A stretch of 64,000 nt of DNA from Streptomyces sp. NBRC 110028 (GTDB lineage Bacteria; Actinomycetota; Actinomycetes; Streptomycetales; Streptomycetaceae). The translations under genes and the position numbers were made by a program. This document shows, piece after piece, positions 1 to 64,000 of this stretch; the first letter of the stretch is position 1, and each line of letters starts with the position of its first letter. The stretch spans positions 62,001-126,000 of the forward strand of contig NZ_BBUZ01000029.1 of the NCBI RefSeq assembly GCF_001417735.1, in the 5' to 3' direction. The notes under the pieces were generated by a model, which searched no databases, had not been told where the DNA came from, and saw only the letters and a list, made by a program, of their open reading frames with translations.

Positions 1-938
1 GCACGCTCTACGACGGCCGGGACTTCCTCAAGTTCAGCCTGAACGTGCGCATCACCAACTGCCTCCGCAAGAACGCCGACTACGAGCTGTCCGGCGCCGT
101 CGCCCTCACCCGGCTGCTGGAGCCCGTCGCCGCCGACCTCGCCGCCCGCTTCCCCGGCGCCGACCTGCTGCGCGAGCCCGGCTACCGCACCCTCGACCTC
201 GACGACCGCCACCTGACCGAGGGCTTCGGCGTGATCGTCCGCGAGGGGCTGGCCGCCCGGCTGCGGCCGGGGCTGACCGGGCTGCTGGCGGCGGCCGTCG
301 CCGACGAGTACCCGACGAGCGGCGCCCAGCTCTCCCACCTCCTCGGCGGCACCGGGCCCGAGCACGCGCTCGCCTGGTGGCAGGCGTATCTCGACCTCCT
401 CGTACCGCCCGTCCTGGCCGCCTGGTTCGACCACGGCGTGGTCCTCGAACCGCATCTGCAGAACGTGGTCATCGGCGTGGACAGCGCCGGCACCCCGCGC
501 CAGGTGCTCTTCCGCGACCTGGAGGGCACCAAGCTGGTCCCCGGCCACCACGCCGCCGCGCTCGCCGCGCTGCCCGAGGCGGTGGCCCGCCCCATGACGT
601 ACGGGCGTGAGCGCGGCTGGGAGAGGGTGGTGTACTGCCTGCTGGTCAACCACCTCGCCGAGATGGTCGCCGCGCTCGCCGACCGCCACCCCCGCCTGGA
701 GCCCGGCCTGTGGTCGGCGGTCCGCCGCGTCCTGTGGGCCCGCTCCGCGGCCCACGACGACCCGCCCGCGCTGCGCGCCCTGGTGGCGGGCGTCCCCCTG
801 CCCGCCAAGGCCAACCTGCTGACCCGCTGGGGCCGCAAGGCCGACCGCGACGCCGGTTACGTCCGTATCGCCAGCCCGCTCGCCTCCGACCTGCTGTCCG
901 AGGCGGCCCGCGTCAACGCCCCCGGGAGCGCCCGTTGA
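1..938 (+). CDS. NIS siderophore synthetase, IucA/IucC family (5' truncated)
   Basis: The frame is open from the window edge, so the gene begins upstream; about 311 C-terminal residues are present. The first visible residues (TLYDGRDFLKFSLNVRITN) and the later stretch HGVVLEPHLQNVVIG...LFRDLEGTKL match the catalytic core and FhuF-like C-terminal region of NRPS-independent siderophore synthetases, which join a carboxylate such as citrate to an amine or alcohol by ATP-dependent adenylation. The stop overlaps the next gene's TTG start by 3 bases (TTGA), so the pair is translationally coupled. The neighbour is a decarboxylase of the type that makes or trims the diamine building block, which supports a carboxylate-type siderophore. 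The family call is firm; the product is unknown. Confidence 0.88.
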   Translation, partial: TLYDGRDFLKFSLNVRITNCLRKNADYELSGAVALTRLLEPVAADLAARFPGADLLREPGYRTLDLDDRHLTEGFGVIVREGLAARLRPGLTGLLAAAVADEYPTSGAQLSHLLGGTGPEHALAWWQAYLDLLVPPVLAAWFDHGVVLEPHLQNVVIGVDSAGTPRQVLFRDLEGTKLVPGHHAAALAALPEAVARPMTYGRERGWERVVYCLLVNHLAEMVAALADRHPRLEPGLWSAVRRVLWARSAAHDDPPALRALVAGVPLPAKANLLTRWGRKADRDAGYVRIASPLASDLLSEAARVNAPGSAR

Positions 939-2128
939 ACACCCTGCCGACCACCGCCCCCGTCGCCGCCCTCGCCGGGCACCTGAGCGGGGACGACCTC
1001 CCCGCGTACGTCTACGACCTCACCGCCCTCGCCGACCACGCCCGGGAGATCCGGGCCGCGCTCCCGCCGGACATCGAGCTGTACTACGCGGCGAAGGCCA
1101 ACCCGGCACCGCCGGTCCTGCGCAGCCTCGCCCCGTACGTCACCGGCTACGAGGTCGCCTCGGGCGGCGAGTTGGCGCACGTCCGCGAGGCCGTGCCCCA
1201 GCGGCCGCTCGCCTTCGGCGGACCGGGCAAGACGGAGGCGGAGCTGCGGCGGGCGCTGGAGCTGGGGGCGGAGCGGTTCCATGTGGAGAGCGAGCACGAA
1301 CTGCGGCTGCTGGCGTCCCTCGCGGGCGACCGCCCCGTGGACGTCCTGCTCCGCGTCAACCTCCCCCTGACCGAGGCGGCGCTGGGCGGCGCGGCGCTCG
1401 CCATGGGCGGCCGCCCCAGCCCCTTCGGCCTCGACCCCGACCGGGTCGAAGACTGCCTGCCGCTCCTCACCCCGGACGGCCCGCTCCGGCTGCGCGGCAT
1501 CCACGCCCACCTCGCGAGCGGCCTCGACGCCCCCGCCCAGACCGCCGTGGCCGCCCGGATCGCCGACTGGACTCGCGCGCTGTCCGCCCGCCACGGCCTG
1601 GACCTCACCGAGGTCAATGTGGGCGGCGGCATGGGCGTCGACTACACCCGCCCCGGCACCCGCTTCGACTGGAAGGCGTACGGCGAGGGCCTGGCCGATG
1701 TCGCCGGCCGGCACCCCGGCCTGACCCTGCGGATCGAGCCGGGCCGGGCGCTGACCGCCTACTGCGGCTGGTATGTCACGGAGGTGCTGGACCTCAAGCA
1801 CAGCCGCGGCGAGGCGTTCGCGGTCCTCCGCGGCGGCACCCACCACCTGCGCACCCCGGCCGCCAAACAGCACGACCACCCCTTCCAGGTGCTCCCCACC
1901 GCCGACTGGGACCGGGACTGGCCCCGCCCCGCCGCCCGCGACGAACCGGTCACCCTGGCCGGTCAGCTGTGCACCCCCAAGGACGTCCTGGCCCGCGGCG
2001 TCCCGGTCGCCGAGCTACGGGCCGGCGACCGCGTCGCCTTCGCGCTGGCGGGCGCGTACGCCTGGAACATCTCGCACCACGACTTCCTCATGCACCCGAA
2101 GCCGGGCTTCCACTACCTGGGCGGATGA
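935..2128 (+). CDS. Type III PLP-dependent decarboxylase (Orn/Lys/DAP decarboxylase fold), siderophore-linked
   Basis: About 397 aa, alanine-racemase-like fold. The PLP lysine lies in YYAAKANPA (Lys near residue 54), the phosphate-binding glycines in EVNVGGGMG, EPGRAL near residue 270, and the C-terminal CTPKDVL and YAWNISHHDF supply the catalytic Cys and Tyr. I chose the TTG at 935 because it has a GGGAG ribosome site and overlaps the preceding stop; an upstream extension of this frame lies inside the synthetase gene. A decarboxylase of this fold directly after an IucA/IucC gene is the arrangement of staphyloferrin B (SbnH) and achromobactin type clusters, where it decarboxylates a citryl-diamino acid intermediate or makes a diamine. 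Role in siderophore synthesis is inferred from context. Confidence 0.85.
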   Translation: MNTLPTTAPVAALAGHLSGDDLPAYVYDLTALADHAREIRAALPPDIELYYAAKANPAPPVLRSLAPYVTGYEVASGGELAHVREAVPQRPLAFGGPGKTEAELRRALELGAERFHVESEHELRLLASLAGDRPVDVLLRVNLPLTEAALGGAALAMGGRPSPFGLDPDRVEDCLPLLTPDGPLRLRGIHAHLASGLDAPAQTAVAARIADWTRALSARHGLDLTEVNVGGGMGVDYTRPGTRFDWKAYGEGLADVAGRHPGLTLRIEPGRALTAYCGWYVTEVLDLKHSRGEAFAVLRGGTHHLRTPAAKQHDHPFQVLPTADWDRDWPRPAARDEPVTLAGQLCTPKDVLARGVPVAELRAGDRVAFALAGAYAWNISHHDFLMHPKPGFHYLGG

Positions 2129-2237
2129 CCTGACGTCAGCCGTCCGCGGACGTGGCGACGACGGATGCCATGGATGTGCGCCGGAACGGTGTTCCGCCGG
2201 CCGATGCCGGGGAGGCCGTCGGCGACCTCGCCGAGCG

Positions 2238-3287
2238 CTACGCGCGGGCGGGGCCCGTGCTGTGGCGGACGACCAGCTCGGTGGGGATGGTCACGCGCAC
2301 ATCGGGCTCCGGGGAGCGGTCGAGCTGGTCGAGCATCAGGGTCAGGCAGCGGCGGCCGATCTCGGTGAAGTCGGTGCGGACCGTGGTGAGCGGCGGAAGC
2401 AGATGGGCGGCTTCGGGGATGTCGTCGTAGCCGACCACGCTGACGTCCTCGGGGACCCGGCGGCCCGCCTCGTGGAGGGCGCGCAGGACGCCGACGGCCA
2501 TCTGGTCGTTGGAGACGAACAGCGCGGTCAGGCCCGGCTGCCGGGCGACGCGGCGGCCCAGGTCGTAGCCGGAGTCCGCGCTCCAGTCGCCCGGCAGCGG
2601 CTCGTGGACCTCGGCGCCCGCGGCGTGGAGGGCGGCGCGCCAGCCGTCGACGCGGGCCTCGGCGGCGATCCAGCCGGTGGGGCCCGCGATGTGGCGGACG
2701 GTGCGGTGGCCGAGGCCGAGGAGGTGTTCGGTGGCCTGGCGGGCGCCGGAGGCGGAGTCGCCCGCGACGACCGGGATGTGCGCGCCGAAGCTCTTGTCCA
2801 GGGTGACCATGGGGACGCCGTGCTCCGCCTCGACCAGGGCCTGGCCGACCGAGCGCTGGGGCGCGATGGCGATGATGCCGTCCGCGCCCTGGCCGAGCAG
2901 GCGGTCCACCGCGCCGGTGACGTCGGCCTGGTCGGCGGCGGTGAGGGCGATCGTGCTGACGAGGTAACCGGCCGCCTGCGCCGCCTCGTTGATCCCGGCG
3001 AGCGTGGCGGCCGGGCCGAAGCGGGCCGCGTCGAAGGAGATCACGCCGAGGGTGCGGCTGCGGCCGCTGGCCAGGGTGCGGGCGCTGGCCGTGGGGCGGT
3101 AGCCCAGCTCGCGCATGGCGGCGCGGACGCGTTCGCGGGTCTCGGCACGGACCCGGGGGTGGTCGTTGAGGACGCGGGAGACGGTCTGGCCGGAGACCCC
3201 GGCCAGCCGGGCGACATCCGCCATGACCACCTTGCCGCCGGTGGTGGGGCGGCGGCGCCTGGTGGGGGCGCGGTGTGGCTCCGCCAT
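2238..3287 (-). CDS. LacI-family transcriptional repressor
   Basis: 349 aa. The N-terminal helix-turn-helix (residues 22-42, MADVARLAGVSGQTVSRVLND) and the hinge containing RPTASARTLASGRS are classical LacI, followed by a periplasmic-binding-protein-like sugar-sensing domain with VGYDDIPEAAHLLPPLTTV. It is the third gene of a leftward unit (MFS at 6379, GH35 at 5120), 69 bases after the beta-galactosidase stop. A perfect LacI-type palindrome sits just before the MFS start, so this protein probably represses the whole unit, including itself, until a galactoside inducer is present. The inducer is an inference. Confidence 0.9.
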   Translation of the reverse strand: MAEPHRAPTRRRRPTTGGKVVMADVARLAGVSGQTVSRVLNDHPRVRAETRERVRAAMRELGYRPTASARTLASGRSRTLGVISFDAARFGPAATLAGINEAAQAAGYLVSTIALTAADQADVTGAVDRLLGQGADGIIAIAPQRSVGQALVEAEHGVPMVTLDKSFGAHIPVVAGDSASGARQATEHLLGLGHRTVRHIAGPTGWIAAEARVDGWRAALHAAGAEVHEPLPGDWSADSGYDLGRRVARQPGLTALFVSNDQMAVGVLRALHEAGRRVPEDVSVVGYDDIPEAAHLLPPLTTVRTDFTEIGRRCLTLMLDQLDRSPEPDVRVTIPTELVVRHSTGPARA

Positions 3288-3356
3288 GTGGTTTCGGCTC
3301 CTTGGTGTGCGTGCACCCCGGGTGCGGGCCGCCGCCCGCGCCCGGGGCTTTCGGGG

Positions 3357-5120
3357 TCAGTCCCTCGCGGTCCAGCCCAGGTCCGGTGCGTCGACGAGGT
3401 GTGCCACCCGGGTCGTCGCCGACTGTAGCTCCAGCAGGGTCAGCTCGTTCTCGCCCGCCTTCAGGACCGGCCACGGCACGTACAGCCGCCGCTGCGGGCC
3501 GCGCGACCAGTAGCGGCCCAGGCTGAATCCGTTGACCCAGGCCACCCCCTTGGTCCAGCCCGGCAGGGCGAGATACGCGTCGGCGGGGGTGTCCACCGTG
3601 AAGGTGCCGCGGTGGAAGCCCGGGCCCGCGACCGGGGTGTCCGTGGTGCGCAAGGGCAGGGCGGGAAGCTCGTCCAGGGGGAGGCGGTGGCAGGTCCAGT
3701 TCTCCAGCGGCTCGCCGTCGAGGGTGACCGGGCCGGTGATGCCCTTGGGGTCGCCGATGCGGGGGCCGTAGTTGGCGCGGCCCATGTTCTCGACCAGGAC
3801 GTCCAGCCGGGCACCGTATTCGGGGCTGCGTATGTGCAGGCTGTCCTCGTGGCGCTCGCGCTCGATGACACCGGCCGGGGCGCCGTTCACGAACACCTGC
3901 GCCCGGTCGCCGACCCCGCCCGTGAAGTGCAGCACATGGTCACCGATGGCGGGCAGCTCGGTGCCGTAGAGGACAAAACCGTACCCCTGGCCCAGCGCCT
4001 CCATGGCGGGCGGATCGGTGAAGTGCTCCGCCGGGGACAGGAACTCGGCGCAGACCAGGGCGTTCGCCGAGGCGGTCAGCCGGACCTCGGCGGGCGGCAG
4101 CTTGGGCGACGGCTTTGGAAGCGGTTCGTCCGGTACGGCCGTGTGACGGGCGATGACCTCGCGGAACGCCGCGTACTTGGGGCCCGGGTCACCGCATTCG
4201 GTCAGCACCGCGTCGTAGTCGTAGGAGGTGACGGCGGGAGCGTAGGCGTGGTCGTGGTTCGCGCCGCTGGTGAAGGCGAAGTTGGTGCCGCCGTGGAACA
4301 TGTAGATGTTCACCGACGCGCCCGCCGACAGCAGCGCGTCCAGATCGGCGGCCGCGTCGTCCGCCGCCCGCACATGGTGCGGCTCGCCCCAGTGGTCGAA
4401 CCAGCCGATCCAGAACTCCGAGCACATCAGCGGCCCGCTCTCCTGGTGGGCGCGCAGCGTCTCCAGCGCCTCGCCGACCCGGCTGCCGAAGGTGCCGGTG
4501 GAGAGCACCCCGGGCAGGCTTCCGGCCGCCAGCATGGCCTTGTCGGCCTGGTCGCAGGTGAACAGCAGCTCCTCGACGCCGCGTTTGCGCAGGGCGTCGG
4601 CCAGATGCGCGAGATAGGCGCGGTTCTCGCCGTACGCGCCGTACTCGTTCTCCACCTGGACCGCGATGACCGGGCCGCCGGACGCCGCCATGTACGGGGC
4701 GAGCGGCGGCAGCAGCAGATCGAGGTACGCGTCCACGGCGCCGGTGAAGCGCGGATCGCTGCTGCGCTGCCGGATGTTCGCATCCGCCGTCAGCCAGAAG
4801 GGCAGCCCGCCACCCTCCCACTCGGCGCAGATGTACGGGCCGGGGCGCAGCAGCACGTACAGCCCCTCGGCTTGGGCCAGTTCCAGGAATCGGGGGAGGT
4901 CGAGCAGGCCGTCGAGGTCGAGCGGGCCGTCCGGGGTGGGCTGGTGCAGATTCCAGGGGACGTACGTCTCGACCGTGTTGAGCCCCAGCAGCCGGGCCTT
5001 GCGCAGCCGGTCGGCCCACTGGTCGGGGTGGGTGCGGAAGTAGTGGAAGCCGCCGGAGAGGATCCGGAAGGGCTTGCCGTGGAGCTGGAAGCCGTCATGG
5101 GTGAGCGTCAGGGCGGGCAT
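3357..5120 (-). CDS. Beta-galactosidase, glycoside hydrolase family 35
   Basis: 587 aa, full length for a GH35 enzyme. The TIM barrel starts with GKPFRILSGGFHYFR; the acid/base Glu is in VENEYGAYG (about E158) and the nucleophile Glu in LMCSEFWIGWFDHWG (about E235). C-terminal jelly-roll segments end with WVNGFSLGRYWSRGPQ and a second galactose-binding-like module. No signal peptide is seen, so it should act in the cytoplasm on galactosides imported by the MFS protein whose stop overlaps its start by 13 bases. The ATG at 5120 was chosen because homology begins there and longer open frame upstream lies inside the MFS gene. Family is certain; natural substrate is not. Confidence 0.92.
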   Translation of the reverse strand: MPALTLTHDGFQLHGKPFRILSGGFHYFRTHPDQWADRLRKARLLGLNTVETYVPWNLHQPTPDGPLDLDGLLDLPRFLELAQAEGLYVLLRPGPYICAEWEGGGLPFWLTADANIRQRSSDPRFTGAVDAYLDLLLPPLAPYMAASGGPVIAVQVENEYGAYGENRAYLAHLADALRKRGVEELLFTCDQADKAMLAAGSLPGVLSTGTFGSRVGEALETLRAHQESGPLMCSEFWIGWFDHWGEPHHVRAADDAAADLDALLSAGASVNIYMFHGGTNFAFTSGANHDHAYAPAVTSYDYDAVLTECGDPGPKYAAFREVIARHTAVPDEPLPKPSPKLPPAEVRLTASANALVCAEFLSPAEHFTDPPAMEALGQGYGFVLYGTELPAIGDHVLHFTGGVGDRAQVFVNGAPAGVIERERHEDSLHIRSPEYGARLDVLVENMGRANYGPRIGDPKGITGPVTLDGEPLENWTCHRLPLDELPALPLRTTDTPVAGPGFHRGTFTVDTPADAYLALPGWTKGVAWVNGFSLGRYWSRGPQRRLYVPWPVLKAGENELTLLELQSATTRVAHLVDAPDLGWTARD

Positions 5121-6379
5121 GTGCCGGAAGTCCTTTCGGCCGCACGGGCGGGAGCGGGTGCGGCGGGAGTGGTGTTCGCAGGGGATACGGACGAGGACGT
5201 GGCGCGGATCAGCCAGCCGGTGGTGATCAGGCAGACGGCCGATACGCCGCCCAGGACGAGCGGTACGGCACGGATGCCCGACAGTTCGATCGCCTTGCCG
5301 AGCACGGGCCCCGCGGCCACCCCGCCGACCATCGAGGCGGCGATCACCAGCGCCCCCGCCCGGCGGGCGCGCGGCGCCGCCTGGGCCAGCCAGGGCAGAC
5401 CGGTGGGGAAGACCGGCGCGATGAACAGGCCGACGCCCGCGTACGCGTACGGGGCCGCGGCCGGGATCGTGGCGAGCAGCAGACAGACGGTCATGCCCGC
5501 ACAGCTGACCGCGATGATCACCGGGGCGGGCCGGCGCAGCGCGAGCGGGACGGCCAGGAAGCGGCCGGCGGTCATCATCAGCCAGTACACGGAGGTCGCG
5601 GAGGCGGCGGCGGTCGCGCCGTACCCGACCGTCTCCAGATGCGTGGGCTCCCAGCCCCCGACCCCGGACTCGACGCCGACATGGAGGACGTACAGCAGCA
5701 CGAACGCGCCCAGGACCGTGACGAGGCCGCGGTGACGGGCGCCCTCGCCGGCGGTGTCCGCCCCGGCGCCGCCGCGCGCCGGTGCCTTGTCCCGCACCCC
5801 GGTCAGGCACAGCGCCAACGGCAAGTTCAGCGCGGCGAAGCCCAGGAACACCACGGTGTAGTGCTCGGCCCCGACCAGGCCGATGAGGGCCGGGCCGAGG
5901 ATCGCGCCGATGCCGAAATGGGCGTTGAGGACGTTGAGCATGGCGGCGCTGCGCCGCCCGAAGCCGATCGCGAACAGCTGGTTGAGCCCGTAGTCGATAC
6001 CGCCGAAGCCGAGCCCCGCGACCAGCGCCAGAGCCAGCGCGAGCGGCCAGTGGGGGGCCAGCGCGAACCCGGCCGCGCCGCCCGCCATGAGCAGATACGA
6101 GGAGCCGAGCAGCGTGCGGTTGCCGACCCGGCCGAAGAGCCGGTCGAAGCCGAGGACCCCCGCGACGCCGCCGACGAAGTGCGCGCTCAGGGCCAGTCCG
6201 GCGGCCGACGGCGACAGCCCGTGGTCGTCGCGGAAGGCGGGGATCGCCGGGCCGTAGAGGGCCTGCAGCGCGCCGATGAGGATGAAGCCGGCGCACGACG
6301 CGACCACCGCGGCCCGGCTGAACAGCGGTGGTCCGGGAGGGGATGGGGCCTGGCCCGTGTGCTGGTCCGCAGTGTCCAC
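5108..6379 (-). CDS. MFS transporter, probable galactoside/oligosaccharide importer
   Basis: About 423 aa with some twelve hydrophobic segments, beginning AVVASCAGFILIGALQALYG and ending VPLVLGGVSAVCLITTGWLI. The best start is the GTG at 6379 (VDTADQHTG...); no ATG is available before the first helix and there is no clear ribosome site, so the message may be nearly leaderless. The operator at 6388-6401 lies only 9 bases upstream. The gene overlaps the GH35 start by 13 bases and heads the MFS-GH35-LacI unit, so sugar uptake is the natural reading. The substrate is inferred only from the neighbours. Confidence 0.85.
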   Translation of the reverse strand: MDTADQHTGQAPSPPGPPLFSRAAVVASCAGFILIGALQALYGPAIPAFRDDHGLSPSAAGLALSAHFVGGVAGVLGFDRLFGRVGNRTLLGSSYLLMAGGAAGFALAPHWPLALALALVAGLGFGGIDYGLNQLFAIGFGRRSAAMLNVLNAHFGIGAILGPALIGLVGAEHYTVVFLGFAALNLPLALCLTGVRDKAPARGGAGADTAGEGARHRGLVTVLGAFVLLYVLHVGVESGVGGWEPTHLETVGYGATAAASATSVYWLMMTAGRFLAVPLALRRPAPVIIAVSCAGMTVCLLLATIPAAAPYAYAGVGLFIAPVFPTGLPWLAQAAPRARRAGALVIAASMVGGVAAGPVLGKAIELSGIRAVPLVLGGVSAVCLITTGWLIRATSSSVSPANTTPAAPAPARAAERTSGTCPP

Positions 6380-6387
6380 GAGGGGAG

Positions 6388-6401
6388 TGTTACCGCTAAC
6401 A
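6388..6401. promoter_or_regulatory. LacI-type operator
   Basis: TGTTACCGCTAACA: perfect 5-base arms TGTTA/TAACA around a 4-base centre, the classical form of LacI/GalR-family operators (TGTTAGCGCTAACA-like). It abuts the MFS start at 6379 in the only intergenic space upstream of the MFS-GH35-LacI unit. The assignment to the LacI protein at 2238-3287 is inferred from proximity. Confidence 0.75.
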
Positions 6402-6444
6402 TTTCCGTCGTCAAGACACCCGCCGCCGACGTATCCCGGCTGGT

Positions 6445-7215
6445 TCAGCCCGCCGCGGCGCCCCACCCCACGACGAGATCCACGACGTACGGCTCGGTGA
6501 GCAGCCCGTCCGGGAACAGCGCGAGCAGCTCCGCGCGCTCCGCGTCCAGCACCGCCTCGGCCTCCCCGGCGTCCAGCACCGCCAGATAGGAGTGGCTGCT
6601 CAGGGAACGCAACCGGCCCTCGACGGTGATGCTCCGCGACCAGCGGACCCTGCGGCCCGTCGTCCGCACCCCGAACGGCGCGAGCCGCCCGGCCACGGTG
6701 CCCGGGAAACCCGGCGGCCGGTGGGCCGGGCAGCGGGCGGCAAGCCGCTCCTCCTGCCGCGCCACCCAGGGGACGTCGAGGTCCGGCTGGTTCCACCACA
6801 TCGCCAGCGCCCCGCCGGGGCGCAGCACCCGCAGCGCCTCGGGGACGGAGTGCCGCGGATCGGTCCAGTGCCAGGACTGGGCGTAGGTGATCAGGTCGGC
6901 GGCCCCGTCGCGGAAGGGCAGGGCGTCGCCGTCGCCCCGTACGAGCGGGACGTCCGGGGCGACGGCGCGCAGCTGCGCCGCCATGCCCTCGCCCGGCTCG
7001 ACGGCGGTGACGCGCGCGCCGCGCGCGGCCAGCAGCCGGGTCGCGATGCCCGTGCCCGCCCCCACGTCCAGCACCTCCGCCCCGGCCAGCGCCCGGCCCG
7101 TGACCTCCTCCACCGCCTCGAACAGCGCGGCCGGATACCCGGGGCGGGCCGACGCGTACTGCGCGGCGACGGCGTTGAACGACGAGGCGAGGGCGGCGTG
7201 CGGCGACGAGGACAT
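6445..7215 (-). CDS. Class I SAM-dependent methyltransferase
   Basis: 256 aa. Motif I is EVLDVGAGTGIATRLLAARG (about residues 47-66), followed by VTAVEPGEGM (acidic ribose ligand), DALPFRDGAADLITYAQSWHW and LRVLRPGGALAMWW, the standard order of the UbiE/Tam-like small-molecule methyltransferases. It stands alone, divergent from the methyltransferase-NUDIX gene at 7316 with a roughly 100-base shared promoter region. Substrate unknown. Confidence 0.87.
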   Translation of the reverse strand: MSSSPHAALASSFNAVAAQYASARPGYPAALFEAVEEVTGRALAGAEVLDVGAGTGIATRLLAARGARVTAVEPGEGMAAQLRAVAPDVPLVRGDGDALPFRDGAADLITYAQSWHWTDPRHSVPEALRVLRPGGALAMWWNQPDLDVPWVARQEERLAARCPAHRPPGFPGTVAGRLAPFGVRTTGRRVRWSRSITVEGRLRSLSSHSYLAVLDAGEAEAVLDAERAELLALFPDGLLTEPYVVDLVVGWGAAAG

Positions 7216-7315
7216 GCCCCCATGGTCCCCCGCGCGCCGGGCGCTGTCAGCGTGTGCGTCGATCCGGCGGTCGGCAGCGGGCGTTGTGTCGGTGGCGGGT
7301 GCGACGATGCGCCGT

Positions 7316-8473
7316 ATGTGTGCTGAGGGAGCGACCGCCGATCACAGGACCGTGGACCACACCGCCGACTACTGGGACGCCGCCGCGGCCGGATTCGACG
7401 ACGAGCCCGATCACGGGCTGCGCGATCCGGCCGTGCGGGAGGCATGGGCCCGGCGATTGCGCGACTGGCTGCCCGAGCACCCCTGCGATGTGCTCGACCT
7501 CGGCTGCGGCACGGGCAGCCTGGCCCGCCTCGCGGCCGAGCAGGGCCACCGGGTGACGGGCGTCGACCGGTCGCCCCGGATGGCCGAGCGCGCCCGCGCC
7601 AAGCTCGCCGGCACGGACGCCACCGTGCTCGTCGGGGACGCGGCGGCGCCGCCGGTGGGGGAGGGCGGCTTCGACGTCGTCCTGGCGCGCCATCTGCTGT
7701 GGCTGCTGCCGGATCAGGAGGCGGTGCTGCGGCGGTGGGCCCGGCTGCTGCGGCCGGGCGGGGCGCTGGTGCTGGTCGAGGGGCGGTGGGGCGAGTCGGA
7801 CCCGGTCGGGCTGACGGCCGGTGACCTGCTGCGCATGGTCGAGCCGCTGGCGTCCCGTACGCATGTCGAACAGCTGGCGGCGGACACGGAGCTGTGGGGG
7901 CGGCCGGTGCGCGACGAGCGCTATGTGCTGCGCGCGCACCTCGCCCCGCCCCGGCGGCACGCCGAGATCGTCGACGTCCATCTGCTGCTGCGGCGCGGCG
8001 GCGAGATCCTGCTCGCGCGCCGCGCGGGCACGGGATACGCGGACGGGCTGCTGCACGCGCCGTCCGGCCACGTGGAGGACGGAGAGGACGTGCGGACCGC
8101 GGTGATCCGCGAGGCGGCCGAGGAGATCGGCGTCCGGCTCACCCCGGACGAGGTGCGGGTGGCCCTCGTCATGCAGCACAAGTCGCCCACCGGCGCGGCC
8201 CGTACGGGCTGGTTCTTCGAGGCGGAGCCGGCGGACGGCGCGCCGCAGCCGGTGAACCGGGAGCCCGACAAGTGCTCGGAGATCGGGTGGTTCGCGCTGG
8301 ACGCCCTGCCGGAGGACATGGTGGCGTACTGCAGGGCGGGCGTGGAGGCGTACCGGGCGGGGGAGCGGTTCGCCGTGCACTGGCACGAACCGGGGGACGC
8401 CATCGCGTTCGCCCCGGACGGCCCGGACCGGCTGGTGGTGCTGGAGGCGTCGGGCCGGCGGCCGGTGCGGTGA
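7316..8473 (+). CDS. Fusion protein: SAM methyltransferase plus NUDIX hydrolase
   Basis: About 385 aa with two domains in one continuous frame. Residues about 33-200 are a class I methyltransferase (DVLDLGCGTGSLARLAAEQG, VTGVDRSPRM, LLRPGGALVLVEG). From about residue 220 a NUDIX domain follows, with the box GHVEDGEDVRTAVIREAAEEIGV (G-x5-E-x7-REAxEEIGV form) and the start IVDVHLLLRRGGEILLARR typical of NTP or modified-nucleotide pyrophosphatases. ATGs at 7307 and 7316 and a GTG at 7349 are possible starts; I use 7316. The domain pairing suggests methylation and clean-up of a nucleotide-like compound, but I do not recognise a characterised homologue. Confidence 0.82.
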   Translation: MCAEGATADHRTVDHTADYWDAAAAGFDDEPDHGLRDPAVREAWARRLRDWLPEHPCDVLDLGCGTGSLARLAAEQGHRVTGVDRSPRMAERARAKLAGTDATVLVGDAAAPPVGEGGFDVVLARHLLWLLPDQEAVLRRWARLLRPGGALVLVEGRWGESDPVGLTAGDLLRMVEPLASRTHVEQLAADTELWGRPVRDERYVLRAHLAPPRRHAEIVDVHLLLRRGGEILLARRAGTGYADGLLHAPSGHVEDGEDVRTAVIREAAEEIGVRLTPDEVRVALVMQHKSPTGAARTGWFFEAEPADGAPQPVNREPDKCSEIGWFALDALPEDMVAYCRAGVEAYRAGERFAVHWHEPGDAIAFAPDGPDRLVVLEASGRRPVR

Positions 8474-8477
8474 CCGC

Positions 8478-8690
8478 TCAGGGGCGCGGTCGGCGCACGC
8501 AACGCCGCTCCACTGAGGCCACGGCGTAGCCGAGCCGGGCGTTGATCGCCGGCATCGGGCCGTTCTCGCTGTCGTTGCCCGTGAACGCCTCGGCGCACCC
8601 CGCCGCACGCGCCCGGCGCAGCCCACCACCCGGCCGTCCGCCTCGGCGACGGCCCGCCCGCCCGGCCCGCCTCCGCATGTCGCCGACGCG
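8478..8690 (-). pseudogene. Remnant of a GNAT N-acetyltransferase gene
   Basis: On the minus strand, one frame reads GRAVAEADGRVVGCAG, the central beta4 region of GNAT enzymes, and a different frame reads AEAFTGNDSENGPMPAINARLGYAVAS, the C-terminal TxNxxxNxPMxxINxxLGY signature, ending in a stop at 8478. The two pieces are out of frame and too close together: the acetyl-CoA-binding middle (RGxGxG/A) is missing. This looks like an internally deleted, frameshifted gene. Nothing else is seen between 8474 and 8760. Confidence 0.55.
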
Positions 8691-8760
8691 CATTTCCGGA
8701 CGGGCCCGGGGCGGCACACAATGGGTGCGACAAAGCCTGTACGCACCCCCAGGAGCCCCC

Positions 8761-9135
8761 GTGGCCTTGCAGATCACCATCGACCCCGACGCGGCGACCG
8801 CCCCCTTCGAGCAGATCCGCGCGCAGATCGCCGAGCAGGCCCGGTCCGGGCGGCTGCCCGTGGGCTACAAGCTGCCGACCGTACGCGGCTTCGCCGAGGA
8901 GCTGGGGCTGGCGGCGAACACCGTCGCCAAGGCGTACCGCGCGCTGGAGTCGGACGGGGTGATCGAGACCCGTGGCCGCCACGGCACGTTCGTCGCGGCG
9001 GCCGGGGACGCGGCCGGGCGCCGGGCGGCCGAGGCGGCGCAGACGTACGCCCAGCGGGCCCGGCGGCTCGGCCTGGACCGCGCGGCGGCGCTCGCCGCCG
9101 TCGAGGAGGCGCTGCGGGCGGCGTACGGTGAGTGA
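8761..9135 (+). CDS. GntR-family regulator, YtrA subfamily
   Basis: 124 aa. An N-terminal winged helix-turn-helix (PFEQIRAQIAEQARSGRLP...KLPTVRGFAEELGLAANTVAKAYRALESDGVIETRGRHGTFV, given in parts) is followed only by a short helical tail, as in the YtrA subfamily that lacks a large effector domain. GTG at 8761 is preceded by AGGAG at a good distance. The dimethylargininase gene follows 19 bases after the stop, so the two are probably co-transcribed. YtrA-type regulators usually control nearby transport or metabolic genes; the target here is not determined. Confidence 0.85.
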   Translation: MALQITIDPDAATAPFEQIRAQIAEQARSGRLPVGYKLPTVRGFAEELGLAANTVAKAYRALESDGVIETRGRHGTFVAAAGDAAGRRAAEAAQTYAQRARRLGLDRAAALAAVEEALRAAYGE

Positions 9136-9154
9136 CCCGAGAAGAGGGGAAGCC

Positions 9155-9934
9155 ATGACCACCAGCCGCATCGCCCTGGTCCGCCGCCCGAGCCCGCGTC
9201 TCGCCGACGGGCTCGTCACGCACATCGACCGCAAGCCGGTCGACGCCGCGCTCGCGCTGCGGCAGTGGGAGGCGTACGTCGCCGTCCTGCGGACGCACGG
9301 CTGGGAGACGGTGGAGGCGGATCCGGTCGACGCGTGCCCGGACGGGGTCTTCGTCGAGGACACGATGGTCCTCTACCGGAACGTCGCGCTGATCTCGCGC
9401 CCGGGTGCGGAGTCCCGCCGTCCGGAGACCGCGGCCGCCGAGGCCGCCGTGACCGCGCTCGGCTGCTCGGTCAACCGGGTGCGGGAGCCGGGGACGCTGG
9501 AGGGCGGCGATGTGCTGAAGATCGGCGACACGGTGTACGTCGGGCGCGGCGGCCGCACGAACGGCGAGGGGGTGCGGCAGGTGCGTGCCGCGTTCGAGCC
9601 GTTGGGGGCGCGGGTGGTGGCCGTACCGGTCAGCAAGGTGCTGCACCTGAAGTCGGCGGTCACGGCGCTGCCGGACGGGACCGTGATCGGGTATCCGCCG
9701 CTCGTCGACGCCCCGGCCGTCTTTCCGCGCTTCCTCCCGGTGCCCGAGGAGTCGGGCGCGCATGTGGTGCTGCTGGGCGGCGGCAGGCTGCTGATGGCGG
9801 CGAGCGCGCCGCGCAGCGCGGCGCTCTTCGCCGACCTCGGGTATGAGCCGGTGCCGGTGGACATCGGCGAGTTCGAGAAGATGGAGGGCTGTGTGACCTG
9901 CCTGTCGGTGCGGCTGCGGGAGCTGTACGGATAA
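9155..9934 (+). CDS. Dimethylarginine dimethylaminohydrolase (DDAH) family
   Basis: 259 aa, typical DDAH length. Shows VFVEDTMVLY near residue 65, GTLEGGDVLKIG near 113, the catalytic His in KVLHLKSAVT (H164), and the nucleophilic Cys in EGCVTCLSVR (C249; a second Cys at 246). DDAH hydrolyses N-omega-methylated arginines to citrulline and methylamines. It has a GAGGGGA ribosome site before ATG 9155 and lies in an apparent operon with the YtrA-type regulator. The family is clear; arginine deiminase-like side roles cannot be excluded. Confidence 0.88.
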   Translation: MTTSRIALVRRPSPRLADGLVTHIDRKPVDAALALRQWEAYVAVLRTHGWETVEADPVDACPDGVFVEDTMVLYRNVALISRPGAESRRPETAAAEAAVTALGCSVNRVREPGTLEGGDVLKIGDTVYVGRGGRTNGEGVRQVRAAFEPLGARVVAVPVSKVLHLKSAVTALPDGTVIGYPPLVDAPAVFPRFLPVPEESGAHVVLLGGGRLLMAASAPRSAALFADLGYEPVPVDIGEFEKMEGCVTCLSVRLRELYG

Positions 9935-9955
9935 GCCGGACGGGGGCTACGGGGG

Positions 9956-11107
<1,152 letters not shown>

Positions 11108-11275
11108 GATCCAGCACGAGGGGCGTCGGCGCACCGGGGTTTACGGCCGTTTACCAAGCCGTTCCGAAGAAGCCCACCGGAATGGGGTGTTCGCGGGGAC
11201 TGCGCGCAGGATTCACCTTTTTGAGTGAACGAAAGTTTTTGGACAGTTCCACGCATAGATCATGATTTTCGGCGG

Positions 11276-11290
11276 CATGACGTAGTCATG
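11276..11290. promoter_or_regulatory. Inverted repeat upstream of the SGNH hydrolase gene
   Basis: CATGAC-GTA-GTCATG, perfect 6-base arms around a 3-base centre, 116 bases upstream of the hydrolase start at 11406 in the 298-base gap after the AAA gene. It resembles a dimeric regulator site. No regulator is assigned. The rest of 11108-11405 is comparatively AT-rich (for example the run around 11225-11265) and probably holds the promoter, but I do not see clear -35/-10 boxes. Confidence 0.35.
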
Positions 11291-11405
11291 TCACACCGCC
11301 GATCTCCGCACGGTGGCGTGATTGACGGTTTCGAACGCGACGGCCCCGTTTCGGGGCAGTCGCGCCTCACATCGGCACAGGAGTGATCCTGCTAGGGAGA
11401 TTCGA

Positions 11406-12212
11406 ATGAAACTGTCCAGACTCACGGCGGCCTTAGGGTCGTTCGTCGTCGGCGCCGTCCTCGTCCTCACCGGGGCCGGCGCCGCCCACGCCACCGGGCA
11501 GAGCGCCGGGCCCGCCTATGTGGCGCTCGGCGACTCCTACTCGTCCGGGGTCGGCGCGGGCAGCTACGACAGCGCCAGCGGCGCCTGCAAGCGCAGCACC
11601 AAGGCGTACCCCGCGCTCTGGGCCGCCGCCCACTCCCCCTCCAGCTTCGCCTTCACCGCCTGCTCGGGCGCCAAGACCGGCGATGTGCTCAGCGGTCAGC
11701 TCGGACCGCTCAACTCCTCGACCGGGCTGGTCAGCATCAGCATAGGCGGCAACGACGCCGGGTTCGCGAGCGTGATGACCACCTGTGCGCTGCAGGGCGA
11801 GAGCGCCTGTCTCACCGCCGTGGCCAACGCCCGTACGTATGCCCAGAGCACCCTGCCCGGCAAGCTCGACCAGGTGTACGACGCCATCAGCGCCAAGGCC
11901 CCGTCCGCCCATGTCGTCGTCCTCGGCTACCCGCGCTTCTACCAGCTGAACGGCTCCTGCCTCCTGGGCCTCAGCGAGGCATCGCGCACCGCCATCAACA
12001 ACGCCGCCGACCTCCTCAACTCCGAGACCGCCAAGCGCGCCGCCGACCACGGCTTCACCTTCGGCGACGTCACCACGACCTTCACCGGCCATGAGATCTG
12101 CTCCGGCAGCGCCTGGCTGAACAGCGTCACCCTCCCCATCGAGGAGTCCTACCACCCGACCGCCGCCGGCCAGTTGGGTGGCTACCTCCCCGTGTTCACC
12201 TCCGCTGCTTGA
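11406..12212 (+). CDS. Secreted SGNH-family esterase/lipase, TTA-codon gene
   Basis: 268 aa. A Sec signal peptide (residues 1-31, MKLSRLTAALGS... with AHA cleavage) precedes the SGNH blocks: GDSYSSG (nucleophile Ser), the Gly position in the following helix, SIGGND (Asn) and the C-terminal SYHPTAAG (catalytic His). Six Cys in the mature part suggest disulfides, as in S. coelicolor-type extracellular esterases. Codon 10 is TTA (11433-11435), the codon read by the bldA tRNA, so translation should be developmentally gated. It converges with the kinase gene, overlapping its end by 17 bases. Confidence 0.9.
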   Translation: MKLSRLTAALGSFVVGAVLVLTGAGAAHATGQSAGPAYVALGDSYSSGVGAGSYDSASGACKRSTKAYPALWAAAHSPSSFAFTACSGAKTGDVLSGQLGPLNSSTGLVSISIGGNDAGFASVMTTCALQGESACLTAVANARTYAQSTLPGKLDQVYDAISAKAPSAHVVVLGYPRFYQLNGSCLLGLSEASRTAINNAADLLNSETAKRAADHGFTFGDVTTTFTGHEICSGSAWLNSVTLPIEESYHPTAAGQLGGYLPVFTSAA

Positions 12213-13776
12213 TCCGGCTGATCCGCGCATCGGAGGAGGCCCCGTCCGCCGGGGCCTCCTCGCACGTCGTGGTGAAGCCGACGTGCGAGGACGTCACGCC
12301 CTCCGGGCCCTTCGTCTCCACGGCGATCCAGTCCTCGTGGCGGCCGCCCGCCTGATACGACGGCTCGGTGTGGCGCACGGTGTGTGCCGTGTGGCCGCCG
12401 TCGAAGCGGGCCGACTTCCAGCCGCCGTCCGAGACCCGGCCGCTGCCGGTGATCCAGCGGTATTCGACCGTCGCGGGAGCGTGGTTCACGGTGAGCGTGG
12501 CGGTGAACGAGGGCGCCTTGTCGGGCGGCGGCGGGCAGGCTCCCCCGTAGGTGTCGCGCTCGGCCCTGATGACGACCGTGATGGTGGTCGCGGTGCGGGG
12601 GGTGTTCCCGGTGGCGTCCGTACGGTGCGTGCCGGTGACGGCCGTGCCACCGCCGGTGCCGCGGTTCTTGCCGTCCTGGCCGTCGTCGTCCAGCAGCGCC
12701 CAGGTCAGCCCGGCCAGCGCCAGCACGCCCAGCAGCGCTCCCGCCGCGACCGCGGCCACCGCCCGCCGGGGATACTCCGGCCGGGGCTGATCGTCCGCGG
12801 GACCGACGGGACCGGCGGGTCCGGCGGGGGTGGGAGCGGCCGGACAGCCGCTCGACGGGGCGGACGTCACCGGCGGCCGCGTGGGTGCCGTGGGTGCCGT
12901 GCGGCCGGTGTCCGATGGCGGCCGTACGCCGCCGGGCGTGCCGCCCGCGGCCACCAGTCGCAGTTGCCGCTCCGCCTCCGCGGCCGGCGTCCGCTGCCGC
13001 GGGTCCTTCCGCAACAGCCCCTCCAGTACGGGCCTCAGCGGCCCGGCCCAGCGGGGCGGCGGTAACGACGCGTCCACCACGGCCCGCAGCGTCGACAGCG
13101 GCGTGTCCTGCCGGAACGGCGAGAAGCCCTCCACCGCCGCGTACAGCATCACGCCCAGCGACCACAGATCCGCCTCCGGGCCCGGCGGCTGCCCGAGCGC
13201 CCGCTCCGGGGCGAGGAATTCCGGCGAGCCGATCAGCTCCCCGGCCGGCGTCACCGCCGCGTCGCCCTCCACCAGGGTGATCCCGAAGTCGGAGAGCACC
13301 ACACGGCCGTCGTTCCCCAGCAGGACGTTGCCGGGCTTCACGGCCCGGTGCGGAACGCCCACCGCGTGCGCGGCCCGCAGCGCCGCCAGCACCTCGGCGC
13401 CCACGGACGCGGCCCGCGCGGGCGGCACCGAGCCCTCCGCCTCCAGCACGTCCGCGAAGGACAGTCCGCGCACCAGCTCCATGACGATCCACGGGCGGCC
13501 GCCCTCCATCGCCACGTCGTACACCGTGACCACGTTGCGGTGCGAGAGCCGCGCCGCCGCCCGGCCCTCCCGTTCCAGCCGGGCGTACAGCCGGTCGGTG
13601 TCGCGGTCGCCGAGCCCGGCCGGGGCCCGCACCTCCTTGATGGCCACTTCGCGGCCCAGCGCATCGTCGTACGCCCGCCACACCACGCCCATGCCGCCGC
13701 GGCCCAGTTCGCCGAGGAGGCGGTAACGCCCCCCGGCCAGCTGCTCACCCCGTCGGCCGAAACCCTCTTCGCTCAT
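12196..13776 (-). CDS. Receptor-like Ser/Thr protein kinase with HRD-to-HRA change (possible pseudokinase), TTA-codon gene
   Basis: 526 aa. Cytoplasmic kinase domain about residues 18-275: glycine loop GELGRGGMG, VAIK lysine K47, and DFG at 163-165, as in PknB-type enzymes. The catalytic loop reads PHRAVKPGN (143-150): the proton-acceptor Asp of HRD is Ala145 (codon GCC on the coding strand), which should cripple catalysis. A Pro-rich linker (280-338), one membrane helix (339-362) and an extracellular C-terminal domain of about 160 residues with Cys follow. Codon 238 is TTA (13063-13065). It overlaps the convergent SGNH gene. It may bind ATP and signal by scaffolding; a true kinase using a non-canonical base is the alternative. 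Confidence 0.87.
   Translation of the reverse strand: MSEEGFGRRGEQLAGGRYRLLGELGRGGMGVVWRAYDDALGREVAIKEVRAPAGLGDRDTDRLYARLEREGRAAARLSHRNVVTVYDVAMEGGRPWIVMELVRGLSFADVLEAEGSVPPARAASVGAEVLAALRAAHAVGVPHRAVKPGNVLLGNDGRVVLSDFGITLVEGDAAVTPAGELIGSPEFLAPERALGQPPGPEADLWSLGVMLYAAVEGFSPFRQDTPLSTLRAVVDASLPPPRWAGPLRPVLEGLLRKDPRQRTPAAEAERQLRLVAAGGTPGGVRPPSDTGRTAPTAPTRPPVTSAPSSGCPAAPTPAGPAGPVGPADDQPRPEYPRRAVAAVAAGALLGVLALAGLTWALLDDDGQDGKNRGTGGGTAVTGTHRTDATGNTPRTATTITVVIRAERDTYGGACPPPPDKAPSFTATLTVNHAPATVEYRWITGSGRVSDGGWKSARFDGGHTAHTVRHTEPSYQAGGRHEDWIAVETKGPEGVTSSHVGFTTTCEEAPADGASSDARISRIKQRR
12233..12261 (+). terminator. Hairpin terminator embedded in the 3' end of the kinase gene
   Basis: GAGGAGGCCCCG / CGGGGCCTCCTC, a perfect 12-bp stem with a 5-base loop, begins 21 bases after the hydrolase stop at 12212. 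It lies inside the coding end of the convergent kinase gene, where it encodes EEAPADGASS. No T-run follows, as is usual in Streptomyces. Confidence 0.6.
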
Positions 13777-13821
13777 GGCCGAGCCCTCCCCCCCAACCGA
13801 GCAATTCGGGCTGAATGTACC

Positions 13822-15492
13822 TCAACCGAGCGTTGTTGCCGCCCCCCTGAGCACCAATCCGCAGCCGAGCGCGAGGACGACGGCGGCCGTCCCGAACGGC
13901 GACGCGCGGTGCAGCACGCCCAGGAGCCTGTGGCCCCGGCCCGCCCGCTCCCGGCGGGCCATCAGCCGTTCGGCCGCCTCCTGGCCCACGCGTACCGCCG
14001 TGAACCCGGCCGCCGTGAGGGTCAGCGCCAGCCCGATCCCGTACGCCACCACCAGCACGACCCCGAACCACGCCTGGCCGAGCGCGGCCGCGCCGACGAG
14101 CACGACGACGGCGGAGGGGCTGGGGACCATGCCGCCCGCGAAGCCCATCAGGAGGGTGCCGCGGAGGGTGGGGCGCAGCTCATGGGTGTGGGTGTGGCCG
14201 TCCCCGTGGTCGTGGGTGTGGTCGTGGGCGTGCGTGTGCCCGTGCGGGTGGTCGTGCGTATGCCCATGATCATGGTCATGGTGGTGGTGTTCGTGCTGGT
14301 GGGCCTTCACATGCCGATGTCTGCGCACCGCCTTGCGCAGCAGCCCCGCGCCCGTCAGCGCGACCAGCGCCCCGCTCGCGATGCCCAGCCAGGAGATCAC
14401 CGAGGGCGCGGCCGCCGAACCCGCCGTCACCAGCAGCCCCAGGGCGAACACCCCCATCGTGTGGGTGACCGTCACCGACGCGCCCAGCGCCAGCACATCG
14501 CGCAGCGCGCTGCGCCCGCCGGCCGCGGCGGCCGCCGCCATCATCGTCTTCCCGTGGCCCGGGGCGAGCGCGTGCATCGCGCCCAGCAGGACCGCGATGC
14601 CGAAGGCGGTGAGCGCGAAACCGAAAGTGATGTCGTGCCGCGCCACCATCGAGGTGAGCGCCTGCGTCCAGCGGTCCGCGCCGCGCGGCAGCACCGACGA
14701 ACCCACCGCGTCGTCCCGGTCGGACGCCGGGGTCGTCGCGGCGAGCGCAGGGCCGCCCGGCTCCACCCGGAGGGTGGCCGTGCGCTGGTCCAGCGGCGAG
14801 GAGAGCTGGCCCTTGGGGTAGCTGGTCAGCCGGTGGGAGACCGAACGGGCGGGGGCGGTGGATTCGGTGAGCGTCATCCGGTCGCCCCGGGCCGTCAGCT
14901 CGCGCCAGCCGGGGCCGGTGCCGACGTCGTGGGGGCGGTAGCCGATGGCCGCCTCGCGCGCGGGCGTCAGCTTCGCCGTCAGCCGGCAGCTCACCCGCAG
15001 CGTGGGCAGCCCGGCCTGGCCGGGCCGGTCGCGGGCCGCGGCGCGCTGGACGCGTACGTCGGTCTCGCGGCCGTCGACGGTCAGCCGGGCCTTGTCCGCG
15101 GCGGTCGCGCAGCGGGTCTCGGCCCAGGCGGCCAGCTCGCTCCGGGAGAGCGCGTCGTCGCCGTTCCGGTCGATCTGTGCCTTCGCCTGCGCGGACGGGA
15201 TCTCGGCCAGGTCCTCGACGTGGTCGACGCGGACGGCGTCCCGCGCGATGACCAGGCCGTCGTAGCGGTTGACGGTGAAGTTGCCGAGCGGATGCGCCTC
15301 GGCGCTCCCGGCGGGCACCAGCACCGCCGCCACGGCTCCCGCCAGCACGCCGGCCGCCGCGAGCCGCCGCGAGCGCCGCCGGGCCGGGGGCCGGGGCCCG
15401 GGCCCCGGTGGGGGTGTGGGGGCGGAGCCGCCGTCGTGGGCGGCCGGGGTCTTGCCCCCGGACCGGGAAGGGGCGGGGCGGGGAGAGGTCAT
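13822..15492 (-). CDS. NicO-type nickel/cobalt exporter with periplasmic domain, EF-hand-like loop and His-rich loop
   Basis: 556 aa. A signal-anchor (44-66) precedes a roughly 220-residue extracytoplasmic domain starting HPLGNFTVNRYDGL, which contains an EF-hand-like 12-residue loop (DRNGDDALSRSE, 108-119, ligands at 1,3,5,9,12). The membrane part carries the NicO signature HALAPGHGKT (307-316), then a loop of about 45 residues (392-437) that is roughly half His with Asp/Gly/Thr, and further helices. The family moves Ni2+ or Co2+; direction (efflux or uptake) is not proven. Its start overlaps the TPR gene stop (ATGA, 15489-15492), and DUF4331 lies upstream, a conserved trio. Confidence 0.85.
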   Translation of the reverse strand: MTSPRPAPSRSGGKTPAAHDGGSAPTPPPGPGPRPPARRRSRRLAAAGVLAGAVAAVLVPAGSAEAHPLGNFTVNRYDGLVIARDAVRVDHVEDLAEIPSAQAKAQIDRNGDDALSRSELAAWAETRCATAADKARLTVDGRETDVRVQRAAARDRPGQAGLPTLRVSCRLTAKLTPAREAAIGYRPHDVGTGPGWRELTARGDRMTLTESTAPARSVSHRLTSYPKGQLSSPLDQRTATLRVEPGGPALAATTPASDRDDAVGSSVLPRGADRWTQALTSMVARHDITFGFALTAFGIAVLLGAMHALAPGHGKTMMAAAAAAGGRSALRDVLALGASVTVTHTMGVFALGLLVTAGSAAAPSVISWLGIASGALVALTGAGLLRKAVRRHRHVKAHQHEHHHHDHDHGHTHDHPHGHTHAHDHTHDHGDGHTHTHELRPTLRGTLLMGFAGGMVPSPSAVVVLVGAAALGQAWFGVVLVVAYGIGLALTLTAAGFTAVRVGQEAAERLMARRERAGRGHRLLGVLHRASPFGTAAVVLALGCGLVLRGAATTLG

Positions 15493-16841
15493 CGCGCACC
15501 ACCCAGCCGCTTCAGCGCCGCCTTCGCGTCACGAGCGCCCGTCGGCGAGAACCCCGGGTTGAGATCGAGGGCGTCGGCGAGGTGGCCACGGGCGGCCTTC
15601 TCATCGCCCAGGGACTTCTCGATCATGCCCCGGTGGTAGAGGAACGCCGCATTGCGGTAGCCCGGTCCGGCCGCCCGCTCGGCGGCGTCCAGGGCCTCGC
15701 GGTCCTTGCCGTTGCGGTGCAGCGCCCAGGCCAGCGCGTCGGCGGTGTGCACCGTCCGCCGCCGGCCCCATTCGGCGCGGGCCGCCTTCAGGGCCTCCTT
15801 GACGTCGCCGTGGTCGGCCGCGACGAGGGCGCTGTCGAGGTCGGTCGCCACCCCGTTCGCGCGGGCCAGGGTGATCCAGGTGTCGACCACCGCGTACTGC
15901 TGCTTCGCCTTCGCCGCGTCACCACGCGCCTCGTACGCCTCGCCCAGCGCGGCCAGCTGGGCGGGCAGTGGAGAGCGCCGTACGACCTCCTCGAGATCGC
16001 GTATACCGGCGCTCACACGGCCCTGCGCGACCGCCGTGCGGCCGCGGTACTCCAGGGCCGGGAGATAGCCGGGTACGGAGCGCAGGGCGGTGCCGAAGGC
16101 GCGCCGCGCGGTGTCGTACCGGCCCTGGCCCCAGGCGAGTTGGCCGATCGAGGTGGAGACGTAGGCGATGTCGCTGGGCGAGGTCGCGGACTCCCGCGCG
16201 CGCTCCAGGACCTCGCGCGCCCCCTTCGGATCGCCGCGCAGCTCCATGACGTAGGCGAGCCGGGTGAAGACGGGGATGCCGGGCCGCACCGCGTCGGCGT
16301 GCTCGGCGGCGGCGTGGGCGTCCTTGTAGCGGCCCAGCTCCACCAGGGCGTCGATCCGGACGGCCATCGCCGCCTGGCCGTAGGAGTTGATCTTCAGCGC
16401 CTTGTCGGCGTCCCGCAGCGCGCTCGTGAAGTCGTGCCGGGCGGCGGCGAGGGAGGCGCGCCCGGCGAGCGCCTCGTCGTTGTCGCGCGGCTGGACGGCG
16501 AGCGAGCGGGCGAAGGTCTTCTCCGCCTGCGGATAGCGGGTGGGGTCGCCGGTGCCGCGGGCCTGTTCGATGTAGGCGGCACCCAGCCCGGACCAGCCGG
16601 AGGCGTCCTTCGGCTGGGCGCGCAGATGCTTCTGCAGGGCGCTGATCCGGCCTGCGAGGCCGTCCGCCGAGACCTGCTGGAGCGCTGCCGGCGCCCCGGC
16701 GGCGCTCAGCGACACCGGTCCGGCGGGCCGGTCGCCCGGCGTCCCGTCGAGTACGGACGAGGCGGCGGTCAGACCCACCGCGAGGGTGCAGACGACGGCC
16801 GCCGTGCGGACCGTGCGGGGGAGGGGTGGCCGGAGAGCCAT
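15489..16841 (-). CDS. Membrane-anchored/secreted TPR protein of the DUF4331-NicO locus
   Basis: About 450 aa from ATG 16841. An N-terminal hydrophobic segment (TVRTAAVVCTLAVGLTAASS) directs it to the membrane or outside. The remainder is a run of tetratricopeptide repeats, for example DASGWSGLGAAYIEQARG, HDFTSALRDADKALKINS, GRYDTARRAFGTALRSVPG and GDEKAARGHLADALDLNPG. TPR arrays bind partner proteins; the partners here are presumably the DUF4331 protein (118 bases upstream in the same direction) and the metal exporter to which it is translationally coupled. Confidence 0.83.
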   Translation of the reverse strand: MALRPPLPRTVRTAAVVCTLAVGLTAASSVLDGTPGDRPAGPVSLSAAGAPAALQQVSADGLAGRISALQKHLRAQPKDASGWSGLGAAYIEQARGTGDPTRYPQAEKTFARSLAVQPRDNDEALAGRASLAAARHDFTSALRDADKALKINSYGQAAMAVRIDALVELGRYKDAHAAAEHADAVRPGIPVFTRLAYVMELRGDPKGAREVLERARESATSPSDIAYVSTSIGQLAWGQGRYDTARRAFGTALRSVPGYLPALEYRGRTAVAQGRVSAGIRDLEEVVRRSPLPAQLAALGEAYEARGDAAKAKQQYAVVDTWITLARANGVATDLDSALVAADHGDVKEALKAARAEWGRRRTVHTADALAWALHRNGKDREALDAAERAAGPGYRNAAFLYHRGMIEKSLGDEKAARGHLADALDLNPGFSPTGARDAKAALKRLGGAR

Positions 16842-16958
16842 GGGTGACAGCTGCCTTTCGCCGGGACGGTGGAGAGGGGGCGCGGTCCACACGGCTGGGA
16901 GCGTGCGATGGGGGCGGGACCGCGCCCGCGGGGTGGTGTGAGTGGCGGCGGGCGCCGG

Positions 16959-18473
16959 TCAGCGCCGGCGCGCGCGGGCGGGGCGGCGCGACTTGCGCAT
17001 CCAGAGCAGGCCGAGCCCCAGCAGCAGTACGGCGCCACCGCCGGCCGCCGCGGACCCGGCGAGCATCATCGTGTCCTCGGAGGACCCACCGAGGCCCGAG
17101 CCGCCCTCCAGCAGGGACGAACCGGCGCTCTTCGAGACGGCCTTGGCGTCCGAACCGGAGCTGGGCAGCGCGAGGAACGGGAAGGCGCCGTAGAACTCCT
17201 GGTCGTTCTTGTCGACCGCGTCGCCCAGGTCGTTCTTCTTGCCCAGCAGCTCGCCCTCCACGGCCTGCAGCGAGATGTCCAGGACGTCGTCGAGCGGCCG
17301 CCGCCCGTTGGGGAACCCGGCGTTGTCACCGTCGAGCACGCCCAGCCGCTTGGGGTCCTTGGCGGGCGCGACGGAGGTGTTGAGCCGCAGCATCTCCGAG
17401 GGTCGGACGTGCGGCGGCTGGTTGAGCTTGGGCACACCGGTGAGGAAGACCTGCACGAGGTCGTCACGGGGGGTGTCCGGGGCCTCGATCTTGTAGATCT
17501 GCTCGATCAGCTTGGGCAGCTCGGGGTCCTTGACGGAGCCGGCGAACTGCGCGTCGTCCCACGGCGCCGAGGCGTTGAACTTGTCCTTGTCCTTGCGCGG
17601 GATGACGACCTCGTTGACCAGCGGGTTGCCGAGCCGGGAGACCTGCGCCCAGCCGCCGCGCGCGGTCTTGCGGTGGACGGTGGACCACACGCCGATCACC
17701 GGCTGGTCCTTGGACTCGACCAGCGCCTTGGTCGGCACCTCCAGGGCGAGGGACTGGACGTTGTATCCCTTGAGGGTGTCGTTGCCGATCTCGGACATGT
17801 CGCCGCCGTAGAGCAGGTCGAAGACCCGCAGATCGGCGAAGAAGGGGTCGTCGGCCTGACCGGCGAAGCTGGTCGAGCCGCCGCTGTAGCCGATCTCCTG
17901 CACCGCCTGGTCGCGGAGCTTCTTGTAGTCCGGCATGGACGCCTTGCCGACGTTCGACGGGGCGACCGGCAGGTCGTCGGCGAGCTTGGCCCGGGCGACG
18001 GCCCGCTGGTTCTTCAGCTTGAAGACCTCGAGGTCATAGCTCTGGGTGAAGTTGAGGTCCGGGTCGTCGAGCGAGTCGACCGGGCCGGTGTTGTAGAGGA
18101 ACGTGTCCCCGTTCTTCAGATGGTCCTTGAACGTCCAGCGGAAGAGCAGATCGCCCTGGCCGTCGCCGTCGTTGTCGATGTGCAGGTCGTATCGGGCGTC
18201 CGTGCCGAACTTGTAGAAGTTCGGGCCGCCGGCCGGGTCCTGGAACGGCAGGAAGTTCGTGATCAGGGTGGTCCTGTCCGGCTTATCGGGGCTTTGGAAC
18301 GCGTACACGTCCGTCGCGTCGTACTGCGGCTGCCCCGAGATCAGCGGCGCCTCGCGGTGGCTGGAGGCTTCGGCTGTCTGCGGCCGCAGCGCCGCCACGC
18401 CGACGGCCGTGAGCCCGCCCGCGGCCAGCGAGCAGCAGACGAGCCCGGCCAGGCTCCTGGTGAATGCGGTCAT
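16959..18473 (-). CDS. DUF4331 cell-surface protein
   Basis: About 504 aa from ATG 18473, preceded by GAAGGA. A signal peptide (to about residue 31) is followed by ASSHREAPLISGQPQYDATDVYAF, the hallmark start of DUF4331, and by HIDNDGDGQGDLLFRW (a possible metal-binding acidic loop). The C-terminus has one hydrophobic helix (GSAAAGGGAVLLLGLGLLWM) and a very basic tail, a tail anchor without an LPxTG sortase signal. First gene of the DUF4331-TPR-NicO unit. Function unknown; an extracellular or surface role in metal handling is inferred from the neighbours. Confidence 0.85.
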   Translation of the reverse strand: MTAFTRSLAGLVCCSLAAGGLTAVGVAALRPQTAEASSHREAPLISGQPQYDATDVYAFQSPDKPDRTTLITNFLPFQDPAGGPNFYKFGTDARYDLHIDNDGDGQGDLLFRWTFKDHLKNGDTFLYNTGPVDSLDDPDLNFTQSYDLEVFKLKNQRAVARAKLADDLPVAPSNVGKASMPDYKKLRDQAVQEIGYSGGSTSFAGQADDPFFADLRVFDLLYGGDMSEIGNDTLKGYNVQSLALEVPTKALVESKDQPVIGVWSTVHRKTARGGWAQVSRLGNPLVNEVVIPRKDKDKFNASAPWDDAQFAGSVKDPELPKLIEQIYKIEAPDTPRDDLVQVFLTGVPKLNQPPHVRPSEMLRLNTSVAPAKDPKRLGVLDGDNAGFPNGRRPLDDVLDISLQAVEGELLGKKNDLGDAVDKNDQEFYGAFPFLALPSSGSDAKAVSKSAGSSLLEGGSGLGGSSEDTMMLAGSAAAGGGAVLLLGLGLLWMRKSRRPARARRR

Positions 18474-18610
18474 CGTGTCGGTCCTTCGCACCTTGCCGGA
18501 TGTTCCTTCATGCGGCTATTCGGGGCGGAGGGCCGAATGGCTTGGCGCGTTCTGTAATTTGTCACGAAACGCAAAGGGGCTCCCACCGGGGCCGATCTTC
18601 ACTGTATGAG

Positions 18611-18627
18611 CGTCAACACCCTTGACG
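18611..18627. promoter_or_regulatory. Inverted repeat between DUF4331 and the divergent small gene
   Basis: CGTCAA-CACCC-TTGACG: perfect 6-base arms, 5-base spacer. Each arm contains a TTGACG box reading outward toward its gene, so it could be two divergent -35 elements or one operator. I could not find matching -10 boxes. The remaining gap 18474-18725 shows nothing else. Confidence 0.35.
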
Positions 18628-18725
18628 TGGTGGTGAATCAGCGACCGGGGATGCGCGGGTGACGGCTCGGGGAGGTAGGGTTACTCTGCCCGGGGCGGGT
18701 GCCCTCGTACGGGTGGGGAGTGACA

Positions 18726-18989
18726 ATGGAGCAGATAACGGTACGCAGCAGGCCTCGAGTGCCTGCCATTCATTGCGGGAGCGGAGCGTCCAGCGCGCGC
18801 CTCGACCGCCATCTCGCGGTGCTGGGCGGCCCGGCCGTCCCCGAGCGGGAGGCCGAGGGCGCGACGGTGCTGATGCAGGAGCTGATCGCGCGCGATCACG
18901 CACGCGCGAAGAACAGCCGGGGCGCCCGGGTGTCGCTGTTCGCGCCGCTGCGCCGGCTGCGGCGTTCGCTGTTCGGCAACCACGCCTGA
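18726..18989 (+). CDS. Small hypothetical protein (87 aa)
   Basis: ATG 18726 follows GGGGAG at a good distance. The product is basic, with an acidic-amphipathic middle (REAEGATVLMQELIARDHARAK) and an Arg-rich C-terminus (SLFAPLRRLRRSLFGNHA) that could bind nucleic acid or membrane surface. No domain is recognised. It is divergent from the DUF4331 operon. Third-position GC is high, which supports real coding. Confidence 0.6.
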   Translation: MEQITVRSRPRVPAIHCGSGASSARLDRHLAVLGGPAVPEREAEGATVLMQELIARDHARAKNSRGARVSLFAPLRRLRRSLFGNHA

Positions 18990-19015
18990 CCCACCGCGCC
19001 CGACCCACCGCGCCC
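18988..19015. repeat. 14-base direct duplication
   Basis: GACCCACCGCGCCC occurs twice in tandem, beginning in the stop codon of the small gene at 18989. The rest of 18990-19176, between that gene and the leftward type ISP-like gene, shows no gene or clear hairpin. Confidence 0.5.
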
Positions 19016-19176
19016 GACCGCCCCTGCCAGGCGCGTCACACCCGCGCGCCCCGGCGCATCCGCGTCCCGGGCAGGCACCGGAACGCACCGGCCCGCTCCA
19101 GCCGGTGCTCCGTGCTGTGAGGCACGGCACCCCGCCGGCTTCCCGGGATGCGCGGCGCCCCGCGTCGTAGCGGTGG

Positions 19177-20382
19177 TCACAGCAGCGCGAACTGGCCCTC
19201 GGGCCCCTCCTCCTGGTGATCCAGCACCGACGCCGGGCGGCGGGCCGCGGCGGGCACCGGCAGCACCCCGGCGGCGCGCAGCTCCTCCGGCCCGACCAGC
19301 GGCCCTCCGTCCACCCGGTCGGCCAGCGCCTCCCGGTCCCGGCGCAGCTCGGCGAGCAGCGCCAGCACGGTGATCAGCTCCAGCAGCTCGGACGTCCAGG
19401 CCCGTGGCCACCCGGCCGGTGCGCCGACCGCTTCCAGCGTGCCCGGCTCGGCAGGCGCCGTACGCCGCCCGAACCATGCCTCCAGCACCCGCACCCCGCC
19501 CGCGTGCGCCTCCCACGCGGCCCGCGGTACGGGGGAGACGCGCCCCGCGCCCAGACGCAGGGCCGCCTCGTCCGGGTCGTAACCGATCGTGTCCGGCATT
19601 CCGCGCTCGGGCAGCGCGGCGCGCACATACGGGCGCTGGCCACCCGGCATGCGCGGGCGCTCACCACTGTGCGCCCCGCGCGTATGCAGCCACAGCGCAC
19701 GGCGGCCCAGCTCCACGCCCGTCTCCCAGGTCTCGGGATCGGCGGTCAGCGGTACGGCGCACGGCGCGCCCCGGTGCGCGGCGGCGGCCCAGGCGAGGAA
19801 GTCCTCGGCGGCGACCGGCCGCCCGAGCCGCTCACCGAGGTGTTCGAGCAGCCCCGGCGCGAGATTGGGCTCGCGTCCGCCGGGGCGGCGGTACAGCGGG
19901 CGGATGCGCCCGGGGCGCCCGGCGGGAGAGTGGCCGTCCGGCAGCAGCGCCGAGAAGGTCAGCGCCGGGTCGGGGCCGGGCCCGCCCGCCTCCACCACGT
20001 GGATCTGCCGATCGTCCGCGACCCGCCACAGCTCGGGGCGCGCGGCGTCGAGCAGCCGGTGATCCGGTATCAGCCACAGCTGGTCGAACGGTCCGTGCCC
20101 GATCCGCACCGGCTCCGGACACGGCCCGTCCTCACGGGCCAGCCGGATGGTCGAGGTGGCCTGGCCGGGCAGCTGGCTCACGGAGGTGTGCAGCGTACGG
20201 GCGCGGCTCGGCCGGAACAGCGCCGCCCGCTCCGCCTCGTCCCCGGCGCCGACCAGCCGCGCCCAGCGGGCCCGCAGCGCCCCCGCGTCCGGCCCCACGA
20301 CCCAGCCCCGCCCGAACCGTGGCGGCCGCACGGACCAGGGCATGAGATCCGCCAGCGGCGATGCGTCTCGGGTAGCCGTCAC
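19177..20382 (-). CDS. Stand-alone type ISP restriction-modification C-terminal (specificity-like) domain protein
   Basis: About 401 aa from GTG 20382 (an AAGG lies 9 bases upstream). The stretch MPWSVRPPRFGRGWVVGPD, LFRPSRARTLHTSVSQLPGQ, FDQLWLIPDHRLLDAARPELWRV and PAGRPGRIRPLYRRPGG are those I associate with the Type_ISP_C family, the C-terminal target-recognition region of single-polypeptide type I-like enzymes. Those enzymes are about 1,500 aa and contain nuclease, helicase and methyltransferase parts; none of these is present here or nearby. The protein may therefore be a repurposed recognition domain. Alternative: a distinct Streptomyces family annotated by similarity only. Confidence 0.72.
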   Translation of the reverse strand: MTATRDASPLADLMPWSVRPPRFGRGWVVGPDAGALRARWARLVGAGDEAERAALFRPSRARTLHTSVSQLPGQATSTIRLAREDGPCPEPVRIGHGPFDQLWLIPDHRLLDAARPELWRVADDRQIHVVEAGGPGPDPALTFSALLPDGHSPAGRPGRIRPLYRRPGGREPNLAPGLLEHLGERLGRPVAAEDFLAWAAAAHRGAPCAVPLTADPETWETGVELGRRALWLHTRGAHSGERPRMPGGQRPYVRAALPERGMPDTIGYDPDEAALRLGAGRVSPVPRAAWEAHAGGVRVLEAWFGRRTAPAEPGTLEAVGAPAGWPRAWTSELLELITVLALLAELRRDREALADRVDGGPLVGPEELRAAGVLPVPAAARRPASVLDHQEEGPEGQFALL

Positions 20383-20473
20383 CCTGCCGCCTTTCACCCG
20401 GCACGTACGTCGGTCAGCCAACGCATCGTAGCTGTGTCTTCGGGAGCTCGGTCCGCCGTGCCGCATGCCGCGG

Positions 20474-21223
20474 TCAGTCGGCGTGGACCGTCACCGAGAA
20501 CGAGAAGCGGTCGCCGCGGTAGTGGATGCGGGCCACGTCGACCACGCGGCCCGTGTCGTCGTACGTCACCCCCGTGTAGTGGAGGATCGGGCTGAGCAGC
20601 GGGATCTGGAGGAGGCGGGCGGTCTCCGGGTCGGCCAGGCGCGCTTCCACGGTGTCGGTGATGCGGCTGATCCGTACCCCCACCGCGTCCCGCAGCACCT
20701 TCGTCATCGGCCAGCGCGCCAGGTCGGCGAGGTCGATGCGGGCGGCGAGTTCGGGGCGCACCAGGTTCTCGGCCCAGTTCGTGGGCTCGTCGTCGCGCTC
20801 GTCCCGGCGCAGCCTGCGGTAGGAGGCGGCCTCCTCCAGGCCGGGGAAATACCCGGCCAGCTCCGCCGGGACCGGCGCCGGGCCGTGCTCCAGCACCGTG
20901 GTCCGCTCGCCGGACTGCTGGGCCACGATCGCGTCCACCGAGCCCAGCAGCCGCACCGGGGTGCCGCGCCGCGCGCTCGGTTCGATGAAGGTGCCGCGCC
21001 GCCGGTGGCGGCTGATCAGGCCCTCCGACTCCAGCTCCTTCAGCGCCTGCCGCATGGTGAGGACGCTGACGCCGTAGTGCTCGGCGAGCCGGTCCTCGGT
21101 CGGCAGCCGCAGCGGTTCATCGGGCCCGCGGCCGAGTATGGAGGCGCGCAGCGACTGCGAGACCTGGTACCACAGCGGCAGCTTGCGGTTGAGGGCGAGG
21201 GAGTCGGGGGCGAAGGTGGTCAC
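20474..21223 (-). CDS. GntR-family regulator with UTRA effector domain (HutC type)
   Basis: 249 aa. Winged helix (about residues 12-80, LWYQVSQSLRASILGRG...LPTEDRLAEHYGVSVLTMRQALKELESEGLI) and a C-terminal UTRA ligand domain (VDAIVAQQSGERTTVLEHG to ILHYTGVTYDDTGRVVDVARIHYRGDRFSF). It starts 42 bases after the homogentisate dioxygenase stop in the same direction, so it may be co-transcribed and regulate tyrosine or related aromatic catabolism. The effector is unknown. Confidence 0.88.
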   Translation of the reverse strand: MTTFAPDSLALNRKLPLWYQVSQSLRASILGRGPDEPLRLPTEDRLAEHYGVSVLTMRQALKELESEGLISRHRRRGTFIEPSARRGTPVRLLGSVDAIVAQQSGERTTVLEHGPAPVPAELAGYFPGLEEAASYRRLRRDERDDEPTNWAENLVRPELAARIDLADLARWPMTKVLRDAVGVRISRITDTVEARLADPETARLLQIPLLSPILHYTGVTYDDTGRVVDVARIHYRGDRFSFSVTVHAD

Positions 21224-21264
21224 GACGCGGCTCTCCGGTAACGGTCACAGCGGGCCTGACGGCA

Positions 21265-22611
21265 TCACGCGCGGAAGTGGCGCTCCAGACCCTGCCACAC
21301 CGCGTCGTACGCCCCCTGGAGCCGGTCCGACTCCAGCGCCTGCCGGGTGGCCGTCACCGGCCACCGCGTCTCGAACATGAAGGCCAGCCCGTCGTCCAGC
21401 TTCCGGGGCGTCAGCTCGGCCGCGCTCGCCGCCTCGAAGGTGTCGCGGTCGGGGCCGTGCGCCGACATCATGTTGTGCAGCGAGCCGCCGCCCGGTACGA
21501 AGCCGCCCGGGCCGGCCGTCTTGGCGTCGTAGGCGCCCTCGATCAGGCCCATGTACTCGCTCATCACATTGCGGTGGAAGTACGGCGGCCGGAAGGTGTC
21601 CTCGCCGACCAGCCAGCGCGGTGCGAAGACCACGAAGTCGACGCCCGCGAGCCCGGGGGTGTCGGACGGCGAGGTGAGCACCGTGAAGATGGACGGGTCG
21701 GGGTGGTCGTAGCTGATGGTGCCCATGACGTTGAAACGCCGCAGGTCGTAGACGTACGGCACATGGTTGCCGTGCCAGGCGACGACATCGAGCGGGGAGT
21801 GGTCGTACGTCGCGGCCCACAGGTTGCCGCAGAACTTGCTGACCACCTCCACCGGCCGCTCCACGTCCTCGTACGCGGCGACCGGGGCCAGGAAGTCGCG
21901 GGCGTTGGCCAGCCCGTTGGCGCCGATCGGGCCGAGGTCGGGGAGGACGAAGGGGCGGCCGTAGTTCTCGCAGACATATCCGCGGACGCAACGGTCCAGC
22001 GGCTCGACCCGGAACCGCACCCCGCGCGGGATGAGCGCCACGTGGCCCGGCTCGGCGCGCAGCAGCCCCAGCTCGGTGCGGAGCAGCAGCCCGCCGCGCT
22101 CGGGCACGATCAGCAGCTCGCCGTCCGCGTCGCTGAAGACCCGGTCGGTCATGGGCGCGTTGGCGACGTAGAGGTGGATCGCCATGCCGGTGCGCTGCGC
22201 GGCGTCCCCGTTGCCGCCCAGTGTCCACAGGCCGGAGAGGAAGTCGGTGGGGGCGGCGGGCTCCGGCAGCGGGTCCCAGCGCAGCCGGTTGGGGTCGGGG
22301 GTGGAGTCGGTGAAGGGGGCGCCGCCCAGGGTGCCGTTGTCGACGCGGACGAACCGCGGATGCGCGGCCGAGGGGCGGATGCGGTACAGCCAGGAGCGGC
22401 GGTTGTGGGCGCGGGGCTCGGTGAAGGCGGTGCCGCTCAGCTGCTCCGCGTACAGCCCGAGCGGGGCGCGCTGGGGTGAATTGCGGCCGACGGGCAGCGC
22501 GCCGGGGACCGCCTCGCTGCTGTGCTCATTGCCGAACCCGGAAGACCATGAGGAAGGGCCCAGCTCCTCGGCCGCCTTGCGCGCTCGCTCGATCCCCGTG
22601 CCCTCGCCCAT
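21265..22611 (-). CDS. hmgA: Homogentisate 1,2-dioxygenase
   Basis: 448 aa, full length. Opens the ring of homogentisate to maleylacetoacetate in Tyr/Phe catabolism. The start [24 protein letters not shown] is the classic N-terminus of the family; the Fe(II) site lies in [18 protein letters not shown] (His and Glu ligands), with the second His in [18 protein letters not shown] 22611 is chosen because homology begins just after it. It is divergent from the TetR gene at 22679 across a 67-base region with an imperfect inverted repeat, and followed by the GntR gene. No fumarylacetoacetase is adjacent. Confidence 0.95.
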
Positions 22612-22634
22612 GGCGTGCTCCCGACGCTGACGTA

Positions 22635-22662
22635 CGAATCCTCTGTCCGACCATAGGAATCG
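22635..22662. promoter_or_regulatory. Candidate operator between hmgA and tetR
   Basis: CGAATCCT (22635-22642) and AGGAATCG (22655-22662) form an imperfect inverted repeat (7 of 8 pairs) with a 12-base spacer in the divergent promoter region. It is placed where a TetR dimer could control both directions. No second copy was found to support it. Confidence 0.4.
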
Positions 22663-22678
22663 AAGAGGGGTTACGTCA

Positions 22679-23323
22679 ATGATCGGGCAGGATGGTGGCG
22701 TGCCCATACCGCCTCTCCGCCGCCCACCGGTCCAGCGCCGCAGCGCCGAACGCCTCGGCCGGATCCTCGACGCCTGCGCCGAGCTGCTCGACGAGATGAG
22801 CTATGAGCAGCTGAGCACCCGCGCGGTAGCCGAACGCGCCCAGGTGCCCATCGGCTCCGTCTACCGCTTCTTCTCCAACAAACGGGCGATGGCCGAGGCC
22901 CTGGCCCACCGCAACCTCGACGAGTACACCGCGCGCATCACCCGCCGGCTGGCCGGGGTGGGGCCCGGCGAAGGCGACTGGCGCGCGGCGATGGACGTCG
23001 TCGTGGACGAGTACCTGGAGATGAAGCGCGGCGCGCCGGGCTTCGCGCTCGTCGAGTTCGGCAGGCCGGTCCCGGCGACCGGCCTGCCCGACCAGCCCAA
23101 CCACCTGGTGGCCGACCGCCTCCGCGCCATTCTCGCCGAACCCCTCGGCATCGACGGCACCGCCGAGGCCGACGAGCGCCTGCGGGTCGCCTTCCTGCTC
23201 GCGGTCGAGACGGCCGACGCCCTGCTCCGGGTCGCCTTCCGGGTCGACCCGGAAGGCGACCCGGTGGTCGTGGCCGAGACGAAGGAACTGCTGCGGGCGT
23301 ATCTGGCGCGCGTGCTGGACTAG
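22679..23323 (+). CDS. TetR/AcrR-family regulator
   Basis: 214 aa. Helix-turn-helix about residues 22-66: [41 protein letters not shown] (given in part), followed by an all-helical ligand domain with [21 protein letters not shown] 22679 has GAGGGG 8-9 bases upstream; a GTG at 22700 is an alternative. Divergent from hmgA, so probable regulator of homogentisate use or of itself. A MITE inserts directly at its stop codon. Confidence 0.87.
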
Positions 23324-23497
23324 GGCGTGTTTCGAACGTCCCGCCTGCCCCGCGACGCCTGGCACGCACGCTCGCTGCGTTGTCGGGATCGTCCGAGTAG
23401 CCCACTACGAGGACGACCCTCCGCCTTGCGATCGCACGCACCAGACGCCGCGGGGCCCGCCCTCCGGGCGGACGGCGCTCCTTTCGCAACACGCCTT
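23323..23497. mobile_element. MITE-like element of about 175 bp
   Basis: Terminal inverted repeats GGGCGTGTTTCGAA (left) and TTTCGCAACACGCC (right, reverse complement GGCGTGTTGCGAAA) bound a sequence with no credible gene. The left end overlaps the TetR stop codon (23321-23323). The internal sequence has extended self-complementary stretches such as GCGGGGCCCGCCCTCCGGGCG. I recognise it as resembling a short repeat seen in several Streptomyces chromosomes; the copy number here is one. Confidence 0.6.
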
Positions 23498-23526
23498 AAA
23501 GATCAAGCTAGCGTCCTGCCCGGTGC

Positions 23527-24216
23527 CTATCCGGCCGTCTTGGCTCCCGTCGCGCAGGCGGGGTGGCCCCAGCCGTCGGGGTTCTTCGCGATGAGCTCGC
23601 CCTTGGCGTACGGCTGGCCGCAGCGGCAGCGGCCGGGGAACTTGGCCTTGATCGAACCACCGCCCGAGCGGGCGGCCCGCGGCCGCGAGGGGCGGCCGCG
23701 GCTCGCCGATCGGGGGGCCGTCTGAGGCTCCGGCGGGGGCAGGGCGGAGCCGAGCGAGGTTCCGGCGGCCGCTTGCGTGCGGGCCGTGTGGCTGGCGGCC
23801 GCGTCCGCGGCGGCGTTGAAGGGGTCGCCGTCGACCTGGTGCGCGGGAACGTAGACGAAATCGACGGTGCGGCCGTCCAGTAGTTCGTCGATGCGCACCA
23901 CGAGGTCCCGGTTGGCCACCGGTGAGCCGGAGGCGGTCTTCCAGCCCTTCCTCCGCCACCCGGGCAGCCAGGTGGTGACGGCCTTCATCGCGTACTGGGA
24001 GTCCATCCGCACCTGCAGCGGCGCGGCCGGGTCGGTGGCCTCCAGCAGCTCCCGCAGCGCGGTCAGTTCGGCCACGTTGTTGGTGGCGGTGCCCAGGGGG
24101 CCGGCCTCCCAGCGCTCCACCTCGCTTCCGTTCCCGGCGATGACCCATGCCCAGGCCGCGGGCCCGGGGTTCCCCTTCGACGCCCCGTCACACGCGGCGA
24201 TGATCTGCTCAGCCAT
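23527..24216 (-). CDS. rnhA: Ribonuclease HI with C-terminal zinc-binding extension
   Basis: 229 aa. RNase H catalytic residues are all in place: D10 (ACDGASKGNPG), E50 (NNVAELTALRE), D72 (MDSQYAMK), H126 (PAHQVDGDPFN) and D138. It cleaves RNA in RNA-DNA hybrids. Beyond the ordinary 155-residue domain are a Pro/Ala/Arg-rich linker (150-190) and a small CxCG...HPxC motif (C197, C199, H218, C221) that could bind zinc and hybrid or other nucleic acid. Single gene, convergent with the MITE-bearing TetR gene. Confidence 0.92.
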   Translation of the reverse strand: MAEQIIAACDGASKGNPGPAAWAWVIAGNGSEVERWEAGPLGTATNNVAELTALRELLEATDPAAPLQVRMDSQYAMKAVTTWLPGWRRKGWKTASGSPVANRDLVVRIDELLDGRTVDFVYVPAHQVDGDPFNAAADAAASHTARTQAAAGTSLGSALPPPEPQTAPRSASRGRPSRPRAARSGGGSIKAKFPGRCRCGQPYAKGELIAKNPDGWGHPACATGAKTAG

Positions 24217-24396
24217 GCCCCGATACTGTCATCGCTTTCCTCACGCTTACGCCGCGCCGGCCGCCCAAGGGGACTGACCTGGGGTTTTGCGCTTATTGCT
24301 CACACGTCAAGACCTTGTTAACGCCAAGTTGCGCCACCTAACGTCGCCCCGACCGCCAAATCTGGGGGAGTTCAAAGGCGAACGTGAGGTAGCCAC

Positions 24397-25839
24397 ATGC
24401 TGACAATCCTCGGTTTCGTCATGATCGCAACATTCCTTGTTTTGATCATGATGAAAAAGATGTCCCCGATGGGCGCGCTGGTGCTCATCCCGGCGCTCTT
24501 CTGCGTCCTCGTCGGGAAGGGGGCGCACCTCGGGGACTACGTCCTCGACGGCGTCGGGGATCTGGCGCCCACCGCGGCCATGCTGATGTTCGCGATCATC
24601 TACTTCGGGGTGATGATCGACGTCGGCCTCTTCGACCCGATCGTCCGCGTCATCCTGCGGTTCTGCAAAGCGGACCCGATGCGGGTCGTGGTCGGCACCG
24701 CGGTGCTCGCGGCGATCGTCTCCCTCGACGGCGACGGTTCCACCACCTTCATGATCACGGTGTCGGCCATGGTGCCGCTCTACCGGAAGCTGAAGATGAG
24801 CCTGGTCGTGATGACCGGTGTCGCCGCCATGGCCAACGGTGTCATGAACACGCTTCCCTGGGGCGGTCCCACCGCCCGCGCCGCCGCCGCGCTCAAGGTC
24901 GACGCCAGCGACATCTTCGTCCCGATGATCTCCGCCCTCGCGGTCGGTCTGCTCTTCGTCTTCGCCCTCTCGTACGGCCTCGGGCTGCGCGAGCGCAAGC
25001 GCCTCGGCGTGCTGACCCTCGACGAGGTCACCGCGGGCGACCCGGAGACGGTGCTCGTCGGCGCGGGTGCGGGAGCCGGAGCCGAGGGCGGCAAGGGCAC
25101 GGGCAAGCGCGTCAGCCTGGGCAAGCGCACCGGCGGCGCCGGGGGCGGTACGGACGCCGAGGCCCCCGCGAGCGGCCCGGCCGAGGGCGACGACGAGTTC
25201 AAGGGCCTCGACCCGAACCGCGCCACCCTGCGCCCCAAGCTCTACTGGTTCAACGCGGCGCTCACCGTCACCCTGCTGGTCCTGATGATCACCGAGACGC
25301 TGGACATCCCGGTCCTCTTCCTGCTGGCCGCCGCGGTCGCGCTCACCGTCAACTTCCCGCGCATCGCCGACCAGAAGGCCCGGATCGCCGCCCACGCCGA
25401 GAACGTCGTCAACGTCTCCGGCATGGTCTTCGCCGCGGCCGTCTTCACCGGCGTCCTCACCGGCACCGGCATGGTCGAGCACATGGCCCGCTGGCTGGTG
25501 GACGGCGTCCCCGACGCCATGGGCCCGCAGATGGGCCTGGTCACCGGGCTGTTGTCCATCCCGCTCACGTACTTCATGTCCAACGACGGCTTCTACTTCG
25601 GCATCGTGCCGATCCTCGCCGAGGCCGGTCACGCCCACGGCGTCGGCGCACTGGAGATCGCCCGCGCCTCGCTCGTCGGCCAGGCCCTGCACATGTCGAG
25701 CCCGCTGGTCCCCGCCGTCTACGTGCTCGTCGGCATGGCCAAGGTCGAATTCGGCGACCACACCCGGTTCACGGTGAAGTGGGCGGTGCTCACCTCCCTG
25801 GTGGTGCTGGCCGCCGGACTGGCGTTCGGCATCATCTGA
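24397..25839 (+). CDS. CitMHS-family citrate-metal:H+ symporter
   Basis: 480 aa with about twelve membrane segments, starting MLTILGFVMIATFLVLIMMKK. Signature stretches include VSLDGDGSTTFMITVSAMVPLYRKL, ANGVMNTLPWGGPTARAA and SNDGFYFGIVPILAEAG. Family members import citrate complexed with Mg2+, Ca2+ or similar ions. A polar Gly/Ala/Lys-rich loop (about 225-270) separates the two halves. A GAGGT ribosome site precedes ATG 24397. The next gene starts 2 bases after the stop, giving a CitMHS-MFS-dehydrogenase operon. The 180-base leader has no recognised site. Confidence 0.92.
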   Translation: MLTILGFVMIATFLVLIMMKKMSPMGALVLIPALFCVLVGKGAHLGDYVLDGVGDLAPTAAMLMFAIIYFGVMIDVGLFDPIVRVILRFCKADPMRVVVGTAVLAAIVSLDGDGSTTFMITVSAMVPLYRKLKMSLVVMTGVAAMANGVMNTLPWGGPTARAAAALKVDASDIFVPMISALAVGLLFVFALSYGLGLRERKRLGVLTLDEVTAGDPETVLVGAGAGAGAEGGKGTGKRVSLGKRTGGAGGGTDAEAPASGPAEGDDEFKGLDPNRATLRPKLYWFNAALTVTLLVLMITETLDIPVLFLLAAAVALTVNFPRIADQKARIAAHAENVVNVSGMVFAAAVFTGVLTGTGMVEHMARWLVDGVPDAMGPQMGLVTGLLSIPLTYFMSNDGFYFGIVPILAEAGHAHGVGALEIARASLVGQALHMSSPLVPAVYVLVGMAKVEFGDHTRFTVKWAVLTSLVVLAAGLAFGII

Positions 25840-25841
25840 CC

Positions 25842-27176
25842 GTGACGATTTCGGAGCCCGGTAGGGGCTGGCTGCTGCGCCTGGTCATCGCCTTCTCCTT
25901 CGCGCAGGGGGCGGTGAACATGGCGAGACCGGCCGTCTCCTACCGGGCTCTCGCGCTGGGCGCCGACGCCCGCGCGGTCGGGGTGATCGCGGGCGTCTAC
26001 GCGCTGCTGCCGCTGTTCGCCGCCGTACCGCTCGGGCGGCGCACCGACCACGGCCGGTGCGCTCCGCTGCTGCCGGTCGGCGTGGTGCTCATCGCCGCCG
26101 GATGCGGGCTCAGCGGTACGGCGGACTCGCTGACCGCCATGGCCGCGTGGAGTGGGGTGATGGGACTTGGTCATCTGTCATTCGTCATCGGTGCGCAGTC
26201 ACTCGTCGCCCGTCAGAGCGCCCCGGCCGACCAGGACCGCAACTTCGGCCACTTCACCGTCGGCGCCTCGCTCGGCCAGTTGATCGGCCCGATCGCCGCC
26301 GGGCAGCTCGTCTCCGGCCACGACGGCGCGCTGGCCCGTACCAGCGCCGCCGCGCTCTTCGTCGCCGCCGTCGTCGCGGCCTGTTCGTTCAGCTCGCTGT
26401 GGCGGATCGAGCACCATCGCCTCGACAGAGCGGCGGGATGGGCGAAGGAGCCCGCCGAGGCGTCCCCCGCCCGGCGGGTGCCGGTGTTCCGCATCCTGCG
26501 CACCCGCGGGGTCGCCTCCGGCATCTTCATCAGCCTCGCCGTGCTGTCCGCCACCGATGTCCTCACCGCTTATCTGCCCGTCGTCGGCGAACAGCGCGCC
26601 ATCCCGCCCGCCGTCGTCGGCCTGCTGCTCAGCCTGCGGGCCGCCGCCACCGTCGCCTGCCGCCTGGTGATGACCCCGATGATCCGGGTGCTGGGCCGCA
26701 CCGTGCTGATGACCGTCAGCTGTCTGGGCGCCGGGCTGCTGTGCGCGGCCGTCGCCCTGCCGGTGCCCGCCTGGGCGCTCGGCGTGCTGCTCGCCGCGCT
26801 CGGCTTCTGCCTCGGCGTCGGCCAGCCGCTGTCCATGACCACCGTCGTCCAGGCCGCGCCCGACCAGGCGCGCAGCACCGCCCTCGCGCTGCGGCTCACC
26901 GGCAACCGCCTCGGCCAGGTCGCCGCGCCCGCCTCGGCCGGACTGCTCGCCGGGCTCGCGGGCACCGCCGCCCCCTTCGTCATGCTCGGCGTGCTGCTGC
27001 TCGCCTCGGCGGCGATAGCCGTACGGCCCCTGCGGCGGGCCCCCGGCGCGGCGACCCTCCCGGCGGCGCGCGGCCCTGGGTGCGGGCCCGGGGCGCGGCG
27101 CAGCGCGGTTTCGGGGAGGGGCGGGCCGGGGCAGGAAACCCCGGCCCGCACCGACCCCGAGGAGCCCACACCATGA
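25842..27176 (+). CDS. MFS transporter
   Basis: 444 aa from GTG 25842. Twelve predicted helices (LLRLVIAFSFAQGAVNMARP onward) with the loop-2/3 motif GRRTDHGR after the second helix and a repeated counterpart near VLGRTVLM. The C-terminal 45 residues are a polar Gly/Pro/Arg tail. It starts 2 bases after the CitMHS stop and its stop overlaps the next ATG (27173-27176). Probably a drug or organic-acid transporter; no substrate is indicated beyond the operon. Confidence 0.87.
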   Translation: MTISEPGRGWLLRLVIAFSFAQGAVNMARPAVSYRALALGADARAVGVIAGVYALLPLFAAVPLGRRTDHGRCAPLLPVGVVLIAAGCGLSGTADSLTAMAAWSGVMGLGHLSFVIGAQSLVARQSAPADQDRNFGHFTVGASLGQLIGPIAAGQLVSGHDGALARTSAAALFVAAVVAACSFSSLWRIEHHRLDRAAGWAKEPAEASPARRVPVFRILRTRGVASGIFISLAVLSATDVLTAYLPVVGEQRAIPPAVVGLLLSLRAAATVACRLVMTPMIRVLGRTVLMTVSCLGAGLLCAAVALPVPAWALGVLLAALGFCLGVGQPLSMTTVVQAAPDQARSTALALRLTGNRLGQVAAPASAGLLAGLAGTAAPFVMLGVLLLASAAIAVRPLRRAPGAATLPAARGPGCGPGARRSAVSGRGGPGQETPARTDPEEPTP

Positions 27177-28276
27177 CCCGCGCCGCCGTCCTCCCCTTCC
27201 TCCGCACGCCGCTCCGCGTCCAGGACATCGACATCCCCGACCCCGGACCGGCACACGTGCGGGTGCGGCTCGCCGCGGCCGGGGTGTGCCACTCGGACCT
27301 GTCGCTGTCCGACGGAACGCTCCGCCAGCCCGTCCCCGCCGTCCTCGGCCACGAGGGCTCGGGCACCGTCACGGCGGTCGGCGACGGCGTGACGGGGATC
27401 GCCCCGGGCGACGCAGTGATCCTCAACTGGGCACCGTCCTGCGGCGGATGCCACTACTGCGGGCTCGGCGAGCCCTGGCTGTGTGCCAAGGCCGGGGACG
27501 CCGCGGCGCTGCCGTACGCCACGCTCGCCGCCGACGGCAGCGCGCTGTACCCGGGTCTTGGCACGGCCGCGTTCGCCGAGGAGACCGTCGTACCGGCGCA
27601 CGCCGTGCTCCCGCTGCCGGACGGCGTACCGCTCACCGACGCCGCGCTGCTGGGGTGCGCGGTGCTCACCGGGTACGGCGCCGTCCACCACAGCGCGCGG
27701 GTGCGCCCCGGCGAGTCCGTCGCCGTCTTCGGCGCCGGCGGGGTCGGCCTCGCCGCGCTCCAGGCGGCACGCATCGCGGGCGCGGGGGCGATCGTCGCGG
27801 TGGACGTGTCACCGGAGAAGGAGGCACTGGCCCGGGCGGCGGGCGCGACCGAGTTCGTCCTCACCGGTGACGGTGACGGCGACCGTGACGCCGCCACGGC
27901 CAAGCGGATCCGCGCCCTCACCGGCGGCCACGGCGCCGACGTCGCCATCGAATGCGTCGGCCGTGCCGACACCATCCGCACCGCCTGGTCCGCCACCCGC
28001 CGCGGCGGCCGGACGACCGTCGTCGGCATCGGTGGCAAGGACCAGCAGGTCACCTTCTCGGCGCTGGAGCTGTTCTACTTCGGCCGCACCCTCTCCGGCT
28101 GCGTCTACGGCAACAGCGACCCGGCCCGCGACCTCCCCGTCCTCGCCGGCCACATCCGCGCGGGACGGCTCGACCTGTCCGCCATGGTGACCGAGCGGAT
28201 CGGCCTGGACGGCATCCCGGCGGCCTTCGACGCGATGCTCGCGGGACGCGGAGGCCGGGCGCTGGTCGTCTTCTAA
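27173..28276 (+). CDS. Zinc-dependent alcohol dehydrogenase
   Basis: 367 aa. Catalytic zinc ligands C39 (AGVCHSD) and H60-E61 (LGHEGSG), structural zinc Cys at about 90, 93, 96 and 104 (SCGGCHYCGLGEPWLC), and a Rossmann fold with VFGAGGVGLAAL. This is the MDR class III/NDMA-dependent-like layout, oxidising primary alcohols or reducing aldehydes with NAD(P). Translationally coupled to the MFS gene (ATGA). Its TAA overlaps the stop of the convergent DUF402 gene. Confidence 0.9.
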   Translation: MTRAAVLPFLRTPLRVQDIDIPDPGPAHVRVRLAAAGVCHSDLSLSDGTLRQPVPAVLGHEGSGTVTAVGDGVTGIAPGDAVILNWAPSCGGCHYCGLGEPWLCAKAGDAAALPYATLAADGSALYPGLGTAAFAEETVVPAHAVLPLPDGVPLTDAALLGCAVLTGYGAVHHSARVRPGESVAVFGAGGVGLAALQAARIAGAGAIVAVDVSPEKEALARAAGATEFVLTGDGDGDRDAATAKRIRALTGGHGADVAIECVGRADTIRTAWSATRRGGRTTVVGIGGKDQQVTFSALELFYFGRTLSGCVYGNSDPARDLPVLAGHIRAGRLDLSAMVTERIGLDGIPAAFDAMLAGRGGRALVVF

Positions 28277-28791
28277 CCCGTCTGTCCGTCCACCATCGCC
28301 AGCCACGGCCGGTACGCCTGCCCGAACGGCTCGGCGCCGCCCCCGACCGCCTCCATCAGCCACCGCCCCGCCGCCTCCGCCCGCGCGATGACGTCCGCCG
28401 GATACCCGTACCGCACCTGGTGCTCGGCGAACTCGTCCTCGTCCACCAGCAGCGTCGCCCCGTCGGCCCGCTTCCGCAGCACGTCCAGGTCCAGGTCGAC
28501 CATGGTGACCTCGTCCGGGGAGACCCACTCCACCGGAGTGGTGATGTCGCAGTACACCTCGGTCGGGCGCGGCGGGGCGTTGAACACCGCGGTCCACCAC
28601 GTCCCGCGCGGGAGGAGGATCACGTGCGCGCACTCGACGGGCACCTCGGGGCCGTACCCCTTGCGCGTCACCGAGTGGGCGGGCAGCCCCAGCCAGACCC
28701 CGTACTCGTCCTCACCCAGTCTGCGCATGCGCGTGTTCCAGTGCAGAGATCCGTCGTACTTCCGGTAGTTGACCTGGACCTGAGATGACAT
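28273..28791 (-). CDS. DUF402 (FomD/YgaC-like) protein
   Basis: 172 aa. Contains VNYRKYDGSLHW, WLGLPAHSV, VILLPRGTWWTAVFNAPP, YCDITTPVEW and VDLDLDVLRKRADGATLLVDEDEFAEH, the acidic pattern typical of DUF402 proteins, which are related to FomD and to nucleoside di/triphosphate phosphatases. A cytoplasmic phosphohydrolase role is plausible. Convergent with the dehydrogenase gene by a 4-base overlap, divergent from the TetR gene at 28864 across a region with an operator. Confidence 0.85.
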   Translation of the reverse strand: MSSQVQVNYRKYDGSLHWNTRMRRLGEDEYGVWLGLPAHSVTRKGYGPEVPVECAHVILLPRGTWWTAVFNAPPRPTEVYCDITTPVEWVSPDEVTMVDLDLDVLRKRADGATLLVDEDEFAEHQVRYGYPADVIARAEAAGRWLMEAVGGGAEPFGQAYRPWLAMVDGQTG

Positions 28792-28827
28792 GCGGGGGAT
28801 CCTAACGCCCGCCCGGGAGCCATGCCC

Positions 28828-28841
28828 TAAGCGCTTGCTCA
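28828..28841. promoter_or_regulatory. TetR operator, copy 1 (TRAGC-N4-GCTYA)
   Basis: TAAGCGCTTGCTCA lies 22 bases upstream of the TetR start at 28864, between it and the divergent DUF402 gene. A second near-identical copy (11 of 14 identical as an ungapped match, all arm bases conserved) occurs upstream of the MaoC gene at 30027, which the same TetR faces. The form is close to operators of fatty-acid or steroid TetR repressors in actinobacteria. Confidence 0.65.
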
Positions 28842-28863
28842 CCCTCCGTGTAGGGTGTCCGCC

Positions 28864-29502
28864 ATGGACGTGGAGCGCAAGAACGCCGGGGGACGGGCCG
28901 AGGCGTGGGGGGACATTACGCCGGACGCGGCCCGGCGGCTGGTGAGTGCCGCCGTGCACGCCTTCGCCGAGCGGGGCTATCACGCCACCACCACGCGGGA
29001 CATCGCCGGGCGCGCCGGGATGAGCCCGGCCGCCCTCTACATCCACTACAAGACCAAGGAAGAACTGCTCTACCAGATCAGCAAGGTCGGCCACCGGCTC
29101 GCTCTGGACATCCTGGAGGAGGCGCGGGACGGGGGCGGGACGCCCGCCGAGCGGCTGGCCGCCGCGGTGCGGGGGTTCGTGCGGTGGCACGCGGAACACC
29201 ATACGACCGCGCGGGTCGTGCAGTACGAGCTGGGCGCGCTCGGCGAGGAGCACCACGCCGAGGTCATCGCCATGCGCCGGGACACGGACGCGACGGTGCG
29301 CTCGATCATCGAGGACGGGGTGCGGATGGGGGACTTCGACGTGCCGGATGTACGCGGCACCACGGTGGCGGTGCTGTCGCTGTGCATCGACGTCGCCCGC
29401 TGGTTCAACGCGCGCGGGCGCAGCACCCCCGACGAGGTCGGTGACCTCTACGCCGGGCTGGTGCTGCGCATGGTCGGCGCGGAAGACGCTCCCCAGGGGT
29501 AG
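28864..29502 (+). CDS. TetR-family regulator (FadR/KstR2-like)
   Basis: 212 aa. Helix-turn-helix around residues 22-65 (AARRLVSAAVHAFAERGYHA, TTTRDIAGRAGMSPAALYIH) and a ligand domain with WHAEHHTTARVVQYELGAL typical of regulators of lipid CoA metabolism. ATG 28864 has AGGGT about 9 bases upstream; a GTG at 28855 is possible. Convergent with the MaoC gene; it probably represses itself and MaoC through the TRAGC-N4-GCTYA sites. Confidence 0.88.
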   Translation: MDVERKNAGGRAEAWGDITPDAARRLVSAAVHAFAERGYHATTTRDIAGRAGMSPAALYIHYKTKEELLYQISKVGHRLALDILEEARDGGGTPAERLAAAVRGFVRWHAEHHTTARVVQYELGALGEEHHAEVIAMRRDTDATVRSIIEDGVRMGDFDVPDVRGTTVAVLSLCIDVARWFNARGRSTPDEVGDLYAGLVLRMVGAEDAPQG

Positions 29503-29541
29503 AAGACGCTCCCGAGAGGTAGAAGGCGCTCCCTAGAGGTA
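29482..29541. repeat. Three tandem 20-bp repeats across two convergent gene ends
   Basis: Units GAAGACGCTCCCCAGGGGTA (29482), GAAGACGCTCCCGAGAGGTA (29502) and GAAGGCGCTCCCTAGAGGTA (29522) follow each other directly. They contain the TetR stop and the 3' end of the MaoC gene (its stop at 29533-29535 and last codons). Each unit carries a copy of the AGGTAGAAG end of MaoC, so they look like slippage duplications of that gene end. Confidence 0.75.
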
Positions 29542-29994
29542 GAAGCGGGACACCGTCTCCGCCACGCAGGCCGGTTTGGTGCCGCCCTCGCGCTCGACGG
29601 TGACCGTGAGCGTCAGCTGGATCCCGTCCTTCACCTCCGCCACCTCGGCGATGCGGCCCGTGGCGCGCAGCCGGGAGCCGACCGGGACGGGGGAGGGGAA
29701 GCGGACCTTGTTGCTGCCGTAGTTGACGCCCATCCGCACGCCCTCGACGCGCAGCAGCTGCGGGCTGAAGTACGGCAGCAGGGACAGGGTCAGATAGCCG
29801 TGGGCGATGGTCGTGCCGAAGGGGCCGGCGGCGGCCTTCTCGGCGTCGACGTGGATCCACTGGTGGTCGCCGGTCGCCTCGGCGAACTGGTCGATCCGCT
29901 TCTGCTCGATCTCCAGCCAGTCGGTGGGGCCGAGTTCCTCGCCGACCGCGGCGCGCAGTTCGTCGGGCGAGGTGAAGATCCTGGGCTCTGCCAT
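29533..29994 (-). CDS. MaoC-family hot-dog dehydratase
   Basis: 153 aa, single hot-dog domain. The hydratase-2 motif D-x5-H appears in FAEATGDHQWIHVDAEKAAAGPFGTTIAHGYLTLSLLP, with G/DHQWIHVD and the Asp/His catalytic pair. Family members hydrate enoyl-CoA or dehydrate (R)-3-hydroxyacyl-CoA; this short form resembles the Rv0130/HtdZ-type enzyme. ATG 29994 is used; a longer frame runs upstream through the operator at 30027 and is not credible. Confidence 0.9.
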   Translation of the reverse strand: MAEPRIFTSPDELRAAVGEELGPTDWLEIEQKRIDQFAEATGDHQWIHVDAEKAAAGPFGTTIAHGYLTLSLLPYFSPQLLRVEGVRMGVNYGSNKVRFPSPVPVGSRLRATGRIAEVAEVKDGIQLTLTVTVEREGGTKPACVAETVSRFYL

Positions 29995-30026
29995 GTGTGC
30001 TGCCTCCGGGCGACTCGCGATGCGGC

Positions 30027-30040
30027 TAAGCGACTGCTCA
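30027..30040. promoter_or_regulatory. TetR operator, copy 2, upstream of MaoC gene
   Basis: TAAGCGACTGCTCA, 33 bases upstream of the MaoC start, matches copy 1 at 28828 in both arms (TAAGC and GCTCA). The palindrome extends by three more pairs (GCT...AGC). The shared motif ties the convergent regulator and dehydratase into one small regulon. Confidence 0.62.
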
Positions 30041-30109
30041 GCATGCTCGGGTGGCCAGGCTCCTGTCAACGCGCTGTGTGTGGCCTCACAGGCTGGGGGC
30101 GCTGTTCGC

Positions 30110-30140
30110 GGCGCGCCCGCCAGGTCCCGGCGGGCGCGCC
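30110..30140 (-). terminator. Hairpin after the 205-aa hypothetical gene
   Basis: GGCGCGCCCGCC / GGCGGGCGCGCC, perfect 12-bp stem, 7-base loop, 20 bases downstream of the stop at 30160 in the direction of transcription. A second small GC hairpin (30141-30157) lies between. It separates this gene from the MaoC promoter. Confidence 0.6.
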
Positions 30141-30159
30141 CCCGGCCCGGGGCCGGGCC

Positions 30160-30777
30160 TCAGGCCGCCGCGTACCGCGTCACCGTCGCGCGGCCGGCGC
30201 GCCGGGAGGCCGCCAGCGCCTCGGTGGTGAGCAGCGGGACCGGCACCACGATGCCGCAGTCCTCGCAGACCGGTCCGGCCGCGGGATAGCGGTGCAGGTC
30301 CTCGCGCCAGACCAGCCGTTCCTGGGCGCAGACCGGGCAGGCCGATCCCGGGCCCGCTTCCATGGCCACGATCAGCCGCCGCAGGACGTCGGCGAGGCGG
30401 CCGTCGGGGTGGGTCGAGGGCGATTCGCACGGCATGATGTCGCAGCCGCCCCAGGTGCGCAGGTGCCAGTCGTCGACGGCGCTGGGCTGCCGGATGCCGT
30501 GGTGTTTCTCCAGCCTGCGCCGGGCGGCGAAGTCCGCCTCGTACGCGAGCCACAGGGTGCGGGCCTCCTCGAGTTCTTCGAGTGCCGTGATCAAACGTGT
30601 GGGTTCAGGCTGACGGTCCTCCGGGATGATCCCGGTCCTGGCGCACAGATGGTGCCAGGTCGCCCGGTGCCCGTACGGCGCGAACCGTTCCAGGCATTTG
30701 CGCAGCGAGGTGCGCCGGGCGGTGACGTGTCTGCGTGGATTGCGAACCTCTCGTGCGAGTGCTCTGAAACCGGCCAC
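30160..30777 (-). CDS. Hypothetical protein with zinc-ribbon-like motif (205 aa)
   Basis: GTG 30777 follows GGAGG at about 10 bases. No known domain is recognised. The middle has a heptad-like acidic helix (LITALEELEEARTLWLAYEAD) and the C-terminal half a pair of CxxC knuckles (ACPVCAQ and VCEDCG, about 22 residues apart) that could bind zinc. Basic N-terminus. Isolated gene between MaoC and the penicillin acylase homologue, divergent from the latter. Could bind nucleic acid, but this is speculation. Confidence 0.72.
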   Translation of the reverse strand: MAGFRALAREVRNPRRHVTARRTSLRKCLERFAPYGHRATWHHLCARTGIIPEDRQPEPTRLITALEELEEARTLWLAYEADFAARRRLEKHHGIRQPSAVDDWHLRTWGGCDIMPCESPSTHPDGRLADVLRRLIVAMEAGPGSACPVCAQERLVWREDLHRYPAAGPVCEDCGIVVPVPLLTTEALAASRRAGRATVTRYAAA

Positions 30778-30889
30778 TTCTTACCACCTCCGCGAGTGCG
30801 GACCCGACTCGTTGTCGAATGGACGTAACGCAGCGCGATCCGGATCCATCGTGTTTCCAGAAACTCGCGAAGCAATCGGAACAAGGAAG

Positions 30890-30919
30890 TTGACGGCCGC
30901 TCATCTTCCGGGGTGGTTG
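30890..30919 (+). promoter_or_regulatory. Possible promoter for the penicillin acylase gene
   Basis: TTGACG (30890-30895) and TGGTTG (30914-30919) are 18 bases apart, 46 bases before the ATG at 30965. A palindrome TACCG-C-CGGTA (30920-30930) sits immediately after, at the likely transcription start, and could be an operator. Weak -10 match. Confidence 0.3.
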
Positions 30920-30964
30920 TACCGCCGGTAACCTCCCCCTCAACTGCATCCGGGAGGAGCGGAT

Positions 30965-33790
30965 ATGCGTTTCAGAACCGGCAGGCTCACCCGTGTCGCG
31001 GTGGCCGCGGCCGCGGTATTGGCGCTCGGCGCCACGTTCGCGGCCCCGCTGCCGCAAGAGGCCCAGGCGGCGCCCGCCGCGCAAGCCGCCACCGACTACT
31101 GCGGGGGGCAGTGTTCCGACATCCTGCCGCCCGGCGCGACCGGCAACGCGACACTGGCCGACATCCTCGCCAACCGGGTGTTCGGCACCCACCCCGCGCA
31201 CAGCGCCGACCAGCTCGGCCCGTACGGCGACCTGGCCCAGGGCTATCCGACGCTCACCGACGACAAGCTGAACACCTTCTTCAACGACTCGTCGTTCGGC
31301 GTCCCGGCCGACCAGGTCGAGTCGGTCACCAAGCCCCGCGACGACGTCACGATCACCCGGGACAAGAAGACCGGTGTCCCGCACATCCAGGGCTCCACCC
31401 GCGAGGGCACCGAATTCGGCGCCGGATACGCCGCCGCCCAGGACCGGTTGTGGCTGATGGACCTGTTCCGCCACGTGGGGCGCGGCGAGCTGACCTCGTT
31501 CGCCGGCGGCGCGCCCGCCAACCAGGGCCTGGAACAGGACTTCTTCCGCCAGGCGCCGTACACCGAGGCGGACTACCAGGCGCAGATCGACTACATCCTG
31601 GCCACCGGCGGCGAGCGCGGGAAGCAGGCGCTGGCCGACGCCCAGGCGTACGTCGACGGGATCAACGCCTACGCCAAGAAGGCGAAGGACGCTCGTAACT
31701 TCCCCGGCGAGTACGTGCTCACCGGGCACATCGACGCGATCACCAACGCCGGTGAGATCCAGCCGTTCAAGCTCACCGACCTGATCGCGCTGGCCTCCGT
31801 CGTCGGCGCCCTCTTCGGCAACGGCGGCGGCGGCGAGGTGGAGGGCGCCCTGTCGATGCTCGCCGCCCAGCAGAAGTACGGACTCGAAGAGGGCACCAGG
31901 GTCTGGGAGTCCTTCCGGCAGCGCAACGACCCCGAGGCCGTGCTGACCGTCCACGACGGCAAGGGCTTCCCGTACGCGGACAAGCCCGCTACGCCCAAGG
32001 GCACCGCGATGCCCGACCCGGGCTCCGTCACCCCCGAACAGCTGGTGTACGACCGCGAAGGCAGCGCCACCCCGGCCAAGGCCGAGGACCGCACCGCGGT
32101 CAAGGCGCCCGCCGAGCTCGACAAGCTGCGCGGCATCTACGACGACGGGGTGCTGCCCCGTGACCTGTTCAGCCGCAAGAAGGGCATGTCCAACGCGCTC
32201 GTGGTCTCCGGCAAGTACACCGCCGGCGGCCACCCCGTCGCCGTCTTCGGCCCGCAGACCGGCTACTTCGCCCCGCAGCTGCTGATGCTCCAGGAGATCC
32301 AGGGCCCCGGCATCAGCGCCCGCGGCGCCTCCTTCGCGGGCGTCGGGATGTACGTCCAGCTCGGGCGCGGCCAGGACTACGCGTGGAGCGCCACCACCTC
32401 CGCGCAGGACGTCACCGACACCTACGCGGTCGAGCTGTGCTCACCGGACGGCTCCACGCCGGGCAAGGACGCGACGTACTACCGCTACCACGGCGACTGC
32501 CTGCCCATGGACAAGCTGGAGCGGCGCAACGCCTGGAAGCCCACCGTCGCCGACTCCACCGCGGCGGGCTCCTACCGGATGCAGGTCTACCGCACCAAGT
32601 ACGGGCTCGTGACCCATCGCGCCACGGTCGGCGGCAAACCCGTCGCCTACACCTCGCTGCGCGCCACCTACCGCCACGAGGCCGACTCGATCGTCGGCTT
32701 CCAGATGTTCAACGACCCGGGCTACGTGACCGACGCGAAGTCCTTCCAGAGCGCCGCGCAGCACATCAACTACACCTTCAACTGGTTCTACGCCGACTCC
32801 CGGCAGGCCGCCTACTACAACAGCGGGCTCAACATGCGGCGCGCCGATGGCGTCGACCCCTCGCTGCCCGTCAAGGCCGAGAAGGCGTACGAGTGGCGGG
32901 ACTTCGACCCGGCGGACAACACCGCCGCGTACACCCCGGCCGCCGAACACCCCCAGTCCATCGACCAGGACTACTACATCAGCTGGAACAACAAGCTCGC
33001 CAAGGACTACAGCGCGGCGGGCTTCGGCAACGGCTCCGTGCACCGCGGCAACCTCCTCGACGACCGGGTGCGCGCCCTGGTCAAGAAGGGCGGGGTGACC
33101 CGCGCCGCGCTCGCCCGGGCGATGGGCGAGGCCGCCGTCACCGACCTGCGCGGCGAGGACGTGCTGCCCGAGCTGCTGAAGGTGCTGCGCAGCAAGCCGA
33201 TCGACGACCCGGCGCTCACCACCGCCGTGCAGCGGCTGGAGTCCTGGCAGGCGGCCGGCGCACAGCGCCGCGAGACGAGCGCGGGCTCGCACACCTACGG
33301 CCACGCCGACGCGGTGCGCATCATGGACGCCTGGTGGCCGCTGCTGGTCGAGGCCGAGTTCAAGCCCGGTCTCGGCGGCGAGCTGTACGACGCGCTGCGC
33401 ACCAATCTGAGCGTGGACGAATCGCCCTCGGCGGGCCACGGGCCGACCGGTTCGCACGCCGGATCGTCCTTCCAGTACGGCTGGTGGTCCTACGTCGACA
33501 AGGACCTGCGCGCGGTCCTCGGCGAGGACGTCAAGGGGCCGCTCGCCAAGCCGTACTGCGGCGGCGGCGACCTGGGCGCCTGCCGTGACGCCCTGCTCGC
33601 CGGCCTCAAGCAGGCCGCCGCCAAGCCCGCCACCGAGGTCTACCCCGGCGACGACAACTGCGCGGCGGGCGACCAGTGGTGCGCCGACTCCATCATCCAG
33701 CGCACGGTCGGCGGACTGACCCACGACAAGATCAGCTGGCAGAACCGTCCCACCTTCCAACAAGTGGTGGAGTTCGCCCGCCACCGCTGA
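30965..33790 (+). CDS. Secreted penicillin acylase family protein (Ntn hydrolase)
   Basis: 941 aa. A Sec signal peptide (to about residue 36) is followed by the alpha part (TITRDKKTGVPHIQGSTREGTEFGAGYAAAQDRLW). The autocatalytic cleavage point is before Ser409 in KKGMSNALVVSGKYT, which becomes the N-terminal nucleophile of the beta chain; Asn and Arg oxyanion residues follow in the usual places. The family hydrolyses amides such as beta-lactam side chains and acyl-homoserine lactones; length and Cys-rich start (CGGQC) suggest a lactone or lipopeptide acylase. A LysR gene follows in the same direction. Confidence 0.9.
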   Translation: MRFRTGRLTRVAVAAAAVLALGATFAAPLPQEAQAAPAAQAATDYCGGQCSDILPPGATGNATLADILANRVFGTHPAHSADQLGPYGDLAQGYPTLTDDKLNTFFNDSSFGVPADQVESVTKPRDDVTITRDKKTGVPHIQGSTREGTEFGAGYAAAQDRLWLMDLFRHVGRGELTSFAGGAPANQGLEQDFFRQAPYTEADYQAQIDYILATGGERGKQALADAQAYVDGINAYAKKAKDARNFPGEYVLTGHIDAITNAGEIQPFKLTDLIALASVVGALFGNGGGGEVEGALSMLAAQQKYGLEEGTRVWESFRQRNDPEAVLTVHDGKGFPYADKPATPKGTAMPDPGSVTPEQLVYDREGSATPAKAEDRTAVKAPAELDKLRGIYDDGVLPRDLFSRKKGMSNALVVSGKYTAGGHPVAVFGPQTGYFAPQLLMLQEIQGPGISARGASFAGVGMYVQLGRGQDYAWSATTSAQDVTDTYAVELCSPDGSTPGKDATYYRYHGDCLPMDKLERRNAWKPTVADSTAAGSYRMQVYRTKYGLVTHRATVGGKPVAYTSLRATYRHEADSIVGFQMFNDPGYVTDAKSFQSAAQHINYTFNWFYADSRQAAYYNSGLNMRRADGVDPSLPVKAEKAYEWRDFDPADNTAAYTPAAEHPQSIDQDYYISWNNKLAKDYSAAGFGNGSVHRGNLLDDRVRALVKKGGVTRAALARAMGEAAVTDLRGEDVLPELLKVLRSKPIDDPALTTAVQRLESWQAAGAQRRETSAGSHTYGHADAVRIMDAWWPLLVEAEFKPGLGGELYDALRTNLSVDESPSAGHGPTGSHAGSSFQYGWWSYVDKDLRAVLGEDVKGPLAKPYCGGGDLGACRDALLAGLKQAAAKPATEVYPGDDNCAAGDQWCADSIIQRTVGGLTHDKISWQNRPTFQQVVEFARHR

Positions 33791-33954
33791 ACACCTGCCC
33801 GGTCATCTCTGAAGTTCCCGTGCTTCTCGCGATTTCCCTCGTGAATTCCGGAATATGCCTGTCAGGTCCGGACCAGGAATAGCGCCGAAGACGCTGCACT
33901 ATGCTTCGAAACGTCAGGACGCGTTTTCTTGTACGGGGGAGCAGAAGACCGAAA

Positions 33955-35007
33955 ATGTCCTCAAGCGATCGGTGGCAGTACCCCGCGGCGCTGCTGGACA
34001 CCACAATGGATCAACTCCGCACACTGCTCGCGGTCCATGAGACCGGTACGGCGCTGGGCGCCGCCCGGCTCCTGGGCCGCGAGCAGTCCAGCGTTCAAAA
34101 ACAGCTCGACACGATGAACCGGAACTTCGGCACCCTGTGCGGAGAACCGCTCGTCCTCAAACGGGGCCGCAGCCGGCATGTGCTCTTCACCGCCACCGGC
34201 GAGAGCCTCGCCGAACTCGCCCGCGGCACGCTGGACGGATGGCAGGACGAACTGCGCGACTGCCGCCGCCGGCTCGGCGGCCGGCTGGCCGTCGGCTCCA
34301 CCCGCTACACCCTCGGCTTTCTGCTGAACGCCGTGGAGGTGGTCACCGCGGACTTCGAGAGCCGCGGCGTCGAGCTGAAGGTCGAGCACGTCCGCACCCG
34401 GGACCTGCTCCACCGGCTCGGCTCCAAGGAACTCGACCTGGTCTGCGGCAGCGTGCTGGCCACCGGGAGCGGGAACCGCGGGCTGGAGGACTTCGAGGTG
34501 ATGCAGTGGCGGCGCAGCGGCCTGTCCCTGGTCACCAACCTCGGCGCGGGCGAACTGCCGGACCCCGCCGTCGCGGTGAGCGCCCTGCCCGGGGTGCCGC
34601 TCGCGGTCTCCGCCGACGGCCTCATCCCCGGCTTCCTGCGCGGCTGGTTCGGCGGCCGCTACCGCCAGGAGCTGCACATCGCGGCCGAGATCGACACCGT
34701 GAGTTACGGCCTCGAACTGCTCTCCTCGGGCGTGCTGCGCGGCGGGGTGCTCGTCACCCAGGGGATCGGCGACGCGGTGGCCGACGGGCGGCTGCGGACC
34801 GGCGCCGGGCTGCGCACGCTGCGGCTGGCCGATGACATCGCGCCGGAGCTGGAAGTGCTCGTCGGGGTCTTCGTACGGGCCGGGGAGCGCGCCGCGCAGG
34901 ACGACCACCATCCGCTCAACGTGCTGTGGAACGCCCTGGCGGGGGAGAACGCCCGCTGGCGCCGGGTCATCGGCGACCAGCGCCCCCGGAGCCCGCGCGA
35001 CCGGTGA
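33955..35007 (+). CDS. LysR-family transcriptional regulator
   Basis: 350 aa from ATG 33955. N-terminal winged helix MDQLRTLLAVHETGTALGAA and REQSSVQKQLDTMNRNFG, followed by a periplasmic-binding-like effector domain (LAVGSTRYTLGFLLNAVEVVTADFESRGVEL, LDLVCGSVLATG). The helix-turn-helix is slightly divergent. An unusual N-terminal lead of about 20 residues precedes it. It lies 164 bases after the penicillin acylase gene; the gap holds a GGTCCGGACC palindrome (33865-33874). Confidence 0.82.
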   Translation: MSSSDRWQYPAALLDTTMDQLRTLLAVHETGTALGAARLLGREQSSVQKQLDTMNRNFGTLCGEPLVLKRGRSRHVLFTATGESLAELARGTLDGWQDELRDCRRRLGGRLAVGSTRYTLGFLLNAVEVVTADFESRGVELKVEHVRTRDLLHRLGSKELDLVCGSVLATGSGNRGLEDFEVMQWRRSGLSLVTNLGAGELPDPAVAVSALPGVPLAVSADGLIPGFLRGWFGGRYRQELHIAAEIDTVSYGLELLSSGVLRGGVLVTQGIGDAVADGRLRTGAGLRTLRLADDIAPELEVLVGVFVRAGERAAQDDHHPLNVLWNALAGENARWRRVIGDQRPRSPRDR

Positions 35008-35060
35008 GCCGCGCCCCGATGGTCATCCACCGGTCGGCCGATCGCCCTCTTCCGTTCCAC

Positions 35061-35078
35061 ATACCGACTGGTTAGTCT
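35061..35078. promoter_or_regulatory. TetR operator, site A
   Basis: ATACCGACTGGTTAGTCT, 62 bases upstream of the SDR start. The first 12 bases are identical to site B at 40542-40559 (read on the minus strand, ATACCGACTGGTCGGCAT). Such ACCGACYGGT half-sites are used by TetR repressors of acyl-CoA metabolism. The TetR at 37575 is the third gene of this operon, so autoregulation is likely. Confidence 0.68.
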
Positions 35079-35139
35079 GCCGGTGAGGCCGGGCCGATCC
35101 GGGCCGACGGCCGCGCCGCACCCGAGGAGCGTCTCAATC

Positions 35140-35916
35140 GTGGAAACCGTGCGTGGAGCGCGAGTTGTCGTCACCGGGGCGGGAGGCGGCATCGGCGCCG
35201 CCCTGGCCCGCCGCTTCGCCGCCGAGGGCGCGCGGGTCGTCGTCAACGACCTCGACGCGGCCGGGGCGGAGGCCGTCGCCGCCGAGATCGGCGGCACCGC
35301 GGTCCCCGGTGACGCCTCCGGCGTGGTGCCCGCCGCCCAGGACGCGCTGGGCGGCGCCATCGACATCTTCTGCGCCAACGCGGGCGTCGGCCACGGCGGC
35401 GGCCCCGAGGCCGACGAGGAGCTGTGGGCGCAGTCCTGGGACGTCAACGTGATGGCCCATGTCCGGGCCGCCCGCGCGCTGCTGCCCGACTGGCTGGAGC
35501 GCGGGGAGGGGCGCTTCGTGTCCACCGTGTCCGCGGCCGGGATGCTCACCATGGTCGGCTCGGCGCCGTACAGCGTCTCCAAGCACGCGGCGCTCGCGTT
35601 CGCCGAATGGCTCTCCGTCACCTACCGCCACCGGGGTGTCCAGGTGCACGCCGTGTGCCCGCAGGGCGTGCGCACCAACATGCTGGCGGACACCGGAACC
35701 GCCGGAGACCTGGTGCTCGCGCCCACCGCGATCGAACCGGAGGACGTCGCCGAGGCCGTGCTCAAGGGCATCGCCGAGAACCGGTTCCTGATCCTGCCGC
35801 ACCCGGAGGTGGCCGAGTACTACGCCACCCGCGCCACCGACACCGAGCGGTGGCTGCGGGGCATGAACCGCGTCCAGCGCACTCTGGAAGAGACCGAAGA
35901 GAGGCCGCCCCGATGA
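35140..35916 (+). CDS. Short-chain dehydrogenase/reductase
   Basis: 258 aa. Classical SDR: TGAGGGIG (12-19), NAG (80-82), catalytic Ser near 131 and YSVSK (Y144, K148). GTG 35140 follows GAGGAG. Its stop overlaps the ligase ATG (35913-35916). With an acyl-CoA ligase and TetR in the operon, a role as 3-hydroxyacyl-CoA or keto-acid dehydrogenase in an acyl-acid pathway is likely; compare LvaD in the levulinate pathway. Confidence 0.88.
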   Translation: METVRGARVVVTGAGGGIGAALARRFAAEGARVVVNDLDAAGAEAVAAEIGGTAVPGDASGVVPAAQDALGGAIDIFCANAGVGHGGGPEADEELWAQSWDVNVMAHVRAARALLPDWLERGEGRFVSTVSAAGMLTMVGSAPYSVSKHAALAFAEWLSVTYRHRGVQVHAVCPQGVRTNMLADTGTAGDLVLAPTAIEPEDVAEAVLKGIAENRFLILPHPEVAEYYATRATDTERWLRGMNRVQRTLEETEERPPR

Positions 35917-37556
35917 CGTCGTACCAGGACCAGCCGTGGCTCGCCCAGCTCACCGAGAAGCAGCGCCGGCCGATCACCCCGCGCCCGAGCGTGCTGCACG
36001 CCTTCCGGGAGGCCGTGCGCGACTCCCCTGACCACCCCGCGCTTCGCTACTTCGACGGCCGGGTCACCTACCGGGAGCTGGACGAGCTGTCGGACGGGCT
36101 CGCGGGCCACCTCGCCGGGCGCGGCTTCGCCCCCGGCGACCGGCTCGCGATCATGCTGCAGAACACCCCGCACTTCGTGATCGCGCTGCTCGGCGCGTGG
36201 AAGGCGGGCGCGGCCGTGGTCCCCGTCAACCCCATGTACAAGGGCGCCGAACTCGCCCACATCCTGAACGACGCCGAGGTCACCGCGCTGGTGTGCGCCC
36301 GCACCGGCTGGGAGGCGTACATACGCGCCACGGCCGCGGGCACCCCGGTGCGCATCGCGCTCACCGCCGACGCGTACGACTTCCAGACCCGCGACGACGA
36401 GCGGGTGCTGCGCGACGAGCGCGTCCCCGTGCCCGAGGACACCGACGACCTCCTCGCGGCCGCCCGCGCCGGAGCCCGGCCGCCCGCCGTCCCCGAGCCC
36501 GCGCCCGGCGACATCGCGCTGATCAGCTACACGTCCGGGACCAGCGGCACCCCCAAGGGCGCCATCAACACCCATGTCAATGTCTCCTACAACGCCGACC
36601 GGCAGCACCTCCTCCACGAGCTGCCCCCGGGCTCGGTGATCTTCGCGCTGGCGCCGCTGTTCCACATCACCGGCATGGTCTGCGAACTGGGCGCGAGCCT
36701 CGCCGGGGCCGGGACGCTCGCGCTGGCGTACCGCTTCGAGACCGGCGTCGTCCTGGACGCGTTCGCGGAAGCCCGCCCCGCGTACACCGTGGGCCCCTCC
36801 ACCGCCTTCATGGCGCTGATGGCCCATCCGCGGGCGACCCGTGACCACTTCTCGTCCTTCCGGATCATCTCCTCCGGCGGCGCCCCGCTGCCGCCCGCGC
36901 TGGTCGACCGGTTCGAATCGGCCCTCGGCCCGTATCTGCACAACGGCTACGGGCTCACCGAGTGCACCGCCCCCTGCGCCAGCGTCCCGCCCGGCGTACG
37001 GGCCCCCGTCGACCCGGTCTCCGGCACCCTGGCGGTCGGCGTGCCCGGCGCGGACACCGTCGTACGGATCGCCGGTGACGACGGCAAGGACCTGCCGTTC
37101 GGCGAGCCCGGCGAGATCGTGGTGAGCGGCCCCATGGTCGTCCCCGGCTACTGGCGCCGCCCCGACGCCACCGAGGCCGGCATGCCCGGCGGCGAACTGC
37201 GCACCGGGGACATCGGCTTCATGGACGAGGGCGGCTGGCTGTATGTCGTCGACCGCAAGAAGGACATGATCAACGCCTCCGGGTTCAAGGTGTGGCCGCG
37301 CGAGGTCGAGGACGTGCTCTACACTCACCCCGCCGTCCGCGAGGCGGCCGTCGTCGGCAAGCCGCACCCCTACCGGGGCGAAACGGTCAAGGCGTATGTG
37401 AGCCTGCGGCCGGGGGCCGAGGCCACGCCGGACGAGCTGGCCGCGTACTGCGCGGACCGGCTCGCCGCGTACAAGTACCCGCGGGAGGTCGACATCCTGC
37501 CCGAGCTCCCGAAGACGACCAGTGGCAAGATCCTCCGACGAGAACTGCGAGGATGA
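35913..37556 (+). CDS. AMP-dependent acyl-CoA synthetase/ligase
   Basis: 547 aa. Adenylation P-loop SYTSGTSGTPKGA (206-217), LHNGYGLTECT (A5), GELRTGDIGFMDEGGWLYVVDRKKDMI (A7-A8 hinge) and the C-terminal catalytic Lys in TTSGKILRREL. It activates a carboxylic acid as acyl-AMP and then acyl-CoA. Coupled to the SDR, followed 18 bases later by TetR. Comparable to LvaE or medium-chain ligases; substrate not fixed by sequence. Confidence 0.92.
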   Translation: MTSYQDQPWLAQLTEKQRRPITPRPSVLHAFREAVRDSPDHPALRYFDGRVTYRELDELSDGLAGHLAGRGFAPGDRLAIMLQNTPHFVIALLGAWKAGAAVVPVNPMYKGAELAHILNDAEVTALVCARTGWEAYIRATAAGTPVRIALTADAYDFQTRDDERVLRDERVPVPEDTDDLLAAARAGARPPAVPEPAPGDIALISYTSGTSGTPKGAINTHVNVSYNADRQHLLHELPPGSVIFALAPLFHITGMVCELGASLAGAGTLALAYRFETGVVLDAFAEARPAYTVGPSTAFMALMAHPRATRDHFSSFRIISSGGAPLPPALVDRFESALGPYLHNGYGLTECTAPCASVPPGVRAPVDPVSGTLAVGVPGADTVVRIAGDDGKDLPFGEPGEIVVSGPMVVPGYWRRPDATEAGMPGGELRTGDIGFMDEGGWLYVVDRKKDMINASGFKVWPREVEDVLYTHPAVREAAVVGKPHPYRGETVKAYVSLRPGAEATPDELAAYCADRLAAYKYPREVDILPELPKTTSGKILRRELRG

Positions 37557-37574
37557 GAACGGAAAGAGAAGCGG

Positions 37575-38177
37575 GTGGCGACCATGGCCAGAACGACGAA
37601 CGGTGACGGACAGCCGGTGCCGCGGCGGCTGCTGGCCGCCGCGACCCGCCTCTTCGCGGAGCGCGGGTTCGACCGGACGTCCGTCCAGGAGATCGTCGAG
37701 GCGGCGGGGGTCACCAAGGGAGCCCTGTACCACTACTTCGGCTCCAAGGACGATCTGCTCCATGAGATCTACGGCCGGGTGCTCCGCCTCCAGCAGGAAC
37801 GGCTGGACGCCTTCGCGGACGCGGACGCTCCCGTGGAGCGGCGGCTGCGGGACGCGGCGGCCGACGTCGTGGTGACCACCATCGAGAACCTCGACGACAC
37901 CACGATCTTCTTCCGGTCGATGCACCAGCTGAGCCCGGAGAAGTACAAGCAGGTACGGGCCGAGCGGCGCCGCTACCACGAGCGGTTCCGCGCGCTCGTC
38001 GAGGAGGGCCAGCGGACCGGGGTCTTCACCGCCGACACCCCGGCGGACCTGGTGGTCGACTACCACTTCGGCTCCGTGCACCACCTGGGCACCTGGTACC
38101 GCCCCGGCGGCCCCCTCGGCCCGCAGCAGGTGGCCGACCACCTGGCCGACCTCCTGTTGCGCGCGCTGCGGCCGTAA
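37575..38177 (+). CDS. TetR/AcrR-family regulator of the acyl-acid operon
   Basis: 200 aa. HTH: RRLLAAATRLFAERGFDRTS, VQEIVEAAGVTKGALYHYFG (residues about 17-55), then a ligand domain with FFRSMHQLSPEKYKQVRAERRRYH, common in regulators of acyl-CoA pathways. GTG 37575 has GAGAAG 6 bases before it; ATG 37584 is possible. Predicted to bind site A (35061) and site B (40542), controlling its own operon and the phosphotransferase/acyl-CoA dehydrogenase operon. Confidence 0.88.
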   Translation: MATMARTTNGDGQPVPRRLLAAATRLFAERGFDRTSVQEIVEAAGVTKGALYHYFGSKDDLLHEIYGRVLRLQQERLDAFADADAPVERRLRDAAADVVVTTIENLDDTTIFFRSMHQLSPEKYKQVRAERRRYHERFRALVEEGQRTGVFTADTPADLVVDYHFGSVHHLGTWYRPGGPLGPQQVADHLADLLLRALRP

Positions 38178-38186
38178 AGGAAACGC

Positions 38187-38221
38187 GGCGGAGGGGGCGC
38201 CCACCCCGTGGGCGCCCCCTC
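38187..38221. terminator. Bidirectional terminator between convergent operons
   Basis: CGGAGGGGGCGCCCAC / GTGGGCGCCCCCTCCG, perfect 16-bp stem with a CCC loop, in the 59-base space between the TetR stop (38177) and the convergent acyl-CoA dehydrogenase stop (38237). It should stop transcripts from both sides. Confidence 0.85.
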
Positions 38222-38236
38222 CGCTCGCCGTCGTGG

Positions 38237-39451
38237 CTACAGGTACCGCTTCAACTCCCGCCGCGCCAGCGACCGCTGGTGCACCTCGTCCGGCCCGTCG
38301 GCCAACCGCAGCGTACGGGCCGCCGCCCACAGCTCCGCCAGCGGAAAGTCCTGGCTGACCCCGCCCGCGCCGTGCAACTGCACCGCCTGGTCGAGGATCC
38401 CCACCACCGTCCGCGGTGTGGCGATCTTGATGGCCTGGATCTCGGTGTGCGCCTCCCGGTTGCCCACCGTGTCCATCATCCAGGCCGTCTTGAGGACCAG
38501 CAGCCGCAGCTGCTCGACCGCCACCCGGGCGTCCGCGATCCACTCGTGGACCTGGCCCTGCTGGGCGAGCGCCTTGCCGAACGCCTGCCGGGCCACCGCC
38601 CGGCGGCACATCAGCTCGATCGCCCGCTCGGCCATGCCGATCAGCCGCATGCAGTGGTGGATACGGCCGGGGCCCAGCCGGGCCTGGGCGATGGCGAAGC
38701 CGCCGCCCTCCTCGCCGACGAGGTTCGCGGCCGGGACCCGGGCCCGGTCGAAGACGACCTCGGCGTGGCCGCCGTGGTAGTGGTCCTCGTAGCCGTACAC
38801 CGTCATCGCCCGCCGCACCTCGACCCCGGGCGTATCGCGCGGCACCAGCACCATCGACTGCTGGCGGCGCACGTCCGCGCCCTCCGGGTCGGTCTTGCCC
38901 ATCACGATGAAGATCTTGCAGTCGGGGTTCATCGCCCCGGAGATGTACCACTTGCGCCCGGTGATGACGTAATCGTCGCCGTCCCGCTCGATCCGGGTCT
39001 CGATGTTGGTGGCGTCGGACGAGGCCACCTCCGGCTCGGTCATCGCGAAGGCCGACCGGATCTCGCCCGCGAGCAGCGGCTCCAGCCACTGCTCGCGCTG
39101 CTGCTCAGTTCCGAACTGGGCGAGCACCTCCATGTTGCCGGTGTCCGGCGCGGCACAGTTGAGGGCGGTGGGGGCGAGCTGGGGGCTGCGGCCGGTGATC
39201 TCGGCGAGCGGGGCGTACTGGAGGTTGGTCAGCCCCGCCCCGTACTCGGCGTCCGGCAGGAACAGGTTCCACAGCCCCTGCTTGCGGGCCTCGGCCTTCA
39301 GCTCCGCCACGACGGCCGGGGTCTCCCAGGGCGAGCCGAGCTTGGCGCGCTGCTCGCCCACGACCGCCTCGGCCGGGTAGACGTGCTCGTCCATGAAGGT
39401 CAGGAGCTTGGCGCGGAGTTCTTCGGTGCGGGCGTCGAATGCGAAGTCCAT
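38237..39451 (-). CDS. Acyl-CoA dehydrogenase (ACAD10/11-like)
   Basis: 404 aa. N-terminal helical part, FAD/substrate motifs FAMTEPEVASSDATNIET and GRKWYISGA (beta barrel), and C-terminal QLHGAGGVSQDFPLAELWAAARTLRLADGPDEVHQRSLARREL, the ACAD10/ACAD11 hallmark end. It starts 8 bases after the phosphotransferase stop, in the same operon. Human ACAD10 and ACAD11 are fusions of a phosphotransferase and this dehydrogenase and act on 4-hydroxy acids; here the two domains are separate adjacent genes. Confidence 0.92.
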   Translation of the reverse strand: MDFAFDARTEELRAKLLTFMDEHVYPAEAVVGEQRAKLGSPWETPAVVAELKAEARKQGLWNLFLPDAEYGAGLTNLQYAPLAEITGRSPQLAPTALNCAAPDTGNMEVLAQFGTEQQREQWLEPLLAGEIRSAFAMTEPEVASSDATNIETRIERDGDDYVITGRKWYISGAMNPDCKIFIVMGKTDPEGADVRRQQSMVLVPRDTPGVEVRRAMTVYGYEDHYHGGHAEVVFDRARVPAANLVGEEGGGFAIAQARLGPGRIHHCMRLIGMAERAIELMCRRAVARQAFGKALAQQGQVHEWIADARVAVEQLRLLVLKTAWMMDTVGNREAHTEIQAIKIATPRTVVGILDQAVQLHGAGGVSQDFPLAELWAAARTLRLADGPDEVHQRSLARRELKRYL

Positions 39452-39459
39452 GGGGTGTC

Positions 39460-40482
39460 TCAGTTCTCCTGGAGGGTGGTGAGGCCGTTGTCGATGAAGG
39501 CCGGGACGATCGCGCCGATGCGGTCGAAGCCCGTGCCCAGGGTCTGTCCGAGGGTGAAGCGGTAGTGGATGCCCTCCAAGATCACCGCGAGCTTGAAGTA
39601 GGCGAAGGCGGTGTACCAGGCGATGCCGCCGACGTCCCGGCCCGAGCCCTCGGCGTACCGCTGGATCAGCTCGTCCGTCGCCGGGTGGCCGGGGGCGCCC
39701 TGGGTGGAGGAGATGGGTGCGTCGTCCAGGGTGGGGTGCTCGCTGTACATCACGATCAGTCCGAGGTCGGTCAGCGGATCGCCGAGCGTGGACATCTCCC
39801 AGTCGAGGATCGCCTTGATCCGGTCGTCGGCACCCACCAGGACGTTGTCCAGGCGGTAGTCGCCGTGCACCACGGTGGGCGCGGGGGAGGCGGGCAGTGT
39901 CTTGGCGAGCCGGGTGTGCAGCTCGTCGATGCCGGGCAGCTCACGGCTGCGCGAGGCCTCCAGCTGCTTGCCCCAGCGCCGCAGCTGCCGCTCCAGGAAG
40001 CCCTCCGGCCGCCCGAAGTCACCGAGCCCGACCTCGGCGGGATCGACGGAGTGCAGCGCGACGAGGGTGTCCACCAGGGACAGCACCACCCCCCGGGTGC
40101 GCTCCGGACCGATCGCGGCCAGCTGCTCGGCCGTACGGTACGGAAGTCCCTCCACGAACTCCATGACGTAGAACGGCGCCCCGGCCACCGCCTCGTCCTC
40201 GCACAGCAGCACCGGCTCCGGCACCGGCACGCTGGTCGGGTACAGCGCGCTGATGACCCGGTGTTCGCGCCGCATGTCATGGGCGGTGGCCAGCACATGC
40301 CCCAGCGGCGGCCGGCGGACCACCCAGCGGGAGGCGCCGTCGGTGACGGCGTACGTGAGATTCGACCGGCCGCCCTCGATCAGCTCCGCGCTCAGCGGAC
40401 CGCCCACCAGCCCCGGCCGCTCGTGGTCGAGATGGGCGCGGAGCCGCGTCAGATCGAGTCCCGGCGGATTGCCTGCGTTCAT
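39460..40482 (-). CDS. Phosphotransferase (APH-like kinase), 4-hydroxyacyl-CoA kinase candidate
   Basis: 340 aa. APH fold with VVRRPPLGHVLATAHDMRRE, catalytic loop VVHGDYRLDNVLV (HGD 206-208, N213) and ILDWE (metal Asp D227). This is not an antibiotic-resistance signature but that of LvaA/ACAD10-N-terminal kinases. ATG 40482 follows a GGAAGAAGAG ribosome site. First gene of the operon with the acyl-CoA dehydrogenase; site B for TetR lies 60 bases upstream. Confidence 0.88.
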   Translation of the reverse strand: MNAGNPPGLDLTRLRAHLDHERPGLVGGPLSAELIEGGRSNLTYAVTDGASRWVVRRPPLGHVLATAHDMRREHRVISALYPTSVPVPEPVLLCEDEAVAGAPFYVMEFVEGLPYRTAEQLAAIGPERTRGVVLSLVDTLVALHSVDPAEVGLGDFGRPEGFLERQLRRWGKQLEASRSRELPGIDELHTRLAKTLPASPAPTVVHGDYRLDNVLVGADDRIKAILDWEMSTLGDPLTDLGLIVMYSEHPTLDDAPISSTQGAPGHPATDELIQRYAEGSGRDVGGIAWYTAFAYFKLAVILEGIHYRFTLGQTLGTGFDRIGAIVPAFIDNGLTTLQEN

Positions 40483-40541
40483 CGAATCTCTTCTTCCCTG
40501 GGAGGCGGGCGGCGTAGGGTTCACTCCATGTCCACCTCATG

Positions 40542-40559
40542 ATGCCGACCAGTCGGTAT
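40542..40559. promoter_or_regulatory. TetR operator, site B
   Basis: Plus strand ATGCCGACCAGTCGGTAT; inner palindrome CCGAC-CA-GTCGG. On the minus strand it reads ATACCGACTGGTCGGCAT and shares its first 12 bases with site A. It lies between the divergent phosphotransferase (40482) and oxidoreductase (40732) genes and may control both. The rest of 40483-40731 shows no gene. Confidence 0.7.
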
Positions 40560-40731
40560 GTAGTCCAGTGCGCGGCCGTCACCGGTTCCTCGCGCTGCCG
40601 AGGTGCGGGGAGGGCGAGGGCGCGTTCCGGCCCGAACCCGCGCGGGCTGGACTTGCGGTGCCGGTTCCCGAGCAGGAGCGTCGGTAGGGGGAAGCGCCCG
40701 GCGACACCAGGAACCGCGAGGAGCAGCCACC

Positions 40732-41658
40732 ATGAAGGCCATCAGCTACCGCCGCTACGGCGGTCCCGAGGTTCTCGAATTCGGCGAGGTCCGGGACCCC
40801 AAGGTCGGGCCCGACTCGGTGCTGATCCGGGTCAGGGCCGCCGCCGTGAACCCCGTCGACTGGAAGGCGCAGGCCGGATATCTCGACCCCGTCCTGGACG
40901 CCGTCTTCCCGGTCATCCCGGGCTGGGACGTCGCCGGAGTGGTGGAACGGACCGGACCGGCGGTGACCGGGTTCCGGGCCGGGGACGAGGTGATCGGGTA
41001 CGTGCGCGAGGACTTCCTGTCCCGCGGCACCTGCGCCGAGTACGTGGCCGCGCCCCTGCGCACGATCGCCCGCAAACCGCGGAACCTCACCTTCGAGCAG
41101 GCCGCGGGCATTCCACTGGCCGGGCTGACGGCCTACCAGTCGCTGGTCGGCGCGCTGCGGGTCGGCGAGGGCGACACGGTGCTGGTGCACGCGGCCGCCG
41201 GGGGCGTCGGCTCGATGGCGGTGCAGCTGGCCCGGCATCTGGGCGCCCGCGTCATCGGGACCGCCGGTGAGCACAACCACGACTATCTGCGGACGCTGGG
41301 CGCCGAGCCGACCGTGTACGGGGAGGGGCTCGCCGAGCGGGTGCGGGAACTCGCCCCCGACGGGGTGCAGGCCGCGTTCGACCTGGTCGGCGGCGACGCC
41401 CTCACCGCCTCCGCTCAGGTGCTGGCCCCCGGCGGCCGGCTGGCGTCCATCGCCGATCCGGCGGTCCTCGGCGCCGGCGGCGCTTATGTCTTCGTCCACC
41501 CCGACCCCGAGGACCTCCAGGACCTGACCGACCTCGCCGAGCGCGGCGCGCTGGGGGTCGAGGTGTCGGCGACGTACCCGCTGGAGCGGACGGCGGAGGC
41601 GCAGGCGCGCAGCGCGGAGGGCCACACCCGCGGCAAGATCGTCATCACGGTCGATTAG
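40732..41658 (+). CDS. NADP-dependent quinone-type oxidoreductase (zinc-free MDR)
   Basis: 308 aa. MKAISYRRYGGPEVLEFGEV is the standard start of quinone reductase-like MDRs; VHAAAGGVGSMAVQLARHLGARV is the nucleotide-binding region; no zinc-ligand Cys are present. It probably reduces enoyl-type or quinone electrophiles using NADPH. GAGGAGC precedes ATG 40732. It is divergent from the phosphotransferase across the TetR site, so it may belong to the same regulon. Stop overlaps the convergent DUF202 gene by 4 bases. Confidence 0.88.
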   Translation: MKAISYRRYGGPEVLEFGEVRDPKVGPDSVLIRVRAAAVNPVDWKAQAGYLDPVLDAVFPVIPGWDVAGVVERTGPAVTGFRAGDEVIGYVREDFLSRGTCAEYVAAPLRTIARKPRNLTFEQAAGIPLAGLTAYQSLVGALRVGEGDTVLVHAAAGGVGSMAVQLARHLGARVIGTAGEHNHDYLRTLGAEPTVYGEGLAERVRELAPDGVQAAFDLVGGDALTASAQVLAPGGRLASIADPAVLGAGGAYVFVHPDPEDLQDLTDLAERGALGVEVSATYPLERTAEAQARSAEGHTRGKIVITVD

Positions 41659-41966
41659 CGCAGCATCGCCGCACCGCACACCGCCGCGCCCATCACGCAG
41701 ACCACCGCGGCGGCCGCGGCGCGCGGGGTCAGCAGGGGCGGGCGCGAGGCACCCAGATGGCGGATACGGCGGTGCGCCACGGCCAGGAAGGCCAGCCAGG
41801 ACAGGACGACCAGCGACAGGGCGAGGGCCGAGAGCGGGCCCAGCCCCGCGTGCAGGGTCTGCCGCCCGGCGAGCGAGGCGGCCACGGCGCAGGCCAGCGT
41901 CGTACGCCGCCACGCCAGCCGGGTGCGCTCCGGCTGCAGCCCGGGGTCCCGCGCCGACTGGGTCAC
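41655..41966 (-). CDS. Small DUF202 membrane protein
   Basis: 103 aa. Contains LQPERTRLAWRRTTLACAVAA, the DUF202 signature, followed by two more hydrophobic segments (GPLSALALSLVVLSWLAFLA and AAAAAVVCVMGAAVCGAAML). GTG 41966 overlaps the preceding stop (GTGA). Paired with another DUF202 protein directly upstream, the usual arrangement; role unknown, membrane-located. Confidence 0.85.
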   Translation of the reverse strand: MTQSARDPGLQPERTRLAWRRTTLACAVAASLAGRQTLHAGLGPLSALALSLVVLSWLAFLAVAHRRIRHLGASRPPLLTPRAAAAAVVCVMGAAVCGAAMLR

Positions 41967-42370
41967 CCGCCCCACCCCACGGCGACGACGATCACCATCA
42001 GCAGCGCGACCACCCCGACGGCCAGCCCCAGCGTCACCGGGAAGCGCGACACCGGCAGGTCCTCGCCGCGCCGCATGGCCCGCTCGCAGCGGATCCAGTG
42101 GTTGATGGCGCGCAGGGCGCACACCGCGCCGCCCGCGAGCAGGACGAGCGCGAGGGCCAGCCGGAGCGGGCGGCCGGTGTCCGGCAGGAACTGGTCGACC
42201 GCGAAACCGCCGCCCACCAGGGCCATCGCGGTGCGCAGCCAGGCCAGGAAGGTGCGTTCGTTGGCGAGCGAGAAGCGGTAGTCGGGGGTGTCGCCCTCCT
42301 CGCGGAGCCGTTCGGGCGCGAACCACAGCCGGACGCCCGCCACGGCGGCCCCGAGTCTGCCTCCGGTCAC
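41963..42370 (-). CDS. YidH-type DUF202 membrane protein
   Basis: 135 aa. VRLWFAPERLREEGDTPDYRFSLANERTFLAWLRTAMALVGGG (in parts) is the YidH/DUF202 core, with three helices, the last being PVTLGLAVGVVALLMVIVVAV. GTG 42370 overlaps the NUDIX stop (GTGA), and its own stop overlaps the next DUF202 start, so three genes are translated as a chain. Function unknown. Confidence 0.86.
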   Translation of the reverse strand: MTGGRLGAAVAGVRLWFAPERLREEGDTPDYRFSLANERTFLAWLRTAMALVGGGFAVDQFLPDTGRPLRLALALVLLAGGAVCALRAINHWIRCERAMRRGEDLPVSRFPVTLGLAVGVVALLMVIVVAVGWGG

Positions 42371-42903
42371 GGGGTGAGCCTCTCGCGGCGCCATTCCTTC
42401 AGCCGCCGGTACGCCTCCGCGCCGTCCGGGACCCACTCCCACTCGGTGAGCCGCCGCTCCAGCTCCTCGTCGGTGAGGAAGGTGTGCCAGGCGATCTCGT
42501 CGGCCTGCGGCGCGACGGGGAGGTCGCAGCGGACCTCGTAGACCCGGGACCACCAGGTGTGCTCGGGGGTGTCGTAGAGGAAGGAGAACAGCGGCACGGG
42601 CGCGGGGAGCCCCTGGACGCCCAGTTCCTCCTCCGCCTCCCGCAGTGCCGCCTCGTCGTAGGTCTCGCCCGCCGCGACGACCCCGCCGACGAACATGTCG
42701 TACAGCGAGGGGAAGACCAGCTTCCGGTCGGTGCGGCGGTGGACGAAGACGCGGCCCTGGGGGTCGCGCGCGAGGACGAAGACGCATCGGTGGCGCAGCC
42801 GGTGGGCGGTGGCGTCACCGCGACGGGCCTGGCTTATCACCCGGTCCCGCTCGTCCACGATGTCCAGCAGTTCGTCGGCGGAAAGCGGCTCCTGATCAGG
42901 CAT
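42367..42903 (-). CDS. NUDIX hydrolase
   Basis: 178 aa. NUDIX box GGVVAAGETYDEAALREAEEELGV (about residues 73-96) is complete. The leading LLDIVDERDRVISQARRGDATAHRLRHRCVFVLARDPQGRVFVHRR (in parts) is typical of the YfcD/IDI-like group. Hydrolyses a diphosphate-linked metabolite; substrate unknown. First gene of a three-gene chain with two DUF202 proteins, an unexplained linkage. Confidence 0.88.
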   Translation of the reverse strand: MPDQEPLSADELLDIVDERDRVISQARRGDATAHRLRHRCVFVLARDPQGRVFVHRRTDRKLVFPSLYDMFVGGVVAAGETYDEAALREAEEELGVQGLPAPVPLFSFLYDTPEHTWWSRVYEVRCDLPVAPQADEIAWHTFLTDEELERRLTEWEWVPDGAEAYRRLKEWRRERLTP

Positions 42904-42931
42904 GTGGCCATACAAGCAGATGGCGCCCGGG

Positions 42932-43711
42932 TCAGCGCGAGGGGCCACCGCCGTAGGGGCCGCCCTGCCCGCCGCCGTACGGGCCGGATCCGGAGCCCTG
43001 GCCGTCGGGCCCCTGCCCCTGGTCGTACGGACCGGAGCCGCCGCCCGGGTAGCCGCCGTTCCCCTGGCCGTTCCCCCAGCCGCCCTGGCCCTGGCCTTGA
43101 TCGCCTTGCCCCTGACCGTCCTGCTGTTCCGCCTGCTGCCGGGCCTGCTCGGCCCACTGCCGCCACGCCTCGGCCCGCTTCCGCCACTGCTCGGCCCCGG
43201 ACGGCCAGGAAGCGGAGGGCTTGGTCTGCTGACCGGAGGACGGGGTGCGGGGCTCGGCGGCGGGGGTGGCCGGGGCTCGCGTCACCGGCTTGGCGGCGGG
43301 CGCGGGGGCCGCGGGCTCGGTGGTGCGCGAACCGCGCAGCGGCTCGTCGCCGACGGCCGAGCCGCCGAACGCGGCGGCCTTCGGCTCCGGCTGGTCGGGG
43401 GCGGTGGACGAGGCGTCGGGCCCCGGGGCGGCCTGCGCCTGGCGCGCGTCCTTGCCCATGAGCATGAACAGCGCGGTGGCGGCGCCGGTGGCCGACAGCA
43501 GGATCGCCCCGGCGGCCGCCTTGTGCCGCGGATCGATGCGGCGGCGGCGGGCGTGCCGGGGGCCGATGATCTCGCCCTGGAGGATGTGCGGGGTGACGGG
43601 GGAGTCACCGGCCTCGATGGGCTGGGGACCGGGGGTGACAAGTGTCGGATTCACGATGCGCTTGTCCGCCTGGTACGGCGGCCCGGGTTGCTCAACGGAG
43701 CGGTCAGCCAT
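42932..43711 (-). CDS. Hypothetical single-pass protein with Gly/Gln-rich tail
   Basis: 259 aa from ATG 43711. Layout: a Pro/polar N-terminus, a basic cluster (RHARRRRIDPRHK) just before one membrane helix (about 64-85), a long Ala/Pro-rich linker, a Trp/Gln-rich helix (EQWRKRAEAWRQWAEQARQQAEQQ, in part) and a low-complexity tail of QGQG, GGY and GPY repeats. The basic-then-helix order places the C-terminal tail outside. It resembles unstructured surface proteins of Streptomyces. No function assigned. Confidence 0.72.
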   Translation of the reverse strand: MADRSVEQPGPPYQADKRIVNPTLVTPGPQPIEAGDSPVTPHILQGEIIGPRHARRRRIDPRHKAAAGAILLSATGAATALFMLMGKDARQAQAAPGPDASSTAPDQPEPKAAAFGGSAVGDEPLRGSRTTEPAAPAPAAKPVTRAPATPAAEPRTPSSGQQTKPSASWPSGAEQWRKRAEAWRQWAEQARQQAEQQDGQGQGDQGQGQGGWGNGQGNGGYPGGGSGPYDQGQGPDGQGSGSGPYGGGQGGPYGGGPSR

Positions 43712-43929
43712 GGTCGTTGATGATGCCGCTTTGGTTGAACCCTGTCCAATAGAGGTGAGGGATTGTTCCCTTTTGCTGCACAAGAGAGCTATAGCCTGGA
43801 GGGTGACGGTGTCCGGAAAGCGCTCTCACCCCTGGCTCCCGGACCAGTTGACGCCGTACTGGCCGGTAGGCAGGATCGGCATCCGACGACCGGCGTCGAC
43901 CGGCTGACGAGGACGGGATACCACCAACC

Positions 43930-45585
43930 ATGGCGTACGACGCGGATGTGATCGTGGTCGGGGCGGGCCTGGCGGGCCTCGCGGCCACCGCCGAGCTGGC
44001 CGACGCGGGCCGCAAGGTCATCCTGCTCGACCAGGAGCCCGAGCAGTCGCTCGGCGGCCAGGCCCACTGGTCCTTCGGCGGTCTCTTCCTCGTCGACTCG
44101 CCCGAGCAGCGCCGGCTGCGCGTCCGCGACAGCCGCGAACTCGCCTGGCAGGACTGGCTCGGCACGGCCGGTTTTGACCGCGAGGAGGACCACTGGCCGC
44201 GCCGCTGGGCCGAGGCGTACGTGGACTTCGCGGCGGGCGAGAAGCGGTCCTGGCTGTACGCCCAGGGGCTGCGGCTGTTCCCCCTCGTCGGCTGGGCCGA
44301 GCGCGGCGGCTACGACGCGACCGGGCACGGCAACTCCGTACCCCGCTTCCACATCACCTGGGGCACCGGTCCCGGCGTCGTCGCCCCCTTCGAGCGCCGG
44401 GTGCGCGCCGCGGCCGCCCGCGGCCTGGTCTCCTTGCGCTTCCGGCACCGGGTCACCGGGCTTGTCCGGAGCGCGGGCGCCGTCGACACCGTCACCGGCG
44501 AGGTGCTGGAGCCCAGCCGCGCCGAGCGGGGCACGGCCAGCAGCCGCGAGGTGACCGGCTCCTTCGAGCTGCGCGCCCAGGCCGTGATCATCACCTCCGG
44601 CGGCATCGGCGGCAACCACGACCTCGTCCGCGCCAACTGGCCCGAGCGGCTGGGCTCCCCGCCCGAGCGGATGATCTCCGGTGTCCCCGCGCACGTGGAC
44701 GGCAAGATGCTCGGCGTCGCGGAGGCGGCCGGCGGCCGCCTCATCAACCGCGACCGGATGTGGCACTACACCGAGGGCATCGAGAACTGGAACCCGATCT
44801 GGCCCCGGCACGGCATCCGCATCCTGCCCGGCCCCTCGTCGCTCTGGTTCGACGCCCGCGGACGGCGGCTCCCGGTCCCGCTCTTCCCCGGCTTCGACAC
44901 CCTCGGCACCCTCGAACACATCATGCGGACCGGCTACGACTACACCTGGTTCGTCCTCACCCGGAAGATCATCGAGAAGGAGTTCGCGCTCTCCGGCTCC
45001 GAGCAGAACCCGGACCTGACGGGCAAGAGCGTCCGCGATGTGCTCGGGCGCGGGCGGGCCGGGGCGCCGGGCCCGGTCCAGGCGTTCATGGACCACGGCG
45101 CGGACTTCATCGTCGAGCGTTCGCTGCCCGCCCTCGTGCGGCGGATGAACGAACTGACCGAGGACCCGCTCATCGACGAGGCCGAGCTGCGCCGCGAGAT
45201 CGTCGCCCGGGACCGCGAGATCGCCAACCCCTACACCAAGGACCTCCAGATCACCGCCCTGCGCGGGACCCGTAAGTACCTCGCCGACCGCCTCATCCGC
45301 ACCGCCGCCCCGCACCGCATCCTCGATCCCGGGGCGGGCCCGCTGATCGCCGTGCGGCTGAACATCCTCACCCGCAAGACGCTGGGCGGGCTGGAGACGG
45401 ATCTGTCGTCGCGGGTGCTGACCGACGGCGGGGAGCCGCTGCCGGGCGTCTACGCGGCGGGCGAGGCGGCGGGCTTCGGCGGCGGGGGCGTGCACGGCTA
45501 CCGGTCCCTGGAGGGCACCTTCCTGGGCGGCTGCCTCTTCTCGGGGCGGACGGCGGGGCGCGCGGCGGCCAAGGCGGTGTCGTAA
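43930..45585 (+). CDS. FAD-binding dehydrogenase (KstD/fumarate-reductase-like flavoprotein)
   Basis: 551 aa. Dinucleotide fold VIVVGAGLAGLAATAELADAGRKVILLDQE near the start, HWSFGGLFLVD, and the flavin C-terminal GVYAAGEAAGFGGGGVHGYRSLEGTFLGGCLFSGR. It resembles the succinate dehydrogenase/fumarate reductase flavoprotein family and 3-ketosteroid dehydrogenases. It stands alone; the 218-base leader has no recognised site. Substrate is unknown. Confidence 0.88.
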   Translation: MAYDADVIVVGAGLAGLAATAELADAGRKVILLDQEPEQSLGGQAHWSFGGLFLVDSPEQRRLRVRDSRELAWQDWLGTAGFDREEDHWPRRWAEAYVDFAAGEKRSWLYAQGLRLFPLVGWAERGGYDATGHGNSVPRFHITWGTGPGVVAPFERRVRAAAARGLVSLRFRHRVTGLVRSAGAVDTVTGEVLEPSRAERGTASSREVTGSFELRAQAVIITSGGIGGNHDLVRANWPERLGSPPERMISGVPAHVDGKMLGVAEAAGGRLINRDRMWHYTEGIENWNPIWPRHGIRILPGPSSLWFDARGRRLPVPLFPGFDTLGTLEHIMRTGYDYTWFVLTRKIIEKEFALSGSEQNPDLTGKSVRDVLGRGRAGAPGPVQAFMDHGADFIVERSLPALVRRMNELTEDPLIDEAELRREIVARDREIANPYTKDLQITALRGTRKYLADRLIRTAAPHRILDPGAGPLIAVRLNILTRKTLGGLETDLSSRVLTDGGEPLPGVYAAGEAAGFGGGGVHGYRSLEGTFLGGCLFSGRTAGRAAAKAVS

Positions 45586-45685
45586 CACCTCCCCGCGCAC
45601 CGCGCCGGGCGTTCAGACCTGACGGAAGTCTGACGAAAACCCACAGACGATGGCGCGCCGCCCCGCCCGGTGGTGTCATCAGCAC

Positions 45686-46441
45686 ATGGACGCAACCCCC
45701 GGCGACGACGGGCACAGGGACGGCGCGCGCTACGACGAGCGCGGCGCACCCGTCGGCCGCCGCATCCTGCTCGGCATGCTCGGCCTCGGCGCCGCCGGCA
45801 TGGCCGTCGCTCCCTGGGCGCAGCGCGGGCTGGAGAACACGCTCGGCGCGGTGTCCGGCAAGGACCCCACCGGGGTGACCGGGCTGCTGCCCAACGGCGG
45901 CGGGTTCCGGTACTACTCCGTGACGTCCTCCGTCCCGCACAAGGACGCCACGAGCTACCGCCTCACCGTGGGCGGGCTCGTCGACCGGCCCGCCGACTAC
46001 CGGCTCGCCGAGCTGCGCGCGCTCCCGCAGGTCCGGCTCGTCCGGGACGTCCAGTGCGTCACCGGATGGCGGGTGCCGGGGACGCCGTTCGAGGGGGTGC
46101 GGCTGTCGACGCTGCTGGACGCCGCCGGGGTGAGCCCGCGCGCCAGGGCGGTCCGGTTCACCTGCTTCGACGGCGCGTACTCCGAGAGCCTCACCCTCGA
46201 CCAGGCGCGCCGCCCGGACGTCCTGGTGGCGCTGCGCATGCGGGACGAGCCGCTGGGCCACGCGCACGGCGGCCCGGTCCGGCTCTATGTCGCGCCCATG
46301 TACTTCTACAAGTCGGCGAAGTGGCTGTCCGGCATCACCGTCACCGACGAGGTGCGCCCCGGCTACTGGGAGGACCGGGGATACGACGTGGACGCCTGGG
46401 TCGGCAGATCGAACGGACGCGACGATGACCCCACTGCCTGA
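45686..46441 (+). CDS. Molybdopterin-dependent sulfite-oxidase-like protein
   Basis: 251 aa from ATG 45686. An N-terminal twin-Arg followed by a hydrophobic stretch (GRRILLGMLGLGAAGMAVAP) suggests Tat export or anchoring. The core has VGGLVDRPADYRLAEL, the molybdenum Cys in RDVQCVTGWRVPGTPFEGV (C124), and YVAPMYFYKSAKWLSGI. It resembles the YedY/MsrP and sulfite oxidase fold. Its stop overlaps the cytochrome b gene by 17 bases, a soluble catalytic plus membrane redox pair. Confidence 0.88.
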   Translation: MDATPGDDGHRDGARYDERGAPVGRRILLGMLGLGAAGMAVAPWAQRGLENTLGAVSGKDPTGVTGLLPNGGGFRYYSVTSSVPHKDATSYRLTVGGLVDRPADYRLAELRALPQVRLVRDVQCVTGWRVPGTPFEGVRLSTLLDAAGVSPRARAVRFTCFDGAYSESLTLDQARRPDVLVALRMRDEPLGHAHGGPVRLYVAPMYFYKSAKWLSGITVTDEVRPGYWEDRGYDVDAWVGRSNGRDDDPTA

Positions 46442-47156
46442 GACACCCCTGCCCGAGACCGCCGCGGCCCCGGCCGCCACCGAGCGCCGGGTGCGCCGCT
46501 TCACGTCCGCCGAGCGCTGGATCCACCGCACCACGGCCGCGCTCCTGGGGGCGTGCGTGGTCAGCGCGGCCTGTCTGTACCTCCCCGCCCTGGCCGAACT
46601 CGTCGGCCGCCGCGCGCTGGTGGTCACCGTCCACGAGTGGACCGGCGTCCTGACGCCCGTACCGGCCCTCCTCGGTCTCGCCTCCCGCGCCTTCCGGGCC
46701 GACCTGGGCCGCCTCAACCGCTTCGGACCGCACGACCGCCGCTGGCTGCGGGCCGCGCTGCGCCGCGACCACAGCCGGGCGGAGCGCCCGGCGGGCAAGT
46801 TCAACGCGGGCCAGAAGGTGTACGCCGCCTGGACCGCGGGCGCGGTGCTGGTGATGGCGGCCACCGGATCGCTGATGTGGTTCACCGGACTCGCCCCGCT
46901 CATGTGGCGCACCAGCGCCACGTTCGTCCACGACTGGCTGGCGCTGGCCGTCGGCATCGTGGTGATCGGGCACATCGGTAAGGCGCTCGCCGATCCGGAG
47001 GCGCGGCGCGGGATGCGCACCGGGCGGGTCGACCCGCGGTGGGCGGCCCGCGAGCATCCGCTGTGGCGTACGGAGGGCCCGCGTACGGAGGACCCGCGTA
47101 CGGAGGGCGGCGGCGACGGCGACCGGAACGGCGACAGCGAACGCGACGTCCGCTGA
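46425..47156 (+). CDS. Membrane cytochrome b/b6-like protein, redox partner
   Basis: 243 aa with four predicted helices and His in each likely haem helix: ERWIHRTTAALLGACVV, VVTVHEWTGVLTPVPALLGL, and FVHDWLALAVGIVVIGHIGKALADP. Overlaps the molybdopterin enzyme start-to-stop, so it probably carries electrons between quinol and the molybdenum protein. A Glu/Arg-rich repeat (RTEGPRTEDPRTEGG) ends the protein. Genus-level role is inferred. Confidence 0.85.
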   Translation: MTPLPETPLPETAAAPAATERRVRRFTSAERWIHRTTAALLGACVVSAACLYLPALAELVGRRALVVTVHEWTGVLTPVPALLGLASRAFRADLGRLNRFGPHDRRWLRAALRRDHSRAERPAGKFNAGQKVYAAWTAGAVLVMAATGSLMWFTGLAPLMWRTSATFVHDWLALAVGIVVIGHIGKALADPEARRGMRTGRVDPRWAAREHPLWRTEGPRTEDPRTEGGGDGDRNGDSERDVR

Positions 47157-47175
47157 ACCGACGGCACGCGGTGCC

Positions 47176-48231
47176 ATGATGCCTCGCATGCGCGAAAGAT
47201 ATCCGGTTAAGTCCGTTGTGCGCCGATTGCTGACGGTCGTCGCATGCGGTGCCGTGGCCGTGGCACCGCTGAGCGGATGCCAGCTGTCCGACCCTCCGCC
47301 GCGCCGGAGCGGGCTCTGGGTGAACCCGAACGGCCCGGCCGCCCGGCACGTCCGTGCGCGGGAGGAAGAGGGAAAGAACGGAGCGAGGAACAACGACGCC
47401 GAGCTGATCCGGCGGATCGCACAGCAGCCGGTCGCCGAATGGCTCGGCCCGCAGCCCCCTCGCGAACGGGTGCGCTTGATCACCGAGTCCGCGGCCCGGA
47501 CCGGCACCACCCCGGTGCTGGTCGCCTACAACATCCCCCACCGGGACTGCGGCGGGCACTCGGCCGGCGGCGCGGCGAACGGCGCGTCCTACCGCGGGTG
47601 GATCGAGCAGATCGCCCTCGGCATCGGCGACCGCGAGGCGATCGTCGTGCTGGAGCCCGACGCGGTGGCGCAGGTCGTCGACCGCTGTGTGCCCCGCCGC
47701 GCGGTCGGCCCCCGGCTGGCGCTGCTGCGCGACGCGGTCGCCGCGTTCGCCGCGCTGCCCCGCGTACGGGTGTACCTGGACGCCGGGAACGCGGGCTGGA
47801 TCACCAACCCCGCCCGGCTGATGGCGCCGCTGCTCAAGAGCGGCATCGAGCAGGCGGACGGCTTCTCCCTGAACGTCGCCAACTTCCAGCGCACCGGCCG
47901 CACCAAGGCGTACGGCCACCGGCTGTCCCGCGCGGTCGGCGGAGCGCACTTCGTCATCGACACCAGCCGCAACGGCAACGGCCCGCTGCGGCGCGGCGGC
48001 GCGGCCCGGCACGAGCCCCGCACGGAGAAGGCCTGGTGCAACCCGCCGGGCCGGGCGCTGGGCCATCCGCCGAGCACCCGCACCGGGGACCGGCTGGTGG
48101 ACGCGTACCTGTGGATCAAGCGGCCCGGCGAATCCGACGGGACGTGCAACGGCGGGCCCCCGGCGGGCCGCTGGTGGCCCGAGTACGCGCTCGGCCTGGC
48201 CCGGAACGCCCACGGCCCGGGCCACCACTGA
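47176..48231 (+). CDS. Glycoside hydrolase family 6 lipoprotein
   Basis: About 351 aa. An N-terminal signal with lipobox (VAPLSGCQ) anchors it to the membrane. GH6 residues: LVAYNIPHRDCGGHSAGGAANGASY with the catalytic-base Asp, VVLEPDAVAQVVDRC with the catalytic-acid Asp, and GHPPSTRTGDRLVDAYLWIKRPGESDGTCNGGP. GH6 enzymes are endo- or exo-glucanases. Start could also be 47179 or 47188; ribosome site is weak for all. It is convergent with a processive family-2 glycosyltransferase, as in polysaccharide synthesis loci where a GH6 edits the product. Confidence 0.88.
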   Translation: MMPRMRERYPVKSVVRRLLTVVACGAVAVAPLSGCQLSDPPPRRSGLWVNPNGPAARHVRAREEEGKNGARNNDAELIRRIAQQPVAEWLGPQPPRERVRLITESAARTGTTPVLVAYNIPHRDCGGHSAGGAANGASYRGWIEQIALGIGDREAIVVLEPDAVAQVVDRCVPRRAVGPRLALLRDAVAAFAALPRVRVYLDAGNAGWITNPARLMAPLLKSGIEQADGFSLNVANFQRTGRTKAYGHRLSRAVGGAHFVIDTSRNGNGPLRRGGAARHEPRTEKAWCNPPGRALGHPPSTRTGDRLVDAYLWIKRPGESDGTCNGGPPAGRWWPEYALGLARNAHGPGHH

Positions 48232-48250
48232 GGCACGCCGCTGGGCGGTA

Positions 48251-50173
48251 TCACAGGGCGCACACCGCGTCCGCGTCCTTCGCCGGGGCGCACGGGCCCG
48301 GGCTGTCCGCACGCGCGGTCGGCACGGCCGGCGCCGCCACCGGGCGGCGCCGGTCCCGCACCACCCCGCCGTACCAGATGGCCACCGGCGCCAGGCACAG
48401 CGCGAGCGCCAGGACGGCCCACGCCCGCATCGCCGCGTGCGTGTGCCCCAGGAAGAACGAGGCCGCGAGCGAGGCGCCGAAGAGGGCGCCCCACAGCAGA
48501 TGGATGCGGAACGTGGAGAGCCGGTCCGGGCTGGACGAGTCGCCCTTGGGCGTGACCACGAACCGGCTCTTCCGCCGCAGCGCCGCGTCGAACAGCGCCT
48601 TGGCGTAGATCGGCGCGGACAGCGCGGAGAGCAGCATTCCGGCGAGCCCGCCCGACCCCTCGGGCTCATGCGGGGAGACGTTGTGGCGGCGGTTCCAGAT
48701 GTACAGCCCGATCTGGAGCATGGCGGCGTCGCCGTAGAGCATCATCCACAGCTCGGCCGGAATGTCGAGCCCGGCCGCGCCCAGCATCAGGAACAGCGTG
48801 CAGGACAGCGCCGAGAGGACCCAGTTGACCGCCGTCATCGGGTAGTACGTGATCAGCAGCGTGTAGTTGAGCAGCTTCCCCGGCGACAGCGTGAACGGGG
48901 CCTTCCAGAACTGCCCCAGCACCGTCTCGTAGGTGCCCCGGCTCCACCGCATCTGCTGGGTGAAGAAGTCCGTCCAGGAGCTGGGCCCCTCGCCGACCGC
49001 GAGCACGTCCGGGGTGTAGACCGAGCGCCACTTCCTGCCGGTGGCCGGGTTGCGGTGGCGGTGCAGCTCGAAGCCGGTGGCCATGTCCTCGGTGATCGAG
49101 TCGTACAGCCCGCCGATGGAGCGCAGCGCGCTGATCCGCACCGCGTTGTTGGTGCCCACGAACATCGGGCTGCCGTAGGCGTTCCCGGCCCGCTGGATCA
49201 GCGCGTGGAACAGGAACTGCTGGCTTTCGGCGGCCTTGGTGACGGCGGTGTCGTAGTTTCCGTACACCTGCGGGCCCACCACGAAGGACACGTCCGGATC
49301 GCGGAAGTAACCCAGCATGCGCTCCAGGAAGTTGGGCAGCGGCACATGGTCGGTGTCCACACACGCCATGAATTCGTAATCGTCGCCGTGCGCGTCCAGC
49401 CAGGCGTTGTAATTCCCGTGCTTCGTCCTCGCCCGGAAAGCGCCCTCTCGCTGGTTCCACTTCTCGATTCCCCTGCGGGAGAAGTGGTGTACGCCGAGCC
49501 GTGCGCACAGCTCCTTGACCTCCGCGTCGTCCCCCTCGTCCAGCAGCCAGACGTCCAGCGTCCCCTGGTGCCGGATGCGCACCGCGCCCTCCAGCGTGGC
49601 CCGGACCATCGCGATCGGCTCCTTGCCGGGCACGAAACTGGTCAGGAACGCCACCCGGGTGCCGGGCTCGGCCGTCACCGGCACCGGATCCCTGGCCATC
49701 AGCGTCGCGTGCGCGTTGGAGACGACCGTGACCAGCCGGAACGTCTCGATCAGCGCGATCGACACCAGCATCACGACATCCGCCGCGGTCTCCCACGCCG
49801 TCACATAGGGGCGCGCCGCCCAGTGGTCCGGCCGCAGCAGCCACAGCAGCAGCAGCGCCGAGCACACCGGCGCCCCGCACAGCAGCAGCGCCGCCCGGAA
49901 CCGGTGCGGCTCCCGCGCCAGCAGGCTGCGGCTGCGCACCCGGTACGGGCGGCCGGCGGGCGGCTCGGTCAGCGGGCCCGCCAGCTCGCTGTACCGCTCG
50001 TACTCGTACACCGCGGCCGGGCGGGAGTGCGCGGCATCCGGGGCGGGGCGCGCGTGCGGGGGTGCCGCGGCGCGCCCGGGGACGTGCCCGGCGGTGCGCG
50101 CGGCGGCGGGGGCGACTCCACGACGCGCGTCTCGTGCGTTTTTCGAATCTCTGACGGGGGTCTGTGCAGACAT
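48251..50173 (-). CDS. Processive glycosyltransferase family 2 (cellulose-synthase-like)
   Basis: 640 aa from ATG 50173 (GGGAG 5 bases upstream). GT2 residues: DEGDD near 212, CVDTDH (273-275), TED (361-363) and QQMRW (406-410), the D,D,D,QxxRW signature of processive synthases. Two helices precede and about five follow the catalytic part, as expected for polymer extrusion. The N-terminal 80 residues are Ala/Pro/Arg-rich and disordered. The convergent GH6 lipoprotein suggests a beta-glucan-like or related surface polysaccharide. Product not determined. Confidence 0.9.
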   Translation of the reverse strand: MSAQTPVRDSKNARDARRGVAPAAARTAGHVPGRAAAPPHARPAPDAAHSRPAAVYEYERYSELAGPLTEPPAGRPYRVRSRSLLAREPHRFRAALLLCGAPVCSALLLLWLLRPDHWAARPYVTAWETAADVVMLVSIALIETFRLVTVVSNAHATLMARDPVPVTAEPGTRVAFLTSFVPGKEPIAMVRATLEGAVRIRHQGTLDVWLLDEGDDAEVKELCARLGVHHFSRRGIEKWNQREGAFRARTKHGNYNAWLDAHGDDYEFMACVDTDHVPLPNFLERMLGYFRDPDVSFVVGPQVYGNYDTAVTKAAESQQFLFHALIQRAGNAYGSPMFVGTNNAVRISALRSIGGLYDSITEDMATGFELHRHRNPATGRKWRSVYTPDVLAVGEGPSSWTDFFTQQMRWSRGTYETVLGQFWKAPFTLSPGKLLNYTLLITYYPMTAVNWVLSALSCTLFLMLGAAGLDIPAELWMMLYGDAAMLQIGLYIWNRRHNVSPHEPEGSGGLAGMLLSALSAPIYAKALFDAALRRKSRFVVTPKGDSSSPDRLSTFRIHLLWGALFGASLAASFFLGHTHAAMRAWAVLALALCLAPVAIWYGGVVRDRRRPVAAPAVPTARADSPGPCAPAKDADAVCAL

Positions 50174-50306
50174 GGGCACTCCCGCGGGCTGTCTGGAACC
50201 GGGTTCATTCGAAAACCGGCTGACTTGGAGCCGGATGTCGCGCCGCGATGACCCGAACGGACCACATTCGTCATGTCATCGCGCGAGATGAGAAGGTAAC
50301 AATCGG

Positions 50307-50513
50307 ATGAGTCGGTATCGCGCACATCGGATTTTCGGCGCGCCCCTGGTGAACCGGGTGCTGACGGGCCGCGAAAGAGCCACCCTGATGGCCCATGAAC
50401 GCGCGTCTTACGTGATTTACATCCCGCCCTCTGGCAAGGTCGGAGATCGCGTGAAAAACGCGCGACCGAATCCACGGCCGCACGACGGAGGACGGGGCGG
50501 GGTCGCCCGATGA
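50307..50513 (+). CDS. Possible short leader ORF (68 aa)
   Basis: ATG 50307 has GAAGGT 8 bases upstream; the frame ends in a TGA overlapping the next ATG (50510-50513). Third-position GC is mixed, lower than in neighbours, so coding is uncertain. If real it would be translationally coupled to the GT4 gene. It resembles no known family. The same 336-base intergenic stretch (50174-50509) must also hold the divergent promoters of the two glycosyltransferases; no -35/-10 is evident. Confidence 0.3.
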   Translation: MSRYRAHRIFGAPLVNRVLTGRERATLMAHERASYVIYIPPSGKVGDRVKNARPNPRPHDGGRGGVAR

Positions 50514-51709
50514 GAGTTCTGCACATCATCTCCCGCCTCGGCGCGGGCGGCGCCGAGCAGCAACTGCGGCTGCTGCTGCGCCATGTGCCCGTGCGCTGCG
50601 ACGTGGTCGCCCTCGCCGCACCGGGCACAACCGCTCACGGCATCCGCGCCGACGGCATCCCGGTCACCCACCTGCCCCTGGACGGCCGCGCGGGCGAGCT
50701 GCGGGCGCTGGCCGCCCTGGTGCGCACCATCCGCTCCGGCGGCTACGACCTGGTCCACACCCACCTCTATCGGGCCTGCGTCTACGGCCGGATCGCCGCC
50801 CGGCTGGCGGGTGTACGGGCCGTGATCGCCACCGAACACGCCCTGGGCGAGCACAGCGTCGACGGACACCCCCTGACCCCCGCCGTCCGCGCCCGCTATC
50901 TGGCCGCCGAACGGCTGGGCTCGGCGACCGTCGCCGTCTCGGCCGCGGTCGCCGACCGGCTGCGCGACTGGGGCGTGCCCAGCCACCGCGTCCATCTGGT
51001 GCCCAACGCCATCGACGCCCGCCACTTCCGCTTCACCCCCGCCGTCCGCGCCACCGCCCGCGCCCGCCTGGCCATCCCCGAACGCGCCTTCGTCGTCGGC
51101 GCGGTCGGACGGCTGATGGCGGCCAAGCGGTTCGAGGTGGCGGTACGGGCCGTGGCCGCCGTACCGGGCGCCCGGCTGCTGCTGGTCGGCGAGGGGCCCG
51201 AGCGCGCCGCCCTGGAGGACCTGGCCACCCGGCTCGGCGCGGCCGACCGGATCCGGCTGCTGGGGGAGCGGGACGGGGCCGTGGCCCCGTCCGAGGACCG
51301 GCCCGCCGGGCTGCCGGGCCTGCTGGCCGCCATGGACGTCCTGGCCGCGCCGTCCGCCGAGGAGGCGTTCGGGCTCGCGGCCCTGGAAGCCCTCGCCGCC
51401 GGGCTGCCGGTACTCCACACCGGCTGCCCGGCCCTCGACGAACTCCCCGCGGGCGCCGCCCCCGCCGCCCGCCGCATCGCCCCCGGCCCCGCCGCCCTCA
51501 CCGACGCGCTGCGCCACCGGCTGGCCGCGGGTCCGCGGCGCTACCCGGTGCCGGACGCGGTCGAGCGGTACGACATCGCCCGCGGCGTCCGCCGCCTGAT
51601 GGACCTGTACGACCGCACCACCACCTGCGGCCCGGACGCCTGCCTGCGCGTCCCGCCGGTCAGCCTGCGGACGGCGCGCCGCGGCGAGCGCGGTGCTCCC
51701 GCGGGCTGA
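50510..51709 (+). CDS. Glycosyltransferase family 4
   Basis: 399 aa, GT-B fold. N-terminal MRVLHIISRLGAGGAEQQLRLLL (donor-side glycine loop), LVHTHLYRACVYGRIAA, PSHRVHLVPNAIDARHF and C-terminal VVGAVGRLMAAKRFEVAVRAVAA (GRL motif), GEGPERAALE and the EX7E stretch AEEAFGLAALEALAAGLPV. Retaining glycosyltransferase for polysaccharide or glycolipid assembly. Divergent from the GT2 gene and possibly co-functional with it. Confidence 0.9.
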   Translation: MRVLHIISRLGAGGAEQQLRLLLRHVPVRCDVVALAAPGTTAHGIRADGIPVTHLPLDGRAGELRALAALVRTIRSGGYDLVHTHLYRACVYGRIAARLAGVRAVIATEHALGEHSVDGHPLTPAVRARYLAAERLGSATVAVSAAVADRLRDWGVPSHRVHLVPNAIDARHFRFTPAVRATARARLAIPERAFVVGAVGRLMAAKRFEVAVRAVAAVPGARLLLVGEGPERAALEDLATRLGAADRIRLLGERDGAVAPSEDRPAGLPGLLAAMDVLAAPSAEEAFGLAALEALAAGLPVLHTGCPALDELPAGAAPAARRIAPGPAALTDALRHRLAAGPRRYPVPDAVERYDIARGVRRLMDLYDRTTTCGPDACLRVPPVSLRTARRGERGAPAG

Positions 51710-51734
51710 CGCCGCGTACCCGCTTGAACCCCGC

Positions 51735-51756
51735 CGGCAGCGCGGACGCGCTGCCG
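51735..51756 (+). terminator. Hairpin after the GT4 gene
   Basis: CGGCAGCGC / GCGCTGCCG, perfect 9-bp stem with a GGAC loop, 26 bases after the GT4 stop and before the convergent molybdenum-hydroxylase gene end at 51821. Confidence 0.6.
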
Positions 51757-51820
51757 TACCCCACCCGCCGCGCTCGCCGACTTCGCACGCGAGGCGGCGG
51801 CGGGCGGTGCCCGGGGCCGA

Positions 51821-53965
51821 TCAGCGGTCAGGCAGCAGCTTGTCGCAGGTGATCGGCAGATCGCGCACCCGCACGCCGGTCGCATGGTGCACCGCGTTGG
51901 CGATGGCCGCGGCGGTGCCGACGACGCACACCTCGCCGACGCCCTTGGCGCCCATCACATTGGTGTGCGGGTCCGTCTCGTCCACCCAGTGCGCCTCGAT
52001 CGTGTGCACATCGGCGTTGGCGGCGATGTGGTACTGGGCGAAGTCCTGGTTGACCACATGGCCGAAGCGCGGGTCCAGCACGCTGTGTTCGTACAGCGCC
52101 ATCGAGATGCCCTGCGTCATGCCGCCCAGCAGCTGGGAGCGCGCGGTCCTGGGGTTGATGACCCGGCCCACGTCGAACATCCCGAGCAGCCGTGGCACCC
52201 GGATCTCCCCGGTGTCCGCGTCCACCCGGACCTCGGCGAACTGCGCGCCGAAGCTGTGCATCGCGTACCGCTCGGCGTCGGGGTTCACCGGCATGCCGGC
52301 GGTGACCTCCAGGCCGTCCGGCGGAACCACGTCGCCGTGCTCGGTCGCGAGGAGGGTGCGCAACCGGCGGGCGGCCTCCGCGATCGACGAGCCCCAGCTG
52401 TTGATGCCGGAGGAGAAACCGGCGGGGGAGGCGTTCGGCAGGGTGGTGTCCCCGATGCGCAACTCCACCCGTTCGACCGGTACGCCGAGCGCGTCCGCGG
52501 CGATCTGGGTGAGCGCCGTCCAGGTGCCGGTGCCCAGGTCGGCGGCGGCGATCAGCACCGTGCAGTGCCCGTCCGGGGTGACCCGGACCGTCGCCGCGCT
52601 GCCCGGGAGGCGCGGCGAGGGGTAGGTGGAGGCGGCCACGCCGGTTCCGATCAGCCAGCGGCCCGTCCGGCGCGCCCGGGGCGTCGGGTCGCGCCGCTCC
52701 CATCCGGCGCGGCGGGCGCCCTCGCGCAGGCAGGCCACCAGATGGCGGCTGGAGAACGGCAGCTGGGACTCGGGGTGGACGTCCGGTTCGTTGCGGACGC
52801 GGAACTCCACCGGGTCCATGCCGCACGCGAGCGCCATCTCGTCCATCGCCGACTCCAGCGCGAACATGCCCTGCCCCTCGCCCGGTGCCCGCATGATGGT
52901 CGGCACCGGGATGTCCAGCGGGGCCAGCCGGTGGGTGGTGCGCCGGTGCGGGGCGGCGTACATCAGGCGGGTGCACACGGCGACCTGGTCGGCGTACCCC
53001 TTGGCCCGGGCGGTCTGCTCGACCACGTCATGGGTGACGGCGGTGAGCCGGCCGGCTGCGTCGGCGCCCAGCCGGATCCGCTGGATCGACGCCGGGCGGA
53101 AGCCCACCAGCGCGAACATCTGCTGGCGGGTCAGCGCGAACTTCACCGGCCGGCGCACGGTGCGCGAGCCCATCGCGGCGAGCACCGCGTACGCGTGCGG
53201 ATACACCTTCGACCCGAAGCCGCCGCCGACGTGCGGGGACACCACCCGCACCCGGTCCTGCCCGAGCCCCAGGGTGGCGGCGAGCAGATCGCGGCTCACC
53301 GTCGGCCCTTGCGTGGAGCAGTACACCAGCAGCTCGCCGTCGGCCCAGGTGACCACGGCGGTGTGCGGCTCCATCGGGTTGTTGTGGTACATCGGCGTGG
53401 TGTACGTGGCGTCCAGCAGGGTGTGCGCGGCGGCCAGCGCCGTATCGGCGTCGCCGACGACGCTGTCGGCGGGGGAGCCGTCCTGGAGTTCACCGCCGCC
53501 CTGCCCGAACTGGGCCGCGTCCACCGGCTTGTACAGGTCGTCGCGGTCCTCGCGCAGCGCCACATCGGGCGGGCGCTGCTCATAGGTGAACCGCACCAGG
53601 CCCGCCGCGTACCGCGCGGTCTCCGGAGTCTCGGCGACCACCGCGCCGGTGAACTGCCCGCGCCAGGCCACCTCGTCGGACTGCAGCACCGCCAGCTCCG
53701 GATCGCCCGTCACGGTCAGCCGCGGCGCGGTGAGATGGGTGAGCACGGCCAGCACCCCCGGCTCGGCCTCCGCCACCGCGGTGTCCACATCGGTGATCCG
53801 CCCGGCGGCGATGGTGGCCTGCAGCGGATGGAGATAGGCGGGGTGCTCGACGGGCCACTCGAAGGCGTAGGTGGCGGTGCCGGTGACCTTCTGCGCGCCG
53901 TCGATCCGGCGCAGCGGCGCGCCGACCGCCCGCGCCCGCTCCCTGACCTCGCGGACCTCGTTCAC
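51821..53965 (-). CDS. Xanthine dehydrogenase family protein, molybdopterin-binding subunit (PaoC-like)
   Basis: 714 aa. Two-part molybdenum-binding core: AQKVTGTATYAFEW, CSTQGPTVSRDLLAATLGL, PHVGGGFGSKVYPHAYAVLAAM, IMRAPGEGQGMFALESAMDEMA and GAKGVGEVCVVGTAAAIANAVHHATGVRVRDLPITCDKLL. It oxidises a substrate (aldehyde or purine-like) at the Mo centre. GTG 53965 overlaps the FAD-subunit stop. Third of three coupled subunits; the PaoABC layout of periplasmic aldehyde oxidoreductase, but no Tat signal is obvious here. Confidence 0.9.
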   Translation of the reverse strand: MNEVREVRERARAVGAPLRRIDGAQKVTGTATYAFEWPVEHPAYLHPLQATIAAGRITDVDTAVAEAEPGVLAVLTHLTAPRLTVTGDPELAVLQSDEVAWRGQFTGAVVAETPETARYAAGLVRFTYEQRPPDVALREDRDDLYKPVDAAQFGQGGGELQDGSPADSVVGDADTALAAAHTLLDATYTTPMYHNNPMEPHTAVVTWADGELLVYCSTQGPTVSRDLLAATLGLGQDRVRVVSPHVGGGFGSKVYPHAYAVLAAMGSRTVRRPVKFALTRQQMFALVGFRPASIQRIRLGADAAGRLTAVTHDVVEQTARAKGYADQVAVCTRLMYAAPHRRTTHRLAPLDIPVPTIMRAPGEGQGMFALESAMDEMALACGMDPVEFRVRNEPDVHPESQLPFSSRHLVACLREGARRAGWERRDPTPRARRTGRWLIGTGVAASTYPSPRLPGSAATVRVTPDGHCTVLIAAADLGTGTWTALTQIAADALGVPVERVELRIGDTTLPNASPAGFSSGINSWGSSIAEAARRLRTLLATEHGDVVPPDGLEVTAGMPVNPDAERYAMHSFGAQFAEVRVDADTGEIRVPRLLGMFDVGRVINPRTARSQLLGGMTQGISMALYEHSVLDPRFGHVVNQDFAQYHIAANADVHTIEAHWVDETDPHTNVMGAKGVGEVCVVGTAAAIANAVHHATGVRVRDLPITCDKLLPDR

Positions 53966-54963
53966 CGCGCCACCTCCATCACATCGAGCAGCGTGGCGAC
54001 GAGGGTGTTGCGGGCGAGCGCCACCTTGAAGGCGTTGCCCGGCAGCGGGTCCGCCTGGGCCAGCTCGGCCGCGGCGGCGTCCCGGAAGGCGTCCCACGTC
54101 GCGGGCGCGCCGCGCAACGACTCCTCGGCCTTCCACGCCCGCCACGGCTTGTGCGCCACGCCGCCGAGCGCGATGCGTACGTCGCGTACGGTCCCGTCGT
54201 CCGCGACGTCCAGCGCGGCGGCGACCGACACCAGCGCGAAGGCGTACGAGGCGCGGTCGCGCACCTTGCGGTAGCGGGAGGTGGCGGTGAAGCCGGGCGG
54301 CGGCAGCTCCACGGCCGTGATCAGCTCCCCGCGCCGCAGCACCGTGTCCCGCTCGGGGGCGTCGCCGGGCAGCCGGTGCAGTTCGGTCAGCGGGACGCGC
54401 CGCCCGCCGTTCGGCCCCTGGGGACCCTGGACGCACACCACGGCGTCGAGCGCCGCCAGCGCGACCGCCATGTCGGAGGGGTGGGTGGCCACGCAGGACG
54501 GCGAGGCGCCGAGGATCGCCATATCGCGCTGATAGCCCTCCATCGCCGAACAGCCCGACCCCGGCTCGCGCTTGTCGCACGGGGTGGTCACGTTCTGGAA
54601 GTACGGGCAGCGGGTGCGCTGCAACAGGTTCCCGCCGGTGGTGGCGAGGTTGCGCAACTGGCCCGAGGCGCCCGACAGCAGGCTTTGCGAGAGCACCGGA
54701 TAGCGCCGCCGGACCCGCCGGTCGGCGGCCAGATCGCTGCCCGTGACGGCGGCGCCGATGCGCAGGGCCCCGTCCGGCAGCTCCTCGATCCGGTCCGAGG
54801 TGAGCCTCCGGACGTCGACCAGCACCTCCGGGGTCGCCACCTCCAGCCGCATCAGGTCCACCAGGTTGGTGCCACCGGCCAGATACGCCGCCTCCGGCTC
54901 CTCGGCCAGCGCGGTCACCGCCGCCGACACGGTGTCGGCACGCTCGTAGCGGAAGGGCCTCAT
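53962..54963 (-). CDS. Xanthine dehydrogenase family protein, FAD-binding subunit (PaoB-like, extra Fe-S)
   Basis: 333 aa. FAD site AAYLAGGTNLVDLMRLEVATPEVLVD and LSGASGQLRNLATTGGNLLQ. The following RTRCPYFQNVTTPCDKREPGSGCSAMEG...GASPSC supplies four Cys, as in the FAD subunits that bind an additional [4Fe-4S] cluster (PaoB and 4-hydroxybenzoyl-CoA reductase types). Carries electrons from the Mo subunit to the 2Fe-2S subunit or onward. ATG 54963 overlaps the next subunit stop (ATGA). Confidence 0.9.
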   Translation of the reverse strand: MRPFRYERADTVSAAVTALAEEPEAAYLAGGTNLVDLMRLEVATPEVLVDVRRLTSDRIEELPDGALRIGAAVTGSDLAADRRVRRRYPVLSQSLLSGASGQLRNLATTGGNLLQRTRCPYFQNVTTPCDKREPGSGCSAMEGYQRDMAILGASPSCVATHPSDMAVALAALDAVVCVQGPQGPNGGRRVPLTELHRLPGDAPERDTVLRRGELITAVELPPPGFTATSRYRKVRDRASYAFALVSVAAALDVADDGTVRDVRIALGGVAHKPWRAWKAEESLRGAPATWDAFRDAAAAELAQADPLPGNAFKVALARNTLVATLLDVMEVAR

Positions 54964-55514
54964 CGGCGCGCCCCCTCGTCCCGGTGTGCCACGTCGGCGA
55001 TGGCCGGGACGATGTTGGCGTACGCGGCGCAGCGGCACAGGTTGCCGCTCATGCGCTCGGCGATCTCCTCGTCGTCCAGCACCACGTCGGCGGCGTTCAC
55101 ATCCTTGGCCACGGCGCTCGGCCAGCCCGCCGCCGCCTCGCGCAGCATGCCCACCGCCGAGCAGATCTGGCCGGGGGTGCAGTAGCCGCACTGAAAGGCG
55201 TCATGGGCGATGAAGGAGCGCTGGAGCGGATGCAGCCCGTCGCCGCTCTCGCCGCGTTCCCCGTCGCCGCCGTTCATGAGACCGGCGGCCGTGACGATGC
55301 CGGCGCCCTGGTGGGCCACCGCCAGTGCCAGACAGGCGAGGGCGCGGCGGCCGTCGAGCAGGATGGTGCAGGCACCGCACTGGCCATGGTCACAGCCCTT
55401 CTTGGGGCTGGTGTTCCCCAGCCGCTCGCGGAGGGCGTCCAGCAGGGTCGTACGGGTGTCGACGGTGAGCCGGTGGTCCCTGCCGTCCACCCGGAGCGTG
55501 ATCTCCACGTCCAT
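54960..55514 (-). CDS. Xanthine dehydrogenase family protein, 2Fe-2S subunit (PaoA-like)
   Basis: 184 aa. First cluster CDHGQCGACTILLDG...CLAL (plant ferredoxin-like) and second cluster HAFQCGYCTPGQ-type (FQCGYCTPG) with NLCRCAAYANI. Standard small subunit of molybdenum hydroxylases. First gene of the three-gene operon with ATG 55514; unit order is 2Fe-2S, FAD, Mo. It is separated from the ribA-like gene by a terminator hairpin. Confidence 0.92.
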   Translation of the reverse strand: MDVEITLRVDGRDHRLTVDTRTTLLDALRERLGNTSPKKGCDHGQCGACTILLDGRRALACLALAVAHQGAGIVTAAGLMNGGDGERGESGDGLHPLQRSFIAHDAFQCGYCTPGQICSAVGMLREAAAGWPSAVAKDVNAADVVLDDEEIAERMSGNLCRCAAYANIVPAIADVAHRDEGARR

Positions 55515-55573
55515 GCTTCACATCATCGGACATATATGCACTGATCGCCTGTTCCCGGCCCAGTGCACCTGGA

Positions 55574-55611
55574 GCGCCGGCGGCGCGGCTCACCCGCCGT
55601 GCCGCCGGCGC
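55574..55611 (-). terminator. Terminator after the ribA-like gene
   Basis: GCGCCGGCGGC / GCCGCCGGCGC, perfect 11-bp stem with further GCGG/CCGC pairing inside the loop, 20 bases beyond the stop at 55631 in the direction of transcription. It separates the new cluster from the molybdenum hydroxylase operon. Confidence 0.7.
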
Positions 55612-55630
55612 CACCGGCTCCGCGCGCTGT

Positions 55631-56308
55631 TCAGGACCGCTCGGCGCCGCCGTCGACGGACGTCAGCACACCGTCCAGATGCGGCAGGTAGTGGTCCATC
55701 CGCTCCCGCTTGGTCAGCAGGTAGGGCAGGTTCTCCTCGCACGGCTCGATCAGCAGCGGAACCTGTTCGCTGATCTTGATGCCGTGGCGCAGCAGCGCCT
55801 CCCGCTTGCGCGGATTGTTGGAGAGCAGCCGTATGGAGCGCACCCCGAGGTCGTGCAGCATCTCCGCCGCCACCTGGTAGTCCCGGGCGTCGTCCGGGAG
55901 GCCGAGCGCGAGGTTGGCCTCGACCGTGTCCAGGCCCTCCGCCTGCAGCTGCATCGCCTGGAGCTTGGCCAGCAGGCCGATGCCCCGGCCCTCGTGGCCC
56001 CGGAGGTAGACGAGGATGCCCCGCCCCTCGCTCACGATGGCGCGCAGCGCCGCGGACAGTTGGTCGCCGCATTCGCAGTGCCGGGAGCCGAAGGCGTCTC
56101 CGGTCAGGCACTCGGAATGCACCCGCGTCAGTGCGTCCTCGCCCTTGACGTCGCCGTATACCAGCGCGATCTGTTCATCTCCGCGTTTGTGGTCCTGGTA
56201 GCCGAAAGCGAGAAAATCGCCGTACACGGTGGACAGCCGGAGATTCACCACTCGTTCGACATCCGATCGACGAGCGCTGTCGACCAACACGCTATCACTT
56301 GCTGTCAT
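55631..56308 (-). CDS. GTP cyclohydrolase II homologue with Met119 (predicted GCH III, FAPy-forming)
   Basis: 225 aa. Zinc ligands C67, C78, C80 (HSECLTGDAFGSRHCECG) and YLRGHEGRGIGLLAKLQAMQLQ. Aligned with E. coli RibA (QEGRGIGLLNKIRAYALQ), catalytic Tyr105 corresponds to Met119. In S. coelicolor a GTP cyclohydrolase II paralogue with Met at this position was reported (Spoonamore, Bandarian and colleagues, 2006) to stop after ring opening and yield the formamide FAPy instead of losing formate. This gene's divergent neighbour is a creatininase-family protein, the family of archaeal FAPy deformylase (ArfB). Not the housekeeping riboflavin gene, which would normally be ribBA. Followed by a terminator. 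Confidence 0.88.
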   Translation of the reverse strand: MTASDSVLVDSARRSDVERVVNLRLSTVYGDFLAFGYQDHKRGDEQIALVYGDVKGEDALTRVHSECLTGDAFGSRHCECGDQLSAALRAIVSEGRGILVYLRGHEGRGIGLLAKLQAMQLQAEGLDTVEANLALGLPDDARDYQVAAEMLHDLGVRSIRLLSNNPRKREALLRHGIKISEQVPLLIEPCEENLPYLLTKRERMDHYLPHLDGVLTSVDGGAERS

Positions 56309-56314
56309 GTTGTA

Positions 56315-56342
56315 ACCCTATCTGGTGAACGCCGGGTGGCGT
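56315..56342. promoter_or_regulatory. Divergent promoter region of the pterin/flavin-like cluster
   Basis: On the minus strand TAGGGT (56320-56315) lies 7 bases before the ribA-like ATG, a good streptomycete -10, implying a leaderless or near-leaderless message. A palindrome ACGCC-GGGT-GGCGT (56329-56342) adjoins it and could be an operator. The plus-strand creatininase gene starts at 56430. Confidence 0.42.
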
Positions 56343-56429
56343 AGGGGAAAATGGGAAAGTCGGCCGGGTGATGGGCCACGCATCCGCAGCAGGAAGCACG
56401 CAGCACGAAGAACGAAAGGCCGCAAGAAC

Positions 56430-57221
56430 ATGAGCGATTCGGAAACGCCGGACCAGTGGGCCTCGGGGCTCCTGCCGTCGACGACCACGGAGGAGGTGCG
56501 GGCCCGGCGGGCCGGTGTCGCCGTCCTGCCCATCGGCAGCTTCGAGCAACACGGCGCGTATCTGCCGCTGGTGACGGACACGGTCATCGCCTGCACCATC
56601 GCCCGGGAGATCGCCGCGGCGTATCCGGTCCAGCTCCTCCCGCCCGTCACCGTCTCCTGCTCGCACGAGCACGCCAACTGGCCGGGCACCGTCTCCATAT
56701 CCGCCGCGACCCTCTACTCCGTGGTGCGCGACATCGCCGGATCGCTGCGCCGCTCCGGTATCGGTTCGCTGATTCTGGTGAACGGGCACGGCGGAAATTA
56801 CGTCCTGCGCAACATTGTTCAGGAATCCGCCGGCACCGGTACCCGCATGGCGCTTTTCCCGGGCTCGGCCGACTGGGACACGGCCCGTGGCAGGGCCGGT
56901 GTCCGCACCCCGTCGTACAGCGATATGCACGCCGGGGAAGTGGAGACCTCCATCCTGTTGCATGCCCATCCCGAACTCGTCCGTCCCGGTTATGAAACCT
57001 CCGATTGTCTCGCCGACAACCGGAAGCATCTGCTGACCCTCGGTATGGCCGAGTACACCGAGTCCGGAGTCATCGGCCGCCCTTCCCTGGCATCCGCCGA
57101 GAAGGGAAAGGAACTCCTCGCCGCGCTCACCGAATCCTTCGCCGAGTATCTTTCGGTGGTCGGCGAGTCCGTCGTCGGCGAATCCGCGGTCGGCGAGCGA
57201 CAGGAAACGGAGACGCGATGA
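56430..57221 (+). CDS. Creatininase-family amidohydrolase (ArfB/MftE-like), possible FAPy deformylase
   Basis: 263 aa. Metal-site residues: LPIGSFEQHGAYLPLVTDT (E39, H41, D50), LVNGHGGNYVLR (H120) and MHAGEVETS (E172). The family includes creatininase, mycofactocin MftE and archaeal FAPy deformylase ArfB. Because it is divergent from a predicted FAPy-forming enzyme and coupled by ATGA to a RibD reductase, deformylation of FAPy is the simplest reading. C-terminus ends in a small VVGES/AVGER repeat. ATG 56430 chosen from a GAAAGG site. Confidence 0.82.
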   Translation: MSDSETPDQWASGLLPSTTTEEVRARRAGVAVLPIGSFEQHGAYLPLVTDTVIACTIAREIAAAYPVQLLPPVTVSCSHEHANWPGTVSISAATLYSVVRDIAGSLRRSGIGSLILVNGHGGNYVLRNIVQESAGTGTRMALFPGSADWDTARGRAGVRTPSYSDMHAGEVETSILLHAHPELVRPGYETSDCLADNRKHLLTLGMAEYTESGVIGRPSLASAEKGKELLAALTESFAEYLSVVGESVVGESAVGERQETETR

Positions 57222-58264
57222 CGACGCTGGACACGGCAGCGGCTTGGGAGCGGCTGCGCTCCATACGGACCGTGGCCGAGGCCCGGGCCGCCGGACTGGT
57301 GCGCGGGCCGGACGGCGCGGTGCGCTGGTCGCGGGACGCCACCCCCGGGGCGGACGCACTCGCCGACCGCTATCTGCCGCTCTGCCTGGCCGGGCCGCGG
57401 CTGACGATCGCCCAGCTCGGCCAGAGCCTCGACGGTTTCATCGCGACCCGCACCGGCGACGCCGACTACGTCACCGGCGAGGAGGACCGGTGCCATCTGC
57501 ACCGGCTGCGCGCCCTCACCGACGCCGTCGTGGTCGGGGCCGGGACCGCCGTCGCGGACGACCCCCAGCTCACCGTGCGCGCCTGCTCCGGACCGCATCC
57601 GGTGCGCGTCGTCCTCGATCCCCACGGCCGGGTACCTCCGCATCGCCGGGTCTTCACCGACGGCTCAGCGCCGACCCTGTGGGTGGTGGGGGCGGACGCC
57701 CGCGACGGGCGGACGGCGCCGGACGGCGTCGACGTACTGACCCTGCCGGACCGTGCCGCGTTCACGCCGCAGCGCCTGGTGGAGGCGCTTGCGGCGCGTG
57801 GCCTGGGCCGGGTGCTGATCGAGGGCGGCGGCGTCACGGTGTCGCGCTTTCTGCACGACGGCGCGCTGCACCGGCTGTACGTCACCGTGGCACCGGTGCT
57901 GCTCGGCGACGGCATCCCCGGGCTGCGCTTCGACGGCACCCCCGTCATGCGCGACGCCCTGCGGCCCCGGACCCGCCGTACCCGCCTCGGCGAGGACACC
58001 CTCTTCGAACTCGACCTGGGGACGCCGCAGCCGGACGGCCCACTGCCCGACCAGCACACCCAGACCGGGCAGGCTCGCGGCGAAGGTGAGCACCCCGTAC
58101 ACGACGGCGACCGTCAGCCCCTGCGCGGCTCCCAGGCCCGCGGCGCCGAAGGCCCACGCGGTGACGCCCTCGCGGGGGCCCCAGCCGCCGACGTTCAGCG
58201 GCAGCGCCATGGCGAGCAGGGCCAGCACCATGATGGGCACCAGCCGGGCCGCCGGGGCGGTTGA
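57218..58264 (+). CDS. RibD-type pyrimidine reductase (C-terminal reductase domain only)
   Basis: The RibD reductase fold is residues about 52-267: LAGPRLTIAQLGQSLDGFIATRTGDADYVTGEE, AVVVGAGTAVADDPQLTVR, VLIEGGGVTVSRFLHDGALHRLYVTVAPVLLG, ending LGEDTLFELDLG near 58016. No deaminase domain. It would reduce the ribosyl group of a pyrimidine to ribityl. The frame then continues about 80 residues to a TGA at 58262-58264, antisense to the membrane gene; that tail has no family resemblance. The biological end may lie near 58020, so a stop may have been lost. Confidence 0.82.
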   Translation: MTTLDTAAAWERLRSIRTVAEARAAGLVRGPDGAVRWSRDATPGADALADRYLPLCLAGPRLTIAQLGQSLDGFIATRTGDADYVTGEEDRCHLHRLRALTDAVVVGAGTAVADDPQLTVRACSGPHPVRVVLDPHGRVPPHRRVFTDGSAPTLWVVGADARDGRTAPDGVDVLTLPDRAAFTPQRLVEALAARGLGRVLIEGGGVTVSRFLHDGALHRLYVTVAPVLLGDGIPGLRFDGTPVMRDALRPRTRRTRLGEDTLFELDLGTPQPDGPLPDQHTQTGQARGEGEHPVHDGDRQPLRGSQARGAEGPRGDALAGAPAADVQRQRHGEQGQHHDGHQPGRRGG

Positions 58265-58969
58265 TCCCGCCGCCCGCGCGGCCAGCAGGAACATCCCGAG
58301 ATAGCCCGCCAGCACCACCGCGGACGAGATCACGACCCCCGGCCAGCTCGCGCGGGCCAGCAGCCCGAGCCGCGCCTCGCCGAGCGCGGCGCGCAGCGCC
58401 CGGCGCCCCCGCGAGGTGCCGGGCCCGCGGCGCAGCCGTACGACGGCCACGGCCCCGAGCCCGCACACCGCGATCAGCGCGGCCGCGGCGCCGGGCGTCG
58501 CGGCCACGGCGTGGACCACCCGGCCGGCCTCGGACAGGGCGAAGGAGGGCCGGGCGAACAGCAGCGCCACGCCGGCCATCACCAGCACCACCTGACCCGC
58601 GGTCCGCTCCAGCACCACGGCACGCACACCCCGGGCCACATCGCCCTCGGTCCGCCCGTGCCGTACCGCGCGGTGCACATCGCCGAGGACGCCGCCGGGC
58701 AGCGCCGCGTTGAGGAACTGCGAGCGGTAGTAGTCGCCGACGGCCCTTGCCAGGGGCAGCCGGATGCGCAGCGCCCGCGCCACCACACACCAGCGCCAGG
58801 CGCTGAACACGGTGGTCAGCAGGCCGAGTCCGAGGGCGGCCAGCAGGGTGAGGCCGTCGATGCGGCGCACGCCCTCCAGGAAGGCGCCGGTGCCCATCTG
58901 CCACAGCAGCACCGCGATGATGGCCGCCCCGGCGAGTGTGCCGAGCCGCGCCCGGATCGACGCGCTCAT
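57665..58969 (-). CDS. LPG-synthase-TM (AglD/MprF-like) integral membrane protein
   Basis: The fold, residues 1-318, has about eight helices and the hallmark FSAWRWCVVARALRI, FLNAALPGGVLGDVHRAVRHGR, VLERTAGQVVLVMAG and LPLNVGGWGPREG stretches. Relatives move or glycosylate lipid-linked molecules. The frame ends at 57665 only after a 116-residue tail antisense to RibD; the natural end is probably near 58016. ATG 58969 overlaps the methyltransferase stop (ATGA). Last gene of a five-gene leftward operon. A flippase-like role for a cluster product is inferred. Confidence 0.78.
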   Translation of the reverse strand: MSASIRARLGTLAGAAIIAVLLWQMGTGAFLEGVRRIDGLTLLAALGLGLLTTVFSAWRWCVVARALRIRLPLARAVGDYYRSQFLNAALPGGVLGDVHRAVRHGRTEGDVARGVRAVVLERTAGQVVLVMAGVALLFARPSFALSEAGRVVHAVAATPGAAAALIAVCGLGAVAVVRLRRGPGTSRGRRALRAALGEARLGLLARASWPGVVISSAVVLAGYLGMFLLAARAAGSTAPAARLVPIMVLALLAMALPLNVGGWGPREGVTAWAFGAAGLGAAQGLTVAVVYGVLTFAASLPGLGVLVGQWAVRLRRPQVEFEEGVLAEAGTAGPGPQGVAHDGGAVEAQPGDAVAEQHRCHGDVQPVQRAVVQKARHRDAAALDQHPAQATRRKRLHQALRRERGTVRQGQYVDAVRRRPPVAGVRPHHPQGRR

Positions 58970-59814
58970 GACACTCCACCCGTCGGCCCGGGGCTCACCG
59001 GCCGGGGCAGCGCGAGCAGATCGTCATGGTGCACCACCACCCGCAGCCCGCCCGCCGCGCACTCCGCCAGCCGCCGCCGCAGATACCTCTCGGCACGCGG
59101 TTCCAGCTCCGGCCGGTGCTCCACCGCCGCGCCCACCCAGCCCCGCAGCCACTCCGCGGCCAGCGCGGACTCCCCGGGCCCCAGCAGCCAGGGGCTGGCG
59201 TGCGTCCGTACCGTCGCGCCGTGCCGGGCGAACGCCTCGGAGGCCACCGCGACGGCGTCCGGCCCCAGCAGACCGGAGCGGCGCTGATGGGCGTCGAACG
59301 CCTCCGCGATCTCCGCGTCCAGCGGATCCTCCGGGGCCAGCTCGACCCGGCCCGCCACCGACAGCGCCAGCAGCACCGGACACCCCGCCCCGGCACAGGC
59401 CGCGGCGAGCCCTTCTATTTCGTCGGCCGTCAGCACGTCCAGCAGCGCTGAGGCCGTCACCAGCGACGCGCCCGCCAGATCGTCCGCGGTCAGCGAGCCC
59501 AGGTCACCGCGGCGCGTGCGCACCGTGACCGGGCTCCCATCGGCGGCCGTACGCGGCGCCCGCTCGGCGGCCAGCTCCAGCAGACCGGGATCGTGGTCGT
59601 GCAGCACCCACTCCTGCGGGCCGTCCAGCCGGGGCGCCAGCCACCGGCCCAGGGAACCGGTGCCGCAGCCGAGGTCGTGGATCACGCGTACGGTGCCCCC
59701 GGCCGGCCGGGCACGCAGCGGCTCCAGCAGTTCGGGCGCGCGGGCGGCGGCGTCCGCGCCCTCGCGCAGCTCCAGCCACTCGGGCGCGTATCGAGGCGTA
59801 TCGGTGGTGGTCAC
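58966..59814 (-). CDS. SAM-dependent methyltransferase of the cluster
   Basis: 282 aa from GTG 59814. VRVIHDLGCGTGSLGRWLAPRLDGPQEWVLHDHDPGLL contains motif I and the ribose-binding Asp; VTASALLDVLTADEIEGLAAACAGAGCPVLLALSV follows. It lies between GT4 and LPG_synthase-TM genes with GTGA and ATGA overlaps, so it acts on the same product. Methyl acceptor unknown. Confidence 0.87.
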   Translation of the reverse strand: MTTTDTPRYAPEWLELREGADAAARAPELLEPLRARPAGGTVRVIHDLGCGTGSLGRWLAPRLDGPQEWVLHDHDPGLLELAAERAPRTAADGSPVTVRTRRGDLGSLTADDLAGASLVTASALLDVLTADEIEGLAAACAGAGCPVLLALSVAGRVELAPEDPLDAEIAEAFDAHQRRSGLLGPDAVAVASEAFARHGATVRTHASPWLLGPGESALAAEWLRGWVGAAVEHRPELEPRAERYLRRRLAECAAGGLRVVVHHDDLLALPRPVSPGPTGGVS

Positions 59815-60968
59815 GCGGCCCTCCGGGGTTCGCGGCGAAGTCGTTCCAGCACACCGGCCAGATCCGTTGCGGTCGTCCGCCAGCCGTCCAGCGCGGTGCG
59901 CCGGCCGCGGGCGGCCGTGATCAGCCGGCGGCGTACATCGGGATCGCCCAGCCAGCGGCGCAGCGCCGCACCGAGCGCGGCCGGATCGTCCGGGGGGACG
60001 AGCAGGCCCGGCACACTGCCCTCGGGCGCGTACCCGAGCGCCTCCGGGACCCCGCCCACGGCGGTGGCCAGCACCGGAACGCCGTGCGCCAGCGCCTCGG
60101 TCACCACCATCCCGTACGTCTCGGCGTAACTGGCGAGCACCAGCAGATCGGCACCGGCGTAGCTCGCCTCCAGCTCCGCGCCGCCGCGCGGGCCGGTGAG
60201 CCGCACCCGGTCGCCGAGCCCGGACGTCCCGATCAGCTCCCGCAGCCGGTCCACATAGCCGGGGTCCTGCTCCAGAGCGCCGACGCACTCCAGCGTCCAC
60301 GGCACATCGGTGACCTCGGCCAGCGCCTCCACCAGCCGGAGCTGCCCCTTGCGCGGGGTCACCGAGGCGACGCACAGCAGCCGCGTGCCGTCGTCCGTGC
60401 CGGACGCCTGCGGCGCCACATCGGCACCGGGCGCCGCCACATGGACCCGGCCCGGGGCCAGTCCGTGGTGCGCGACGAGCCGGCGGGCCGCCCAGCCGCT
60501 GGTGGCCACGACCGCGGGCACCGCGCCCAGCGTCTTGCGCTCCAGCACGTCCAGGTCCGCCGCCCGGCCCGGGGCGAGCCCCGTCTCCTCACCCAGCGGC
60601 AGGTGCACGAGCACCGCGAGCCGCAGCCGTTCCGCCTCGGGAACGACGAGGTAGGGGACGGCGCAGGCGACGAGGCCGTCGAGGAGGACGATGCCGCCGT
60701 CCGGCAGCTCCGCCAGCAGCCGGGCCAGCTCCGCGCGCGCCGCGGGCCCGGCCTGCGGCCAGTCGCCCGCGACCGTGTGCTCGTGGACGTCCCAGCCGAT
60801 GCCGGGCAGCTCCCGGCAGATCCGCCGGTCGTACGTGTTGCCGCCGCTCGGCGTGGCCGGGTCGGCCACCCCGTCGGGCATGACGACGTGCACCGCGCGC
60901 AGCGGCGGCGGGACGGCACCGCCGCCGAGACCGAGCAGGCTTCCGGGGCTCTCCACGTGCGCGGTCAC
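59811..60968 (-). CDS. Glycosyltransferase family 4 of the cluster
   Basis: 385 aa from GTG 60968. N-terminal [30 protein letters not shown] (donor glycine loop), [17 protein letters not shown]-terminal [86 protein letters not shown] (EX7E). Coupled on both sides (GTGA overlaps). Suggests that the cluster product is glycosylated. Acceptor unknown. Confidence 0.9.
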
Positions 60969-61363
60969 AGCTCACGCTCGTAACTCGCCCAGGCGACATG
61001 CGATTCGTGCAGGGTCACCTGGATTCCGGACAGGCCGTGCGCGCCCTCGCCGAGCGCCCCGGCGTGCACCCGCTCCGCGAGCCGGTCGGCGATGACCTTG
61101 GCCAGGAACTCGGTGGAGGTGTTGATCCCCTTGAAGGCGGGCTCGTCATCCAGGTTGCGGTAGTTGAGGTCGCCGACCACCGCGCCCAGTTCCTGGGTGG
61201 CCAGTCCGATGTCGACGACGATGTTGTCGTCGTCCAGCGCGGCGCGCCGGAAGGTGGCGTCCACCAGGAACGTGGCTCCGTGCAGACGCTGCGCGGGTCC
61301 GAAGACCTCTCCGCTGAAGCTGTGGGCGACCATCAGGTGATCGCGGACGGTGATGCTGAACAA
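60965..61363 (-). CDS. PTPS/QueD-fold protein lacking catalytic Cys and one zinc His
   Basis: 132 aa from TTG 61363, preceded by GGGAGGG. Family features: [17 protein letters not shown] (H14), [13 protein letters not shown] (H28), [33 protein letters not shown] and [13 protein letters not shown]. In QueD the element is CxRLHGHS; here it is AQRLHGAT, so the catalytic Cys is Ala24 and the second zinc His is Ala30. The chemistry is therefore unlikely to be ordinary 6-carboxytetrahydropterin synthesis. Stop overlaps the GT4 GTG. Member of the leftward operon. Confidence 0.8.
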
Positions 61364-61469
61364 CGGCCCTCCCGGTCCGGCTGGCACATCTCGGCTTCTA
61401 GTACGGCCGATGCCTTCCCCGTGTTCAGCCCCAGCTCAGCCTTGTTCGGACGGGTTTTCGCGCCCGGTC

Positions 61470-62450
61470 CTACGCGCCCTCGTAAGCCACCCGGTGACAC
61501 AGCCCCGGCAGCTCACCCGCGGCGATCCGGGCCATCACCCCCGGCAGCTCCTCGAACGCGCATTCCCCGGTGACCAGCGCGTCCAGCGCCGGGTCGGTGA
61601 GCAGCTCCAGCGCGATCGCCATCCGGTCCGCATAGCCGCGGCGGCCGCCCCGGGCCGGGGACACCGTCCCCACCTGACTGCTGCGCACGGTCAGCCGCCG
61701 GGAGTGGAACGCCTCGCCGAGCGGCACGCTGATCCGGCGGTCGCCGTACCAGCTCAGCTCGATCACCGTGCCCTCCGGGGCGAGGAGTTCCAGGGAGCGG
61801 GCGAGTCCCGCCTCGCTCGCGCTGGCGTGCACCACGAGATCACGGTCGTCCTCGGCGTCCTCCGGCAGCGCGAAGTCCACCCCCAGCGCCTCGGCGATCC
61901 CGGCGCGCGCCGGGTCGGCGTCCACCAATTGGACCCGTACGGCCGGATAGCGGGCCAGCAGCGCCGCGACCGACGCCCCGACCATCCCCGCCCCCACCAC
62001 CGCGATCCGGTCGCCGAGCAGCGGCGCCGCGTCCCACAGGGCGTTCACCGCGGTCTCCACCGTCCCGGCCAGCACCGCCCGCTCGGCGGGCACGCCCTCG
62101 GGGACGGGGGTGACGGCGCTCGCCGGGACCACGTACCGGGTCTGGTGCGGGAACAGACAGAAGACCGTACGGCCCGCCAGCTCCCGCGGCCCCTCCTCGA
62201 CCACCCCCACGTTCAGGTAGCCGTACTTCACCGGCCCGGGGAAGTCGCCCTCCTGGAACGGCGCCCGCATCGCTCCGTACTGGCTCTCCGGAACCCCGCC
62301 CCGGAACACCAGCGCCTCCGTGCCGCGGCTCACACCGGAACACAGTGAGCGCACCACCACCTCGCCCTCGGCGGGCTCGGGCAGCACCACATCCCGTATC
62401 CCGCCGTGACCGGGGGAGTTGAGCCAGAAAGCACGGGCGACGCGCTCCAT
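61470..62450 (-). CDS. Zinc-type alcohol dehydrogenase (BchC-like) of the cluster
   Basis: 326 aa from ATG 62450, GGAGG 5-8 bases upstream. MDR fold with VVRSLCSGVSRGTEALVFRGGVP (C37 and E45), TVFCLFPHQTRYVV and Rossmann IAVVGAGMVGASVAALLA. The structural-zinc Cys lobe is absent, as in BchC-type and sugar-acid dehydrogenases. Probable oxidoreductase step on the cluster metabolite. First gene of the leftward five-gene operon, 106 bases before the PTPS-like gene. Confidence 0.85.
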   Translation of the reverse strand: MERVARAFWLNSPGHGGIRDVVLPEPAEGEVVVRSLCSGVSRGTEALVFRGGVPESQYGAMRAPFQEGDFPGPVKYGYLNVGVVEEGPRELAGRTVFCLFPHQTRYVVPASAVTPVPEGVPAERAVLAGTVETAVNALWDAAPLLGDRIAVVGAGMVGASVAALLARYPAVRVQLVDADPARAGIAEALGVDFALPEDAEDDRDLVVHASASEAGLARSLELLAPEGTVIELSWYGDRRISVPLGEAFHSRRLTVRSSQVGTVSPARGGRRGYADRMAIALELLTDPALDALVTGECAFEELPGVMARIAAGELPGLCHRVAYEGA

Positions 62451-62485
62451 GGCGTCCTCCTGAACGAATCGAGCGGAAACTCCGC

Positions 62486-62523
62486 GCTGAACAACGGGCC
62501 GCACATGACGCTGAACAAACGGG
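62486..62523. repeat. Near-direct repeats upstream of the dehydrogenase and CDP-alcohol genes
   Basis: GCTGAACAACGGG (62486-62498) and GCTGAACAAACGGG (62510-62523) are 24 bases apart in the divergent promoter region 62451-62610. A third copy, GCTGAACAACGG, lies at 61355-61366 across the start of the PTPS-like gene. Could be a regulator's repeat or chance. Confidence 0.4.
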
Positions 62524-62610
62524 GGACGCGCCACGTACGGGACATCATCAAGCCGCGGCACACGCTACGCGGCGCCAATCGACACTGTCACACAGCCGGA
62601 GGGGTGCCCG

Positions 62611-63402
62611 GTGGCCCTGAACCACACACACAACGCGAGGCTGTTGCGGCAGGAGACGGCCGCGGGCGCGGGCGTGCAGATCCTCCTGCTGACGCTTCTG
62701 GGCGCCTCGCTCGGCCTGGGACCCGCGGGCTGGCTCACGGGCCTCGCCTTCGCGGCCGTCACCTGGGCCGTGCTGACCCGCGCCGTCTCCCGCTCCTGGC
62801 TGTCCTCCTTCGGGCCCGCCAACCGCGTCACCCTGGCCCGGGCCACCCTTGTCGGGGGCGTGACCGCGCTGGTCGCCGACTCCTTCACGAGCCCGCCCCG
62901 GGTCACGGTCCTCACCGCGCTCACCGCGGTGGCCCTGATCCTCGACGCGGTCGACGGCCAGGTGGCCCGCCGCACCGGAACCTCCTCGCCCCTGGGCGCG
63001 CGGTTCGACATGGAGGTCGACGCCATCCTCATCCTGGTGCTCAGCGTCTACGTCGCCACCGCGCTGGGCCCCTGGGTGCTGCTGATCGGCGCCATGCGCT
63101 ACGCCTTCGTCGCCGCCGCGCGCTTCCTGCCCTGGCTGAGCGCGCCCCTCCCGCACAGCATGGCCCGCAAGACGGTGGCCGCGCTCCAGGGCGTGGCCCT
63201 CCTCGTGGCCGCCACCGGCCTTCTCCCGGCCCCCGCGGACCTCGCGGTCGTCCTGCTGGCGCTGGCCTCGCTGATCTGGTCCTTCGCCCGGGACATCGGA
63301 TGGCTGTGGAGCACGGAGAAGGCGCTCCGTACGGGCCTGGCGCCGGTCGTTCCCCACCCCCGCGCACAGACGGCGTACGTCACCCCCTCGTCGGCGGCCT
63401 GA
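62611..63402 (+). CDS. CDP-alcohol phosphatidyltransferase family membrane enzyme
   Basis: 263 aa from GTG 62611 (GGAGGGG upstream). The CDP-OH-P motif is exact: D112-x2-D115-G116-x2-A119-R120-x8-G129-x3-D133-x3-D137 (DAVDGQVARR...GARFDMEVD). It joins a CDP-activated alcohol to an acceptor alcohol in the membrane. Several helices, starting AGVQILLLTLLGASLGLG. Divergent from the dehydrogenase. Suggests a phosphodiester-linked or lipid-linked product in the neighbourhood. Precise substrates unknown. Confidence 0.88.
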   Translation: MALNHTHNARLLRQETAAGAGVQILLLTLLGASLGLGPAGWLTGLAFAAVTWAVLTRAVSRSWLSSFGPANRVTLARATLVGGVTALVADSFTSPPRVTVLTALTAVALILDAVDGQVARRTGTSSPLGARFDMEVDAILILVLSVYVATALGPWVLLIGAMRYAFVAAARFLPWLSAPLPHSMARKTVAALQGVALLVAATGLLPAPADLAVVLLALASLIWSFARDIGWLWSTEKALRTGLAPVVPHPRAQTAYVTPSSAA

Positions 63403-63405
63403 CCC

Positions 63406-63513
63406 CGGCCGCCGGAAGGCGGTGTCCATGGCGGTGATCACGGCGAAGTCCGGGCGGGCGACGCTGTGGGCGGCCTGCCGGGCCGCTTCCAGGAGCAGCA
63501 TGCCTGGGCGTGG
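63406..63513 (-). pseudogene. Fragment of an AfsA-like (butyrolactone synthase) gene
   Basis: The frame reads RPRPGMLLLEAARQAAHSVA...RPDFAVITAMDTAFRRP. The PGMLLLEAARQAA stretch and FxxxxAMDTAFRR fit one AfsA hot-dog repeat (PGMLLLEAxRQAA, then DxxFxRF). About 36 codons remain, with no start or second repeat, and it runs out into the convergent CDP-alcohol gene end. Short, so moderate confidence. Nothing else is seen in 63403-63569. Confidence 0.45.
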
Positions 63514-63569
63514 ACGCCCTGCCCGCTACGGTTGCCGCGGCGGGCAGGGCGAGTTGTCGTTCATCGCTG

Positions 63570-64000
63570 TCACATGGCCGTGACCCAGGACGTTCCATTG
63601 CTGGTGGCGTCGCCCCGGAGGCGGTCACGGGCGGCGGTGTCGCCGTACAGGCCCCAGCGGAACCAGTCCAGGAAGGTGTTCTCCGTCTGGGCGTAGTACG
63701 GGTATTGCGGGGTCAGGAACGAGCCGTGATCGGCACCGTTCTGGGTGAGGAACGCCTTCGGCGCGGGGAGTTCGTTGTACGCCTGCCGCGCCAAGTTGAT
63801 GTTGCAGGTCCCGTCGTTGCTGCCGTGGATGAACAGCACCTTGGCGGCCAGGCCCGCCGGGTTGCCCATGTCCACGCAGGCGACCGGGACGGCGGCGACG
63901 ATGCGGTTGTCCGGCCAGGCGGTGAGCAGGCCGTGAGTGGTCATGCCGCCCATCGAGTGGCCGGAGACGCCGACACCAGCCTTGGTGTCGATGTGTCCGG
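63570..64000 (-). CDS. Secreted alpha/beta hydrolase, lipase/cutinase-like (5' end beyond window)
   Basis: The gene enters from the right edge; about 142 C-terminal residues are present. VGVSGHSMGGMTTHG is the nucleophile elbow, VLFIHGSNDGTCNINLA carries the catalytic Asp and ADHGSFLTPQYPYYAQ the catalytic His. This combination is that of the poly-ester/lipase type alpha/beta hydrolases of actinobacteria. The end has no further domain. Substrate specificity cannot be read. Confidence 0.82.
   Translation of the reverse strand, partial: GHIDTKAGVGVSGHSMGGMTTHGLLTAWPDNRIVAAVPVACVDMGNPAGLAAKVLFIHGSNDGTCNINLARQAYNELPAPKAFLTQNGADHGSFLTPQYPYYAQTENTFLDWFRWGLYGDTAARDRLRGDATSNGTSWVTAM

Follow-up and report, generated by a model that had tools for sequence, protein, structure and literature searches.

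The window analysed here, a 64-kb stretch of Streptomyces DNA, contains two operons preceded by the same operator, one encoding a short-chain dehydrogenase/reductase (SDR), an acyl-CoA ligase and a TetR repressor, the other an APH-fold kinase and an acyl-CoA dehydrogenase (ACAD). An acyl-CoA-sensing TetR repressor probably governs in this way a kinase-dependent route of 4-hydroxyacyl-CoAs into beta-oxidation. Conservation of the sites, linkage of the genes and identity of families and residues were observed, and from these we infer TetR binding, the acyl-CoA ligand, the reactions and the substrate. Features are given in Table 1.

Table 1. Features of the two operons and their promoters in the window.
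Feature	Position	Strand	Basis or remark
Putative -35, TTCCGT	35050..35055	+	17 bp 5' of TAGTCT; predicted promoter
Operator A, ATACCGACTGGTTAGTCT	35061..35078	+	5' of SDR-ligase-TetR operon; exact-match search and conservation
Putative -10, TAGTCT	right end of operator A	+	plausible prediction
SDR	35140..35916	+	Pfam adh_short
Acyl-CoA ligase (AMP-binding)	35913..37556	+	domain search
TetR repressor, TetR_C_24 domain, PfmR-like	37575..38177	+	domain search; similarity to PfmR/TTHB023
ACAD10/11-like (LvaC-like) acyl-CoA dehydrogenase	38237..39451	-	similarity to mouse ACAD11 and residues
ACAD10/11-type (LvaA-like) APH-fold kinase	39460..40482	-	similarity and residues
Operator B, ATACCGACTGGTCGGCAT	40542..40559	-	5' of kinase-ACAD operon; exact-match search and conservation
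Putative -35, TGGACT	40562..40567	-	17 bp 5' of CATCAT (40544-40539); predicted assignment

Operators A and B are 18-bp imperfect palindromes holding 12 bases in common. As the preliminary description had noticed, these bases are identical, and a mismatch-free search of the 64 kb located the 12-mer ATACCGACTGGT only at 35061-35072 (+) and 40548-40559 (-), whereas a first-order Markov model predicts about 0.0015 exact occurrences in a stretch of this length. Coincidence might be argued from the approximately two matches with at most two mismatches expected in the window, and from the genome to which the window belongs, where the relaxed 18-mer at up to three mismatches gave 102 matches against 125 for the backwards control and was thus not enriched. 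Because that level does not rise above the control, only near-exact sites are informative. However, exact sites are conserved before the same genes elsewhere (footprinting), and a chance match, the probability of which we regard as practically negligible, is therefore rejected. With zero or one mismatch, the relaxed 18-mer occurs at four places in the same genome, namely A, B, G000:C30:141627 and L004. The ORFs adjoining the relaxed matches L004 and L009 appear unrelated by eye, and both matches were set aside.

A -35-like block is kept in both promoters, CCCTTCC-like across 32 distinct A promoters and CTGGAC across 31 distinct B promoters, but the remainder outside the operator is not. Conservation of the operator itself in these 32 and 31 promoters is by construction because the promoters were chosen by site.

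Eighty named loci were chosen by TetR similarity, and the exact pattern was scored 5' of their SDR and kinase genes. Of 76 scorable SDR genes, 72 have it upstream and four do not, and of 71 scorable kinase genes, 62 have it and nine do not; the 1.25 Mb of these loci hold one other exact site and no reversed pattern. Exact RTACCGACYRGTYRGYMT is present in 39 of 41 genomes of the genus, against one of 41 for the backwards pattern, and orthologs of the TetR and the ACAD were identified in 40 and 39 of the 41, respectively. The regulon appears near universal in Streptomyces. Beyond the genus, 31 TetR loci (L164-L194) were examined; 19 of them encode a kinase, an ACAD or both within the stretch, and all 19 also contain, by reading, a site with at most two mismatches. 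Four further loci have the oxidoreductase together with sites; eight lack kinase, ACAD and oxidoreductase, and only one of these eight has a site. One locus outside the genus (L177) additionally encodes a thiolase and a FabG-type SDR. In representatives of two other families of the order (G002 and G007), TetR, ACAD pair, kinase and ACAD are clustered, with sites. The SDR is associated with kinase/ACAD genes across phyla, and on a Deinococcus plasmid an SDR 48% identical to that of the window lies between ACAD and kinase genes. One genome (G093) has the TetR, but sites, kinase and ACAD were not found nearby, and five TetR relatives of 42-44% identity (L067-L071) have a ligase in the stretch and no kinase or ACAD, with weak three-mismatch sites in three of the five. 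An operator of the ACCGACYGGTCGGT type was found both at the TetR's own promoter and at the kinase/ACAD genes, as in a PfmR-type regulon. Site conservation and gene linkage across genomes thus bear out the earlier proposal that one operator joins SDR, ligase and TetR with kinase and ACAD.

Individual genomes or small groups of genomes also carry exact sites at genes for an MFS protein (L101), an SSF symporter (L102) and a luciferase-like oxidoreductase (L104, L105 and L107), all candidate members. A search of the genus for the MFS protein returned one of 41 genomes, its source genome.

The TetR of the window is 35% identical to PfmR/TTHB023 over 184 amino acids (residues 18-198), most of its length; the solved entry 3vpr was identified by sequence as this protein. 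Because the regulator belongs to the TetR_C_24 class, its ligand may be an acyl-CoA. It is highly improbable that the operators, although real, are read by a gamma-butyrolactone receptor or another TetR of the same genome. The ArpA-type consensus of gamma-butyrolactone receptors, which we take to be similar to the window operator, would fit such a reading, as would the best NCBIfam match of the TetR, which is ScbR-type; at 66 bits, however, this match remains below the cut-off of 150, and receptor identity was rejected. Seven other TetR relatives were matched in the same genome, including a paralog (G000:C27:225658) whose DNA-binding part is 47% identical over 60 residues, but the next-best by E-value reaches just 4.7e-19, with 31% identity over 178 residues. 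Moreover, the sites accompany the window-type TetR across families, often adjoining its gene, and the related PfmR binds a palindrome resembling the window operator (PMC7022988).

The third near-exact site (G000:C30:141627), absent from the preliminary description, lies 5' of an operon encoding a zinc-type oxidoreductase and a pair of acyl-CoA dehydrogenases. At this oxidoreductase-ACAD-ACAD operon, 27 of 30 examined Streptomyces orthologs carry a different operator, CAAGCGACCGCTTAGTAT. The solved structures nearest its FadEa protein are Tcur3483 and 4x28, presumably alpha2-beta2 steroid-type ACADs. The quinone-type oxidoreductase at 40732, previously suggested as a possible member, was rejected: at a threshold of 60% identity it occurs in 35 of the 80 loci (contig ends truncate some of them), and its distance from the kinase gene varies from 158 to 3437 bp in the 34 loci with both. 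This gene, which adjoins site B, is probably outside the regulon.

Domain and similarity searches assigned the genes to the families named earlier, and E-values and retained residues confirm that kinase and dehydrogenase are ACAD10/11-like. The ACAD of the window matches mouse ACAD11 (E 9e-140) and the putative ACAD 4hr3 (1e-132), the next chain being the best ordinary ACAD at 1e-38. It is 56.6% identical to ACAD11 over the 198 residues compared, retains in alignment the phosphate-binding HCMR motif, the upstream Arg (R626) and the catalytic Asp (D753), and contains RLGPGRIHHCMR and RLADGPDEVH as in ACAD11, in which the corresponding residues are reported as essential, phosphate-contacting or catalytic (PMC12440821). 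The kinase aligns along its length with the kinase domain of ACAD11 (E 2.5e-51, against 3e-4 for macrolide kinases), with equivalents of R176, D220 and N225 and the DWE motif retained and the mapping of R86 uncertain. Its best solved match, 9o56, is by label only an aminoglycoside phosphotransferase, which counts against the preferred reading. Judged from sequence, the kinase is a candidate 4-hydroxyacyl-CoA kinase, and the SDR a candidate 4-oxo/4-hydroxyacyl-CoA reductase or hydroxyacyl-CoA dehydrogenase.

The same regulon might instead serve general fatty-acid or aromatic-acid (phenylacetate-like) beta-oxidation, with kinase and ACAD acting on another hydroxylated CoA ester, e.g., of a terpenoid or steroid side chain. 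The structures nearest FadEa would agree with this, as would PaaR of Burkholderia cenocepacia, also a TetR, whose operator ACCGACCGGTCGGT lies between -35 and -10 and which, different from the regulon proposed here, controls phenylacetate degradation genes (PMC2770484). Because such like operators serve PaaR, the motif alone cannot name the pathway. However, ACAD11 is a far closer relative of the ACAD than are ordinary ACADs, the phosphate-specific residues are retained, and the kinase matches the kinase domain of ACAD11 along its length; we therefore consider other chemistry unlikely.

Under the 4-hydroxyacyl-CoA reading, the PfmR-like TetR would bind the palindrome ATACCGACYRGTYRGYMT where it overlaps the spacer/-10 of the window promoters, at least A (SDR-ligase-TetR, autoregulated) and B (kinase-ACAD), and also at the third operon, and an acyl-CoA made by the pathway would release it. 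The acid would be converted to its CoA ester by the window ligase or another, and, with a 4-oxo acid as substrate, the SDR would make the 4-hydroxyl. The kinase could then phosphorylate the 4-hydroxyacyl-CoA, and the ACAD11-like enzyme could eliminate the phosphate to yield a 2-enoyl-CoA for beta-oxidation, possibly with help from the paired ACADs and from the thiolase clustered in one relative.

Bacterial ACAD10/11-type chemistry was previously known from levulinate growth; here it is tied to a defined candidate repressor and operator in Streptomyces and other actinobacterial families. A literature search of CC-licensed papers (titles and abstract starts) yielded the PfmR and PaaR papers but no description of this regulon in Actinobacteria among the matches listed. 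If true, the regulon could provide an inducible promoter or biosensor for 4-hydroxyacyl-CoAs, and would raise the question of which 4-hydroxy acids or lactones streptomycetes meet so often.

The nearest known regulon, not mentioned in the preliminary description, is that of PfmR (TTHB023) in Thermus thermophilus HB8, in which the palindrome CACCGACCGGTCGGTA lies directly 5' of the PfmR gene. Its operon likewise encodes a kinase, ACADs, two SDRs, an acyl-CoA ligase and MaoC, and the source assigns it to phenylacetate/fatty acid metabolism, not to 4-hydroxy acids (PMC7022988). Different from the window, it is a single long operon with the TetR first, MaoC and thioesterase genes within and a DUF6285 gene adjoining the kinase. 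The Thermus kinase TTHB014 and ACAD TTHB015 are 27 and 39% identical to the window proteins, and PfmR deletion raised their expression (log2 +1.86 and +1.68, adjusted p ~0.02), whereas the remaining genes of the operon shifted less and not significantly (PMC7022988). The regulon proposed here suggests that its Thermus counterpart, named for phenylacetate, is part of the same 4-hydroxy-acid theme. A broader reading, which we hold to be very doubtful, is that PfmR-type repressors of Actinomycetota, Deinococcota and Bacillota share an ancestral control of phosphorylation-dependent breakdown of 4-hydroxyacyl-CoAs derived from gamma-lactones, in Streptomyces also serving disposal of its own gamma-butyrolactone signals, which when ring-opened are 4-hydroxy acids.

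The earlier assignment to a levulinate-like 4-hydroxy-acid regulon stands as far as the lva and ACAD10/11 families are concerned, but levulinate is only one option: 52 of the 80 named loci have the ligase at a threshold of 60% identity, the regulator is a TetR and not LvaR, and a DUF6285 protein, the type to which LvaB presumably belongs, had no match in the genome to which the window belongs. The lva operon of Pseudomonas putida, for which levulinate is an established substrate, shares the families of LvaA (kinase), LvaC (ACAD), LvaD (SDR) and LvaE (CoA ligase), but has a sigma-54 regulator, LvaR, the small LvaB, and LvaF/LvaG for organic acid transport (PMC6692424). In mammals, phosphorylation and breakdown of 4-hydroxy fatty acids are a recent discovery, and no repressor or operator is described there; ACAD10 and ACAD11 unite a kinase and an ACAD domain whose key residues are those of the window proteins, the two being fused in animals and encoded by adjacent separate genes in the window (PMC12440821, PMC11342911).

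ATACCGACTGGT occurs exactly at 35061-35072 on the forward strand and at 40548-40559 on the reverse strand of the window, which bears out the 12 shared identical bases of the preliminary description; approximately 0.0015 exact copies would be expected in 64 kb. Both sites extend to 18-bp imperfect palindromes (sites A and B in the table). A relaxed 18-mer (up to three mismatches) showed no enrichment over the backwards control in the whole genome containing the window (102 versus 125), and the case therefore rests on the near-exact sites and their conservation. This 8.9-Mb genome (window at G000:C29:62001-126000) is of Streptomyces type, and the relatives of the window TetR named first among the matches listed (best 80 of 479) are also from Streptomyces (e.g., S. 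samsunensis, 91%; S. sparsogenes, 93%).

Features in the window and elsewhere in the same genome (C30, another contig; L021, a fetched stretch)
Feature	Position	Strand	Remark
Site A	35061-35078	+	predicted operator
SDR	35140-35916	+	
Ligase	35913-37556	+	
TetR	37575-38177	+	TetR_C_24 domain
ACAD	38237-39451	-	
Kinase	39460-40482	-	
Site B	40542-40559	-	predicted operator
Second TetR_C_24 regulator	28855-29502		
MaoC-like hydratase	29533-30069	-	
Site before third operon	G000:C30:141627		GTACCGACTGGTTAGTAT
Third operon	L021:5718-9063		oxidoreductase and two ACADs (FadEa, FadEb)

The exact pattern RTACCGACYRGTYRGYMT was matched in 39 of 41 genomes of the genus, and the same pattern backwards in one. 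Summed from the match table, its places total 77, seven of which lie away from the SDR/kinase cluster as judged by eye against TetR and ACAD places and fetched stretches; two of these seven precede the paired-ACAD operon (the window's genome and G089). Two further places (G075:C222 and G067:C540) are on other contigs, outside the gene mapping. The earlier claim that one operator pattern precedes both operons held up across 80 named TetR loci (1.25 Mb): scored within 400 bp before the gene and in the right direction, the pattern was present in 72 of 76 scorable SDR cases and 62 of 71 kinase cases (absent from 13 of 147 promoters), with one other exact site and no backwards match, although these loci were picked by TetR similarity (best 80 of 479 relatives) and are kin by descent, so that independence of the counts cannot be assumed. 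Apart from the operator, by whose presence the 32 distinct A and 31 distinct B promoters compared were selected, only a -35-like block is clearly conserved in them. The operator appears to occupy the spacer and touch the -10 element, as expected for a repressor; the operator of PaaR, a Burkholderia cenocepacia TetR, is described as lying between -35 and -10 (PMC2770484). Three observations count against the proposed reading: the 13 promoters that lack the exact pattern, the use of this motif class by PaaR as well, and one genome (G093) in which TetR is present and sites, kinase, and ACAD are absent nearby. Genome G071 has the cluster in two widely separated halves (L112 and L113), the break apparently falling inside the ligase gene, and each half retains its own operator.

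Additional sites were seen near transporters and oxidoreductases. One (L101:4193, G081) is upstream of an MFS transporter gene found in one of 41 genus genomes; an MFS gene similar by look adjoins TetR in G007 (L119:12718). In G082, two sites (L102:4853 and 5001) are flanked by genes for a sodium:solute symporter and an oxidoreductase, and the levulinate (lva) operon of Pseudomonas putida likewise has an ActP-type symporter. Another site recurs in comparable surroundings in three genomes (L104:5236, L105:5088, L107:5087); in L105 and L107, a luciferase-like oxidoreductase gene follows it after approximately 35 bp.

At E ≤ 1e-38, TetR orthologs were identified in 16 of 103 genera and in 49 of 246 genomes of the class, 21 of these genomes belonging to the same genus. 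Of the stretches around the 31 matches outside the genus, all of them fetched (L164-L194), 19 carry ACAD and/or kinase genes, four the oxidoreductase only, and eight none of these; sites with no more than two mismatches, one or more per stretch, were read by eye in 19/19, 4/4, and 1/8, respectively. Several show the rows SDR-kinase-ACAD or kinase-ACAD-FadEa-FadEb, and L177 has a thiolase and a FabG-type SDR in addition. Within the same order, G002 and G007 carry TetR, FadEa-FadEb, kinase, and ACAD in a single cluster with sites; five TetR relatives (42-44%; L067-L071) occur with a ligase, three with 3-mismatch sites, and neither kinase nor ACAD was found in their fetched stretches. A Deinococcus plasmid encodes a row of ACAD (59.5%), SDR (48%), and kinase (41%), which links the window SDR to the kinase/ACAD pair across phyla, and a Bacillota plasmid a row of ACAD (58%), TetR (31%), thioesterase, and kinase (35%).

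Both enzyme families proposed earlier, an ACAD10/11-type kinase and dehydrogenase, agree with the comparisons. The best solved matches of the kinase are 9o56 (6e-73, labeled aminoglycoside phosphotransferase), 3dxp (1e-53), and the ACAD11 kinase domain (2.5e-51), versus only approximately 3e-4 for macrolide kinases, and equivalents of R176, D220, and N225 are retained. The window ACAD matches mouse ACAD11 at 9e-140 and the putative ACAD 4hr3 at 1e-132, the best ordinary ACAD reaching approximately 1e-38. It aligns with retention of RLGPGRIHHCMR and RLADGPDEVH, features that FadEa and FadEb lack. In ACAD11, the HCMR motif is reported as essential, D753 as catalytic, and R626, H634, and R637 as contacting phosphate in simulations (PMC12440821, whose numbering agrees with chain index plus one). 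Burkholderia orthologs of both domains are reported to substitute for the ACAD10 domains in vitro (PMC11342911). A second ACAD11-like gene (59%; G000:C30:250317-251513, L196:8318-9514) adjoins a diverged kinase, and genes for a further ACAD, a thiolase, and a TetR were seen nearby by eye; the window pair may therefore not be the sole such activity in this genome.

Judged from conservation and family identity, the most likely mechanism is that the repressor would hold promoters A and B until released by an acyl-CoA from the pathway, and that this or another ligase would act with the SDR, kinase, and ACAD11-like enzyme to convert a 4-oxo or 4-hydroxy acid to 2-enoyl-CoA for beta-oxidation. The levulinate-like proposal is supported for the enzyme families. 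As for the substrate, the ligase is present in 52 of 80 loci at a 60% threshold (some loci end at contig ends), and DUF6285, which we take to be the LvaB type, had no match in the window's genome, so levulinate is one candidate substrate among 4-hydroxy acids and gamma-lactones.

The alignment suggests a pair of one active and one inactive member in the third operon: FadEa has an EGG motif opposite catalytic D753, and FadEb lacks an acid at that position. In 27 of the 30 Streptomyces orthologs of this operon examined (L121-L150), the same promoter position, some 58-162 bp ahead of the oxidoreductase gene, is taken by a different palindrome, CAAGCGACCGCTTAGTAT; a variant of this palindrome is present in G067 and a hybrid of the operators in G094. 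This second pattern occurs once per genome in 32 of 41 genus genomes and is absent from the genome of the window. Because G002, G007, and other outgroup loci retain TetR-type sites by FadEa-FadEb, the difference is most simply read as replacement of the operator in most Streptomyces. In the window, the second TetR_C_24 regulator and the MaoC-like hydratase each have an upstream CTAAGCG-nn-TGCTCA palindrome (region 28829-30047) resembling the replacement operator, and this regulator could be the one acting there; pattern CTAAGCGNNYGCTYR has five sites in the genome versus two for its backwards control. Genes resembling ergothioneine biosynthesis (EgtA-D, by eye; L021:1070-5558) are divergent from the third operon.

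The window TetR shares 35% identity over 184 residues with TTHB023/PfmR of Thermus thermophilus HB8 (structure entry 3vpr); its next relative in its own genome by E-value has 31% (4.7e-19), with up to 47% in shorter matches (60 residues). The palindrome given for PfmR (PMC7022988) is of the same type as the window sites, and CACCGACCGGTCGGTA lies directly before TTHB023. According to that study, operon TTHB023-TTHB014 encodes ACADs, SDRs, a ligase, MaoC, and a phosphotransferase and is assigned to phenylacetic and fatty acid metabolism, and PfmR deletion raises TTHB014 (phosphotransferase) and TTHB015 (ACAD; adjusted p approximately 0.02), the remaining genes rising less and not significantly. 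TTHB015 retains THCMR and an Asp in the alignment. The system resembles PfmR in its related TetR, its palindrome type, and an operon with phosphotransferase, ACADs, SDRs, and ligase.
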